The notes below the pieces were generated by a model. The model was not told the DNA's origin. It made no database searches and saw nothing but the letters and a program-made list of their open reading frames with translations. A DNA stretch of 49,508 nt. Source: Oscillospiraceae bacterium (lineage in GTDB: Bacteria; Bacillota; Clostridia; Oscillospirales; Ruminococcaceae). The DNA lies in the NCBI GenBank assembly GCA_017435045.1, contig JAFSFT010000025.1, positions 1 to 49,508 on the forward strand, in the 5' to 3' direction. Below, piece after piece: positions 1 to 49,508 of this stretch (position 1 is the stretch's first letter; every line of letters begins with the position of its first letter). A program made the translations under genes and the position numbers.

Positions 1-89
1 CCATATGTACCGTTGCTATATTCCCTAAGTTGCTTTTTTCTGGGTGGAAGAGAACACCCATTAGGACAAGCGTATTCTTCTCTCCTCAT
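1..89 (-). CDS. Partial small protein with a CxxxC motif, 3' end beyond the window
   Basis: An ATG at 89 on the minus strand is preceded by a good ribosome binding site (GAGGTG, about 7 bases upstream) and opens a frame of 29 codons that runs off the left edge. The N-terminus reads MRREEYACPNGC, so it may bind a metal through Cys8 and Cys12, followed by a basic stretch (PPRKK). It lies 43 bases after the stop of the DUF2971 gene in the same direction, so it is probably the next gene of that cassette. I do not recognise the family, and too little is visible to infer a function. Confidence 0.5.
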   Translation of the reverse strand, partial: MRREEYACPNGCSLPPRKKQLREYSNGTY

Positions 90-132
90 TGCTTTCACCT
101 CATTTCAACTGCTCAGGCACTGGCGGGCAAGA

Positions 133-1140
133 TTACAATTTCAAAAGATAAGCATCCAGTTTGTTTTGAGCATTTATGTAGGATTTATAGATGTTTTTGA
201 TTCCGGCCTCTTTTGCCATACTTACAACAAGATTTTCCTCTGCTACGTCCATTCGCAGACCGAGAATTATACCGCTTGGGATCCATTCCATCATCACCGG
301 CGGCTTCATAATGCAGCCAGTTATCATTCGCCATTCTTCATCGTATTTATGGCACTCTTTTTTGATTAGGGTCGTTCTTTCTTGTTCCCATAAAGCACTT
401 CCCATACCTGTATATAGCTCTGGAGGAATCTGAGTTGCGGTTGTCTCTGCTATTTTACGGAGCATAACGAATTTCGCAAATTTGGTTGCATCATAAGGCG
501 TGTCCGAATAATAAATCGGATATAGCGGCGTTCCGTAGTTCTTGATTCCACAATTTGCACATTTTTCCTGCTTGCCGCATAAGAAGTTGTCATTGTTTTC
601 AAGGTCGTAGATTTGAACAAAACCTCTGTGCTGATCTGCATATTTCAGCCACAGAACCTCATTAAACCCATTTTCGGAGAAACAAACTGACCACGTATCC
701 TTTTTAACTTCATCACGGAGTGAAAGCGCTGCATTCAGAAAGCTTTTGGTAAGCCCGTGAGAAAGCGCGTTTGTCACATTCTCAACCGTAAACTGCGCTG
801 CTTGCTCCTCAGAGAGAATATTCCCAAGCAATGACTTAACACCATCCACAACAGCTTCTGTACTTTCCGGAGTCTGGAATGCACTTAGATACTCTTTCCG
901 GATCGCTTCAATGTCGATGTGAAGAAAGGTATCAAAAGGATCATCATAATAATTCGCAGAAGAAAAATAGAGCTTGTTTGTTCTGAGCGCTTCCAAGCTT
1001 TTTGTGCTGACAGGACGATACCGAAAAAGTAACATTGGATACTTAATTGATTTGAATAGCTGTTCTCGTTCTGCCACAATATCATTTCCGGGCAAAGAAC
1101 ATAATGTTATCCAAAATTGTTCTCGATCATTGTGATCCAT
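133..1140 (-). CDS. DUF2971 domain protein
   Basis: A 335-aa protein with the sequence pattern of DUF2971: an N-terminal FRYRPVSTKSLEAL segment, then LYFSSANYYDDPFD, a central CFSENGFNEVLWLKYADQHRGF block, and a late DEEWRM motif. The family's function is not established, and its members are often found in accessory regions. I chose the ATG at 1140 because GAGAGGGGGG lies just upstream; an in-frame start at 1164 would add eight residues but overlaps that ribosome binding site. It is the third protein gene of a co-directional cassette (zinc ribbon, membrane coiled coil, DUF2971, small Cys protein) next to a restriction-modification operon. A defence role is inferred from location only. No signal peptide or membrane segment is visible. 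Confidence 0.75.
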   Translation of the reverse strand: MDHNDREQFWITLCSLPGNDIVAEREQLFKSIKYPMLLFRYRPVSTKSLEALRTNKLYFSSANYYDDPFDTFLHIDIEAIRKEYLSAFQTPESTEAVVDGVKSLLGNILSEEQAAQFTVENVTNALSHGLTKSFLNAALSLRDEVKKDTWSVCFSENGFNEVLWLKYADQHRGFVQIYDLENNDNFLCGKQEKCANCGIKNYGTPLYPIYYSDTPYDATKFAKFVMLRKIAETTATQIPPELYTGMGSALWEQERTTLIKKECHKYDEEWRMITGCIMKPPVMMEWIPSGIILGLRMDVAEENLVVSMAKEAGIKNIYKSYINAQNKLDAYLLKL

Positions 1141-1204
1141 TGATACCCCCCTCTCAATTATCAAATGTGATTTGTAGTCCGAAACAAAACAAACATAAGT
1201 AGAT

Positions 1205-1711
1205 TTACGAAAAATCGCCCATTTGTGTTTTGGTATGCTGCTTGCCGCTCGAATCTGTCCATTCAGTGATTATTCTAAACTTTGATGCAGAACCATTATG
1301 CGTGATTAGAATCAATTCATAGCTTTTTCTTGCCTCCAATTCTTCAAAAGGCTGCTTTTCTCGATCCATAATCATAATTCCAACATCACCATCAAATCGG
1401 GCAGTTACATTATAAGCGGTCGCATTTCCAGAATTCCAAACTTTCAGTCTGTGCTTGCCTTTGCCCACAGTAATAAATCTTGCCTCAACGCATGCAAGTA
1501 CCGAATCTTCCTTCTCCTTGGCTATCTTGTCCAGTTCATTCTGCTTAATCTTGAGTTCCAGTTCATTAACCTTGTTCTGGAGGCGTTGTGCCTTTGAAGA
1601 TTTAATCAGCGAAATGATGGCAACTAACAGAGATATACCTGCGATGATCAGCGCACCCCAATCTTTTATGAAAGGAACCATTTCCTTCAATGTGTTAATC
1701 AAAACTTCCAT
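1205..1711 (-). CDS. Membrane-anchored coiled-coil protein, unknown function
   Basis: A 168-aa protein with one hydrophobic segment near residues 18 to 36 (WGALIIAGISLLVAIISLI). A Lys/Glu/Gln-rich coiled coil follows at about residues 40 to 68. The C-terminal half, about 75 to 165, looks like a beta-sandwich, with alternating hydrophobic strands and a WNSGNATAYNV turn resembling CARDB/Ig-like repeats. Its start codon lies inside the end of the upstream zinc-ribbon gene (13-base overlap), so the two are probably translationally coupled. The layout suggests a membrane-tethered sensor or scaffold, but I do not recognise a named family. Confidence 0.65.
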   Translation of the reverse strand: MEVLINTLKEMVPFIKDWGALIIAGISLLVAIISLIKSSKAQRLQNKVNELELKIKQNELDKIAKEKEDSVLACVEARFITVGKGKHRLKVWNSGNATAYNVTARFDGDVGIMIMDREKQPFEELEARKSYELILITHNGSASKFRIITEWTDSSGKQHTKTQMGDFS

Positions 1712-1968
1712 TTTTTCATCGCTTTCTTTAATTCTTTTTCAAGTTCTTTGACTGCATCTTGCGCAAGCTCATCTACAGCATTATCGATTATTGCGGCATT
1801 GCTATCGAGCAACTCTCGTTTCGTGTATTCCGAACCACAATCAGAGCAACGAACTCGTACATCGTCACTTGCGTGAAGAAGATCTTCAAACTCTTCGTCC
1901 AATGATGAAAACTGATCATTACCGCAAAGAGGACATAGCAGTGTGACTTTACGATCTAAATTTTTCAT
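1699..1968 (-). CDS. Zinc-ribbon protein, unknown function
   Basis: An 89-aa protein with two CxxC knuckles, CPLCG near residue 12 and CSDCG near residue 41, spaced as in a zinc ribbon. A Glu/Lys-rich helical tail occupies the C-terminal third. TGAGGTG precedes the ATG at 1968 at good distance; that site overlaps the stop codon of the hsdS remnant upstream. The gene overlaps the next one by 13 bases. It could be an adaptor or nucleic-acid-binding partner of the membrane coiled-coil protein. No specific function can be assigned. Confidence 0.7.
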   Translation of the reverse strand: MKNLDRKVTLLCPLCGNDQFSSLDEEFEDLLHASDDVRVRCSDCGSEYTKRELLDSNAAIIDNAVDELAQDAVKELEKELKKAMKKWKF

Positions 1969-1977
1969 TAAAACACC

Positions 1978-2061
1978 TCATTTCAGCCGTTCACACAGCG
2001 GCAGGATTTCTTCCAGTTTGGCAACGATGCGGCGCCAAGTCGCTTCAAACGTGTATGCACC
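1978..2061 (-). pseudogene. Remnant of the C-terminus of a type I restriction specificity subunit (HsdS)
   Basis: In one minus-strand frame the sequence reads RRIVAKLEEILPLCERLK and then stops. That is the conserved helical stretch of HsdS subunits after a target recognition domain. The frame is closed by a stop codon at 2062 to 2064, so only about 27 codons remain and there is no start. This is either a deletion scar or the junction left when a type I system was replaced. It overlaps a 44-codon frame in another phase. Confidence 0.6.
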
Positions 2062-2117
2062 TTAGTTTCTGTAAGAATAAGATGCTTCAAGAGTGCATCC
2101 ACTGTAATATTAATCAT
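1983..2117 (-). CDS. 44-codon frame coupled to the XRE regulator, probably a truncated gene
   Basis: The ATG at 2117 overlaps the stop of the upstream XRE gene in an ATGA junction, the usual sign of translational coupling. It encodes 44 residues beginning MINITVDALLKHLILTETKV and ending in a Cys-rich tail that looks out of frame. The last third overlaps the hsdS remnant in another phase. The simplest reading is that a longer gene once followed the regulator and was cut by a deletion fused to hsdS debris. No family was recognised. Confidence 0.35.
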   Translation of the reverse strand: MINITVDALLKHLILTETKVHTRLKRLGAASLPNWKKSCRCVNG

Positions 2118-2326
2118 TTTTCTTTCTCTGGGGTGAACTCTAAAATGTCATCAACGCCACATTGTAGAGTTTTGCAAATTTTCTCAATACTATCGAGAGA
2201 GATATAATTGTCACGCTTGATTCGGGTAATGATATTTGCACTAAAGCCTGCCTGTTCCATTAGTTCGGCATTCGTCATGCCCTTGTCGATCAGTAAGTGA
2301 AATAATTTCTTATAGGTTACGGCCAT
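2114..2326 (-). CDS. XRE-family helix-turn-helix regulator (copy 2)
   Basis: A 70-aa Cro/CI-type DNA-binding protein made almost entirely of one helix-turn-helix domain (NAELMEQAGFSANIITRIKRDN, then SLDSIEKICKTLQCGVDDIL). I chose the ATG at 2326 because TTAGGAGGTGG precedes it and because the protein then aligns from residue 1 with its paralogue at 7225 to 7446. Its promoter has an ideal 17-base spacer containing a palindrome, so autoregulation is likely. It heads the cassette containing the zinc-ribbon, coiled-coil and DUF2971 genes and presumably controls it. Small regulators like this are common next to restriction-modification and mobile-element genes. Confidence 0.85.
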   Translation of the reverse strand: MAVTYKKLFHLLIDKGMTNAELMEQAGFSANIITRIKRDNYISLDSIEKICKTLQCGVDDILEFTPEKEK

Positions 2327-2354
2327 GGCAATCCACCTCCTAACATTTTTAACT

Positions 2355-2383
2355 ATTATATCACGAAATCGTGAATAATTCAA
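2355..2383 (-). promoter_or_regulatory. Promoter of XRE copy 2 with operator in the spacer
   Basis: On the minus strand, -35 TTGAAT (2378 to 2383) and -10 TATAAT (2355 to 2360) are separated by exactly 17 bases. The spacer contains the palindrome TCACGATTTCGTGA (2361 to 2374, six-base arms around TT). A repressor bound there would block polymerase, which fits autoregulation by the XRE protein encoded 29 bases downstream. Confidence 0.75.
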
Positions 2384-2514
2384 TTCGTTGGATTGAAATT
2401 ACACAACGACAAATTCCTACGCAACTTACGTTGACGTGGGGGTATGCAACCTCGATAAAAAGTCGTGTCGAATTTCTATAAACCAAACTCAATAAAATTC
2501 CACTTCGATATAAG

Positions 2515-2553
2515 TAAAAAATCCGCCGAGCAGATAGTTGCTGCTCGACGGAT
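2515..2553 (-). terminator. Rho-independent terminator of the restriction-modification operon
   Basis: A 13-base stem (ATCCGCCGAGCAG against CTGCTCGACGGAT, one G-U pair) at 2521 to 2553 with a 7-base loop. It is followed on the minus strand by a T run at 2515 to 2520. It lies just after the stop of the methyltransferase gene and separates that operon from the XRE copy 2 cassette. Confidence 0.85.
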
Positions 2554-2567
2554 TATAATTGAGTTCT

Positions 2568-4196
2568 TTATTCGCTTTGATTCTTTCGAGTCATTCTTCT
2601 ACCACACATCTTTTTCCAAATACTATGCAGCAGTTCGATTTCATGCTCTGTTAAGTTTAAACCCTTGCGAAGCAAAATGGAGTCTGTATATTCCAAAACC
2701 TTATCGATCTCGCCTTGGCGTTGCCAAGCATCAATCTTTTGAAGATCTAATTGGTCTGCCATTTGCATAGGAATGCGAATTTTTCGCATTTCTCCTGGCT
2801 CAAAGGTGAGGACTCCTCCGCCATAACTTCTGCCAAGTGTTTCACTAAGAGCGAACGTGTATGTGTTCAAAAAGGCCGCTGCAACTTGTTTTCCATCAAT
2901 GCCCTCTAAGAATCTTACCTTGTGAAGAGTATCAGTAACGAGTGCTTTTTTCTCGTTTAAAATCATCCTTGGATACAAATGCGCCTGACGAATTAGAAAA
3001 GCATCGGCACACCAAGTCTGTGAAACATGATACCATCTTGGTCTTATGCGACATTTATAATTTTTGTTGAAGCCCTTTCTTTCGCCCCACTGAATATATG
3101 CCTTCTGTTCATCAGTCAAGGCATCAAATTCCTCGTTTCCGGGAGCAAAGAAAAACACCTTTTTACCTAACTCAATCAGATTGTTGTAATCCTCATTTGT
3201 TAATTGCACACCTTTTAACTGCTCGGAACGGCTAATGATAGGGATAACACTCTGTTGAAGATTGAATTCTTCTACCGTTGCCTGGTTCATGACAAAAAAG
3301 TCATTCTCGCCACTTACAAGACCAACATTCACTTCAAACAAATCAGTTGAATTGGAAATTCTCGGATCACTATTAAGCCGTTTCAGCAAGTCCAGTTCTT
3401 CGTTGGATAAATAGTATTTTACCCATTTGTCACGGCTATGATCGAGTTCCTTTAGCTCGGTATTCTCTAAACATGTTTGACCCTGTGCAATCAAATCTGC
3501 CATGTCATCCAGTTCTACAACACGAATACCATGCTTATCGCAGCCTCTTTCACCCAGCAGAAGAATAACTTCCTGCTGTATGTCATCAAAGACCAGTCGT
3601 TTAAATGTAACGAGTGTTAGCTTATCAAAAAACGTACTGAGGAACTGCCTTGCTTCAGCAGCGTAGTCAACTTGGAACAGTTCGGCGGGAATAACCATTC
3701 CAACACGACCAGTTGGCTTTAATGCCTTGCAAGAAAGCACTAAAAATGGGAGCCAAATGTTCGTTAGGCGATTGGGTTGAAACCCATGTTTGTTCATCAA
3801 AGCAAATGCGATTTTACGATATTCCTCTGTAAAGTGCTGATAGCGAATGAAAGGTGGATTCCCAACAATCACATCGAATTGAGTTTGATCTTCGATATTC
3901 TCTTGATAGTATGTGAAAAAGTCTTTACATACCACAGTTGTACCATATTGTGCCGACTTTTCAGCCTCAACCTCATCCAATTCAATTCCAAGTACGTTGT
4001 TCCGAATTTGCTCATCCGTAGCTCCCAACTCTTTATAACGAGTGGTTATGGCACTCAAAAAACTACCATCACCGCAGCTTGGCTCTAAAACAGAATCAGA
4101 TGTTTTACGGATGGCCCATTCTGCAATAAATTCAGAAATTTTGTCGGGGGTATAGTATCCGCCTCTTAATTTGTTATATCCTTCAATCGGTTTCAT
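2568..4196 (-). CDS. N6-adenine DNA methyltransferase, Eco57I-type modification subunit
   Basis: A 542-aa gamma-type amino-methyltransferase. GGYYTP (residues 12 to 17) is motif X, VLEPSCGDGSF (36 to 46) is the SAM-binding motif I, and NPPF (113 to 116) is catalytic motif IV. The C-terminal half looks like a TaqI/Eco57I-type target recognition domain. The length is close to that of M.Eco57I (544 aa). It starts four bases inside the end of the upstream 1011-aa gene (ATGA overlap), so the two are coupled. Its likely role is to protect host DNA, probably by modifying the strand the bifunctional partner does not. The recognition site cannot be read from sequence. A strong terminator follows the stop. 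Confidence 0.88.
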   Translation of the reverse strand: MKPIEGYNKLRGGYYTPDKISEFIAEWAIRKTSDSVLEPSCGDGSFLSAITTRYKELGATDEQIRNNVLGIELDEVEAEKSAQYGTTVVCKDFFTYYQENIEDQTQFDVIVGNPPFIRYQHFTEEYRKIAFALMNKHGFQPNRLTNIWLPFLVLSCKALKPTGRVGMVIPAELFQVDYAAEARQFLSTFFDKLTLVTFKRLVFDDIQQEVILLLGERGCDKHGIRVVELDDMADLIAQGQTCLENTELKELDHSRDKWVKYYLSNEELDLLKRLNSDPRISNSTDLFEVNVGLVSGENDFFVMNQATVEEFNLQQSVIPIISRSEQLKGVQLTNEDYNNLIELGKKVFFFAPGNEEFDALTDEQKAYIQWGERKGFNKNYKCRIRPRWYHVSQTWCADAFLIRQAHLYPRMILNEKKALVTDTLHKVRFLEGIDGKQVAAAFLNTYTFALSETLGRSYGGGVLTFEPGEMRKIRIPMQMADQLDLQKIDAWQRQGEIDKVLEYTDSILLRKGLNLTEHEIELLHSIWKKMCGRRMTRKNQSE

Positions 4197-7100
4197 ACCT
4201 GTTCCTCGACTTCCTGAGATTCTACCTGATAAAGCTCATCAATTACGCTATTTAGTTCAGCGTTGATTGCTGTGATGGAGTGTTCCAAAACTGTACGACG
4301 AGTGGCGTTAGGCGCAGAAGCTAATTGCTCTTTTAACTGCATGATGTTTTGCACCATCTCAACAATCTGCTGATGCTTGGCAACTTCAGTAGGATTTTCA
4401 AAATCAATCTTGTAAATAGGCAGGGTAGCAATAAACTGCTTTCCATGAGAATAGTAATCTCCCCTAAAGGTGCTTGCTCTACTTTTTACAAGGAGTTCCA
4501 TTAGCCAATGGTTCAAAATTGCCTGGATATAGAAAATGGATTCCTGAGAAGTAGTTTTCTTTTCTATGCCATAGAAAGGACCATTTCCTCCACCTGTAAA
4601 GACAACCATGTCATTATCATAGACATAATTTGAGCTTGTAGAAAGCACAGGCCAAACGAGATGTTCTCCTGCAAGGAAACGTCTTAAAGATTGACTGCGT
4701 CCGAACGCAAACCAATTTTCAGTCGTGCGTCCAGGCATATTGCGTTCATCCAGCTTATCTTTGAAGCGATTCAAATATGCTAACGCATGAGGGAAATCCT
4801 CTGTCATTTCTGTCAAACTATATAGAACCGGTCTTCCGTTTACCGCCTTGTACGGGAATATGATGTAGCTATTTGCTTCAATTTTCTCGTAACTGACAAG
4901 TTGTGTGTCATATATACTTTTACGCAGAATTCCTTTCTCTATCTGGAACTCACGCCCCTGTCTATCGTGAGAGTAAATGAAATTCTCGTCTTCACGATCA
5001 GCGTGAATGATATAGATTTGGTCAGCACTTGTTTGAACACCAACAAAAATGTCAACCAAAGTAGAAAGGGAAACGCAAGATTGCGAAATCTCTTCCAAAT
5101 GTGCAACAATATTTTGAGGCAAGAACGACCACGGCTGACCACTGATATAAGCAGCCGGATAGGTCAAGCATTCTGTATCATGATTGAATAAGAACCGATT
5201 CCAATCCTGAACAAAACCAATTTGGAATTCTTCATGGCCTTGCTTAGATAATACCAAGATGCAGGTGTAAGTGCTTCTGTTTTCAAAAACTTGATGAGTT
5301 CCGAAATGCAGAATTTTCTTAACGCTGGAATTGGAAGAAAGCAATTCTCTCAATTTAGCGCCTGACTTGATATTCATAAACTTGTGCGGGACGATATAAC
5401 CCAACATTCCGCCATCGTTTAACAGTGCAAGTCCTTTTTCAATAAACAGATAATACTTATCGAGCGTATCAGTTTGTGCGGTTACATAGGGAGAATGGCT
5501 GCTCTTATAAAAATCATACTCTTCTCGGGAATAGTGCACCATATTCTGCACACGAATATAGGGCGGATTACCGATAATTGCATCAAACTTTTGGTTGCCA
5601 AACTCAGCATTCCAATCGAACATCTTTAACTTGTTCATCAAGGAAATATTCTGATAAACAGATCGATCAAAACGTGCATAAGCCATATTCACAAGGCTGT
5701 TACCATTTTTGATGTTCTCGTCCAAATTAGGAAGGATACGTTGATTAGTACGCTGATGAAAAGCTTCTGCCTCCTCTAAGGACGAATTTTCCAACGCCTT
5801 TAGCAGCAAGCTAAACTTTGATACTTCTACAGCCAGAGGGTCAATATCAACGCCGAAGATGTTATTTTTCAAAATGGAGCGTTTTTTCTCGTAAGAAAGT
5901 ATATAATTAGTACTGCCAGCCAGTTGATAAATATCGCCTCTTCGCTCAGCATTTTCTCTATCATGGTTTCGATAATACTCAATATGATAGTTTACAATGT
6001 ATTCAAATGCCGACAGCAAGAAGTTGCCAGACCCGCAGCAAATATCTGCAATGCGATACTGAGCTACTTCTTCGGGAGTTTTATTTTCATACAGAGGACG
6101 GAGCGTTTCTTCGATAATAATATCAGTGATGTTTTTTGGGGTATTGACTGCACCCTGGGAGTCAACTACTTCGGGCTTTTCTTGCGTCTCAATATGTCCA
6201 TCTTCTCGGATTACAAGCGCCTCATCCAAGAACAGTTCATAAATCTGACCAATAATATACGGGTCAATTACACCAAACTCATAGGAGTTATTGGGGTAAT
6301 ACAGGCTTTGAAAAATCTCGATAATAACTGAGTCAGACACAGTAAGGCGATCTTCTTCTAAGAGTTCGAATAATCCAGAATCATACTTCTGATCTGCCGC
6401 AGCGAACATTGTCCTTAGATCTTGGTATGTCGTAATAGCCTTCAGCGACTCATAATTCTCGAAACATCTATCCTCACAAATACGAAGGAAAATTGTTCTA
6501 TTAAGCACTCGTTGAACAAAAATATTGAGTGTTTCTACATCAACATTTGGATTGTTGCGCAGAATATCCTTGCCAAGCATCATTCGCCATGCTCTAATCT
6601 GATCCAAGAAATACTGATCGAACGGTTCACGACGAAGAGCTCCCTGAATGTTACCGAAATGGCGATCAAACTGTCCGGTCAAGACTGCTTCTTTGGACAG
6701 CATGTTGTAAATTTCCTCAAAACGTTCCACATACTCGTCGAAGTGGTAGTGAGCAATCATTGCGACACCAATGTCATCGCCTTCTCTCGGACGAACAGAA
6801 CAATCATAGATATATAGATCGGTGAAATTGGTCAACACTGAGACTTTTAAGTTTCCGCTCCATCCATATCTGCGCAGCTGGAATGCCGGAGCTGCATCGA
6901 TAGTAAGGTTTACCGCAGGTTTCTTTGTCTCAAGAAAATACAGGACTTCCGTACCTACCTTGAAAGAATAATCTGGTTTTTTGCTGCGATGGATGCCATC
7001 TTCCTCTACAACTACGGTAGCCTCATGGGTAACTTCACGCAGGTGTTGTGGCAATCCACGTTCGTTATCTACATCCCATCCAAGGAGTTTGAAGAAGCGG

Positions 7101-7228
7101 TTTACAAAATCAACACGGACTTGAGTCTCGTTATAGGTTGCTCTCTGGAATTGCGGATAGTTATTACTGTAGGTCTGAACAAGTTCGGCAACTTGTTCGG
7201 TTAGTGTAGCCAGCATCTCTGGTGTCAT
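4193..7228 (-). CDS. Type IIG restriction-modification enzyme (Eco57I-like fusion of nuclease, methylase and recognition domains)
   Basis: A 1011-aa bifunctional enzyme. The N-terminus carries a PD-(D/E)xK nuclease signature: PD at residues 85 to 86 and ExK at 100 to 102 (FLETKKP). The methylase core has motif I ADICCGSGNF (394 to 403), motif II GVDIDP (459 to 464) and motif IV NPPY (554 to 557). The C-terminal third resembles a TaqI-like specificity domain. Size and layout match Eco57I-type RM proteins (about 1000 aa). It overlaps the XRE copy 1 stop (ATGA) upstream and the methyltransferase start downstream, so regulator, RM enzyme and MTase form one tight operon. All domain hallmarks are intact, so it is probably active; specificity is unknown. 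Confidence 0.88.
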   Translation of the reverse strand: MTPEMLATLTEQVAELVQTYSNNYPQFQRATYNETQVRVDFVNRFFKLLGWDVDNERGLPQHLREVTHEATVVVEEDGIHRSKKPDYSFKVGTEVLYFLETKKPAVNLTIDAAPAFQLRRYGWSGNLKVSVLTNFTDLYIYDCSVRPREGDDIGVAMIAHYHFDEYVERFEEIYNMLSKEAVLTGQFDRHFGNIQGALRREPFDQYFLDQIRAWRMMLGKDILRNNPNVDVETLNIFVQRVLNRTIFLRICEDRCFENYESLKAITTYQDLRTMFAAADQKYDSGLFELLEEDRLTVSDSVIIEIFQSLYYPNNSYEFGVIDPYIIGQIYELFLDEALVIREDGHIETQEKPEVVDSQGAVNTPKNITDIIIEETLRPLYENKTPEEVAQYRIADICCGSGNFLLSAFEYIVNYHIEYYRNHDRENAERRGDIYQLAGSTNYILSYEKKRSILKNNIFGVDIDPLAVEVSKFSLLLKALENSSLEEAEAFHQRTNQRILPNLDENIKNGNSLVNMAYARFDRSVYQNISLMNKLKMFDWNAEFGNQKFDAIIGNPPYIRVQNMVHYSREEYDFYKSSHSPYVTAQTDTLDKYYLFIEKGLALLNDGGMLGYIVPHKFMNIKSGAKLRELLSSNSSVKKILHFGTHQVFENRSTYTCILVLSKQGHEEFQIGFVQDWNRFLFNHDTECLTYPAAYISGQPWSFLPQNIVAHLEEISQSCVSLSTLVDIFVGVQTSADQIYIIHADREDENFIYSHDRQGREFQIEKGILRKSIYDTQLVSYEKIEANSYIIFPYKAVNGRPVLYSLTEMTEDFPHALAYLNRFKDKLDERNMPGRTTENWFAFGRSQSLRRFLAGEHLVWPVLSTSSNYVYDNDMVVFTGGGNGPFYGIEKKTTSQESIFYIQAILNHWLMELLVKSRASTFRGDYYSHGKQFIATLPIYKIDFENPTEVAKHQQIVEMVQNIMQLKEQLASAPNATRRTVLEHSITAINAELNSVIDELYQVESQEVEEQV

Positions 7229-7446
7229 TCCTGCAATCCCTCACTTTCTGGTAAGAAGTCCATAATATCGCCAACGTTACAGTTAAGAGTGGCGCAAATC
7301 TTCATAAGGCTTTCCATGGATACAAATTCGTTCTTTCCCATCTTGGCAAGCACATTAAAACTAATCCCGGATGAATCCTTGAGTTCCGTGCGATTCATCT
7401 TTTTATCAATAAGAAGCTTCCAGAGCTTATCATAACTAACTGACAT
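7225..7446 (-). CDS. XRE-family helix-turn-helix regulator (copy 1)
   Basis: A 73-aa single-domain Cro/CI-type regulator. I chose the ATG at 7446, which has GAGAGG upstream; the frame remains open to 7509 but that would run through the promoter. It is clearly paralogous to the 70-aa regulator at 2114 to 2326: both open M(A/S)V(T/S)YxKL, share LLIDK and KIC(K/A)TL(Q/N)C, and end in a D-I-(L/M) segment. It is the first gene of the restriction operon and overlaps the RM gene by four bases, so it probably times expression of the nuclease as control proteins do. It is not a canonical C-protein by sequence. Confidence 0.85.
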   Translation of the reverse strand: MSVSYDKLWKLLIDKKMNRTELKDSSGISFNVLAKMGKNEFVSMESLMKICATLNCNVGDIMDFLPESEGLQE

Positions 7447-7480
7447 AGCACCTCTCCGTTCAAGGTTATAGTTAAAATTT

Positions 7481-7530
7481 ATTATAACACAGTTTCTTCT
7501 GTTTTTCAAGATATTCTCCCGAAATCATGA
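7481..7530 (-). promoter_or_regulatory. Promoter and candidate operators of the restriction operon
   Basis: On the minus strand, -35 TTGAAA (7504 to 7509) and -10 TATAAT (7481 to 7486) flank a 17-base spacer. The spacer holds an ACAG-N6-CTGT inverted repeat. Just upstream of the -35, TCATGATTTCGGGA (7517 to 7530) matches the XRE copy 2 operator TCACGATTTCGTGA at 12 of 14 positions. Both XRE proteins could therefore act at this promoter. Confidence 0.7.
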
Positions 7531-7578
7531 GTTTTTCGTTTGATATAATGAGGTGAATTTGCCTTACTGTAGAAAATA

Positions 7579-7605
7579 GCCCCCATCGATTGCACCGATG
7601 GGGGC
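7579..7605 (-). terminator. Hairpin terminator after the DUF6809 gene
   Basis: A GC-rich 10-base stem (GCCCCCATCG against CGATGGGGGC) with a 7-base loop. It is followed on the minus strand by TATTTTC. It closes the tnpV-DUF6809 pair before the restriction operon promoter. Confidence 0.7.
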
Positions 7606-7621
7606 ATGATTCAATATCTGG

Positions 7622-7885
7622 TTATTCTTTCATGACTTCCAACATCATTCTTGCGCCCAACTTAAAGCCATTCTGAAAGATCAAACAGTCTGTATTGGTC
7701 TGATGTTCTCGCACACAATCGGTGTATTTCTCAAACAGTTCTTTCTGCTCGTCCGTCATAGTGGCTTTGAGCTTTTCTTCATTCCTGCAAATCAGTTCCA
7801 GTAGCTTCTTGTATTCTTTGCAAGAGGATGTGTCATACTCGGTTGGTTCAATGTTGCCGTACCAAAATTCTTCAAGGATTCTCAT
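7622..7885 (-). CDS. DUF6809 family protein of mobile elements
   Basis: An 87-aa, mostly helical protein with the pattern of the DUF6809 family: MRILEEFWYGNI start, a DEQKELFEKYTDCVREHQ centre and an FQNGFKLGARMMLEV end. Members occur as small cargo genes in clostridial mobile elements, and their function is not established. The start overlaps the tnpV stop by four bases (ATGA), so the two are translated together. There is no membrane segment or signal peptide. Confidence 0.7.
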   Translation of the reverse strand: MRILEEFWYGNIEPTEYDTSSCKEYKKLLELICRNEEKLKATMTDEQKELFEKYTDCVREHQTNTDCLIFQNGFKLGARMMLEVMKE

Positions 7886-8247
7886 ACCGCATCCTCCTCG
7901 TAGATCATCTCACACAGAACAATTTCTTCGGCTCGGTTGTGGATACTGTTCATGACTCCAACCCATGCCATCTGATCGTGCTGCTTCATTTGCTCTGTCA
8001 CGCCCTCAGATTCCTTCATCTGCTCGATGATAAGTTCAAGGCGGCTCTGTGCCTGCTCATTCAAATCAGCCAGATATGTCCACAGTTCGCCGCTAAGACA
8101 CAGATCATTGAAGCGGATAGGGTTATGCTCCTTGATGTAATCTCTGTGCATACGCCCCCACCGACCAATAGGTCTATTTTCCTCCGGTAAACGAATATCG
8201 GGAATATAGTAATCACCGCAACGGATATAGTTCAGTTTCTGCATCAT
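7882..8247 (-). CDS. tnpV: TnpV-family transposon-encoded protein
   Basis: A 121-aa protein with the TnpV pattern: YIRCGDYYIPD near the start, PIGRWGRMHRDYIKEH, LWTYLADLNEQA in the middle and MNSIRNRAEEIVL-like residues near the end. TnpV proteins are carried by Tn4451-type and related integrative elements of Clostridia; their role is unclear. TGGAGG lies 6 to 7 bases before the ATG at 8247, and an ATG at 8244 is also possible. No transposase or recombinase is visible, so it marks an element remnant or the edge of one outside the window. Confidence 0.8.
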   Translation of the reverse strand: MMQKLNYIRCGDYYIPDIRLPEENRPIGRWGRMHRDYIKEHNPIRFNDLCLSGELWTYLADLNEQAQSRLELIIEQMKESEGVTEQMKQHDQMAWVGVMNSIHNRAEEIVLCEMIYEEDAV

Positions 8248-8287
8248 ATGTACCTCCAGTAAGATTCAAACATTCTGTTAAAGATAG

Positions 8288-8325
8288 AAAAAGGCGATAC
8301 CTGGTTGTGAAAACCAAGTATCACC
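8288..8325 (-). terminator. Strong hairpin terminator at the island edge
   Basis: A 14-base stem (GGCGATACCTGGTT against AACCAAGTATCACC, two G-U pairs) at 8293 to 8325. A T run follows it on the minus strand at 8288 to 8292, and a weaker one on the plus strand. It separates the glycosyltransferase genes from the mobile-element genes. Confidence 0.75.
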
Positions 8326-8425
8326 AATTTTTCTTGTCGCACTCCTGTACGGCAGCTACCCTATGCCAGTAATGTTTTCATGCTGTCTTATTGGAAACTA
8401 CCTTGGCATCTCCTTTTTAACTGTT

Positions 8426-10237
8426 TTATTCATCGTATTTCGGAAGAACTCTGCTTTCGCTGAAATCCTCCATATCAAGTGTAAGGTTTGGGTTGTAGAA
8501 CGGGTCACGAAGCAGGCCTTTTCCGTGGCGGTTCTGCAGGCGGTTTCTTTCGCCCTCAAAACGTTCCTTCTTCTCGCCTTTTTTGTCGCTGCCGCGGCTC
8601 TTGCTTTCGTAATGGTAGCATTCTGCATAAGGTGTAAACAGCACGTGATAACCCATATCACGCACACGCAGACAGAAATCCACGTCGTTGAAAGCAACAG
8701 TAAACTCCTCGTCAAGCCCTTCTGCCTTATCGTAGGCCTCCTTTGTCACCAGCAGGTTTGCTGCGGTCACGCAGGACAGGTTCTGCACGCAGGACAGGCG
8801 GAACATATATCCGCTTTTGCCTCTGCGGTGGTATTTGTGGCTGTGTCCTGCAAAGCCGCCCAGCCCTGTGATAACCCCTGCGTGCTGCACAGTGTCATCA
8901 GGGTAGTACAGCATTGCACCGACAATGCCCACATTTTTCTGTATTGCAAGGCTTACCATCTCGGTCAGCCATTCGCCGTTTATAATCTCAATGTCGTTGT
9001 TGAGCATCAGATACATATCGCCTTTTGCGGATTTTATGGCAAAGTTGTTGATTGCACTGAAGTTAAAACCGCCTTTGTAGTATACAATGTGTAAATTATC
9101 GTGTTCTTTTTCCACTTTGTTATAATATTCGAAGGTACTTTCTTCGGTGGAGTTGTTTTCGCACACGATAATTTCAAAGTTTTTGTAGGTGGTTTTTTCG
9201 TAGATGCTGTCAAGACATTTGGAAAGGTCGTCAATATGGTCCTTGTTTGGAATAATTATGGAAACCAATGGCGTTTCGGTCAGTTCATAGTCGATTTTGT
9301 AGGTGGAGCCGAATTTGCCTGTTGTTGCCTTGCCCTTTACGCCAATTCTTGCAAGATGGTGGTCCAGTGCACGGATTGCATTCTGTGTAACATAAGGCTT
9401 TGCATCAACGCCGCCGCTTGTGCTCTGTGCGTGCACACGCCAGTAGTAGAGAACTTTAGGAATATGGTGGATTTTAACGTTATTAATCTCGCTGATTTTC
9501 AAAAACAGATCGTGGTCCTGTGCACCGTTGTAGTCATCATTTAAGCCGCCAACTGCCTCGTAAACCGATTTGCGGATGCAGGCAAGGTGGCAGATGTAGT
9601 TGCAGTTGGTCATATAGTAATAGCTGTAGTCGGGCTTAAAGTGTGCAACAATAGGGTTTGTCCAGTCGCTGTCAAATAGTGCTTCGTCACTGTAGATAAA
9701 ATCTGCATTGGTGTCATCAATTGCCCTTGCCATCTGATAAAGGGCGTCAGGGCTGATGATATCGTCGTGGTCACACAGACAGATATATTCGCCTTTTGCA
9801 AGGTCAATAGCCTTCTGCTGGTTGCCTGCAATGCCGTAGTTTTTATCAAGCTTTACATATCTGATTTTGTTGCTGTCAAGGCTTTTTATATATTCGCCCA
9901 CATAGCTGTGGTTTTCGTCGCTTGCATCGGCAAGGCAGAGTTCGCCATACTGATAACTCTGGTTCAAAAAGCTCTGCACATATTCTGCAAGGTGCTTTTT
10001 ATCGGTGTTGAACAGCGGCGTAACAATGCTGATAATGCCGTCCTCAACAGATGTGCATTTATAGCTTTTCTGTCTTTCAAGGGCATCCTTTGGCGGCAGA
10101 AAGCGGCCTTTTTTTGCCTTCATCCTACGCTGGAAAAAGCCGATTGCACGCTTTGTTGTGCCTGCAAGACCTTCTGTTTTTACATATTCAAAAAACAGAG
10201 CAAAAAGTTCTTTTATACGTCTAATTTTTAAAATCAT
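8426..10237 (-). CDS. Double-domain family 2 glycosyltransferase (copy A)
   Basis: A 603-aa protein with two GT2 (GT-A fold) domains in tandem. The first, about residues 65 to 270, has SIVTPLFNT and the metal-binding DHDD motif (LCDHDDI). The second, about 320 to 560, has SIIIPNKD, an NND motif (LMLNNDIEI) and ends with YHYESKSRGSD. Such proteins add successive sugars in polysaccharide or O-antigen-like assembly (rhamnosyltransferase-like). There are no membrane segments, so it is cytoplasmic or peripheral. AAGGAC precedes the ATG. It is paralogous over its whole length to the next upstream gene, and the two are separated by a structured repeat rather than other sugar genes. Confidence 0.85.
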   Translation of the reverse strand: MILKIRRIKELFALFFEYVKTEGLAGTTKRAIGFFQRRMKAKKGRFLPPKDALERQKSYKCTSVEDGIISIVTPLFNTDKKHLAEYVQSFLNQSYQYGELCLADASDENHSYVGEYIKSLDSNKIRYVKLDKNYGIAGNQQKAIDLAKGEYICLCDHDDIISPDALYQMARAIDDTNADFIYSDEALFDSDWTNPIVAHFKPDYSYYYMTNCNYICHLACIRKSVYEAVGGLNDDYNGAQDHDLFLKISEINNVKIHHIPKVLYYWRVHAQSTSGGVDAKPYVTQNAIRALDHHLARIGVKGKATTGKFGSTYKIDYELTETPLVSIIIPNKDHIDDLSKCLDSIYEKTTYKNFEIIVCENNSTEESTFEYYNKVEKEHDNLHIVYYKGGFNFSAINNFAIKSAKGDMYLMLNNDIEIINGEWLTEMVSLAIQKNVGIVGAMLYYPDDTVQHAGVITGLGGFAGHSHKYHRRGKSGYMFRLSCVQNLSCVTAANLLVTKEAYDKAEGLDEEFTVAFNDVDFCLRVRDMGYHVLFTPYAECYHYESKSRGSDKKGEKKERFEGERNRLQNRHGKGLLRDPFYNPNLTLDMEDFSESRVLPKYDE

Positions 10238-10282
10238 AGTTGTCCTTTATAAAGTTAGTAAGGATTTTCAAGGGGGTTGTTT

Positions 10283-10493
10283 AGGGGCGGAGCCCCTTGT
10301 ATCAATCTGCGGCCGCGTCAAAGGTCGGCTGCGACAGCAGACGGTCGTGTCCGCCGACGTGCGCAGGCGGGCCAGCACAATGAGGCGGATAGCGAGCCGC
10401 GTACATCTTGGCGTGGGTCCGCTGCATCGCAATCAGCGGGACTTTTGGTACTTTTGGTCACAAAAGTACATAAACCTGCGAACGCAAGTTCGC
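10283..10493. repeat. GC-rich structured intergenic element
   Basis: The gap between the two glycosyltransferases is far richer in G and C than its surroundings and has several perfect hairpins: AGGGGC-GGA-GCCCCT (10283 to 10297), GTACTTTTG-N4-CAAAAGTAC (10448 to 10469) and GCGAAC-GCAA-GTTCGC (10478 to 10493). No believable gene is present; the open frames across it lack start signals and family features. Composition and structure suggest a dispersed repeat or a non-coding element inserted between the paralogues. No second copy was seen in this window. Confidence 0.5.
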
Positions 10494-10520
10494 TCCTGCA
10501 AGTTGTGACACAACTATATA

Positions 10521-12344
10521 TTATTTATATCCGTAGTTTTCATACAGCAGTGTAAAATGCGGATTGTAATAATGGTCGCCGTAGTTGAAGTACTTCTGCC
10601 ACTTTGCTGCAAAACGTGCCTTTTCACCCTCATAACGTGGGTTTGGCTTGTCGGTATCACTGCCGCGGCTTTTGCTTTCGTAGTGGAAGCCTTCCGCATA
10701 TGGTGTAAACACATTCAGCAAACCGTCATCGTACATTTTAAGGCAGAAGTCTATGTCGTTATATGCAACGGCAAAGTTTTCTGCGTCAAGTTTATATTTG
10801 TTGTACAGTTCTGTCTTTACCATAAGGCAGGCACCTGTAACCGCCATGTAGTTCTGTGCAGTAACAAGACGATACATATCCCCTGTGTTGTCCTTTGCAT
10901 TGTGCAGCCCTTTGTGGCTGTGGCCTGCACTGCCGTTTATGCCAATGATAACACCTGCGTGCTGCAGTGTGCCGTCAGGGTAGTACAGTTTTGCACCTAC
11001 TGCACCAACATCTTTTCTCTGGCTGAACATAAGCATCTCAACGAGAAAATCTTCGCTTGTAAACTCAACGTCGTTGTTCAACAGCAGTATATGGCCACCT
11101 GTGGCATACTCTGCACCAAAGTTGCAGATTGCAGAAAAGTTAAAACCGCCCTCGTAGTATACAACCTTAAGGTTATCATATTCTTCAAGTGCCTTTTCGT
11201 AATACTCAAAGGTGGCTTGTTCTGTGGAGTTGTTTTCCACCACAATAACCTCCACATTGTCCCAGCCGCCCTTTTCCTTTATGGATGCAAGACAGCGGGA
11301 AAGGTCTTCTATATTGTCCTTATTGGGGATGATAATGCTGATTTTTGGGTTGCCGTCAATTTCGTATTTAACACGGTAGCTGCCGGGCCATTTCTGTATA
11401 AAAACTTCGCCTTTTAAGCCCACACGTTCAAGGTGTGCGGCAATGGCGGCACGGCCTGCTTCAAATGCGTACATCTTTGCGGACATATCGTTTGCTGTAC
11501 TGCCTGCGTGACCGCGCCAGTAGTAGAGCACCTTTGGAATATGGTATACGCATTCTGCCTTTTCGCAAAGACGCAGTGTCAGGTCAAAGTCCTGGGCACC
11601 GTCAAAGGTCTTGTCCTCGTAAAAGCCCGCTTTTTCGGCAAGCTCTCTTTTAAATACAAGAAAATGGGTGATATAGTTTACCCCACGGAGAAAATCGGGA
11701 GCATAGTTGATTTTGAAATGAAACTGGATAAGATGCTCAAGGTTGCCGTCCAGAGTTATCTCGTCGGAGTATAGTACATCTGCACCAAACTCATTTATTG
11801 CCTTTACATTTTCGTACAGGGCATTGGGAAGGATAACATCGTCGTGGTCCAGCAGGGCAATATATTCGCCCTCGCAGTATTTAAAACCAAAGTTTGTGTT
11901 TTCTGCAATGCCAAGGTTCTTTTCCATCACAACATAGGTTATGCGGCTGTCCTTTGCGGCCTTTGCCTCAATTTTGGGATAACTGCCGCTTGCGTTTACC
12001 AGCACCAGCTGCCAGTTGGCATAGCTTTGCTTTTCAACACTTTCCACCATCTCCATAAGAAATTTATCAGGTGTGTTGTACAGCGGCACCACAATGCTGA
12101 TTTTTGGCATATATGGGAAAACCGCTTCTCTCTGTGCTTTCAGTTCCCTTTTCAGCGGAATATCGCTGCGGAACTGCCATACATCCCTTTTCAGCATAAG
12201 ATTTACACGGAACTGGATTTTACGCTGTGTAGCCTCCAGACCCTCGTTTTTTATGGAATTATAACCACGTTTTACAAGGTGGGTAACTCGTTTTATATTC
12301 AGGTTTCTCTTTAAAAACCTCAATGGGCTGTCCTGTATATCCAT
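10521..12344 (-). CDS. Double-domain family 2 glycosyltransferase (copy B)
   Basis: A 607-aa protein with the same layout as copy A: first GT2 domain with SIVVPLYNTPD and LLDHDDVI, second GT2 domain with SIIIPNKDN, LLLNNDVEF and a terminal FHYESKSRGSD. I chose the ATG at 12344 because AAAGGAG lies just before it; an in-frame GTG at 12365 is poorly placed. It probably acts in assembly of a cell-surface polysaccharide using NDP-sugars in the cytoplasm. The pair most likely arose by duplication and then diverged in acceptor or donor choice. No transporter or polymerase gene is nearby. Confidence 0.85.
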   Translation of the reverse strand: MDIQDSPLRFLKRNLNIKRVTHLVKRGYNSIKNEGLEATQRKIQFRVNLMLKRDVWQFRSDIPLKRELKAQREAVFPYMPKISIVVPLYNTPDKFLMEMVESVEKQSYANWQLVLVNASGSYPKIEAKAAKDSRITYVVMEKNLGIAENTNFGFKYCEGEYIALLDHDDVILPNALYENVKAINEFGADVLYSDEITLDGNLEHLIQFHFKINYAPDFLRGVNYITHFLVFKRELAEKAGFYEDKTFDGAQDFDLTLRLCEKAECVYHIPKVLYYWRGHAGSTANDMSAKMYAFEAGRAAIAAHLERVGLKGEVFIQKWPGSYRVKYEIDGNPKISIIIPNKDNIEDLSRCLASIKEKGGWDNVEVIVVENNSTEQATFEYYEKALEEYDNLKVVYYEGGFNFSAICNFGAEYATGGHILLLNNDVEFTSEDFLVEMLMFSQRKDVGAVGAKLYYPDGTLQHAGVIIGINGSAGHSHKGLHNAKDNTGDMYRLVTAQNYMAVTGACLMVKTELYNKYKLDAENFAVAYNDIDFCLKMYDDGLLNVFTPYAEGFHYESKSRGSDTDKPNPRYEGEKARFAAKWQKYFNYGDHYYNPHFTLLYENYGYK

Positions 12345-12464
12345 AGATAGCTCCTTTACAGACACAATTTTACATTTACATTATATATGCAAACAGGTAT
12401 TAAAGCAAATAAAACGTGGATTTTTAGATATAAAAATACGGCACGGCGGATTGATTGAATTTCA

Positions 12465-12496
12465 AATAAAAAAGTCACGCAAATCTGCGTGACTTT
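12465..12496 (-). terminator. Terminator after the FKBP lipoprotein gene
   Basis: A 10-base stem (AAAGTCACGC against GCGTGACTTT) at 12471 to 12496 with a 6-base loop. A T-rich tract follows it on the minus strand. It lies eight bases past the stop codon. Confidence 0.85.
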
Positions 12497-12503
12497 TCTG
12501 GTA

Positions 12504-13637
12504 TTATTTTTCTCTTGGTGTTTTTTCGATAAGGTAGTTCAGCACTTTGTTCTGCAGAGCTGTAAATTTAAGATATGGCATACCGTAAAGTTCTTCTGCC
12601 ATAGATGTGTCATTGCCGCCAAGGTATGTTTCAAAGTATTCTGTAACATCAGCGTCTGTTGCAACGATGTTTTCTGCCTTTGCAATAGCTGTAAAGATAA
12701 GGTAATCTTCGCAGAACAGATCGATATCTGCCTGGAAGTATTCTGCAAATTCATCTCTTGATGTAAAACCAATCTGTGCAATGTATTCATCAAGTGTAAA
12801 GCCGTAGCTCATAGCCTGCATTTCATATGTGGAAAGGATGTAAGCTTTTACATATTCTGTAACAATTTCAGGCACTTCGCTGATTTCAGCTTCTGCAAAT
12901 ACGTTTGAGTACAGATAGCTGTTAATCATTTCCTTGCTAAGGTCTTCTTCAAGCTGTGCTTTGAATTTTTCAACTGTGTTGTATTTTTCACCGAACTTTT
13001 CAGCACAGAATTCGTCTGTAAGTTCAGGCAGTTTTGTTTCGATGATGGAATTGATTGTAATATTGAAGATTGCATCCTTGCCGTTGAGTTCTTCGTTGCC
13101 GTAGTTTTCAGGGAATGTAACTTCAATATCAAAGTTTTCGCCAACCTCGTGGCCGATAAGCTGCTGGAGGAAGTCGTCGATATACTGTGTAACACCGATT
13201 GTAACCTCTGTGCCTTCAGGACCTGTGCTGCCGCCGTTGAAAGCAACATCGCCGATTTTGCCAACGTATGCAATGTTCAGTGTGTCGCCGTCTTCAACAA
13301 CACCCTCTGTAATTGTTTCCTTTGTGGAATAGCTTGCCAGCATTTCTTCAATTTCAAGCTGAAGTGTCAATTCGCCCGGGGTGTAGTGTACTTTAGGGAT
13401 AACTGCATTTTTGTAGTCAGGCAGTGTAACATAGTCAGCAGGATTTATATCCTTGAAGAAGCCTTCTTCATCAAAGTAGTCACTGAGGAAGTATTCGCTT
13501 TCAATTTTTACCTCTGTAGAAGAATTGCTTTCTGTGCCGCTTTCGCTTTCTGTACCGCTTTCGCCTGGCTGGCTGCAGCCTGCAAAAGCTGTTGCAGCAA
13601 GTGTCAGAGCAAGCACAAGGCTTAAAAGTTTTTTCAT
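12504..13637 (-). CDS. Trigger-factor-like FKBP-type peptidyl-prolyl isomerase lipoprotein
   Basis: A 377-aa extracytoplasmic foldase. The N-terminus is a lipoprotein signal with Lys-Lys, a hydrophobic core and lipobox AFAGC (Cys21), then a Ser/Glu/Thr-rich linker to about residue 45. An FKBP domain spans about 110 to 195 (GDTLNIAYVGKIGD, VTFPENYGNEELNGKDAIF). A trigger-factor-type helical C-domain with TDEFCAEKFGE follows. The ribosome-binding domain of cytosolic trigger factor is missing, so it probably folds secreted or spore-envelope proteins at the membrane surface. It stands alone, with a terminator after it. Confidence 0.85.
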   Translation of the reverse strand: MKKLLSLVLALTLAATAFAGCSQPGESGTESESGTESNSSTEVKIESEYFLSDYFDEEGFFKDINPADYVTLPDYKNAVIPKVHYTPGELTLQLEIEEMLASYSTKETITEGVVEDGDTLNIAYVGKIGDVAFNGGSTGPEGTEVTIGVTQYIDDFLQQLIGHEVGENFDIEVTFPENYGNEELNGKDAIFNITINSIIETKLPELTDEFCAEKFGEKYNTVEKFKAQLEEDLSKEMINSYLYSNVFAEAEISEVPEIVTEYVKAYILSTYEMQAMSYGFTLDEYIAQIGFTSRDEFAEYFQADIDLFCEDYLIFTAIAKAENIVATDADVTEYFETYLGGNDTSMAEELYGMPYLKFTALQNKVLNYLIEKTPREK

Positions 13638-13819
13638 TTTATATACTCCTTAAAATAAAATATGCACCATAAACGGCTTTGCGGCATATACAGCGGTATA
13701 TTTCCACAGGCCGAAAATTGTGAAAGATACAACCTTTATTATATATCCAAACCATAAAAATGCAACCCATTTCACACAATTACCATAGTATAAAAATGGC
13801 TTTTAAGGGGTATTGCGGT

Positions 13820-13854
13820 AAAAAAATCCACCCGATGTGATGTGCATCGGGTGG
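13820..13854 (-). terminator. Terminator after the hydrogenase gene
   Basis: A 10-base perfect stem (CCACCCGATG against CATCGGGTGG) at 13828 to 13854. It is followed on the minus strand by a T run at 13820 to 13827. Confidence 0.85.
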
Positions 13855-13888
13855 TGTATATATTTAAGACAATGTATAAATTGAAATA

Positions 13889-15358
13889 TTATTCTTCAGC
13901 AGGCAGATTGCGGACGCCCTTTTCTTCTCTCGGACGGATATCTGCACATTTCACAGCACCTTTGATTGTTTTTTCCATGGCATGTTCGCTGTAAACATCA
14001 ATCTGCAGCTTGTTTTTAACGCTGTGTGTAAGATTGCCTGCACCGTTGATACAGCCGCCCTGACAGGCCATGCCCTCGATAAAGTTGCCGTTAAGCAGGT
14101 TTTTGGAAAGACGTACAAGAGCTGCCTTGCATTCATCTATGCCGCTGCATACAACAGGGTTAAATGCTTTTTCGTCAGCTTCCTTTTCACGGATAGCCTG
14201 TTTTACTGCCTCTACAAGACCGCCGCTGCGTGCAAAAATTCTGCCGTACTCGCTGGCGTCGTAAAGCATGGAGGATTCAAGTGCTTTCAGGTCAATATCC
14301 TTTGCGTCAAACAAAGCCTGCAGTTCCTCAAATGTGATAACTGTGTCAACAGCACCGTCAACGTGTTCCTGCTTGTATTCCATCTTTTTGGCTGTGCATG
14401 GACCTATAAATACAACCCTTGCCAGTGGATCTTTTTCCTTTATATATTTTGCAATTTCAACCATAGGGCTGTTGTTGTGGCTTACATATTTTGTAAGTTC
14501 AGGATAATATTTTCTGATGTAATCAACAAAAGCCGGGCAGCAGCTGCTGGTCAGCAGGCCTTTTTCCAGAAATTCCTCTGTCTCGCTGAGAGCTACCATA
14601 TCAGCACCAAGTGCTGCTTCCACTACACTGTAGAAACCAAGCTTTTTGATGCCTGTAACCACCTGACCAAGCTTTGCCCAGTTGAACTGGCTGGCAATTG
14701 CAGGTGCAACAACAGCATATACGTGGCTGCCTGTACGTTTTGACTCCTTAAGCAGACCGATAACATTGAGTATGTAGGATTTCTGTGTAATGGAGCCGAA
14801 CGGACACATATTAACACAGGCACCGCAGCTTATGCATTTGTCGTTGTCAACCTTAGCTGCTTTGTGTTCGTCCATACTGATAGCATTAACCTTGCAGGCA
14901 GATTCGCAGGGACGTTTAAAGTTCTGTATTGCACTGTAAGGGCAAACCTTTGCACACAGGCCGCATTCAATACATTTGCTCTTGTCGATATGTGCCTTTT
15001 TATTTTCGTCAAATGTAATTGCACCGCGTTTGCAGATATCCTCGCAGTGGTGGGCAATACAGCCGCGGCAGGCGTTTGTAACCTCATAGCCGCCCTGTGG
15101 ACATTCGTCACAGGCAATGGAGATAACCTCGATAACGTTTGGATTGGTTTTGTCGCCGCCCATTGCAATTTTTATACGTTCGGAAACAATGGCTCTTTCC
15201 TTGTAAACGCAGCAGCGGAATGTGGACTGACCGCGGGGAACAATCATTTTTGGAATTTCGGTAATATTTTCAAGCAAAGTGCCCTCAAAGGCTTCCTTTG
15301 CAACAGCTTTAAGTACTCTGTATTTAAGATACTGAACCTGAGTGTCAAATTTTCTCAT
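13889..15358 (-). CDS. Monomeric [FeFe] hydrogenase, group B type
   Basis: A 489-aa cytoplasmic iron-sulfur enzyme. H-cluster signatures are present: L1 TSSCCP (270 to 275), L2 PCTAKKME (320 to 327) and L3 MACQGGCINGAG (430 to 441). Upstream are two ferredoxin-type CxxCxxCxxxCP motifs (Cys129 to 139 and Cys175 to 185) and further Cys clusters (Cys83 to 109, Cys151 to 155). This order and the modified L3 fit group B hydrogenases, which couple to ferredoxin in fermentative anaerobes. GGAAGGTG precedes the ATG. No maturation genes (hydE, hydF, hydG) are nearby. It probably disposes of reductant as H2 or senses redox state; direction of catalysis is not visible. Confidence 0.8.
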   Translation of the reverse strand: MRKFDTQVQYLKYRVLKAVAKEAFEGTLLENITEIPKMIVPRGQSTFRCCVYKERAIVSERIKIAMGGDKTNPNVIEVISIACDECPQGGYEVTNACRGCIAHHCEDICKRGAITFDENKKAHIDKSKCIECGLCAKVCPYSAIQNFKRPCESACKVNAISMDEHKAAKVDNDKCISCGACVNMCPFGSITQKSYILNVIGLLKESKRTGSHVYAVVAPAIASQFNWAKLGQVVTGIKKLGFYSVVEAALGADMVALSETEEFLEKGLLTSSCCPAFVDYIRKYYPELTKYVSHNNSPMVEIAKYIKEKDPLARVVFIGPCTAKKMEYKQEHVDGAVDTVITFEELQALFDAKDIDLKALESSMLYDASEYGRIFARSGGLVEAVKQAIREKEADEKAFNPVVCSGIDECKAALVRLSKNLLNGNFIEGMACQGGCINGAGNLTHSVKNKLQIDVYSEHAMEKTIKGAVKCADIRPREEKGVRNLPAEE

Positions 15359-15534
15359 ACTGCACCTTCCTGATAAATTGTTTTTAATCTACATCAATTG
15401 TACGTCACTATACACAAAAAATCAATGATATATTTGTAGAAAATAACCCAACATCTGCTTTTTGTATATCTTGTTCAATAAAAGAAATATTATATGTGCA
15501 GTTTGAAATGAAAAAGGCAGCAAAGCTGTTTAAA

Positions 15535-15573
15535 AATAAACAGGACATCCTGCATTATGGCAGAATGTCCTGT
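15535..15573 (-). terminator. Terminator after spo0A
   Basis: A 13-base stem (CAGGACATCCTGC against GCAGAATGTCCTG, one G-U pair) at 15541 to 15572. TTTATTTTTA follows it on the minus strand. Confidence 0.8.
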
Positions 15574-15590
15574 GGATAGTATGGTGCTGA

Positions 15591-16352
15591 TTATATCAGC
15601 CTTTCTTTTTTCAGCGACAGACGCATTCTGTCGCTTATCATTGCAATAAACTCGCTGTTGGTAGGCTTGCCGCGCATATTGTTTATGGTGTAGCCGAAAT
15701 AGTCGTTCATAACCTCCACATTGCCTCTGTCCCAGGCAATCTCAATAGCGTGACGTATGGCTCTTTCCACTCTGCTTGCAGTGGTGCTGTTGGCCTTGGC
15801 TATATCGGGATACAGCCGTTTGGTAACAAGGCTTATAACATCGGGTTCGTTTATAACCATAATTATGGACTGTCGCAGAAAGCTGTAGCCTTTTACGTGG
15901 GCGGGCACACCCATTGTGTGCAGTATTTCGCTTACACGCATCTCAAGGTCGGAATCCTGCACTTTTTTGCCAAAGGCGGCACCCAGCAGCTGTTCGCTTC
16001 TGGCAAGCAGCATCTCGTACGAATAAGGTTTGAGCATATAATAGTCAAACCCCGCATCATACATCTGGTTTGCAATCCGCTCGTTGTCGCAGCTGCCACA
16101 GGCAAAAAACAGCTTTGGCGAGGTACTCTTGCTTTCGCAGGCGTGCTTTACGCCGATTGCATCCAGGGAGGCTAAAAATACATCAAGTACAACCACCTGC
16201 GGAGCAATACGGTCAATCTCCTTTAATACCTCTTTGCCGTCCTTGGCACAAAAGTATGTTTTAATTCCTTTGCTGTCAAAAAAGTGCTTTATCCCTGACT
16301 GCTGTTCAGGGTTCTGCTCGCTAAATAAAATTCTCAGTTCTTTGGTAATCAT
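15591..16352 (-). CDS. spo0A: Sporulation master regulator Spo0A (degenerate receiver)
   Basis: A 253-aa protein with a receiver domain (about 6 to 120) and the diagnostic Spo0A DNA-binding domain (VKGYSFLRQSI, then TTASRVERAIRHAIE and GKPTNSEFIAM). The phosphoacceptor Asp57 (VVVLDV) and Lys108 (MLKPY) are present. The acidic pair that binds Mg2+, normally Asp-Asp at positions 10 to 12, is Ser11-Glu12, and the usual Thr/Ser region reads FFACGSC. Phosphorelay input may therefore be altered. The ATG at 16352 has AGGGAGA upstream. Spo0A usually follows spoIVB directly; here spoIVB lies beyond an ABC ATPase and points the other way. It has its own promoter with a 0A-like box. Confidence 0.93.
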   Translation of the reverse strand: MITKELRILFSEQNPEQQSGIKHFFDSKGIKTYFCAKDGKEVLKEIDRIAPQVVVLDVFLASLDAIGVKHACESKSTSPKLFFACGSCDNERIANQMYDAGFDYYMLKPYSYEMLLARSEQLLGAAFGKKVQDSDLEMRVSEILHTMGVPAHVKGYSFLRQSIIMVINEPDVISLVTKRLYPDIAKANSTTASRVERAIRHAIEIAWDRGNVEVMNDYFGYTINNMRGKPTNSEFIAMISDRMRLSLKKERLI

Positions 16353-16406
16353 TCAAAGAATCTCCCTAAATGCATCTTATTTAACAGCCTTTTATAAACC
16401 ATCCTT

Positions 16407-16456
16407 ATGTTAACACGGAAAAATCAGCCTTGCAAACCTTTCGGCAATAAACGACA
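16407..16456 (-). promoter_or_regulatory. Likely spo0A promoter with a 0A-like box
   Basis: On the minus strand, -35 TTGCAA (16430 to 16435) and -10 TAACAT (16407 to 16412) are 17 bases apart, 55 bases before the spo0A start. Upstream, TGTCGTT (16450 to 16456) matches six of seven bases of the Spo0A box TGTCGAA, which suggests autoregulation. The rest of the 311-base gap up to the ABC gene shows no gene. Confidence 0.5.
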
Positions 16457-16663
16457 AAACAATATATAAAAGGGTACAATATCGCTTTTTTTCGCAGTAG
16501 AAAATTGTCTGCTGCACAGGCAGAAACGGTTTTATGCGGGCTTTTGCGGTGTGGCGGATGAAAGCAAAGTAAAAGGCGTCAGAAACGGAGCAAGACTGGT
16601 AAAATCACCTTTTACTGAGAGTGATGTCTGCGGGCTGTCCTTATGTGTACATACTGCAGGCTG

Positions 16664-17326
16664 TCATTTCTGCAGCAGCTTTCCGTTTTCCAGCACAAAT
16701 GCTCTGTCTGCCAGCTCAGGCAGCGACATATCGTGGGTTATCATCACCACCAAGGTACCACTGTTTTTAAGCTGTACAATACTGTCCAGCACCAGCTTTG
16801 CACTTTCGGCATCAAGGTTGCCTGTGGGCTCGTCGCAAAACAGTATCTTGGGCCGCAGCACCACCGCCCTTGCCACAGCCACACGCTGCTGCTGTCCGCC
16901 CGACAGCTGATGGGGCAGGTAGTCTTCTCTGTGTTCCATACCCACCAAAGCCAGAGCCTTTTTTGCCATAAGCCTGCGGCGGGCACGGGGGATTTTTCTG
17001 TACTTAAGCCCAAGCTCCACATTTTCCAGTGCTGTCAGCGAGGATATAAGGTTGTAACCCTGAAAGATAAAGGCAATGTCGTTGCGGCGTATGCTGCACA
17101 GATGACGGTGGCTTTGTCCTACAGGTCTGCCGCATATTTCCAGCTGACCGCCGCTTGCGGTATCAAGACAGCTCAGCACGTTAAGCAGGGTGCTTTTTCC
17201 GCAGCCGCTGGGGCCTGTGATAATGCACATTTCGCCCTTTCTGCCGTGAAAGCACAGCCTGTCCAGTACTTTGTTTTCTCCCTCTGCAGTGCTGTAAATT
17301 TTTGTAATATCCCTTGCTATAAGCAT
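16664..17326 (-). CDS. ABC transporter ATP-binding protein, MacB/LolD type, without a permease
   Basis: A 220-aa nucleotide-binding subunit. Walker A is GPSGCGKST, the Q-loop IFQGYNLI, the signature LSGGQQQRVAVARA, Walker B ILFCDEPTGNLD, and the H-loop ITHDMSL. The order and the GNLDAES motif place it among the MacB/LolD/FtsE-type exporters. I chose the ATG at 17326, where the ATPase fold begins; an in-frame start at 17368 would add 14 unlikely residues. No membrane subunit is adjacent, so it must pair with a permease elsewhere or has lost it. It lies between spo0A and the divergent spoIVB. Confidence 0.85.
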   Translation of the reverse strand: MLIARDITKIYSTAEGENKVLDRLCFHGRKGEMCIITGPSGCGKSTLLNVLSCLDTASGGQLEICGRPVGQSHRHLCSIRRNDIAFIFQGYNLISSLTALENVELGLKYRKIPRARRRLMAKKALALVGMEHREDYLPHQLSGGQQQRVAVARAVVLRPKILFCDEPTGNLDAESAKLVLDSIVQLKNSGTLVVMITHDMSLPELADRAFVLENGKLLQK

Positions 17327-17345
17327 AATTTCCCACTCTTTTCTG

Positions 17346-17374
17346 ACATATAAGCTATATAACTGCACATAATA
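17346..17374 (+). promoter_or_regulatory. Candidate forespore (sigma G-like) promoter of spoIVB
   Basis: CATAATA (17368 to 17374) fits the sigma F/G -10 pattern CATWNTA. ACATA (17346 to 17350) sits 17 bases upstream, close to the -35 element GMATA. It ends 24 bases before the spoIVB start. SpoIVB is made in the forespore in Bacillus, so the assignment is plausible but unproved. Confidence 0.4.
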
Positions 17375-17398
17375 GTTTTATCTGCAGGGAGGTATCTT

Positions 17399-18616
17399 AT
17401 GCTGAAAAAAACCGTAAAAATTGCACTTGCCGCAGCGGCACTTACAGCCGCTTTTTCTATATATGTCGCAGGGCTTGTACCCGATAATATCTATCTTTCC
17501 AACGGGGAAAATCCATCCATAAAAAGTCTGCCCATGATTAAGCTGTCGGCACAGCATGGCGGTGCGGAGTATGTGTCTGGAAACAAAAGCAGCCCTCTTG
17601 TATATACTGCAAAGCTGTTTGGCGTACTGCCTGTAAAAGAGGTCAATGTTCAGGCACAGTCTGTACGCACTGTGTCGGTGGCAGGTACTCCTTTTGGCAT
17701 AAAGATGTTCAGCAACGGAGTTATGGTGGTGGGATTTTCCGACATACAGACTGCAGCCGGTACAAGGTGCCCTGCAAAAGCGGCACAGCTTAAGCTTGGG
17801 GATGTTATAATAAAGCTGAACGGATATAGTGTGCAGAGCAACAGCGAGGTGGAGGATTTCATAACACAAAACGGTGACAGGCCTGTAACCGTTACATTTC
17901 TGCGGGACGGTGTGCAGATGCAGGTACAGCTTGTTCCTGTAACAGACAGCACCGCCAATGTATACCGCACAGGTATGTGGGTGCGGGACTCCTCTGCGGG
18001 TGTTGGCACAATGACTTTTTACGATGTACAGCAGGGAATGTTTGCAGGGCTGGGCCACGGCATAAGGGACACCGATACACAAAAGGATATTCCTCTGCTG
18101 TCGGGGGAGATTGTGCCGGTAAGAATAACGGGATGTACACCGTCTTCAAACGGGGAGGCAGGGGAACTTAAAGGAGTGTTTACATCGGAATTTCCAATGG
18201 GCAGGGTGTGGGCAAACAGCACCAACGGTGTCTATGGCAGCATATTTTCTGCTCCGTGTAACAATATGATGCAGGTGGCTTCCCCTGCACAGGTGCAGAC
18301 AGGCCCTGCCACTATACTGACAACAATCAGCGGCACAAAGCCAAAAGAATACGAAATTGTCATTGAAAAGGTGGCACTTACCAGTTCAAATCAGAACAAG
18401 AATATGGTCGTGCGTATAACCGACCCGGAACTGCTGGAAAATACAGGAGGCATAGTGCAGGGAATGTCGGGCAGCCCCATAATCCAGAACGGCAGGCTGG
18501 TGGGGGCGGTAACCCATGTGTTTGTAAATCAGGTCACACGGGGATATGCCGTGTTTGCACAGAATATGCTGTTCAGTATGGACAATGCAGCAAGGGTGTA
18601 TGGTGCAGCGGGATAA
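17399..18616 (+). CDS. spoIVB: SpoIVB serine peptidase
   Basis: A 405-aa secreted PA-clan (S55) protease. In Bacillus it is made in the forespore and cleaves SpoIVFA to trigger processing of pro-sigma K. An N-terminal membrane anchor (about 7 to 25) is followed by a PDZ domain (about 95 to 180, KLGDVIIKLNGY). The protease domain opens with WVRDSSAGVGT (194 to 204). His220 (GLGHG), Asp342 (RITDPELL) and the GMSGSP serine (357 or 359) form the expected catalytic set. GGGAGG precedes the ATG at ideal distance. It is transcribed away from spo0A, not in the usual spoIVB-spo0A tandem. Confidence 0.93.
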   Translation: MLKKTVKIALAAAALTAAFSIYVAGLVPDNIYLSNGENPSIKSLPMIKLSAQHGGAEYVSGNKSSPLVYTAKLFGVLPVKEVNVQAQSVRTVSVAGTPFGIKMFSNGVMVVGFSDIQTAAGTRCPAKAAQLKLGDVIIKLNGYSVQSNSEVEDFITQNGDRPVTVTFLRDGVQMQVQLVPVTDSTANVYRTGMWVRDSSAGVGTMTFYDVQQGMFAGLGHGIRDTDTQKDIPLLSGEIVPVRITGCTPSSNGEAGELKGVFTSEFPMGRVWANSTNGVYGSIFSAPCNNMMQVASPAQVQTGPATILTTISGTKPKEYEIVIEKVALTSSNQNKNMVVRITDPELLENTGGIVQGMSGSPIIQNGRLVGAVTHVFVNQVTRGYAVFAQNMLFSMDNAARVYGAAG

Positions 18617-18621
18617 ATATT

Positions 18622-18655
18622 GACAGAGGTTCTGTTTTACCTCTGTCTTTTTTTC
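18622..18655 (+). terminator. Terminator after spoIVB
   Basis: A 9-base perfect stem (GACAGAGGT against ACCTCTGTC) with an 8-base loop. A T run follows at 18648 to 18654. Confidence 0.85.
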
Positions 18656-18716
18656 TTATATATGATACAATTAAAAAAAGCGTAAAAGTTAAACGGCATA
18701 ATCAGCAGGTGATAAT

Positions 18717-21185
18717 ATGAGCTATTTCGGGAAATTTTATCTGGATAAGGAAAAGGATATTGCAGTGCTGTTGGATATGGAAAATTCTGTCCTCAGCTAC
18801 ACAATTATGGCGGCGGAGCATCTGTCCCACAACCTTATAAATAATTTTGCGGCAATTTCAGGACAGCGGACAGATATGCAGGATGGACGTCCTGTAATCA
18901 AAGGCCAGATACCATGCTATATAAAGGGCGACGGCAAAAAGGTATACATACTGCGTCTGGGCGGTACAAAGCTGGCCAACATCTATCCCGATGGCACAAT
19001 GGAGGTGAACAGCCTTATTCCTGCCATTGCAAAAACACTGATGAGTCAGACCACAGATTACAAATATTCTTTCCGCGAGACACTGCTTAAAAGTTATGTT
19101 CCGCAGGAAGTAAAACTGTCCACCGACCTGCACACCCACGGCAACGCAAACCTTTCTGCCGATATTCTTATTGCCCTTGCAATCAAGCATCAGATACGCT
19201 ATCCGCTGTACTACATCAAAAAACTGCAGCTGGTTATGACAGAGCAGCAGAAAGCCTTTGTGGCACAGCGCCGTGAACAGGCAGAAAAATCCCTTGACCT
19301 TACAGGCCTTTCGGGCAAGCACAGAGACAGAAGGATTGATGACAATACATTTATCAATTTTGCAGATTTCATTCTTAACAACCTTGAAAATTCTTCGGAA
19401 AATATAAACAAAATCCGTGGTTCTCTCTCGCTGCTCAAGGGTGCACAGGCGGTTTTTACAAACCTTGAAAAGCTGTATCTTTACCGTTATGTATTTACCA
19501 AAGGGGCACCGTCTGACTATACAATTGACCTGCCGGATTTTTCCCGGCTTGAGGATAAAGATATCTGCGGATATCTTGGACAGATGCTTGAGGATATGAA
19601 TACCCCGGGTTATGCACAGAATACCCTGTACGAGGACACGCTGCTGTGGATTGGCAGGGAATATCAGAAGCGGCATATAAAATATGTGGAAATCAGCGAC
19701 ACCACACTGGTTAAAAAGGATGCTTCCAACGCCCGTATGCTGCAGCAGATACACCGCATAATGCCGCTTGTAAAGGCAGAGACAGGGGTAGACATCCGCT
19801 TTCTTGCGGCAATCCGCCGTATACCGCTGACACTGGTAAAGCAGAATATCACCACGGGCAACTACCTTACTGACGCTATAAGCGCTTTGCGTGTGGTCTG
19901 CACAGACCCTTACGTTGTGGGCAGCGACTTTGTGGGCGAGGAGATAAACGACATTGCCGAACTTAAGGCGGTTATAAAAGAAATTGTAACCCGTATTGCC
20001 AGCCGCGACCGCAACTGGACAATCCGTGTCCATGCAGGGGAAAACGACTCGCTCAAAAGCAATATGGCAAAAGCTGTCAGCCTTGTGGAGGATTCTTTGC
20101 TGCCGGGTCAGCCGTTCCCGTATATGCGTATAGGCCATGGCCTGTACTGTGCAAGCCTCAAAAGCCGTCAGGGTAAAGAGATGATGGATAAAATCCGTGA
20201 GCACGATATTGTTCTGGAATTCCAGCTTACCAGCAATGTGCGTCTTAACAATATTATTGACCTTCGTGTTCATCCGCTTAAAAGCTATCTTGCCCACGGG
20301 ATTTCCTGTGTAATGGGTACGGACGGTTACGGCCTTTACGGCACCGACAGCATAGATGAACAGCTGGCACTTACAAACTTTATCAAAATTACCGACAGCG
20401 AGTTTGCTGCAATGAAAAAGGCAGAGGACGCTGTAATTGCACGACAGACAGAAAATTTTGCCGAAAAAAGTGCAGCTTTTGCAAAAACTGCCGGTACAGA
20501 AAGTGTGCTGGAATACTATACCCGCAAGCTTACACAGTGCGATGATGAGATTTCTGATGTCAAATTTGAAATAGACAAAAAACCGTCTTATCCTGTGTTT
20601 AAGCATAAAGTTAGCGAACTTCCATGGGACAAGTATCCTGTGGTTATTGCAGGTGGCAGCTTTACAACAGCAAAATCTGCAGGCGGTATTTCCGGAAGTG
20701 ATAAAATGCTGCTGGACACTCTGCTGGAAAATCTTGACCCCGGTAAGGTGTTCTTTGTGGTGGGGCACAGCCTGCGTGGCCACGAGGGATACATTGTAAA
20801 AAACAACAAGGGCTTTGATGTGTACAGCATCGTCCCTGCCCTTATGGACCAAAAGCAGATGAACCGTCTGCAGAAAGCACAGATAAAGGGCATCCGTATC
20901 TCTACCGAAAGCCAGGAGATGGGCATATACAAATCCTTCAACTACGAAATTTTCGAGCGAAGAAACTGCGTGCTGATTGCTTTTGACGGCAACTCCTCCA
21001 TTGCAAATCTGGTGCAGGAGGCCAGAAACGGCAAGGGAAAAGCCTGGATATTTACCTATCCTAAATCTGCAATGCTCAGGGCAAAGGCAGAGTCTCTGGA
21101 GGGGTATATTTCCATTAATTCGCCTGCAGAAAAGGTACTTGGCAAAATCTGCAAGGTACAGAGTGACATAGGCACAAAGCTGTAA
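18717..21185 (+). CDS. Adenosine-deaminase-like amidohydrolase fused to a C-terminal SLOG-like domain
   Basis: An 822-aa protein, more than twice the usual adenosine deaminase length. Metal-site motifs of the ADA family are present: HTH (139 to 141), HAGE (439 to 442), RIGHG (471 to 475), TSN (505 to 507) and TD (535 to 536). The second Asp of the usual TDDP motif is Gly537, which removes a residue that contacts the purine ring. About 300 residues, mostly helical, separate the first two motifs. Residues about 636 to 822 form a Rossmann-like domain (VVIAGGSF, then LIAFDGNSSIANLVQEA, GKAWIF) resembling SLOG/DprA-type nucleotide-binding folds. It has its own terminator and no obvious partner gene. 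The substrate may be a nucleoside or nucleotide signal. Large deaminases such as RdrB of RADAR are known in phage defence, but no RdrA-like ATPase is here. Confidence 0.7.
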   Translation: MSYFGKFYLDKEKDIAVLLDMENSVLSYTIMAAEHLSHNLINNFAAISGQRTDMQDGRPVIKGQIPCYIKGDGKKVYILRLGGTKLANIYPDGTMEVNSLIPAIAKTLMSQTTDYKYSFRETLLKSYVPQEVKLSTDLHTHGNANLSADILIALAIKHQIRYPLYYIKKLQLVMTEQQKAFVAQRREQAEKSLDLTGLSGKHRDRRIDDNTFINFADFILNNLENSSENINKIRGSLSLLKGAQAVFTNLEKLYLYRYVFTKGAPSDYTIDLPDFSRLEDKDICGYLGQMLEDMNTPGYAQNTLYEDTLLWIGREYQKRHIKYVEISDTTLVKKDASNARMLQQIHRIMPLVKAETGVDIRFLAAIRRIPLTLVKQNITTGNYLTDAISALRVVCTDPYVVGSDFVGEEINDIAELKAVIKEIVTRIASRDRNWTIRVHAGENDSLKSNMAKAVSLVEDSLLPGQPFPYMRIGHGLYCASLKSRQGKEMMDKIREHDIVLEFQLTSNVRLNNIIDLRVHPLKSYLAHGISCVMGTDGYGLYGTDSIDEQLALTNFIKITDSEFAAMKKAEDAVIARQTENFAEKSAAFAKTAGTESVLEYYTRKLTQCDDEISDVKFEIDKKPSYPVFKHKVSELPWDKYPVVIAGGSFTTAKSAGGISGSDKMLLDTLLENLDPGKVFFVVGHSLRGHEGYIVKNNKGFDVYSIVPALMDQKQMNRLQKAQIKGIRISTESQEMGIYKSFNYEIFERRNCVLIAFDGNSSIANLVQEARNGKGKAWIFTYPKSAMLRAKAESLEGYISINSPAEKVLGKICKVQSDIGTKL

Positions 21186-21230
21186 AAGAAATAATAAATA
21201 CACATTAAAAGCAGTACATAAAAAATATAG

Positions 21231-21264
21231 GGACATACAACCGACCGGTTGTATGTCCTTTTTT
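21231..21264 (+). terminator. Terminator after the deaminase-SLOG gene
   Basis: A 13-base perfect stem (GGACATACAACCG against CGGTTGTATGTCC) with a two-base apparent loop. A T run follows at 21259 to 21264. Confidence 0.88.
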
Positions 21265-21321
21265 GCTTGTAAGAAATAAAAGAGAGCGGGATACCTGCCT
21301 TGCTGTGACAAAATGCCTGTA

Positions 21322-21356
21322 CAAATAAAAACCACGCAGTAGTATGCTGCGTGGTT
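21322..21356 (-). terminator. Terminator after the iron alcohol dehydrogenase gene
   Basis: A 10-base perfect stem (ACCACGCAGT-type arms, 21329 to 21356). TTTATTTG follows it on the minus strand, and the hairpin begins 18 bases past the stop. Confidence 0.8.
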
Positions 21357-21374
21357 TGCTGTATGTAATAAATT

Positions 21375-22490
21375 TTAGTACAGTGCTCTGTAAATTTCCA
21401 TCATTTCTTCAATGCTGAATTTTACATAGCTCTGGTTCAAAAGTCTCTGCTGTGTTTTTTCAACACTTATTGCAAAGCTTTCAATTTCGCTTTCCTTCAT
21501 GCCGTATTCGTGCAGAGGTTTTTTTGCAATAACGCCTGCAAGCAGTTTTTCAATTTCAGGGTATACATCATCAGCATTGCAGCCAAGGATGCCGCCGAGA
21601 AATTCGTTAAGCTCTGTGATAAAGCCTGTTGGGTTTGCAGCCTGATAATGTTTGAATACTTCGGTAAGGAACTGATAGTTTGCTTCCCCGTGGGTTACAT
21701 GGTAAGCACCGCTTAAAGGATAGCTCATTGCGTGTACAGCACCTGTGCCTGCGTTTGCAAAGGATATGCCTGCAAGGTCGGAAGCAACAAGGAAGTCTTC
21801 AAGCATTGTAAATCTGCTTTCAGGACCTTCTGCAACAATTTTCTTAAAGCCTTTAAGCAAAATTTCCATTGCTTTCATAGCAAACATTCTTGTGTAAAGG
21901 TTTGCTCTTGGAGAAACGTAGCTTTCAATTGCGTGGATAAGTGCATCAATTGCACTTGTTGCAAAGAAGTCGTATGGAAGCTCTGTTAAAAGTTCAGGAA
22001 TAATGATTGCATAGTCGGGAAAGATGGACGGGTCGGCAAGGCCAACCTTTGTACCCATATCCACAAATTCTGCAATGGAAACACTGCTCACTTCGCTGCC
22101 TGCACCGCAGGTTGTTGGCACAGCGATAATAGGCAGAACCTTTTCGAGAGGTATTTTTCTCTGATAGTAGTCTGCGGCATCTCCGTTTCCGCCCAGAACA
22201 AGAATTTTAGCCATATCGATAACAGCACCGCCGCCGATAGCAATAACACGGTTACAGTCTGTCTTGCGGAAATCTGCCAGCATAGCATTTACCATACCGT
22301 CGGTAGGTTCGCCTTTGCCGTAGTCAGATTTAAAGAAAACCTTTGCCTTTAAATCCATGCCTGCAAAGTATTTGTTGTATATTGTTTTTGTTGCAAGAAT
22401 AAAGTCTTTTTCGCCGATATTAAATTCTTTTACAAACTCTGCACAGTCAGCGTACTGGTGTACCTGAGTTGTGTTCTGGAACATTTTCAT
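21375..22490 (-). CDS. Iron-containing alcohol dehydrogenase, 4-hydroxybutyrate dehydrogenase-like
   Basis: A 371-aa group III (iron-dependent) alcohol dehydrogenase. The NAD(P)-binding GGGAVIDMAK motif lies near residue 97. The metal ligands fall in DALIHAIESYVSP and in HAMSYPLSGAYHVTHGEANY. Overall pattern, including the GEANYxFxTE stretch, the LHEYGMKESEIE segment and the terminal YRALY, follows clostridial 4-hydroxybutyrate dehydrogenases, which interconvert 4-hydroxybutyrate and succinate semialdehyde with NAD(H). Nearest relatives are inferred from memory of the family. The CoA transferase and dehydratase of the aminobutyrate pathway are absent here, so butyrate formation by this route is only possible. 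It is a single gene, divergent from EcsC. Confidence 0.7.
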   Translation of the reverse strand: MKMFQNTTQVHQYADCAEFVKEFNIGEKDFILATKTIYNKYFAGMDLKAKVFFKSDYGKGEPTDGMVNAMLADFRKTDCNRVIAIGGGAVIDMAKILVLGGNGDAADYYQRKIPLEKVLPIIAVPTTCGAGSEVSSVSIAEFVDMGTKVGLADPSIFPDYAIIIPELLTELPYDFFATSAIDALIHAIESYVSPRANLYTRMFAMKAMEILLKGFKKIVAEGPESRFTMLEDFLVASDLAGISFANAGTGAVHAMSYPLSGAYHVTHGEANYQFLTEVFKHYQAANPTGFITELNEFLGGILGCNADDVYPEIEKLLAGVIAKKPLHEYGMKESEIESFAISVEKTQQRLLNQSYVKFSIEEMMEIYRALY

Positions 22491-22669
22491 ATTGCATTTC
22501 TCCTTTGTGGTGTAAATGTTTTATAGCTGTCTTTAAGTTTATCACAATATAATGGCTTTTTCCATATGGCAAAAAGGATTATTTTTGTGAAACCCCAATA
22601 TTTTTCAACATTTGGAAATAATTATGTGATAATATATTGATAAATTAAAAGGTTAAAAGGAGGGGACAT

Positions 22670-23467
22670 ATGCAGTTTCTGAAATTCCGCACACCGCTTC
22701 AGAAAGAGTGGGACAAACTGATAAAGCAGGAGGCCGCTTTTCTTTCTAAAAAGGCACAGAAGCAGCAGTCAAAGCTTAATGCTCTGCTGGAAAGCAAGGT
22801 GCCAGAAAATCTGCAGTCCACACTGGACAAGGCGTTTGCAAAAGCTTTCGGCCTGGTGTTTGAAAAGGGCACAGGTGTTATCGAAAAAACCTACAGAAAG
22901 GACAAAGCGGAGGAAAAATTTGCCGTAAACAGTGTTCTTGCGGCAAAGAAAAAGCCAAGCCGCAAGTCCCTTAAAAATTTTGATAAAGAAGCGGGTAAAT
23001 CCTCAGGATTGAATCTTGCGGTGTCCACAGCGGCAGGGGTTGGCCTTGGTGTGCTGGGCATAGGTATCCCTGATATTGTGCTGTTTGTATCTCTGCAGCT
23101 TAAAAGTTTATATCAGATTGCTGCAAGTTATGGCAAAAACTACCGTTTTGATGAGGAACGCAAGTTTATTCTTTTGCTTATTCAGGGTGCTGTTACCTTT
23201 GGCGAGGAACAGCGTGCCATTGATGAGGAAATTGATTTTTATATAGAAAACAACGAATTCCGCAAGGAAAAAACTCTGGAACAGCTTATAGCCGAAACCT
23301 CAAAATGCCTTTCCGCAGAACTTCTGTACATGAAATTTCTGCAGGGTGTGCCTATTGTAGGCGCAGTGGGCGGTGCATACGACTTTGTGTATATGAACCA
23401 GATAAACACCTATGCAAAGCTGAAATATTATAAACGGTTTCTTACAGATAAAATGTGCGGTCTGTAA
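22670..23467 (+). CDS. EcsC family protein
   Basis: A 265-aa protein with the EcsC pattern: a charged helical N-terminus (about 1 to 110), a glycine-rich hydrophobic hairpin AAGVGLGVLGIGIPDIVLFVSLQLKS-like region (about 118 to 148), then YGKNYRFDEERKFILLLI, and a second hydrophobic stretch with GVPIVGAVGGAYD near residue 230. EcsC proteins accompany the Ecs ABC exporter in Bacillus, but many relatives stand alone and their role is unknown. AAGGAGGGG precedes the ATG. No ecsAB genes are adjacent; ispDF follows in the same direction after a 108-base gap. Confidence 0.8.
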   Translation: MQFLKFRTPLQKEWDKLIKQEAAFLSKKAQKQQSKLNALLESKVPENLQSTLDKAFAKAFGLVFEKGTGVIEKTYRKDKAEEKFAVNSVLAAKKKPSRKSLKNFDKEAGKSSGLNLAVSTAAGVGLGVLGIGIPDIVLFVSLQLKSLYQIAASYGKNYRFDEERKFILLLIQGAVTFGEEQRAIDEEIDFYIENNEFRKEKTLEQLIAETSKCLSAELLYMKFLQGVPIVGAVGGAYDFVYMNQINTYAKLKYYKRFLTDKMCGL

Positions 23468-23575
23468 TATGGGTTGATTTCTGTCCGAAAGCGGAAAAGC
23501 AGCATTTGTCTTTTGCGTTGTTATATAGTAAAATAGACCCATAAAATCCAACCTGTGAAAATATGGGAGGTATAT

Positions 23576-24697
23576 ATGTATCTTGATAAAAAAGTTTTTG
23601 CCATAATCGTTGCTGCAGGTAAAGGCACACGGATAGGCTTTGATAAAATGCTGTACAAGCTGGAGGGGATTTCAGTGGTGGAACGCTCGGCAATGGCATT
23701 CCAGAATAACTCTCTTATTGACAGCATTGTGGTTGTGGCAGGGGATAATATTGAATCTATAAAAGAAATTACATCAGCTTACAGCAAGGTTACAGCGGTT
23801 GTGCGCGGCGGCAGTCAGCGTGCCGAAAGTGTGGCAAACGGTCTTGCTGCCATAGAGGGCGATGGCCTTGTGGCAGTACACGACGGTGCACGTCCCTTTG
23901 TAAGTGATGAAATAATAAACGAAACCATTGCCGCTGCATCAAAGACAAAGGCGGCTATTCCCTGTGTGCCTGTAAAGGATACCATCAAAATGGCGGCTGG
24001 CAATGTGGTGGCACAGTCTCTGCCAAGGGAAAAACTGTATATAACACAGACACCGCAGGTGTTTGAAATTGCAGATTATAAAAAACTGCTTGAGGAAAAT
24101 ACGGACTTTTCCATCACCGACGATGCCCAGCTGTTTGAAAAGGCAGGCTATGATGTGGCAATCTGCAAAGGCAGCTACGAAAACTTTAAAATCACAACAA
24201 TTGAAGATATAAAAAAGGAGAAAACAATGAGAATAGGTCACGGCTATGATGTTCACAAGCTGGTGGAAAACCGAAAACTGATACTTGGCGGCGTGGAAAT
24301 TCCGTACGAAAAGGGCCTGCTTGGACACTCCGATGCTGACGTGCTTGCCCATGCAGTAAGCGATGCACTGCTTGGGGCTATGGCTCTTGGAGATATCGGC
24401 AAGCATTTTCCTGACACCGACCCTCAGTACAAAGGTGCGGACAGCCTTTATCTTATGTCATGTGTAAAGAAGCTGCTGGACGAAAAAGGTGCAAAAATCG
24501 AAAACGTGGATGCAACAATCCTCTGTCAGAAGCCTAAGCTGGCACCGCATATTGTCACAATGAGAGAAAACATTGCACGCACACTGGGGCTGGATGTTGA
24601 ATGTGTGTCGGTAAAAGCCACAACCGAGGAAGGCCTTGGCTTTACAGGCAGCGGCGAGGGTATTGCTGTACATTCCGTATGTCTGCTTAACGTATAA
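23576..24697 (+). CDS. ispDF: Bifunctional IspD/IspF of the MEP isoprenoid pathway
   Basis: A 373-aa fusion. The N-terminal domain (about 1 to 217) is 2-C-methyl-D-erythritol 4-phosphate cytidylyltransferase, with [16 protein letters not shown] and ITDDA motifs. The C-terminal domain (about 218 to 373) is 2-C-methyl-D-erythritol 2,4-cyclodiphosphate synthase, with [18 protein letters not shown] and FPDTD motifs. The intervening enzyme IspE is not here. I chose the ATG at 23576, which follows GGGAGG; an in-frame ATG at 23555 precedes that site. The IspF part begins with its own Met at 24227 behind AAAAAAGGAG, so a free IspF may also be made. Confidence 0.92.
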
Positions 24698-24758
24698 ATT
24701 TTATATTTACGCATAATTTCTGCAGAAGACAGACTGTGCATTGGCAAAGTATGATGTT

Positions 24759-24807
24759 TGTCGGTTCTTGTCGAAAAATTGAACAATGCCTGTGCAGATG
24801 TTATCAT
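24759..24807 (+). promoter_or_regulatory. Promoter with two tandem 0A boxes in front of the Spo0A paralogue
   Basis: TGTCGGT (24759 to 24765) and TGTCGAA (24769 to 24775) are 10 bases apart start to start, one helical turn, as in tandem Spo0A boxes. They abut a sigma-A-like promoter: -35 TTGAAC (24779 to 24784), 17-base spacer, -10 TATCAT (24802 to 24807). The second box matches the consensus exactly. This predicts direct control by Spo0A, by the paralogue, or by both. Confidence 0.65.
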
Positions 24808-24857
24808 ATGTATAAAATAAACATCAGACAAACCAAAATGATAAAAGAGGGTAATAT

Positions 24858-25622
24858 ATGGAAGCCAGAAGGCTGAAAATTCTGTTTTGCGAAAAAAGCC
24901 AGCAGCAGGCAAAAGCACTGCAGAGCTTTTTTGAAGACAAAAACATAGATGTGTATTTTTCTGAATTTGACGGCAGAAAGATGCTTTGGAATATAGAGCA
25001 AATCTGCCCTGATATAGCAGTTATGGAAATATATATGCCGCATTACAATGCGGTGGAAGTGAAAAAACTGTGCTGTGATAAGTCATACAGTCCAAAGCTG
25101 TTTGTGGTTCAGGGAAGTTTTGACGATGAAGACATAATAGAAAGTGCAATGGAGGCAGGGTTTGACAGATATCTGCTGCGTCCGTTCGATTTCAGGCTGC
25201 TGCTTGATATATCCGACAAAGTTATTGCACAAAGCAGAGACAGAATGTCTGAATTTGAATATCTTGAAGACTATGCCGGCAGGATGCTGCAGCATATGGC
25301 TGCACCAATGCACGTTGCAGGATACGGATATCTGCGGCAAAGCATAGCACTTGCGGTTTGTCAGCCGGAACTTATGAACAGAATTACAAAAGGTTTGTAC
25401 AGATATATTGCAGATATTAACGGCACTACCGTAAGCAGAGTGGAACGCTCTATGCGTACTGCCATTAACCTTATATGGGAACGCGGTAATCTGGCAGTAG
25501 TCGATGAGTATTTCTGCTGTGGCATAAATGATGTGTGCGGCAAGCCTACAAACTCGGAGTTTATCACCATAGTTGCCGACCGTCTGAAAAGACAGATGGA
25601 AAAAGAAAAAACAGCTCTTTGA
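24858..25622 (+). CDS. Spo0A paralogue with a phosphomimic-type pseudo-receiver
   Basis: A 254-aa protein that aligns from end to end with Spo0A at 15591 to 16352, with matching residue numbers. The DNA-binding domain is intact (TTVSRVERSMRTAINLIWERG, GKPTNSEFIT). In the receiver, the phosphoacceptor position is Glu57 (AVMEIYM) instead of Asp57, the conserved Lys108 is Arg (LLRPF), and the acidic pair is Cys11-Glu12. It therefore cannot be phosphorylated in the normal way and may be constitutively active or regulated by dimerisation with Spo0A. Recognition-helix changes are modest (Ala to Val, Ala-Ile-Arg-His to Ser-Met-Arg-Thr). The leader holds tandem 0A boxes, and a bidirectional terminator follows. 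Confidence 0.85.
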   Translation: MEARRLKILFCEKSQQQAKALQSFFEDKNIDVYFSEFDGRKMLWNIEQICPDIAVMEIYMPHYNAVEVKKLCCDKSYSPKLFVVQGSFDDEDIIESAMEAGFDRYLLRPFDFRLLLDISDKVIAQSRDRMSEFEYLEDYAGRMLQHMAAPMHVAGYGYLRQSIALAVCQPELMNRITKGLYRYIADINGTTVSRVERSMRTAINLIWERGNLAVVDEYFCCGINDVCGKPTNSEFITIVADRLKRQMEKEKTAL

Positions 25623-25631
25623 GCAGGAGCA

Positions 25632-25668
25632 ATAAAAAATGCAGATGCGTGTTGCATCTGCATTTTGT
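25632..25668. terminator. Bidirectional terminator between the Spo0A paralogue and glpK
   Basis: A perfect ATGCAGATGC-GTGTT-GCATCTGCAT hairpin (25639 to 25663). It is flanked by an A run on the left and a T run on the right, so it can serve the convergent genes on both strands. Confidence 0.85.
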
Positions 25669-25678
25669 TTGCAATATT

Positions 25679-27163
25679 TTAATCTGCCCAGTTCATACTT
25701 CTGCCCACGGCCTTCTGCCAGCCACGGAAAAGCTTTTCCCGCTTTTCGCTTTCCATACAAGGCTCAAAGTTGCCGTCGTATCTGCGGCTTGCAATCAGCT
25801 GCTCTTTATCGGTCCAGAAGCCTGTTGCCAGCCCTGCAAGGTATGCTGCACCAAGCGCGGTGGTTTCCTTTACTTTAGGGCGTTTTACCACCTTGTCCAT
25901 AATATCAGCCTGAAACTGCATAAGGAAGGCATCACGGCTTGCACCGCCGTCAACATTCAGCACTTTAAGCACAGTGCCGGAGTCTTTTTCCATAGCCTTT
26001 ACCAGTTCAAGAGACTGGTATGCAATGCTCTCCTGTGCAGCACGGATAATATGTTCTCTTTTTGTACCTCTTGTAATGCCTACAATGCAGCCTCTGGCAT
26101 ACATATCCCAGTATGGTGCGCCAAGTCCTGTAAAGGCAGGCACAAGGTAAACCCCGCCTGTATCCTCTACCTTTGCTGCATAATATTCGGCATCCTTGCT
26201 TTCGGCGATAAAACGCATCTCATCACGCAGCCACTGAATGACCGCACCGCCGATAAATACACTGCCTTCAAGGGCATACTGCACCTTGCCGTCAATGCCC
26301 ACAGCAATTGTGGTAACAAGGCCGGAGTTGGAATAGCAGGGTTTTTCGCCTGTGTTCATCAGCAGAAAACAGCCTGTGCCGTAGGTGTTTTTGGCCTGGC
26401 CTGCCTCAAAACAGCCCTGACCGAACAGTGCAGCCTGCTGGTCACCTGCAATGCCTGCAATCGGTATATCCACCCCCTGAATATTCACATGGCCGTAGAT
26501 ATGGCTGCTTGGCAGCACCTGAGGCAGCACGGATTTTGGAATATCCAGTGCACTCAGCAGTCTGTCATCCCATTTAAGAGTATTTATGTTGTAAAGCATT
26601 GTTCTGCTTGCGTTTGTATAGTCGGTAATATGTACCTTGCCGCCTGTCAGTTTCCACACCAGCCAGCTGTCAACTGTGCCAAAAAGGATTTCTCCTCTTT
26701 CAGCTTTTTCCCGAACACCGTCCACATTGTCCAGAATCCACTTGATTTTGGTTGCGGAAAAATATGCGTCGATAACAAGGCCTGTGCTGTTTTTGATATA
26801 GTCTGTCCAGCCCTCTGCCTTTAATTTGTCGCAGATGTCGGCTGTACGGCGGCACTGCCACACAATTGCATTATACACAGGTCTGCCTGTGTTTTTGTCC
26901 CACATAATGGTAGTTTCACGCTGGTTGGTAATGCCTATTGCAGAAATTTCTTCAGGAGATACACCGCTTTTGGCAATAACCTCCATCATAACGGAATACT
27001 GGCTGGAATAGATTTCCATAGGGTCGTGCTCAACCCATCCGTCACGGGGATAAATCTGTGTAAATTCCCTCTGGCTCATCGCCACAATATTCTGCTCTTT
27101 GTCAAAAAGGATTGCACGGGAACTGGTTGTTCCCTGGTCAAGAGAAAGGATGTATTTGGACAT
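25679..27163 (-). CDS. glpK: Glycerol kinase
   Basis: A 494-aa FGGY-family kinase that phosphorylates glycerol to sn-glycerol 3-phosphate with ATP. Visible motifs are [13 protein letters not shown] (residues 8 to 20), [17 protein letters not shown], the [13 protein letters not shown] stretch and the [13 protein letters not shown] end. The length is typical of GlpK. I chose the ATG at 27163 because GAGGTG lies four bases before it; the codon at 27175 would sit upstream of that site. No glycerol facilitator or glycerol-3-phosphate dehydrogenase is adjacent, so it stands alone here. A near-palindrome upstream could be its operator. Confidence 0.95.
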
Positions 27164-27207
27164 AAAACACCTCAATTTTATATTTACAGATACTTTGGGC
27201 TGACTGA

Positions 27208-27221
27208 ACGGACATATCCGT
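27208..27221. promoter_or_regulatory. Near-palindromic operator candidate upstream of glpK
   Basis: ACGGACATATCCGT reads the same on both strands except for one pair. It sits 45 bases before the glpK start, in the only gap between DUF1294 and glpK. It could bind a regulator; no match to a named factor is claimed. Confidence 0.35.
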
Positions 27222-27239
27222 CATACAGTAATAATTGTC

Positions 27240-27521
27240 CTATTTCATAAAAAATGAAATTGCAAAAAATACTGCAAACTGCACAAGACACATTGCAAAA
27301 AGTATCAGCTGAAAGCGGAACTTTTTATATTTGTGGCGGAACTGGTACATACCTACATATCCGCCAAAAGGCCCAAGTATGCACCATGTCAGCAGTGTGC
27401 GCTCGCTTATACGCATCTTGTTCTTTTTTGCTTTGTATTTGTCTATGCCAAACATTATAAAGGTCACGATGTTGACAATTATAAAGCCCCACAGAACTAT
27501 ATATTTGATATCAAAATTCAT
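27240..27521 (-). CDS. DUF1294 membrane protein
   Basis: A 93-aa membrane protein with two hydrophobic segments (about 8 to 24 and 71 to 90). Between them lies the DUF1294 core: MFGIDKYKAKKNKMRISERTL-type residues, then LGPFGGYVGMYQFRHK. Function of the family is unknown. AGAAGG precedes the ATG. It is in the same direction as glpK downstream and YitT upstream, with separate gaps. Confidence 0.8.
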   Translation of the reverse strand: MNFDIKYIVLWGFIIVNIVTFIMFGIDKYKAKKNKMRISERTLLTWCILGPFGGYVGMYQFRHKYKKFRFQLILFAMCLVQFAVFFAISFFMK

Positions 27522-27608
27522 AGTTTAAACCTTCTCTGATATTTTTGTTTTCGATAAAAATCATATCTGCAGCGATGTACAGAATATGTTACGGATCACT
27601 GCAGAAAA

Positions 27609-28475
27609 CTAATCTTCTCTCGGGTCGATAAAGCCCTCGCCGAACACTTCGTCGGTGTTGGTAATCATTGTAAATGCCTTTTCGTCTGCAAGGTATGCAG
27701 CTTTTCTGGCCTTTGGCATTTCGTGGCGACTCATAGCACTGATAATAAGCTGTCTTTCCTTGCCGCTGTATGCACCGCGTACATCCGCAACCGTCACACC
27801 GCGTTCGGTGGTTTCAAAAATGGCGTTGGCTACCTCTGTGCCTTTGTCGGTTATAATCATCAGCATCTTGCCCTTGTTGCCGCCGTACATAATCTGGTCA
27901 AGTACCTTGGCGGAAACAAACATTGCCACGCAGCCGTAAAGTGCGGCATCCACATTGCCAAGGAACACTATACTTGCACCGAGGATTACATAGTCAATGG
28001 TAGATGTGATTGTGCCCACGGACATATGAGGCTTAAGCTTGCGTACAGAAAGGGTGATAAAATCGCTGCCGCCTGTGGAAGAACCGCGCAGATATACAAC
28101 GCCGAGCCCTGCACCTATGCAAAGACCTGCGCATATTGCCGCAAGCATGGCATCACCTGTATATTTAGGGAAAGGCTGGGTGAGAATGTCTATGCAGAAT
28201 GTAAGGATTGCAAGGGTTTTTACACTTTTAAGCAGGAAAGTGTGCCCTAAAATTTTAAAGGAGAGTATAATGAGAGGAATGTTGAGTATAAAGGTTATGG
28301 TACCGTTCGGCAGTCCTGTCAGGTAGGTTATGATAAGGGCAATACCGCTTACACCGCCCGATGCAAAGTCCTGCGGAATAATAAAGCTGTTGATGCCTAC
28401 GGCATATAAAATACAGCCGATAAAGTCATACACAAGGTCAATGACCAAAGTTTTGAGAGTATATTTTGATTTCAT
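27609..28475 (-). CDS. YitT family membrane protein
   Basis: A 288-aa protein with about five or six membrane segments in the first 200 residues (IGCILYAVGINSFIIPQDFASGG-type start, GSSTGGSDFI loop). A cytoplasmic DUF2179 domain (about 205 to 285, MLMIITDKGTEVANAI, ERGVTVADVRGAYSG) completes the YitT architecture. These proteins are common in Firmicutes, and their transported substrate is unknown. The ATG at 28475 follows GGAGAA; a TTG one codon earlier is less likely. Confidence 0.88.
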   Translation of the reverse strand: MKSKYTLKTLVIDLVYDFIGCILYAVGINSFIIPQDFASGGVSGIALIITYLTGLPNGTITFILNIPLIILSFKILGHTFLLKSVKTLAILTFCIDILTQPFPKYTGDAMLAAICAGLCIGAGLGVVYLRGSSTGGSDFITLSVRKLKPHMSVGTITSTIDYVILGASIVFLGNVDAALYGCVAMFVSAKVLDQIMYGGNKGKMLMIITDKGTEVANAIFETTERGVTVADVRGAYSGKERQLIISAMSRHEMPKARKAAYLADEKAFTMITNTDEVFGEGFIDPRED

Positions 28476-28696
28476 CAAAAGTTCTCCGTTTCTTAAAATT
28501 AAGCTATTCCAATTCTAACATTTGCACCGGATTTTGTATAGTGGCTAAATGTTAAAATTCACAATATTATCTTTATTTATCCCGGAAAGTATGGTACTAT
28601 AAATGAAGTGGAGTATTGTGTGCTGCAGGTGTTTTGTGATGTGGCACAGCAATACGGATTAAAATATTATCGGTTAATCTGAAAGGAGAAAACCTT

Positions 28697-29818
28697 ATGA
28701 GATACTGCAAAAAATGTACAATGCCTGATACACGCCCTGGCATAGTTTTTGACGAAAACGGTGTGTGTACAGCCTGCAACCATTACGAAGCACGCAAAAA
28801 CATAGACTGGGATGCACGCTGGAAAGAATTTGAAGCCCTGTGCGACAAATACCGCGGATGCAACGGCCCCGGCCAGTACGACTGTGCGGTTGCTGCTTCG
28901 GGCGGCAAGGACAGCCACTTCCAGGTTTATATCATGAAGGAAGTTATGAAGATGAACCCTATCCTCTTTACTGTAGAGGACAACTTCCCTATGACAGAGG
29001 CAGGCAGACACAACCTTAAAAACATCAGCGAGGAATTCGGCTGCCCTATCATCAGCTGCAAGCCTGATATCAGAACACAGAAAATTCTGATGAAGAATAT
29101 GTTTGAGAAATACGGTAAGCCTACATGGTACCTTGACAGACATATTTATACATTCCCTCTCCATATGGCACTAAAGTTCAACACAATGCTGCTGGTTTAC
29201 GGCGAAAATGTAAGCTTTGAATATGGCGGATGCGAAGATGAGGAAACATACTCCGCACGCGGACAGATTGAAAACGGCGTTGCAAGCGGTATGGACGAAG
29301 CAGAACTGCTGTCCTGGGGTATCGACCCAGCGGCACTTGCACTGACAAAGGCACCAAGCAAGGAAGACCTTGCACGCCTTGACCCTATGTATCTTTCCTA
29401 CTTCCTGCCATGGAACAGCTACAAAAACTATCAGCTGGCAAAAAGCCGCGGTTTCCACGACCTTACACACGAATGGGACCGTCAGCATCACGCTGAAAAT
29501 TTTGACCAGATTGACTCCCGTGCATACCTTGTGCACTCCTGGCTCAAATATCCTAAATTCGGCCACGCAGCAGCAACAGACTATACAGCACGCTATATCC
29601 GTTACGGTATGCTTACAAGAGAAGAAGCAATCAGGGTTATAAAGGAACGTGACCATAACCTTGACCCGCTATGTGTGCGTGATTTCTGCGAATTTGTAGG
29701 TTACACAGAAACAGAATTCTGGAAGATTATCGACAAGTTCTACAATAGAGATATCTTCTATAAGGACGAAACAGGCACATGGCGTCTTAAGAAACCTATC
29801 TGGGAAGAAAACAAATAA
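28697..29818 (+). CDS. N-acetyl sugar amidotransferase (PP-loop, PseA/LegA-like)
   Basis: A 373-aa member of the N-acetyl sugar amidotransferase family. It opens with a Cys pair CKKCTMPDTRPGI and CTACNHYE (metal or cluster site). It has the ATP pyrophosphatase P-loop SGGKDS near residue 68 and the family segment YGENVSFEYGG near residue 174. Relatives install acetamidino groups on nonulosonic acids or modify sugars of lipopolysaccharide and flagellin. No glutaminase partner, nonulosonate genes or flagellar genes are in the window, so its substrate is open. GAAAGGAG precedes the ATG. Codon choice favours the optimised set seen in highly expressed genes. Confidence 0.82.
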   Translation: MRYCKKCTMPDTRPGIVFDENGVCTACNHYEARKNIDWDARWKEFEALCDKYRGCNGPGQYDCAVAASGGKDSHFQVYIMKEVMKMNPILFTVEDNFPMTEAGRHNLKNISEEFGCPIISCKPDIRTQKILMKNMFEKYGKPTWYLDRHIYTFPLHMALKFNTMLLVYGENVSFEYGGCEDEETYSARGQIENGVASGMDEAELLSWGIDPAALALTKAPSKEDLARLDPMYLSYFLPWNSYKNYQLAKSRGFHDLTHEWDRQHHAENFDQIDSRAYLVHSWLKYPKFGHAAATDYTARYIRYGMLTREEAIRVIKERDHNLDPLCVRDFCEFVGYTETEFWKIIDKFYNRDIFYKDETGTWRLKKPIWEENK

Positions 29819-29830
29819 TTGAAAATATAC

Positions 29831-29940
29831 TGTCATTCTGAGGGGCTTTTGCCCCGAAGAATCTCTCGGGTTAATCAGAGTATCCCTGTGCATAAACAAG
29901 AGGTACAGGGCGGGATTCTTCGCTGATGCTCAGAATGACA
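29831..29940. repeat. 110-bp MITE-like inverted repeat
   Basis: The element begins TGTCATTCTGAG (29831 to 29842) and ends CTCAGAATGACA (29929 to 29940), a perfect 12-base terminal inverted repeat. Inner arms GAAGAATC and GATTCTTC and a GGGGCTTTTGCCCC hairpin add structure. It has no coding capacity. This pattern belongs to a widespread class of short dispersed bacterial repeats. It lies between the amidotransferase gene and sppA, only 38 bases before the sppA start. Confidence 0.8.
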
Positions 29941-29978
29941 TTTTAATTTGACAAATAAGGGTAAAAGGGGTGGTTTGA

Positions 29979-30926
29979 TTGAAAAGTCAGAGAACCAAAA
30001 AGACACTTCTCATTATCGTTGCCGTAATATGTGCGGCAGCGGTGTTTGCCGCGGCACTGGGACTTGGCAAACTGTCGGGCGTAACTGTTACCGATGCAGC
30101 AAAACCTGCGGAAAGTTTTGCAATTATAAATGTAATAGGCACAATACAGTCGGGCAACGAGGGCACAGCCAGAATAGGCTACGACCACAATGCAACGCTC
30201 AGCTATATTGACGAACTTATGGAGGACGAAACCAACACGGGCATTTTCCTCGATGTGGATTCCGGCGGCGGCACAGTGTACGAAAGTGACGAGATGTATT
30301 TAAAGCTTATGGAGTACAAGGAAAAAACAGGCAGACCTGTCCACGCATATTTCAATTCCACAGCGGCATCTGGTGCATACTATATTTCCTGTGCAGCAGA
30401 CTATATATCCGCAAACAGAAACTGCTGGACAGGCTCTATCGGCGTTATTATCTCCACAACAAATGTAAAAGGACTTTACGATAAGCTTGGTATAGAAGAA
30501 ATTCTTATCACAAGCGGAGACAACAAGGGCATGGGCTCTGCAGGCAGCGAAATGAAGGAAGAACACGTTGCAATCTATCAGGCTCTGGTAAACGAAAGCT
30601 ACGACGAGTTTGTACGCATTGTTGCCGAAAGCAGAGGCTATTCCGATGAACGGGCAAGAGAAATTGCCGACGGCAGAATTTACTCTGCAAAGCAGGCACT
30701 GGAAATTGACCTTATAGATGAAATAAGCACATACGAACAGGCTGTGGAATATATGGAAGAAACCACATCCAGCGAGGGCTACTACCGCCAGCTGTATACT
30801 CCTACAATATGGGAGGAGATGATGGCGGACATCGAGGCTGTCACACCAAAAAGCGACATGGAGGTTGTGGCACAGCTTGCGACAAACAGCCACAGCGGCG
30901 AGCCTATGTATATGTATACAGAATAA
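29979..30926 (+). CDS. sppA: SppA signal peptide peptidase
   Basis: A 315-aa membrane-bound S49 serine protease that degrades cleaved signal peptides. The N-terminal anchor spans about residues 9 to 29. The catalytic serine lies in STAASGAYYIS (near residue 128) and the general-base lysine probably in TSGDNKGMGS (near residue 187). The ClpP-like fold is complete through RIYSAKQALEIDLID. Translation appears to start at a TTG (29979) behind AAGGGGTGG; no ATG is available before the catalytic domain. The upstream repeat leaves little room for a promoter outside the repeat itself. Confidence 0.88.
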   Translation: MKSQRTKKTLLIIVAVICAAAVFAAALGLGKLSGVTVTDAAKPAESFAIINVIGTIQSGNEGTARIGYDHNATLSYIDELMEDETNTGIFLDVDSGGGTVYESDEMYLKLMEYKEKTGRPVHAYFNSTAASGAYYISCAADYISANRNCWTGSIGVIISTTNVKGLYDKLGIEEILITSGDNKGMGSAGSEMKEEHVAIYQALVNESYDEFVRIVAESRGYSDERAREIADGRIYSAKQALEIDLIDEISTYEQAVEYMEETTSSEGYYRQLYTPTIWEEMMADIEAVTPKSDMEVVAQLATNSHSGEPMYMYTE

Positions 30927-30930
30927 TCAG

Positions 30931-30966
30931 AAAGGGACGGTGGTGGCAGCCACAGTCCCTTTATAT
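30931..30966 (+). terminator. Hairpin between sppA and elaA
   Basis: AAAGGGAC pairs with GTCCCTTT (30931 to 30962), with an inner GTGG/CCAC stem. The T tract after it is broken (TTTATATAT), so it may only attenuate transcription into elaA. Confidence 0.45.
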
Positions 30967-30977
30967 ATGGAGACAAT

Positions 30978-31412
30978 ATGGAATTTACAGTAAAAAAATA
31001 CAGTCAGCTTACACTTGACGAACTGTACGCACTGCTGCAGCTGCGCTGTGCTGTTTTTGTAGTGGAACAGAACTGTCCTTATCAGGACCTGGACGGAAAA
31101 GACAGGAATGCATACCACGTTTTTGCAAAAGCAGAGGATGGCAGCATAAAAGCTTGTCTGCGTTTTTTTGAAAAGGATGCGGACACAGCTTATATGGGAC
31201 GTGTAATCACAGTGGACCGTGGCACAGGCATGGGTGCAAAGCTTCTCAAAGCGGGCATAGCGGCAGTGAGGGAAAATACTGACAAAAAGCAGATATATCT
31301 GGAAGCACAAAGTTATGCTGTCGGTTTTTATGAAAAAGCAGGCTTTGCTGTTGTCGGGGAAGAATTTGACGAGGACGGCATCCCTCATAAACCGATGATG
31401 TGTAATGTTTAA
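30978..31412 (+). CDS. ElaA-like GNAT N-acetyltransferase
   Basis: A 144-aa GNAT-fold protein matching the ElaA family: LYALLQLRCAVFVVEQ-type start, NCPYQDLDGKD, the acetyl-CoA loop VDRGTGMGAKLL, and an EEDGIPH-like DEDGIPHKPM end. The acceptor of this family is not established. GGAGAC precedes the ATG. It follows sppA by 51 bases, with a hairpin between. Confidence 0.85.
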   Translation: MEFTVKKYSQLTLDELYALLQLRCAVFVVEQNCPYQDLDGKDRNAYHVFAKAEDGSIKACLRFFEKDADTAYMGRVITVDRGTGMGAKLLKAGIAAVRENTDKKQIYLEAQSYAVGFYEKAGFAVVGEEFDEDGIPHKPMMCNV

Positions 31413-31439
31413 GCAAGGAAATCATCCCTTTATTACAGC

Positions 31440-31542
31440 CAGGCTGCCGAATGGCATAGCCTGCTTTCTTCTAAGGGGGTGACAGCAGATTTTTTCACGC
31501 TGTGTCGTGAAAAAATGCGTCATGCAGGGGGATAATCCCCCT
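31440..31542. repeat. Compound palindromic repeat upstream of dinB
   Basis: Three palindromes lie in about 100 bases: CAGGCT-N12-AGCCTG (31440 to 31463), TTTTTTCACG-N6-CGTGAAAAAA (31490 to 31515, enclosed by TGAC and GTCA) and AGGGGGATAATCCCCCT (31526 to 31542). No gene is present. The nested layout is typical of dispersed palindromic units. The last hairpin ends 24 bases before the dinB start and so will be part of its leader if transcription begins upstream. Confidence 0.6.
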
Positions 31543-31566
31543 ATGAGTTGTGAAAGGAGAATTGTT

Positions 31567-32781
31567 ATGGAAAAACTTAATAAAGACCGCATAATTCTCC
31601 ATTGCGACTGCAACAGCTTTTTTGCTTCGGTGTCGCTGCTGCCATATCCGGAACTTAAGGATAAACCTGTTGCCGTGGGCGGAAGCAGCGAAAACCGTCA
31701 CGGTATAGTGCTTGCAAAAAACGAAGCTGCAAAAAAATATGGCATAAAAACTGCACAGACCATTCAGTCTGCAAAAAAGCTGTGTCCCGACCTTATCATT
31801 CTGCCGCCGCAGAGAGAAAGATATGAATACTTCAGCAAAATAATAAACGGAATATATAACAAATATACCGACCTCGTGGAGCCTTTCGGCATCGACGAAA
31901 GCTGGCTGGATGTAACAAACAGCGTACATCTCTTTGCACCGGACGGCAAAACCCTTGCGGACGAAATCCGTCAGCGTGTTTACTGCGAGACAGGGCTTAC
32001 CATCTCGGTTGGGGTAAGCTTCAACAAGGTATTTGCAAAACTGGGCAGCGATTACAAAAAGCCTGATGCCATCACCGTTATCTCGCAGGAAAACTATAGG
32101 GACATTGTATTTCCACTTAAGGTTGAGGAACTGCTCTATGTGGGCAGAAATACTGCAGAAACGCTGCACAAATTGGGCATACGCACCATTGGTCAGCTTG
32201 CAGCAGCAGATATTAAGCTGCTGGAGGACAAGCTGGGCAAGCACGGCACCGACCTGCACATCTACGCCAACGGTCTGGAAAACAGTCCCGTTATGCCTTT
32301 TGATGCACAAAGGGAAGTAAAATCGGTGGGCAGCGGCAATACTTTTTACCGTGATATATCAGGACTCGGCGACATAAAGCCTGCCCTTATGGTGTTAAGT
32401 GAACAGGTGGGACACCGCCTGCGCAAACACGGGCTGTATGCCAACGGTGTGCAGATAACCATAAAAAATCCTGCACTTGCATCCTTTACCCGACAGTGCA
32501 GAATACCCTCTACCAACGTTTCGGACAGTATATACCATACAGCACTGGAGCTGCTTGTGAAAAACTGGAATGTAAAAATGCCGATACGTGCACTTACGGT
32601 GACGGCACTGGATTTGTCGGAGGATAAAAAGGCACGGCAGATAAACCTTTTTGATGCACCCGAAACACAGGACGATACCAAAAAGGAAAATCTGCAGAAA
32701 GCACTGGACAGCATAAAGCAGAAGTACGGAAAAACAGCGGTGCAGAATGCATCGGTTATGAAAACGGATCTGTTTAAATAG
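31567..32781 (+). CDS. dinB: Y-family DNA polymerase IV
   Basis: A 404-aa translesion polymerase. The palm has HCDCNSFFASVS with the first catalytic Asp and FGIDESWLDVT with the Asp-Glu pair. GVSFNKVFAKLGSDYKKPDA is split by the thumb motif, and the helix-hairpin-helix region lies at GIRTIGQLAAAD. The little-finger domain follows to about residue 350, then a charged tail. The ATG at 31567 has AAAGGAG upstream; longer in-frame starts run through the palindromic repeat and are rejected. The usual first catalytic motif MDMDAFFA(S) reads HCDCNSFFAS here, as in many Firmicute paralogues. Confidence 0.92.
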   Translation: MEKLNKDRIILHCDCNSFFASVSLLPYPELKDKPVAVGGSSENRHGIVLAKNEAAKKYGIKTAQTIQSAKKLCPDLIILPPQRERYEYFSKIINGIYNKYTDLVEPFGIDESWLDVTNSVHLFAPDGKTLADEIRQRVYCETGLTISVGVSFNKVFAKLGSDYKKPDAITVISQENYRDIVFPLKVEELLYVGRNTAETLHKLGIRTIGQLAAADIKLLEDKLGKHGTDLHIYANGLENSPVMPFDAQREVKSVGSGNTFYRDISGLGDIKPALMVLSEQVGHRLRKHGLYANGVQITIKNPALASFTRQCRIPSTNVSDSIYHTALELLVKNWNVKMPIRALTVTALDLSEDKKARQINLFDAPETQDDTKKENLQKALDSIKQKYGKTAVQNASVMKTDLFK

Positions 32782-32938
32782 GTAATCCGTTCCCGGCATA
32801 AAATGTAAACTTGCCTGTTTTTTTTAACTTGATATGACAACTTGCGCAATAATAAACAAAAAATTACCACGAATTTGGAATTATTTACAATATACTTTGT
32901 TATATTTTATGGTAGAATAGAAAGACAGGAGTAAAAAT

Positions 32939-33646
32939 ATGACAGTTATTCAGAACGAAATCAGAGAATTGCTTTTGTCCCTCGGAGTAAGCGATGTTGG
33001 CTTCTGCCATACAGAAGATGGTGTGGGCGGCCTTTACAATGCCATAAGTATTGCGGTACATCTTTCAGATGCCATTATCGATGAGATAGAGGATAAACCA
33101 ACCCATACATACTTTAACCACTACCGCAGTGTAAACGCCTTTATTGACCATTGCCTTCTCAGAGTTGGTCTGCTGTTGCAGCAGAGAGGATATAAATATA
33201 TTACAGTTGCCTCCAGCCAGTCGATAAACGACGAAGGCTGGAACTACCGCGGCAGATACAGCCACAAAAAGGCTGCATGTCTTGCGGGTCTTGGCAATAT
33301 GGGAAACAACTGTCTGTTTTTACACAAGGATTTTGGTGCACAGGTGCGTCTTGGTACAATTTTCACCGACTGCGAATTTGAAAATCCTGCAGAATATCCA
33401 CAAAATCCTTGCACACATTGCAATATATGTAAAGAAAAATGCCCAAGTGGTGCGATATCAGGTAAAAACTGGTCAACCGACCGGGAAAACTTTTTCAATC
33501 CTGCAAAATGCAGTGAATTTATGAAAAGGGAATACAAAAATATCGGCCGCGGTGCTGTATGCGGTCTGTGCATAAAATACTGCCCATATGGCAAAGGGCA
33601 GAAAGCTTATCCTGTCATTGACAGACAAAAGTCTGTTGAAATATAA
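32939..33646 (+). CDS. Short QueG-like 4Fe-4S protein
   Basis: A 235-aa protein related to epoxyqueuosine reductase but much shorter than QueG (about 380 aa). Residues about 40 to 150 resemble the DUF1730/cobalamin-binding part (YFNHYRSVNAFID, KKAACLAGLGNMGNN). Two 4Fe-4S sets follow: CTHCNICKEKCP (near residue 157) and CGLCIKYCP (near residue 212). The HEAT-like C-terminus of QueG is absent. It may act as a reductase of another substrate. ACAGGAG precedes the ATG, and a Gate-domain protein follows closely. Confidence 0.75.
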   Translation: MTVIQNEIRELLLSLGVSDVGFCHTEDGVGGLYNAISIAVHLSDAIIDEIEDKPTHTYFNHYRSVNAFIDHCLLRVGLLLQQRGYKYITVASSQSINDEGWNYRGRYSHKKAACLAGLGNMGNNCLFLHKDFGAQVRLGTIFTDCEFENPAEYPQNPCTHCNICKEKCPSGAISGKNWSTDRENFFNPAKCSEFMKREYKNIGRGAVCGLCIKYCPYGKGQKAYPVIDRQKSVEI

Positions 33647-33683
33647 AAATAAAAAAATGATATACAATCTCCCGGAGGAAAAA

Positions 33684-34835
33684 ATGAAACAGAAAAAAGC
33701 GGTTTCTCTTGAAACATTTGTTGTTCTGGTTGTTATTGTTGGCGGCCTTGCTGCACTTGGCAGAGTAATGGGCGTTGGCAATATGTTCAACACAATTATG
33801 AACACAGCACACGACCTCTTGCTCAACACATGCTTCTTTATCATGGCTATCTCTGTTGTTACAGGTGCTATCGCTTCCATCTTTGCAGAATTCGGCGTTA
33901 TTGACCTTCTCAACAAACTTATCAGCCCGCTTATGAGACCAATCTACGGCATGCCTGGTGCAGCTTCCCTTGGTATCGTAACAACATTTGTATCAGACAA
34001 CGCAGCAATTCTTTCCACAGCAAAAAACGAAAACTTTACAAAATTCTTCAAAGAATACCAGATTCCGGCCCTCTGCAACCTTGGTACTTCTTTTGGCATG
34101 GGCCTTATCCTTTGTACATACATGCTTGCACTCCCGCTTGAAGGTGCACTTACAGCATCACTCGTTGGCGTTCTCGGTGCTTGCATCGGTTCTGTAGTAT
34201 CTGTACGTCTTATGCTCCGTGCAACAAAAAAATACTACAAAGTGACAAAAGAAGAATCCAAAGCAGACAGATCCATCAAAGGCGCACCTAAGATGGAAGA
34301 AGAACTCAAAACAGTTAACGGCTCCACACTTGAACGCGTACTCAACGCACTTCTCGAAGGCGGTAAAACAGGTGTAGACATGGGCTTTGCAATTGTTCCT
34401 GGTGTTGTTGTTATCTGCACATTTGTTATGATGCTTACATTCAACCCACCTGCAGCAGGCTTTACAGGTGCAGCATACGAAGGTGTTGGACTCCTTCCAA
34501 AACTTGGTGCTGTTATCCAGCCTGTAACAGATATCCTCTTCGGTTTCTGTGACCCATCCAACATCGCATTCCCAATCACAGCTCTTGGTGCAACAGGCGC
34601 AGCTATGGGCCTTGTTCCAACAATGATTGCGGAAGGTGCTGCAGGACTCAATGAAATCGCAGTATTTACAGCTATGGGTATGTGCTGGTCCGGTTACCTC
34701 TCCACACACATCTCCATGATGGATGCTCTTGACAAAAGACAGTTCATCAAGGATGCTCTTTTCAGCCACACAATCGGCGGCCTGTGTGCAGGTGTTGCCG
34801 CACACTACCTTTGCATGCTTTTTGGTATGCTGTAA
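33684..34835 (+). CDS. Nucleoside-recognition (Gate) domain membrane protein, CD0519/CD1768-like
   Basis: A 383-aa membrane protein with about nine hydrophobic segments and two Gate-type repeats (LLNTCFFIMAISVVTGAI, and a second copy near GAVIQPVTDILFGF). Pattern matches the clostridial CD0519/CD1768 family; the substrate is unknown, and the fold resembles nucleoside transporters and SpmA/SpmB. GGAGG sits five bases before the ATG at 33684. Codon use is unusual: Leu is almost always CTC or CTT, Gly GGT or GGC and Val GTT, while neighbours favour CTG. That is the bias of very highly expressed genes, shared with the ferredoxin at 47179. A strong terminator follows. Confidence 0.78.
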   Translation: MKQKKAVSLETFVVLVVIVGGLAALGRVMGVGNMFNTIMNTAHDLLLNTCFFIMAISVVTGAIASIFAEFGVIDLLNKLISPLMRPIYGMPGAASLGIVTTFVSDNAAILSTAKNENFTKFFKEYQIPALCNLGTSFGMGLILCTYMLALPLEGALTASLVGVLGACIGSVVSVRLMLRATKKYYKVTKEESKADRSIKGAPKMEEELKTVNGSTLERVLNALLEGGKTGVDMGFAIVPGVVVICTFVMMLTFNPPAAGFTGAAYEGVGLLPKLGAVIQPVTDILFGFCDPSNIAFPITALGATGAAMGLVPTMIAEGAAGLNEIAVFTAMGMCWSGYLSTHISMMDALDKRQFIKDALFSHTIGGLCAGVAAHYLCMLFGML

Positions 34836-34850
34836 TTAATATCAAAAACA

Positions 34851-34887
34851 ATGCCCTTGGGAAAACCCAAGGGCATTTTTGTTTTTA
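34851..34887 (+). terminator. Terminator after the Gate-domain gene
   Basis: An 11-base perfect stem (ATGCCCTTGGG against CCCAAGGGCAT) with an AAAA loop, 34851 to 34876. It is followed by TTTTTGTTTTT. Confidence 0.92.
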
Positions 34888-34909
34888 TTTATAAATTAAT
34901 ACTTATACT

Positions 34910-35620
34910 TTACCACGCACCTGACAGAATAAAACCAATTACAAACACAACGCTGATAACAGACGCAAAGATGCTTATAATAAGGCTTGCTCTTGCATAG
35001 GATCGTTTGTTCATGTTATCATTTGAAAAAGCAAGTACAATAAGATAGATAAGCCCCACAACAGGAATGCCGGATATAACCATCATCCAGATAAAGTCCA
35101 CGGTGGAAAGGTTTTCGTTTTTAACTTCCTTTACAGGCTCTGTATAGCTGTAATCTGGCTGTGTATAGTTTGGCTGCGTGCTTTCGGCTGTTTTGTAGCT
35201 GTATTTTGTGCTGTCTGCAGTTTTGCTCTGCTGTGCAGAGTGTTCATTTTCGCCTGCGGCATGGTTTACAGTTGTATATTCATTGTATGGCTGTACTTCC
35301 GGTTCGGCTTCAGGCTGTTCAGCTTTTGCTTCTTCGGTCTTCTTTGCTTCTTCGGCTATAATTTCCTGCTCTGCAAAGCTTGGCTGTGTGCTTTCCTGCA
35401 CGGTGTTTGCGGGCTCTGCTTTTGGCATTTCCTGTGCGGGCTGGCTTTCCCAGGATACAGTGCGGGGTTCTGTTTTAGCCTCCGGCTGTGGCTGAGCAGC
35501 TTCCGGTTTTGGAACTTCGGTTTTTACAATGTACTTTTCAATTTCGGCTCTGGAAAGGCCGCAGCCTCCGCAGAAATTGCTTGTTTCGCTTACGGCTCTG
35601 CCGCATCTCGGACAAAACAT
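34910..35620 (-). CDS. Zinc-ribbon membrane protein with acidic linker
   Basis: A 236-aa protein. The N-terminus is a zinc ribbon (CPRCG at residue 3 and CGGCG at residue 17). A long Pro/Glu/Ala/Gln-rich disordered linker runs from about 35 to 155 and includes tandem YSYTEP/NYTQP-like units. Two membrane helices close the protein (about 168 to 188 and 208 to 232). This layout is common in Firmicute proteins of unknown function. GGGAGG precedes the ATG. It is transcribed alone and convergently with the Gate gene. Confidence 0.75.
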   Translation of the reverse strand: MFCPRCGRAVSETSNFCGGCGLSRAEIEKYIVKTEVPKPEAAQPQPEAKTEPRTVSWESQPAQEMPKAEPANTVQESTQPSFAEQEIIAEEAKKTEEAKAEQPEAEPEVQPYNEYTTVNHAAGENEHSAQQSKTADSTKYSYKTAESTQPNYTQPDYSYTEPVKEVKNENLSTVDFIWMMVISGIPVVGLIYLIVLAFSNDNMNKRSYARASLIISIFASVISVVFVIGFILSGAW

Positions 35621-35718
35621 AAGTTGTACCTCCCTATACTTTTATGGTACGATTTTAGCACAGATATGTGAAAAAATAAAGATAAACAAAACTATAAATA
35701 TATAATTACGGTGATTTT

Positions 35719-36981
35719 ATGGCTAATATTATTGACAACACACAGGAAAAAATGCTTACAAAAACCCTTATAGCGGGGGTGGACTGCGGCGAATACGATA
35801 TTGATGACTCTATGAAAGAGCTGGAAAATCTCTGCGAAGCAGGAGACCTTTCGGTAGTGTGTCAGGTTGTTCAGCGCAAGGATAACCCCGAAAACAAATA
35901 TTATCTCGGCGAGGGCAAAATGGCGGAGGTAAAAGAGTTGTGCCGCAACAACGAGGTGCAGCTTTGTGTATTCGACTGCGAGCTTACAGGCAGCCAGATA
36001 AAGAACATTTCGGATTTTCTTGAGGTAGAGGTAATCGACCGCACAATGCTCATTCTGGAAATATTCTCCAAACGAGCCACCACCAGCGAGGGCAAACTGC
36101 AGACAGAGCTTGCCCTGCTCAGGTATCAGCTGCCACGCTTAAGCGGCATGGGCGTAAGTCTCTCCCGTCAGGGCGGCGGCGGTGCAGGCGGAGGCGGTGC
36201 ACGCCGTGGTGCAGGCGAATCCAAACTGGAATATGACCGCCGTCACATCAATCAGCGCATTGCCCTTATCAAGGAAAAACTGGAGCAGGTGGAAAAACGC
36301 CGTGACCTCCTCAGCGAAAAACGCAAGAAAAACGATGTTCCCGTTATCGCCCTTACAGGCTACACCAACGTGGGCAAATCCAGCCTGCTTAACAAAATCA
36401 CAAACAGCGAAATCTTTGAAAAGGATATGCTGTTTGCCACCCTTGACCCTACAGCACGCAAATTTGTGCTGCCAAGCGGGCAGAATGCCATTCTTGTAGA
36501 TACAGTAGGCTTTGTAAGCCGCTTGCCGCATAAACTTGTAGAGGCTTTTAAATCCACACTCAAGCAGGCAAAATATGCAGATATTGTTCTCAACGTATGC
36601 GACATCTCCAGCGAAGACAGAGACAATCAGCTGGAGATTACCCGCGGTGTTCTGGATGAAATAGGTGTTGATAAGGACAATATCATCACTGTTTACAATA
36701 AATGCGACAAGGAGCATCAGCCTTTCCTTATGGAAAATGGTGTCCGTGTCTCTGCAAAAAGCGGCTTTGGTCTGGAAGCACTGCTGGAAAAGATTGACGA
36801 AAAACTGTCCGACCGTATGGAACAGCTTGATATTCTGCTGCCGTACAGTCAGACAGGGCTTATCAATACAATACGCGAAAACGGGGTGGTGCACAGTGAG
36901 GAATACACAGCCGAGGGCATTGCGGTAAAAGGAATTGTTGATAAAAAATTCGCATATCTTTACAAAAATTATGAAATTTAA
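35719..36981 (+). CDS. hflX: Ribosome-associated GTPase HflX
   Basis: A 420-aa GTPase that binds the 50S subunit and splits stalled or stressed ribosomes. The N-terminal HflX domain (about 15 to 155) ends in a Gly-rich linker (GGGGAGGGGARRGAGE). A coiled coil (about 165 to 200) and the G domain follow: G1 GYTNVGKSS, G3 DTVGF, G4 NKCD. The C-terminus, about 375 to 420, is the short HflX tail. The ribosome binding site is weak (CGGTGA). It is flanked by its own gaps and not in an hfq operon. Confidence 0.93.
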   Translation: MANIIDNTQEKMLTKTLIAGVDCGEYDIDDSMKELENLCEAGDLSVVCQVVQRKDNPENKYYLGEGKMAEVKELCRNNEVQLCVFDCELTGSQIKNISDFLEVEVIDRTMLILEIFSKRATTSEGKLQTELALLRYQLPRLSGMGVSLSRQGGGGAGGGGARRGAGESKLEYDRRHINQRIALIKEKLEQVEKRRDLLSEKRKKNDVPVIALTGYTNVGKSSLLNKITNSEIFEKDMLFATLDPTARKFVLPSGQNAILVDTVGFVSRLPHKLVEAFKSTLKQAKYADIVLNVCDISSEDRDNQLEITRGVLDEIGVDKDNIITVYNKCDKEHQPFLMENGVRVSAKSGFGLEALLEKIDEKLSDRMEQLDILLPYSQTGLINTIRENGVVHSEEYTAEGIAVKGIVDKKFAYLYKNYEI

Positions 36982-37112
36982 TATAAATATTTACAAACTT
37001 AAAAAATAGTTATATAATTATTATAAAATAAACCTCCAGCACTATAACGTGAGAAAAATAAAGTTGATTTTGAGATTTAATATAAAGACACACTAAACAT
37101 CGGAGGAAGATT

Positions 37113-37541
37113 ATGGATAGTATCGACAAGAAAATTCTGGAGCTCTTGCAGGACAACGGCAGAATTACAGTAAAGGAAATCACACAGACAATTTCCCTTA
37201 CAGCACCTGCCGTAAGCGAAAGAATCAAACGCATGGAAAAGGAAGGCATCATTGAAGGCTACACTGCAATTGTAAACCCTAAAAAGATAGGCAGAACAGT
37301 GCATGCAATCATCAATGTTTCCATCTCTCCGCAGGATCGTGAAAATCTGCTGGAACTGGTGGAAAATGAGCCTCTGGTTGTAGAATGTTACCATGTAACA
37401 GGGGACTACAGCTATCTTGTTAAGGTGGATGCAAAAGAAATTGGGGATCTTGAACGCCTTATCATCAAATTCCAGAAAATGGGCAGAACCAGCACACAGA
37501 TTATTCTTTCAACACCAATCGAAAGAAAAAAGATGCTGTAA
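37113..37541 (+). CDS. Lrp/AsnC family transcriptional regulator
   Basis: A 142-aa regulator. The helix-turn-helix occupies about residues 1 to 55 (DKKILELLQDNGRITVKEIT, SERIKRMEKEGII). The RAM/AsnC ligand-binding domain follows (about 65 to 142, VVECYHVTGDYSYLVKV). These proteins sense amino acids or related metabolites and often control nearby transport genes. GGAGG precedes the ATG, and a strong terminator follows the stop, so the downstream ABC exporter is a separate transcript, possibly a target. Confidence 0.9.
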   Translation: MDSIDKKILELLQDNGRITVKEITQTISLTAPAVSERIKRMEKEGIIEGYTAIVNPKKIGRTVHAIINVSISPQDRENLLELVENEPLVVECYHVTGDYSYLVKVDAKEIGDLERLIIKFQKMGRTSTQIILSTPIERKKML

Positions 37542-37557
37542 TATTTTGTCACGGACA

Positions 37558-37586
37558 AACAGGGCTTTACCGCCCTGTTTTTTTGT
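37558..37586 (+). terminator. Terminator after the Lrp-family gene
   Basis: An 8-base perfect stem (AACAGGGC against GCCCTGTT) with a 6-base loop, followed by a T run. Confidence 0.9.
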
Positions 37587-37670
37587 ATATATGAGCAGAT
37601 AGTGTTTAAAATACACCATTTTTATGATAAAATATATAGTATATAAAAACTGGAAATAACTGAGGTGCTG

Positions 37671-39488
37671 ATGAAAACCAAAACAAACAGTTTCAGATAT
37701 CTTTTATCCCAGCTCAAAGGCAGCTGGGGATATATCTTTATGGCGATAATCTTTATCGTGTTCGGGGCATTTTTTGAATTTCTTGGCCCTAAACTTATAG
37801 GGGTAACAGTGGACAGCGTCATCGGCACTGCCCCTTTTGACCTGCCGCAGTTTGCAATAGATTATATAGACTCCCTTGGCGGAAGAAACTTTCTGGTAAA
37901 AAACCTTGCCGCACTTATAGCTGTGTTTGCAGTGGTGGCAATACTTACCGCTTTGTGCGAGATGGTACGCCTTTACGCCAGCCACAATCTGGGCGAAAAT
38001 CTTGGCTACAATATGCGTCAGAGTGTTTTTGACCATCTGCAGATGGCCTCTTTCAGTTATCACAAATCGGTGAGGACAGGGGATATAATTCAGCGCTGCT
38101 CATCCGATATTGACCTTGTACGTAACTTTGTGGTGGAGTTTACCCAGCTTGCCCGTGTAATTGCAAAAATTGCTGTGGCATACTGGTTTATGTTCGGTAT
38201 CAGCCCAAAGCTTGCATGGATAAGCTTTATAAGTGTGCCTGCAATCAGCATATTCTCCGTTTCCTTCAATAAAAAAATCTCACGGGAATTCACCTATGCC
38301 GACGAGTCAGAGGGAGACCTGCAGGCTCTTGCACAGGAAAATCTGTCTGCTCCAAGGGTTGTGCGTGCCTTCGGCCGACAGAAGTGGGAGATTGACCGCT
38401 TTCAGCAGCAGAATCAGGAGTTTACCGACCGTTGGGTAAAGGTGGGCGATTTGCTGGCTGTATTCTGGGCAGGGGGAGATATCCTCACAGTATTTCAGGT
38501 TATTCTTGTGCTGTGTGCCAGCACAGTACTTGCAGTAAACGGCGAGGTTACAACGGGGGATATGGTGTCCTTTATGGCGTTTAACGGAATGTTAAGCTGG
38601 CCTATCCGTTCCCTTGGCAGGATTATAGGAGATTTGTCCAAGGCTACCGTTGCCCTTGGACGTATCAGCGAAATTACCGATGCTCCTCTGGAGGATTACA
38701 ACAGCGGTGCGGAGTTTAAGTTTGAGAAGGACATTGTATTTGAGGATGTTCATTTTGCCTTTGGCGACCATGTTGTATTTGATGGCCTTTCCTTCAGGAT
38801 AGAAAAAGGTCAGACTATGGCAATGCTTGGGGCATCAGGCAGCGGCAAAAGTGTTATGCTGGCACTGCTGCTGCGTTTTTACAAACCACAGAGCGGCAGA
38901 ATCCTGATTGATGGTGTGGATATAGAAAATATCAATCTGCACTCACTGCGCCGTAATATGTCTCTTGTAATGCAGGAGCCGTTCCTGTTCAGTAAAACCA
39001 TAGGCGAAAATATAGCTATAACCGATAAAAAGGCAGATATGGCAAAGGTAGAGTATTCTGCGAAAATTGCCTGCATACACGACAGCATCCTTTCCTTTAA
39101 GGACGGCTACAATACCATTGTAGGCGAAAAAGGTGTTACACTTTCCGGCGGTCAGAAACAGCGTGTGGCAATTGCCCGCACCATCTATACAGGTGCAGAG
39201 GTGGTAATGTTTGACGATTCCCTCTCCGCAGTTGATGCCGTAACCGACAAGGCCATCCGTGCAAACCTTGCACGCCATACAAAAAATACCACCTGCATCA
39301 TCATCGGTCAGCGTGTAAATACACTTATGCAGGCGGACAATATCTTTGTGCTGGACAAGGGCAGAATTGTGCAGCAGGGCAGCCACGAATATCTTTCCGG
39401 TGTGGAAGGTATTTATCGTGAAATTGTAAAAATCCAGCAGGATATTATAGAAAAAACACAGGCAGAGGCAGGTGAAGATTATGTATGA
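37671..39488 (+). CDS. Heterodimeric ABC exporter subunit with degenerate catalytic residues
   Basis: A 605-aa half-transporter: six membrane helices (about 20 to 320) then an ATPase domain (about 350 to 595). Walker A GASGSGKS and signature LSGGQKQR are canonical. The residue after Walker B is Asp rather than Glu (MFDDSLSAVD), and the H-loop His is Gln (IIGQRVNTL). It therefore supplies the non-hydrolysing site of a BmrCD/TM287-288-type heterodimer. I chose the ATG at 37671, just after GAGGTG; the GTG at 37665 lies inside that site. The end overlaps the partner gene by eight bases. Likely substrates are drugs or peptides. Confidence 0.9.
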   Translation: MKTKTNSFRYLLSQLKGSWGYIFMAIIFIVFGAFFEFLGPKLIGVTVDSVIGTAPFDLPQFAIDYIDSLGGRNFLVKNLAALIAVFAVVAILTALCEMVRLYASHNLGENLGYNMRQSVFDHLQMASFSYHKSVRTGDIIQRCSSDIDLVRNFVVEFTQLARVIAKIAVAYWFMFGISPKLAWISFISVPAISIFSVSFNKKISREFTYADESEGDLQALAQENLSAPRVVRAFGRQKWEIDRFQQQNQEFTDRWVKVGDLLAVFWAGGDILTVFQVILVLCASTVLAVNGEVTTGDMVSFMAFNGMLSWPIRSLGRIIGDLSKATVALGRISEITDAPLEDYNSGAEFKFEKDIVFEDVHFAFGDHVVFDGLSFRIEKGQTMAMLGASGSGKSVMLALLLRFYKPQSGRILIDGVDIENINLHSLRRNMSLVMQEPFLFSKTIGENIAITDKKADMAKVEYSAKIACIHDSILSFKDGYNTIVGEKGVTLSGGQKQRVAIARTIYTGAEVVMFDDSLSAVDAVTDKAIRANLARHTKNTTCIIIGQRVNTLMQADNIFVLDKGRIVQQGSHEYLSGVEGIYREIVKIQQDIIEKTQAEAGEDYV

Positions 39489-41334
39489 CGAGCACGCTCT
39501 TGCCGACAGATTTGATATCAACGAGTGGAAAAAGATTTTTCCTTATTTAAAACCTTATAAAAAAGAACTGGCATGGCTTATGTTCACCTGCGTGTTTACC
39601 GCATTTTTTGATGCGTTTTTTCCGCTGATGACCAAATATGCCATCAACACATTCATTGCTCAGCGTACACTGGACGGCATTGTGGCCTTTACAGTGGTGT
39701 TTATTCTCCTTGCCGTAATTCAGGGCTGGGGCTCGGTGGTGTATTCACAGAAAGCCATCGTAATCGAGATGGGCATCGGCCGTGATATGCGCTACAATCT
39801 GTACAGGCATATTCAGGAACTTTCCATTGAATATTTCAACGTTACACCGGTAGGGTTTATTCTTGCCCGTGTCATGAACGATACAAACAGTATGGGCGGT
39901 ATGTTCTCCTGGCGTCTTGCTATGATAGTTTTCCAGGGTTCATATCTTATCTTTATCCTTGTCAGTATGATACTGCTGGATGTTAAGCTGGGGCTTATTG
40001 TAACAGCGGTTGTTATTGTGCTGGGGGTAATCACTGCTTATGTTCAGCGCCGTCTTATTGTGCTTAACCGTGCGGCAAGAAAGCAGAACAGCAAAATCAC
40101 TGCTGCATATAACGAGTACATCACAGGGGCACAGACTATCAAGGGCCTTGCAGGCGAAGAACTTATTATGGCGGAATTTGCAGGCGTAAACAATGATATG
40201 AAACTGAAAACCATGCGTGTAAGAAATCTGGAACGCACCTTTATGCCGCTTATTGCAGCAGGTGCATCCATGTGTGTGGCAATTGTGGTTTCGGTCAGTG
40301 TGCCTATGGTCAATAATCTGGCATTTGATGTGGGCACTCTTGCGGTGTTTATCAGTTATACTTTCTCAATTTTAGGTCCTATTGAACAGCTGTGCCAGTG
40401 CCTTAACAACACAGTTTCCCTGCAGGCCAATGTGGAAAGGGTGAACCACCTTATGGAAGCCCCTGTTGCGGTGGACGACAGCGAAAAGGTGAAGAATATC
40501 TATGGTGATATCTATGCCCCTAAAACCGAAAACTGGGAGAATATAAAAGGCGATATAGAGTTCTGCAATGTAAGCTTCCGCTATCCCGACAGCAACCGCT
40601 ATGTGCTGGAAAATTTCAACTTAAAAATCAAGGCGGGCACCTGTGTTGCCATCGTGGGTGCAACAGGTGCGGGCAAATCCACACTGGTAAACCTTGTCTG
40701 CCGTTTCTTCGAGCCTACAAGCGGACAGATTTTAATTGACGGTACAGATTACCGCAAACGCAGCCTTTCCTGGCTGGAAAGCAATTTAAGTTATGTGCTG
40801 CAGTCGCCACATCTGTTCAGCGGTACGGTGCTGGAGAATATAAAATATGCAAAACCCGATGCCACAATGGAGCAGGTAATATCTGCAGCCAAAAAGGCAC
40901 AGGCACACGATTTTATCGAAAAACTGCCCGAGGGATACAACACCGATATCGGTCAGGGCGGCGACAAGCTGTCCACAGGCCAGAAGCAGCTTATCAGCAT
41001 TGCAAGGGCAATCCTTGCCGACGGAAAGATTATGGTTATGGACGAGGCCACAAGCAGTGTGGACACCAAGACAGAACAGCTGATAAATGCCATGACCGCA
41101 GATTTGTTAAAGGACAAAACCAGTTTTATCATTGCTCACCGACTGTCCACAGTAAAAAATGCAGACATAATTATCCTTGTAGACGAGGGCAAAATTATCG
41201 AGATGGGCACCCACAGAGAGCTGCTGCGTAAAGGCGGTGCCTACTACAGTCTTTACACCAGCCAGTGGGAACAGGACGAACAAGACAAATTCTTTAGAAA
41301 TCTGGAAAATAAATCCGATAAAATTGAGGAATAA
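39481..41334 (+). CDS. Heterodimeric ABC exporter subunit with intact catalytic site
   Basis: A 617-aa half-transporter with six membrane helices and an ATPase domain. Walker A GATGAGKST, Walker B plus catalytic Glu (VMDEATSSVD) and H-loop His (IIAHRLSTV) are all canonical. The signature is LSTGQ instead of LSGGQ, which faces the partner's degenerate site. So the pair has one active and one inactive ATP site. The ATG at 39481 follows AGGTG and overlaps the partner's last codons, so translation is coupled. A charged tail (about 590 to 617) follows the ATPase. Confidence 0.92.
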   Translation: MYDEHALADRFDINEWKKIFPYLKPYKKELAWLMFTCVFTAFFDAFFPLMTKYAINTFIAQRTLDGIVAFTVVFILLAVIQGWGSVVYSQKAIVIEMGIGRDMRYNLYRHIQELSIEYFNVTPVGFILARVMNDTNSMGGMFSWRLAMIVFQGSYLIFILVSMILLDVKLGLIVTAVVIVLGVITAYVQRRLIVLNRAARKQNSKITAAYNEYITGAQTIKGLAGEELIMAEFAGVNNDMKLKTMRVRNLERTFMPLIAAGASMCVAIVVSVSVPMVNNLAFDVGTLAVFISYTFSILGPIEQLCQCLNNTVSLQANVERVNHLMEAPVAVDDSEKVKNIYGDIYAPKTENWENIKGDIEFCNVSFRYPDSNRYVLENFNLKIKAGTCVAIVGATGAGKSTLVNLVCRFFEPTSGQILIDGTDYRKRSLSWLESNLSYVLQSPHLFSGTVLENIKYAKPDATMEQVISAAKKAQAHDFIEKLPEGYNTDIGQGGDKLSTGQKQLISIARAILADGKIMVMDEATSSVDTKTEQLINAMTADLLKDKTSFIIAHRLSTVKNADIIILVDEGKIIEMGTHRELLRKGGAYYSLYTSQWEQDEQDKFFRNLENKSDKIEE

Positions 41335-41572
41335 TTTAATAAAAAACTGTTTTTAAACACAATTTTGTGATACAATTAAATATAATTAAAAATAAAATGG
41401 GGAAATATATTTTTTCAAAGGAATATACTCCCCATTTACGCTATAAAATATTATGTAAACAAGCTGTGCAATGGTGTTGTGTGAAAGGCAGAAACATAAC
41501 AGCATACAGCCGCACAGCAAAAGACTTTGTAAATAAGGGCAGATATACATGTTTTGCAAAGGAGGTCACATT

Positions 41573-42721
41573 ATGGCAAAAGCATTGGTGCTTGCAGGCG
41601 GAGGTGCACGCGGCTCCTACCATATAGGTGCGTGGCAGGCCCTGCGGGAGATGGGGCATAAATTTGATATTGTCACAGGTACTTCTGTGGGCAGTTTAAA
41701 CGGCACGCTGGTCGCACTGGACGATTTTGACGTGGCAAAAAGCATGTGGCTTTCCATCGGTGACAGAGATGTAATGGATATCCCTCATAAGGTTATCTCC
41801 CACGAGACGGTGGACTTTATAAAAAACTTTGCAAAAGAGGGCGGCATCAGCCTTTCGCCTCTGGAAAATATGATAGTCCGCTTTGTAGACGAGGACAAGG
41901 TACGTGCTTCTTCCTGCCGTTATGGTCTGGTTACTGTAAATGTCAACACCAAAAAACCGCTGGAACTTTCCATTGACGAAATTCCTCAGGGCAAGCTGGT
42001 GGATTATATGCTGGCATCCAGTGCCTGGGTTCCCTTTCTGCAGGCACGCACCATAGATGGGGAAAAGTATATCGACGGTGGATTTTACGACAATCTGCCA
42101 CGCAACCTTGCCGCCCGAATGGGTGCAGATGAAATTGTGGAGGTGGACCTTGACAGCTTTGGTTTTGAGCGTCCGCTGGCAAAAGAGCACTCACATATAA
42201 AAATTACAAGGGTGGAAAGCTGGCACAGCCTTGGTTCTTTCCTGGATTTTGACCCGGAAGCGGCAAAGAGAAATATAGAACTGGGATATCTGGACACCTA
42301 CAAGGCGTTTGGTAAGCTGGAGGGCAGGGCATATGCCTTCAGAACAGGTGAGCTGGATAAAATCTATGCCGATTTCGGAATGCTTTTAATGGAGAGATGC
42401 GAGGAGGTTTATCACCGCCATCCGTCGGTAAAGCTGGCGGCAGAGGTATACAACCGTACCGAACGTAAAAATCCCAAAACAATGACCGACCGTTTTCTTG
42501 CGGTGCTGGAGGGTGCAATGGATGCGGCTGATGCCCCTATAGGAGAGGTTTACACGGCAGAAAATATAAAGGATTATCTTGCAAAAGCGCCCGAAACTGC
42601 TTTTGGCGGTGTTTTCACTCCTCTTGCAGACAGCAGAACTGCGGCAAAAATACTTTCAAAGCTGGAAGCAGCTGACATAAAAAACGTCTATCTGCGTCTG
42701 GCAAAAAATATCATTCTTTAA
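41573..42721 (+). CDS. Patatin-like phospholipase
   Basis: A 382-aa cytoplasmic lipase-like protein. The oxyanion loop is GGGARG (residues 8 to 13), the nucleophile lies in GTSVG (near residue 36) and the catalytic Asp in DGG (near residue 164). The patatin domain ends near residue 215. The remaining 165 residues form a family-typical but uncharacterised helical region. AAGGAGG precedes the ATG at 41573; an upstream in-frame ATG at 41549 lies before that site and is rejected. It probably hydrolyses membrane lipids. Transcription appears independent of the exporter. Confidence 0.85.
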   Translation: MAKALVLAGGGARGSYHIGAWQALREMGHKFDIVTGTSVGSLNGTLVALDDFDVAKSMWLSIGDRDVMDIPHKVISHETVDFIKNFAKEGGISLSPLENMIVRFVDEDKVRASSCRYGLVTVNVNTKKPLELSIDEIPQGKLVDYMLASSAWVPFLQARTIDGEKYIDGGFYDNLPRNLAARMGADEIVEVDLDSFGFERPLAKEHSHIKITRVESWHSLGSFLDFDPEAAKRNIELGYLDTYKAFGKLEGRAYAFRTGELDKIYADFGMLLMERCEEVYHRHPSVKLAAEVYNRTERKNPKTMTDRFLAVLEGAMDAADAPIGEVYTAENIKDYLAKAPETAFGGVFTPLADSRTAAKILSKLEAADIKNVYLRLAKNIIL

Positions 42722-42812
42722 ATGCAGAACACAGCCTGCGGGTATAGTATAACCCTGCGGCATAATATACATCCGACAACAAAGTTTACAACACACATCT
42801 GTGGAGGTAACA

Positions 42813-44432
42813 ATGGTAAAATATGTAGGCACACCGGCATCCGGCGGTCTCACACTGGCAAAAATCAAAATTGTAAACCGACGCATAGCAGGTTTCAAGC
42901 GTGTGGTACTTGCACCCCATCGCGAAAAAGCTCTGTTCAATGCGGCTGTCATTCTGGCAAAGGACGAGATTAAAACCCTTATGGAGCATGCCTCTGCCCA
43001 GCATCAGGACATACTTAACTTTCAGGTTGTTATGCTGGATGACGAAGGTTTGCGTAATCTTATTTTAAGTCAGATAGAAGAGCAGGTGGGTGCTGCCCGT
43101 GCAGTAGAACTGGCAATGGAAGAATACTGCGACCGAATGAAAAATGTGGGGGATGAATATCTGGCTCAGCGTGCCAGCGATATCCGCGATGCACTCACCC
43201 GTGTTATCGATATTCTGGACGGCAGAAACCGCGAGCGTTTTGTTCTTACCGAGCCTTGCATTATAGTTGCCGACGAGATTTTGCCAAGTGACCTTGCAGT
43301 TATTGACCGCAAATTTGCGATGGGCTTTATCACCGAGGGCGGCAGTTACCATAACCACGCAAATATAATTGCCCGCACAACGGGTACTCCATCAGTGTGC
43401 GGTGTGGACAGCGAGATTTTAAATCCGCTCAATGACGGCAAAATGGTGGCTATGGACGGCTATACAGGCGAGGTTTTTGTTGCACCTACCGAGGAAATCA
43501 CTGCAATCTTTCACCATAAAATGAGCCTTGAACACCGTCAGAGCGTAAAACAGCAGCAGCTGCGGGATGCAGTTGTACGCACAGCAAAGGGCGAGGAGAT
43601 TGCAATCTACGCCAACTGCAATGACCCAAAGGATATTGCACTGGCAATCAACAACGGTGCACAGGGCATCGGCCTTGTACGCAGCGAAATCCTATTTATG
43701 AGCACTACATACAACCTTACACTGCCAAGCCAGATACGCTTTTATACCGAGTGTATCCGTGCGGCAAAGGGGCACGAAATTACAATCCGCACCTTTGATA
43801 TAGGTGCTGACAAACCGCTTGAAAACCTCAATCTGGAAAAGGAACCTAATCCTGCACTGGGCATGCGCGGCGTACGTCTTATGTACAGCCAGCCACAGCT
43901 GTTTGAAACACAGATTGAGGCCTTGCTGGTATCTGCTGACCGCTGCGGAAAAATCAATGTTATGATACCTATGGTATGTGTGGAAAACGATATTGCCGAT
44001 TATTTTGAAATGGTGGAAAGGGTAAAGGAACGCCTTTTCAAAGAGGGTACTATCAGCCGTGACAACATCTGCTGGGGGATTATGATAGAAACCCCGTCGG
44101 CTGCTCTTATCAGTGAAGAACTTGCAAAGTATGTAAACTTCTTCTCCATCGGCACCAACGACCTTACACAGTATGTGCTTGCGGCAGACCGCATCAACAC
44201 AAATGCGGCACGCTATTACAATCCTGCACATCCTGCTGTGGTAAAGCTTATTGAGATGACTGTGGCAAGTGCCGAAAAATACGGCCTCAAGGTAAGTGTA
44301 TGCGGCGAAAGTGCGGCGGATTTTGAAAGTGCAAAAATCTACATAGATAAAGGCGTACGCTGTCTGTCTATGGCACAGAATGCCATGCTGGCAATCAAGG
44401 AACGTCTGATAGACGAATTTTCTGCACTCTGA
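42813..44432 (+). CDS. ptsI: PTS enzyme I (PEP-protein phosphotransferase) with variant active-site loop
   Basis: A 539-aa protein with the EI domain order: N-terminal HPr-binding and phosphohistidine part (about 1 to 225) and PEP-binding barrel (about 255 to 535). PEP-site motifs include GLVRSEILFM, PALGMRGVRLM and the Cys in VCGESA. The loop that carries the phosphorylated His normally reads GG(R)TSHxAI; here it is GGSYHNHANIIAR, with His182 in the expected place and His180 two residues before it. No HPr gene is adjacent. It may still be EI, or a regulatory PEP-dependent kinase. GGAGG precedes the ATG at 42813. Confidence 0.85.
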   Translation: MVKYVGTPASGGLTLAKIKIVNRRIAGFKRVVLAPHREKALFNAAVILAKDEIKTLMEHASAQHQDILNFQVVMLDDEGLRNLILSQIEEQVGAARAVELAMEEYCDRMKNVGDEYLAQRASDIRDALTRVIDILDGRNRERFVLTEPCIIVADEILPSDLAVIDRKFAMGFITEGGSYHNHANIIARTTGTPSVCGVDSEILNPLNDGKMVAMDGYTGEVFVAPTEEITAIFHHKMSLEHRQSVKQQQLRDAVVRTAKGEEIAIYANCNDPKDIALAINNGAQGIGLVRSEILFMSTTYNLTLPSQIRFYTECIRAAKGHEITIRTFDIGADKPLENLNLEKEPNPALGMRGVRLMYSQPQLFETQIEALLVSADRCGKINVMIPMVCVENDIADYFEMVERVKERLFKEGTISRDNICWGIMIETPSAALISEELAKYVNFFSIGTNDLTQYVLAADRINTNAARYYNPAHPAVVKLIEMTVASAEKYGLKVSVCGESAADFESAKIYIDKGVRCLSMAQNAMLAIKERLIDEFSAL

Positions 44433-44586
44433 CACAATTTTATGGTGGAAATTTAATCGCAAAAGTGATAATATAAAAACAGAAAGAACAGTATTGTTCT
44501 GTGTTAATATGCGGAAAAGGCAGATTATAACAGGCGCAATGCTGAAAAATACAAAACCGCAAATGGTTTGCAAAGGAGGTAAGTGT

Positions 44587-44910
44587 ATGAAACTTATTCT
44601 TGCTATTATCAACAAGGAAGACTCTCAGGAAGTTTCCCATTCTCTCACAAAGGAAAGATACTCTGTTACAAAGCTTGCAACACAGGGCGGCTTTCTTATG
44701 AGCGGCAACATCACACTCATCATCGGTACAGAGGATGAAAAGGTAGACCGTGCCATCGAAATCATCAAGGAACACTCCCGTCAGCGCAAGGAAATTGTGC
44801 CATCCACAGCTACATACGGCATAGGTGTAACAACATCCTTCCCACTGGAAGTAACAGTTGGCGGTGCAACAATTTTTGTTCTCGACGTTGACAGATTTGA
44901 GAAAGCATAA
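44587..44910 (+). CDS. darA: Cyclic-di-AMP receptor protein DarA (PstA)
   Basis: A 107-aa PII-like protein that binds c-di-AMP as a trimer. The family pattern is visible: MKLILAIINKEDSQEV start, KLATQGGFLMSGN (residues 29 to 41), and VGGATIFVLDVDRFEK end. AAAGGAGG sits before the ATG at 44587; earlier in-frame starts are rejected. It overlaps the next gene by one base (TAATG), so DarA and HolB are coupled. Its gene order next to holB and ricT matches Bacillus, where darA lies in the same cluster. Confidence 0.93.
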   Translation: MKLILAIINKEDSQEVSHSLTKERYSVTKLATQGGFLMSGNITLIIGTEDEKVDRAIEIIKEHSRQRKEIVPSTATYGIGVTTSFPLEVTVGGATIFVLDVDRFEKA

Positions 44911-45773
44911 TGTTTATAAACAGCTTTACAGGCAATAGAAATACTGTGCTGAGTCTGGCGGAAAGCATAAAATCCTCCGGGCTCAGCCATGCTATGCTTA
45001 TTTTTGCCAAAGAAGGCTGCGGTGCAAACTTTTTTGCGAAATTGCTGGCAGCAGATATTATAAATGGCAACGAAGCTGACCTGCGGCTTATAAACGAGGA
45101 AGCACATCAACAGGTGCAGATTATCAAAGGCAGCGGTGCATCGGGACAGATAAAGGTAGACAGCGTCCGTGCCATCAACGAAAATGTCAACTTTTCTTCC
45201 CTCGGCGGCGAAAAAAGGGTGGTTATCATCCAGAACTGCGAAAACTTCAACACCAGCAGTGCCAATGCCCTGCTTAAAAATCTTGAGGAGCCAAAGGACG
45301 ACATCACCTATATTCTTACCACCACAGATACCTCAAAAATTCTTTCCACCATACGTTCCCGCTGTCAGATGTACTCTCTCTCCCAGCCAACAATGGAGCA
45401 GGCAAGAGAATATTTTGCGGATTTTGACAGTGCCGAAAAAGAGGAGATTATATCCATATATAACGGCAATATAGGTATGGTTAAGGACGCACTGGAAAGT
45501 CCAAAACGTTTTGAAATTCTGCAAAGGGCGCTTAAGGCACAGAAATGTATACAGAATGGCGACGACTATGCACTGGCAAAACTTATGTATTCCTTCAACA
45601 AGAAAAAGGACGAGCTGGTGTTGTTCTTTAAGGATATGGAGTATATCTGTGCCGCAAATCTTTCTCCGTCCGCTATTGCTGTGCTTAACGCGGTCACATC
45701 AGCCAAAAATGCAATGGAACGCAATGCAAACCTTGCACTTGTAATGCAGAATTTTATAATTGCAGTAAGCTGA
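44910..45773 (+). CDS. holB: DNA polymerase III delta-prime subunit
   Basis: A 287-aa clamp-loader subunit with an AAA+ fold. LSHAMLIFAKEGCGANFFAK occupies the P-loop region without a functional Walker A, as expected for delta-prime. IKVDSVRAIN, VVIIQNCENFNTSSANALLKNLEEP (Walker B region) and the SRC motif (IRSRCQMYSL) are present. The C-terminal collar is short, and the usual zinc-binding Cys set is missing. The ATG at 44910 overlaps the darA stop. Confidence 0.88.
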   Translation: MFINSFTGNRNTVLSLAESIKSSGLSHAMLIFAKEGCGANFFAKLLAADIINGNEADLRLINEEAHQQVQIIKGSGASGQIKVDSVRAINENVNFSSLGGEKRVVIIQNCENFNTSSANALLKNLEEPKDDITYILTTTDTSKILSTIRSRCQMYSLSQPTMEQAREYFADFDSAEKEEIISIYNGNIGMVKDALESPKRFEILQRALKAQKCIQNGDDYALAKLMYSFNKKKDELVLFFKDMEYICAANLSPSAIAVLNAVTSAKNAMERNANLALVMQNFIIAVS

Positions 45774-45881
45774 AAGGCGTATTGCTGCAATCCGTTTTGC
45801 AACAGTTTGACACAGAGCACAATCTGCGGTATATTGTTGTAGAATTTTATAATAAAGAAAAATAAACCTATAGGAGTTTTT

Positions 45882-46763
45882 ATGATAAAAGTTGTAGGCG
45901 TACGCTTTAAAACAGGCGGTAAAGTTTACTTTTTTGACCCACAGGAATTTGATATAAAAAAAGGTGACTATGTAATTGTGGACACTGCACGCGGTCTGGA
46001 ATGCGGTCTCTGCGTTCAGGGTGTTCACGAGGAAAGCACAGACAAGATTGTCCGTCCTCTCAAGGCGGTTAACCGCATTGCATCCCCACAGGATGTGGAA
46101 AAGATGCAGCAGAACCGCAAGGATGAGAAAAAAGCCTTTGACATCTGTCTGGAAAAAATTGCAAAGCATAAACTGGAGATGAAGCTTATTGACGTAGAGT
46201 ATACCTTTGACAGAAGCAAGGTGTTGTTCTACTTTACAGCCGACGGCCGTGTGGACTTTCGCGAGCTGGTAAAGGAGCTTGCACAGGTATTCCGCACAAG
46301 AATCGAGCTGCGTCAGATTGGTGTGCGAGACGAAAGCAAGATGATGGGCGGCGTAGGTGTATGCGGTCAGCAGTTCTGCTGTTCCCGTTTTCTTTCTGAC
46401 TTCACACCTGTAAGTATCAAAATGGCAAAGGAACAGGGACTCAGCCTTAATCCAAGCAAAATAAGCGGCAGCTGCGGCAGACTTATGTGCTGCTTAAGCT
46501 ACGAACAGCCTGCATACGAACACCTCAACAGCATTACACCGGGTGTGGGCAGCCTGGTAAAGACAAGCGAGGGCAATGGCATTGTAACCGAGGTAAGCCT
46601 GCTCAGAAGCATGCTCAAGGTTCGCCTTGATAAAAATAAAGAGGGCATCCCAAAGGAATTTGCTCTTAAGGACGTTACAGTGCTCAAGCGTGTAAACGGC
46701 AATAAAAAATCCAGTTCTGCAGATCAGGCAAGCGAAAAAGAACTGCGTGCACTGGAAGATTAA
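45882..46763 (+). CDS. ricT: RicT (YaaT), PSP1-domain component of the Ric complex
   Basis: A 293-aa protein with the PSP1/RicT pattern: VGVRFKTGGKVYFFDP start, VEYTFDRSKVLFYFTADGRVDFRELVKEL core, and a cysteine-rich CGQQFCCSRFL plus CGRLMCCLSYE segment (near 165 to 210) that carries Fe-S ligands. In Bacillus, RicA-RicF-RicT stimulates RNase Y processing and Spo0A phosphorylation, relevant because spo0A is in this window. ATAGGAG precedes the ATG, and a terminator follows. Confidence 0.9.
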   Translation: MIKVVGVRFKTGGKVYFFDPQEFDIKKGDYVIVDTARGLECGLCVQGVHEESTDKIVRPLKAVNRIASPQDVEKMQQNRKDEKKAFDICLEKIAKHKLEMKLIDVEYTFDRSKVLFYFTADGRVDFRELVKELAQVFRTRIELRQIGVRDESKMMGGVGVCGQQFCCSRFLSDFTPVSIKMAKEQGLSLNPSKISGSCGRLMCCLSYEQPAYEHLNSITPGVGSLVKTSEGNGIVTEVSLLRSMLKVRLDKNKEGIPKEFALKDVTVLKRVNGNKKSSSADQASEKELRALED

Positions 46764-46786
46764 AAATTATAAATCGGATATTCCTG

Positions 46787-46818
46787 ACGGAGACAGCTGC
46801 GGTCTGTCTCCGTTTTTT
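46787..46818 (+). terminator. Terminator after ricT
   Basis: A 10-base perfect stem (ACGGAGACAG against CTGTCTCCGT) with a 7-base loop, followed by a T run. Confidence 0.92.
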
Positions 46819-47091
46819 GCACAATGAAAAGCTGCATCAAGCTTAAATGCTGTTATTGCAGTGCGAAGTAATATTGCCTTTCACAGCAAAAAACGCAGAC
46901 TTTATGCTGAAAAAGGTGTAGAAAGCAGAGATTATACTGTTGCGCAAACGGGCTGTATGCAGAGAAAATACAGCCGTCCGTAAACCTTACAAAATGAGCA
47001 TTTTGACGGATTTTAGTCACTTTCATTTGTTTCTTTATACAATTAGCACAAGCTAACTTTAGAAAAATTAGTGAAAATGTATAGAAAAGGC
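46819..47091. other. Intergenic stretch with no gene seen
   Basis: The gap between the ricT terminator and the ferredoxin promoter shows no convincing open frame. It contains a GGCTGTA-N11-TACAGCC hairpin (about 46955 to 46979) and an AAAATGAGCATTTT palindrome. It could hold a small RNA, but I see no recognisable family. Confidence 0.4.
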
Positions 47092-47120
47092 TTGATAATA
47101 TTTTGATTATGTGCTATATT
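47092..47120 (+). promoter_or_regulatory. Strong sigma-A promoter of the ferredoxin gene
   Basis: -35 TTGATA (47092 to 47097), a 17-base spacer, and -10 TATATT (47115 to 47120). A 58-base leader separates it from the ferredoxin ATG. Confidence 0.75.
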
Positions 47121-47130
47121 AAATCCATAA

Positions 47131-47161
47131 TAATCACACCAGTGATTAAAGTACGTACTTT
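47131..47161 (+). promoter_or_regulatory. Two adjacent hairpins in the ferredoxin mRNA leader
   Basis: TAATCAC-ACCA-GTGATTA (47131 to 47148) is followed at once by the perfect palindrome AAAGTACGTACTTT (47148 to 47161), just before the GGAGG at 47166 to 47170. They may stabilise the message or act as a protein-binding site. Confidence 0.45.
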
Positions 47162-47178
47162 TATAGGAGGAAAATATT

Positions 47179-47346
47179 ATGGCATACAAAATTACTGATG
47201 CTTGCATCGCATGTGGTGTTTGTGCAGGTGAATGTCCAGTAGGTGCTATCGCTGAAGGTGATGGCAAATACGAAATCGACGCAGGTGCTTGCCTCGACTG
47301 TGGCGCATGTGAAGCTGCTTGCCCAACAGGTGCTATCGAAGCATAA
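47179..47346 (+). CDS. 2[4Fe-4S] ferredoxin
   Basis: A 55-aa clostridial-type ferredoxin with two cluster motifs: CIACGVCAGECP (from residue 9) and CLDCGACEAACP (from residue 38). It is the likely electron carrier for the hydrogenase and other redox enzymes. TAGGAGG lies before the ATG, behind a strong promoter and leader hairpins. Codons (GGT, GCT, ATC, GAA) are those of highly expressed genes. A strong terminator makes it monocistronic. Its position between ricT and rsmI is unusual for a ferredoxin. Confidence 0.97.
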   Translation: MAYKITDACIACGVCAGECPVGAIAEGDGKYEIDAGACLDCGACEAACPTGAIEA

Positions 47347-47380
47347 TTATTGAGATTATAATTAAATATCGATAAAAAGT

Positions 47381-47408
47381 ATCTCCCCAACAGGGGAGAT
47401 ATTTTTTT
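47381..47408 (+). terminator. Terminator after the ferredoxin gene
   Basis: An 8-base perfect stem (ATCTCCCC against GGGGAGAT) with an AACA loop, followed by ATTTTTTT. Confidence 0.95.
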
Positions 47409-47559
47409 GTATATATCGGTACATTGAAAAGCAGATATATATTTTTAATTGTAAACTGTACTGAAAAATGATATCATAATATAAATAAGAAAATACACAT
47501 AACAGTACCGCTGTACATTGCGTACAGAAATATAAAAATTAATTGCGAAAGGCAGAGCT

Positions 47560-48402
47560 ATGGCAGGTGTTATATATGTAGTTGCCACACCAATCGGCAA
47601 CCTTAACGATTTGACCCCACGTATGAAGGAGGCGTTTGAAACTGCGGATTTTATTGCGGCAGAGGACACCCGTGTTACAGTAAAGCTGCTTAACCATCTG
47701 GACATAAAAAAGCCGATGATAAGCTATTACGAGCATAACCTTAAGGATAAGGGCGAATATATAATTTCCCGTGTGCTTGCAGGGGAAAGCTGTGCAGTAT
47801 GCAGCGACGCAGGCACTCCATGCATCAGCGATCCGGGCGAAATTCTGGTAAAACAGGCCCACGCACACGGCATACGGGTAATCCCTGTAACAGGGCCAAG
47901 TGCGGTTATAACAGCACTTTCGGTCAGCGGACAGAACACAGGCCGTTTCTGTTTTGAAGGCTTTCTTTCCACAGCAAAAAAACAGCGACTGGAGCATCTG
48001 GAACAGGTTAAAGGCGAAACACGCACAATGATATTTTACGAAGCACCACATAAACTGCTCAACACCCTTAAAGATTTTAAGGAATATTTCGGTGCTGACC
48101 GCAGCCTTACAGTTGCAAGGGAGCTGACCAAGCTGCACGAGCAGATATGGCTTACCACAGTGGGCGAGGCACTGGATTTCTATACTGAAAACAGCCCGAA
48201 AGGCGAGTTCGTGCTCATTGTTGCAGGCGGTGTTTTTGAAACTGCCGAGGCCGAGCTTACACTGGAGCAGGTGGCAGAAAAATGTATTGCAATAATGGAA
48301 AGCGAAAATCTTCCGCTTAAAGAGGCTGCAAAGCAGGCCTGTGCAAAGACAAAATTCTCCAAAAGCGAGGTTTATAAGGCAGCCCAGAGTTTAAGGGGGT
48401 AA
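47560..48402 (+). CDS. rsmI: 16S rRNA 2'-O-ribose C1402 methyltransferase
   Basis: A 280-aa tetrapyrrole-methylase-fold enzyme of the RsmI family. Signatures are YVVATPIGNLNDLTPR (residues 6 to 21), AAEDTRVT, SDAGTPCISDPG and VTGPSAVITALSVSG. The C-terminal region (about 225 to 280) is the usual short helical tail. It methylates C1402 of 16S rRNA with SAM. AAAGGCAG precedes the ATG. It is six bases upstream of the phosphodiesterase gene, so the two are co-transcribed. Nearness to holB and ricT matches the Bacillus neighbourhood. Confidence 0.94.
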   Translation: MAGVIYVVATPIGNLNDLTPRMKEAFETADFIAAEDTRVTVKLLNHLDIKKPMISYYEHNLKDKGEYIISRVLAGESCAVCSDAGTPCISDPGEILVKQAHAHGIRVIPVTGPSAVITALSVSGQNTGRFCFEGFLSTAKKQRLEHLEQVKGETRTMIFYEAPHKLLNTLKDFKEYFGADRSLTVARELTKLHEQIWLTTVGEALDFYTENSPKGEFVLIVAGGVFETAEAELTLEQVAEKCIAIMESENLPLKEAAKQACAKTKFSKSEVYKAAQSLRG

Positions 48403-48408
48403 CAACCT

Positions 48409-48891
48409 ATGAAATGGCTTATAATCAGCGACACCCACGGCTATTATGCCGAACTTAGCACCATTCTGGAAACGGAAAAAGAGATAAAAGATGTTATCTT
48501 TCTGGGTGATGGTCTTTCCGATATTGACCGTGCAAAGCTGGAATATCCCGACCGCAGCTTTATCTGTGTAAAAGGCAACTGCGATTTGTTCAGCAAGGCT
48601 CCATCTATGGATATCCTAACACTCGACGGTTACAAGGTGCTTATCACCCACGGGGACGGGTTTGATGTAAAAAGCAGCAAGCTGGGTCTGCGCCGTGCCG
48701 CAATAGGTATGGGTGCCGATATTGTACTTTACGGGCACACCCACCGACAGTACTACGAGTATCTGGAGGGGCTGTACATCTTCTGCCCGGGCAGTGTAAA
48801 GCCCGAGGCTGCAACGGGTTACATTCCCAGCTATGGAATACTGGATACATCTGAGGGCTATCCCGATATTTACAACTGCGAAATTATATAG
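48409..48891 (+). CDS. YfcE/MJ0936-type metallophosphoesterase
   Basis: A 160-aa calcineurin-like phosphodiesterase. The metal-site motifs are SDTHG (residues 8 to 12), GDGLSD (near residue 34), GNCD (near residue 58), THGDG (near residue 80) and GHTH (near residue 106). Length is typical of the YfcE family, which hydrolyses phosphodiesters; the physiological substrate is unknown. AAGGGGG precedes the ATG. It forms an operon with rsmI and ends in a terminator. Confidence 0.9.
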   Translation: MKWLIISDTHGYYAELSTILETEKEIKDVIFLGDGLSDIDRAKLEYPDRSFICVKGNCDLFSKAPSMDILTLDGYKVLITHGDGFDVKSSKLGLRRAAIGMGADIVLYGHTHRQYYEYLEGLYIFCPGSVKPEAATGYIPSYGILDTSEGYPDIYNCEII

Positions 48892-48894
48892 TAA

Positions 48895-48920
48895 AAAAGG
48901 TCAGCGAAAGCTGACCTTTT
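48895..48920 (+). terminator. Terminator after the phosphodiesterase gene
   Basis: A perfect GGTCAGC-GAAA-GCTGACC hairpin (48899 to 48916), with A and T runs on either side, so it can work on both strands. Confidence 0.92.
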
Positions 48921-49009
48921 CCTGCGTATTGCTGATACTGAAAATATTTATATTATCCATTTAGCGAGACCTAAATAAAAAACACAACTTATAATATTTA
49001 TAATAAAAT

Positions 49010-49055
49010 AATAGCACAGATACCACTAAATATAGTGTGTACTGTGCTATTTTTA
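49010..49055. terminator. Second hairpin, probably terminating the minus-strand membrane gene
   Basis: AATAGCACAG (49010 to 49019) pairs with CTGTGCTATT (49042 to 49051), with inner structure in a 22-base loop. It is flanked by T-rich sequence on both strands. It lies about 60 bases past the stop of the minus-strand gene. Confidence 0.55.
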
Positions 49056-49116
49056 TGTTTTTTCTCGTTGTGAAAATGGAAATATATTGAAATTAGACTA
49101 TTCGACATATTGGAAT

Positions 49117-49508
49117 TTATCGTTTATTGTTTCTTATAACTCTAAAGAATCCTATTGCAAAAAAGACGGCACTAACAAACAAAAATGATAATAACACTAT
49201 GAGTTGAACATTTCCGTTTAAGCATTGTTCCCAGTTGTGGAAATCTACCTGATAGGAACTGCTGGAAGATGGGCCAAACAAGACTGTTGCCACATGATTT
49301 GCACAATAAAGCGTGATTCCACTGACGGCGGTACAGATTCCTGCTTTAAGGAATGCATGAAGACGAAAGGCACATACTGCCGTACAAATAATAACAGGTA
49401 CAAAGCCGTATACAGCCATTAGAATTGCATTACCGAGCATAAACGACTGCCAGATACGGATGTGTATCATCATCAAAACTGTCAATACAAGTGTGACTGT
49501 AAAGGAAA
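49117..49508 (-). CDS. Partial membrane protein, 5' end beyond the window
   Basis: The frame stays open to the right edge, so the N-terminus is missing; only 130 codons are visible. It has at least three hydrophobic segments: LGNAILMAVYGFVPVIICTAV, AGICTAVSGITLYC and LIVLLSFLFVSAVFFAIGFF, each a likely membrane helix, and a short extracytoplasmic loop with GPSSSSSYQVDFHNWEQ-type residues. It ends FFRVIRNNKR. I do not recognise the family. A TTG at 49485 could start it, but has no good ribosome binding site. Confidence 0.55.
   Translation of the reverse strand, partial: SFTVTLVLTVLMMIHIRIWQSFMLGNAILMAVYGFVPVIICTAVCAFRLHAFLKAGICTAVSGITLYCANHVATVLFGPSSSSSYQVDFHNWEQCLNGNVQLIVLLSFLFVSAVFFAIGFFRVIRNNKR

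Follow-up and report, generated by a model that had tools for sequence, protein, structure and literature searches.

Does a second copy of the sporulation regulator Spo0A, with glutamate in place of the phosphorylated aspartate, act as a permanently active form of the regulator, or has it taken on some other role? The question is raised by a 49,508-nucleotide stretch of DNA from an Oscillospiraceae bacterium (the window), which is contig C23 of a host assembly (G000) of 1.88 Mb in 70 contigs, 86% complete. Searches of this genome with the protein of the second copy (the paralogue) and with the Spo0A_C profile each find the same pair of Spo0A-type genes, and SpoIVA scores above its cut-off. The two genes are in opposite orientation and flank an 8.5-kb segment; SpoIVB is encoded at 17399-18616, one gene off from the canonical spo0A. 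The features are:

15591..16352, minus strand: canonical spo0A, with Asp57 and Lys108, above the TIGR02875 cut-off.
16440..16456, minus strand: tandem 0A boxes TGTCGTT-TAT-TGCCGAA upstream of the canonical spo0A.
24759..24765, plus strand: 0A box 1, TGTCGGT (motif match).
24769..24775, plus strand: 0A box 2, TGTCGAA, 10 bp from box 1 (motif match).
24779..24807, plus strand: sigma-A-like promoter TTGAAC-17-TATCAT, 3 bp 3' of box 2 (consensus match only).
24858..25622, plus strand: spo0A paralogue, 254 aa, with a pseudo-receiver and a diverged Spo0A_C domain (open reading frame, Pfam, TIGR02875 score).
24879..25208, plus strand: receiver domain, aa 8-117 (Pfam PF00072).
25026..25028, plus strand: codon GAA, Glu57, at the phosphoacceptor position, B. 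subtilis Asp56 (alignment).
25179..25181, plus strand: codon CGT, Arg108, at the conserved Lys position (alignment).
25281..25586, plus strand: Spo0A_C DNA-binding domain, aa 142-243 (Pfam PF08769).
25636..25666, no strand given: hairpin in the interval between the paralogue and the gene that converges on it (25679-27175), resembling a minus-strand terminator.

Both Spo0A domains are recognized in the paralogue. The C-terminal domain matches PF08769 at 1.1e-30, and the receiver matches Response_reg (PF00072) with 35.8 bits against a cut-off of 30.2; with the TIGR02875 Spo0A model, it reaches 161.6 bits, under the 200-bit cut-off, while the canonical copy (235.8) is over it. The two window proteins are 40% identical and align position for position, as the earlier note had described, with one gap only, close to the C-terminus. 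Glu57 stands opposite Asp57 and Arg108 opposite Lys108, the codons at the aligned positions being GAA and CGT, and both replacements reported in that note are confirmed. Misalignment is ruled out as the source of the glutamate, which is not shifted: there is no gap nearby, and PDIAVMEIYMPH is in gap-free register with PDVLLLDIIMPH of a solved Spo0A receiver. The pocket is more degenerate than the two residues first singled out would indicate, since the acidic pair is Glu12-Lys13 and Gly86 occupies the Thr/Ser position; Tyr105 is kept. The canonical copy also departs from the textbook form (Glu12-Gln13, Gly86) but keeps Asp57 and Lys108. The paralogue apart, each of the 18 aligned rows from the genus has a Glu-Gln acidic pair; Lys13 is specific to the paralogue, and loss of Thr/Ser is common to both window copies. 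An AlphaFold two-sequence model of the window proteins was poor (mean pLDDT 53). Judged from these residues, phosphate uptake in the normal way should be impossible for the paralogue, and with Glu57 at the phosphoacceptor site its description as an unphosphorylatable copy is supported to that extent.

The DNA-binding domain, initially taken to be intact, has changed considerably. It was compared in an alignment of 131 rows, 130 from loci and one for B. subtilis; four are second copies, and among the 127 rows other than these, conservation reaches 95% or more in 50 columns of the C-terminal domain. Sixteen of the 50 are changed in the paralogue, 16 in its orthologue in the congener G014, and 13 and 23 in the second copies of G008 and G013, against at most six in the other rows and at most one in canonical genus copies, low counts that are partly built in, because the columns were chosen for conservation in the same rows and most rows by best Spo0A_C score. 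The contrast between the four second copies and the remaining rows is still large despite this bias. In the two orthologues, ten changed positions are common, four of them altered to the same residue (D225E, G237C, Y238C and T239G in B. subtilis numbering), which argues for shared derived change and not random loss. Common changes in the recognition helix affect His218, Glu221, Ala223 and Asp225, and Gly-Tyr-Thr 237-239 has become Cys-Cys-Gly. The loop around B. subtilis residues 231-240, with FGYT at 236-239, contacts sigma-A. The SRVER core is retained in the window paralogue; Arg211 is lost in the G014 orthologue.

Upstream of the paralogue lies TGTCGGT-TCT-TGTCGAA (24759-24775), so that both boxes reported beside the promoter, 10 bases apart, were found; the promoter, TTGAAC-17-TATCAT, is a consensus match without statistical support (four promoter-like matches in the region versus 3.1 in shuffles). 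With at most one mismatch, the pattern TGTCGN5TGTCGAA occurs twice in the window against 0.17 expected, a number reached in none of 100 shuffles, and four times in the whole 1.88-Mb genome. The one exact match is the pair upstream of the paralogue; the others are one upstream of the canonical spo0A and two on contigs C37 and C42. Reversed-pattern controls gave 39 and 32 matches and, with their different base order, are a poor yardstick. A tandem pair with 10-bp spacing, about 90-115 bp upstream of the start, precedes the G014 paralogue too, and the same layout is seen at the canonical spo0A of G000 (with mismatches), G014, G003, G010, G012 and at both G006 copies. The paralogue also has in common with canonical spo0A a promoter placed 3' of the boxes in like fashion. 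The spo0A promoter of G005 has a single perfect 0A box, and the remaining eight genus promoters examined (G004, G007, G009, G011, G015, G001, G008 and G013) differ. In the wider sample described below, a perfect 0A box is present within 250 bp upstream of 41 of the 96 genes with Asp, 8 of the 20 with Glu and 1 of the 10 with another residue (2.6, 0.6 and 0.3 expected by base shuffling), and a tandem pair upstream of eight, one and none. Because the canonical spo0A shares the pair here and in relatives, it is the autoregulatory spo0A promoter, retained through the duplication; that it evolved for the paralogue is rejected on the same ground.

Given such good tandem sites in the promoter, control of the paralogue by Spo0A is plausible. 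Induction by Spo0A~P is not a given, because the 0A boxes of B. subtilis spo0A have been modelled as chiefly repressive (PMC12090719). There is also a difference in the leader. A stretch, GGTTTATAAAAGGCTGTTAAATA, lies 3' of the canonical spo0A promoter in the window (16378-16400, minus strand) and at L067, L004, L072, L074, L075 and L068, that is, in seven genomes (at both G006 copies), and is absent upstream of the two diverged paralogues. Since this element is missing upstream of the paralogue, its expression may differ from that of the canonical gene.

The origin of the paralogue can be traced within the genus. A search of 16 genus genomes with its protein (E<=1e-15) gave two matches in G000, G014, G006, G008 and G013, one in ten genomes and none in G002, a 96%-complete congener in which neither the protein search nor the Spo0A_C profile found a significant Spo0A match. 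The profile finds more elsewhere (two in G003, G004 and G007, three in G008, four in G011), and some extra matches in genus genomes are short and have no receiver. The surrounding block is conserved in G014, where 14 of 15 tested window ORFs, paralogue included, occur in the same order (most gene names in the block are a reading by eye). The sole absentee is an 822-aa gene that G000 has at 18717-21185 and that by eye resembles a deaminase; G014 lacks it at this position. In G003, G010 and G012 a hydrogenase gene directly follows ispDF, as if the 8.5-kb segment had been rearranged at spo0A.

In a careful tree, the paralogue and its G014 orthologue form one clade (support 100/100), which adjoins the canonical spo0A of G000, G014 and G005 (93/85, branch not starred). 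Duplication inside the genus is indicated, because the clade sits beside the canonical genes of the genus. Import by phage or plasmid was set aside, as the block is shared with G014 and the paralogue branches beside the local spo0A. The second copies of G008 and G013 were considered as the same paralogue and are separated from it in the free tree, the one-clade test being borderline (p-AU 0.046). These copies (L034 and L035) represent a second diverged Spo0A duplicate, with Asp kept and with His218 and the FGYT loop likewise altered, which is probably independent of the window paralogue. As to how often the Glu57 paralogue occurs among relatives, the phylogeny yields two orthologues only, with Glu in G000 and, at the same slot in G014, Asp at the phosphoacceptor and Arg at the conserved Lys. 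Loss of the phosphoacceptor is thus not conserved in the pair, whereas the Lys-to-Arg change is.

Between G000 and G014, identity is 93% for spo0A, 50% for the paralogue, 75-98% for ten other genes and 55% for an acetyltransferase-like gene. Left out of this list is g16643, an ORF antisense to a minus-strand ABC ATPase (read by eye), with an odd dN/dS that is probably due to its antisense placement. For the paralogue pair, dN/dS comes to 0.22 when its dS of 1.73 is used and to about 0.45 with the flanking dS of 0.6-1.1, figures that are only rough because dS is near saturation. The dN of 0.385 is about 2-30 times that of 11 other block genes, the acetyltransferase-like gene alone being close (0.342). 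Differences at the three codon positions are 0.335/0.268/0.535, and the frames are open in both species.

The reading preferred here, at a probability of about one in two, is that the paralogue is a local spo0A duplicate which is now a Spo0A-induced pseudo-receiver regulator with altered output, modulating Spo0A and not copying it. The duplicate would have kept the autoregulated spo0A promoter while becoming a pseudo-receiver transcription regulator. Phosphorylated canonical Spo0A would bind the tandem 0A boxes and alter the expression of both copies, and the signal carried by the paralogue would be its level and not its phosphorylation, normal phosphate uptake being presumably impossible. It would then form a side branch, binding some of the 0A-like sites, either by itself or as a partner of Spo0A, and changing the activation of sigma-A RNA polymerase so that Spo0A output is modulated. 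A side-branch role seems the most likely because pocket and DNA-binding domain are both changed. The analysis shows the sequence changes, synteny, the common promoter layout and a dN/dS below 1; control by Spo0A~P, the lost phosphorylation, binding to DNA and whether the effect is positive or negative are inferred.

The same alterations could also make the paralogue a brake that occupies 0A sites or pairs with Spo0A without activating, giving delayed negative feedback. The change from FGYT to FCCG around B. subtilis 236-239 in both orthologues, together with the recognition-helix changes and the SRVER core of the window copy, would suit such a protein, and the second duplicate of G008/G013 is also without G237 and T239 of the loop. 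However, its binding to 0A boxes is presumed, and with Arg211 gone from the G014 orthologue the idea is only a tentative one. A decaying duplicate with no role left is quite improbable: the high dN, 50% identity against 93% for spo0A and a glutamate absent from the orthologue point that way, but neither species has a broken frame, differences at third positions are twice as frequent as at second positions, and the shared derived residues and 0A boxes have been kept. There remains the proposal that Glu57 mimics phospho-Asp, so that Spo0A~P would turn on an always-active copy and lock in sporulation. CheY is activated by D13K, and the paralogue has Lys13 at the second acidic position. RitR likewise has a Glu-Lys pair (PMC4395418); where receivers lack the aspartate, Glu most often takes its place, D-to-E can activate (PMC4395418, PMC12632262), and the CmrR-CmrT system of C. 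difficile is a working precedent (PMC12548384). Constitutive activity is nevertheless unlikely, for the usual partners of a phosphomimic Glu, both present in CmrT (PMC12548384), are gone here (Gly86 for Thr/Ser, Arg108 for Lys), Spo0A is named as a case where D-to-E alone is insufficient (PMC4395418), the orthologue carries Asp, and the DNA-binding domain is altered.

The first description of the locus was sound in its main points, bar the intact domain, and its interpretation holds in part: it is plausible that Spo0A controls a copy that cannot be phosphorylated, whereas an always-active feed-forward copy is doubtful, and the boxes are a retained autoregulatory promoter, not a special device. 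The scheme has a known parallel in C. difficile. There CmrR autoactivates its operon, from which CmrT is made as well; CmrT is an aspartate-less regulator of the Glu type, and constitutive activity has been inferred for it (PMC12548384, PMC12632262). As with the window pair, a normal regulator drives transcription that also yields a Glu-type regulator, and heterodimers are possible; the differences are the OmpR-type domains, the single operon, and Thr80 and Lys102 retained in CmrT (PMC12548384). Aspartate-less receivers are well known as a class (PMC4395418, PMC12632262), and the paralogue resembles them in having Glu at Asp and in keeping the first acidic residue and losing the second, which is common in the class; it differs in its Spo0A-type output domain and in the loss of Lys and Thr/Ser, residues retained by some 60-70% of the class. 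Phage-borne Spo0A homologues likewise have Spo0A DNA-binding domains freed from phosphorylation but are on phages and have no receiver, while the paralogue has a full one and lies in a conserved block (PMC10294663). With Spo0A itself (TIGR02875, PF08769 plus PF00072) the paralogue shares domain order, length, a local-duplication origin and the 0A-box promoter. It is set apart by the replaced phosphoacceptor and Lys, by a TIGR02875 score below the cut-off and by the changed DNA-binding columns; Thr/Ser is replaced too, but likewise in the canonical copy. It may be seen as an added Spo0A duplicate that kept the 0A-box promoter while receiver and DNA-binding domain diverged. Among the matches listed in searches of the open full-text literature, in the excerpts accessible, neither a natural Spo0A with a replaced phosphoacceptor nor a full-length Spo0A paralogue of the window type was found.

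The replacement itself is not confined to this locus. Spo0A genes were sampled across the family and order of the window, the best match to Spo0A_C or to the protein being taken, mostly one per genus; the sample covers part of the 396 family genomes, 361 of which have a Spo0A_C match and some up to nine. Removed before counting were L107, where the gene is truncated, the incomplete ORFs of L036 and L046, loci present in duplicate, and the second copy from G006, identical to the first in its C-terminal 120 residues. At the position of B. subtilis Asp56, the 130 rows have Asp in 99, Glu in 21, Asn in 7, Ser in 2 and His in 1; without the four second copies (126 rows), the counts are 96, 20, 7, 2 and 1. 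On a quick tree, which carries long-branch warnings and does not give the direction of change, Glu needs 17 changes, at least 11 of them forced by starred branches, and is somewhat clustered (shuffled mean 19.8). Of 30 replacements 20 are to Glu, compared with 26% in a published survey of receivers without the aspartate (PMC4395418), although the rows are related; counted by changes it is 11 of 21 (p ~0.009, a rough figure). Ser/Thr86 and Lys108 are both kept in 10 of the 20 Glu rows, as a phosphomimic would want, while the window paralogue has neither. Asp and Glu alternate between sister species within g13, g19 and g129.

In eight genomes of seven genera, 92-99% complete, the only significant Spo0A_C match has Glu (G023, G147, G084, G309, G284, G191, G133 and G218, at L018, L085, L089, L093, L117, L040, L124 and L088); a second match in G023 reaches only E 0.27. 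The sole match has Ser, His or Asn in G121, G111 and G077. In all 11 Asp-less sole copies, no more than one of the 50 conserved DNA-binding columns is changed, and SpoIVA is above its cut-off in all 11 genomes (in two pieces in G309). Counter to this, two of the 30 genomes tested have no SpoIVA; both carry a Glu-type Spo0A, and their assemblies are less complete (G098 at 87%, with a sole match, and G096 at 83%, with two). G047, outside the SpoIVA test set, has a sole Glu match at 85% completeness, and in the remaining Glu genomes Spo0A_C finds at least two genes each. SpoIIE-like matches occur in all 11, none above the cut-off and those of G111 and G023 covering only part of the model; with TIGR02865, 14 of 14 genomes match at E<=0.001 and none passes the cut-off, which is weak support, as Thermotoga also matches.

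This pattern suggests that loss of the aspartate is tolerated or favoured in the true Spo0A of the group. This makes the window Glu57 less unusual and the family pattern more interesting, and the repeated loss of the phosphoacceptor in the sole Spo0A of related genomes that carry sporulation genes is the result most worth following up. According to a 2024 review, every endospore former starts sporulation via Spo0A, which becomes active once a conserved aspartate is phosphorylated (PMC11210211). If an Asp-less sole Spo0A is functional, that rule has natural exceptions, and the usual picture of the sporulation decision may fail for such genomes. The chances seem about even that the family has repeatedly given up aspartate phosphorylation of Spo0A, that genera with a single Asp-less Spo0A sporulate by Spo0A amount or another signal, and that the window paralogue is a related step taken beside an Asp-type Spo0A. 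The Asp/Glu pairs within g13, g19 and g129 would then allow a direct test of a shift in what drives sporulation, from phosphorylation to dose.

The two spo0A copies of G006, in the spoIVB and ecsC-ADH neighbourhoods, are 99.8% identical over 954 bp, the result of recent duplication or gene conversion; they lie at 4409-5182 and 17103-17876 of L068, in direct orientation and about 12.7 kb apart. Two near-identical spo0A genes in G005 were also considered and dropped: one spo0A adjoins ispDF, and the second contig end, without the inserted gene, is consistent with a variant of the strain or of the assembly. On one G005 contig only, a gene that by eye resembles an acyltransferase (2171-3271 of L004) separates ispDF and spo0A, and this assembly may hold two variants.
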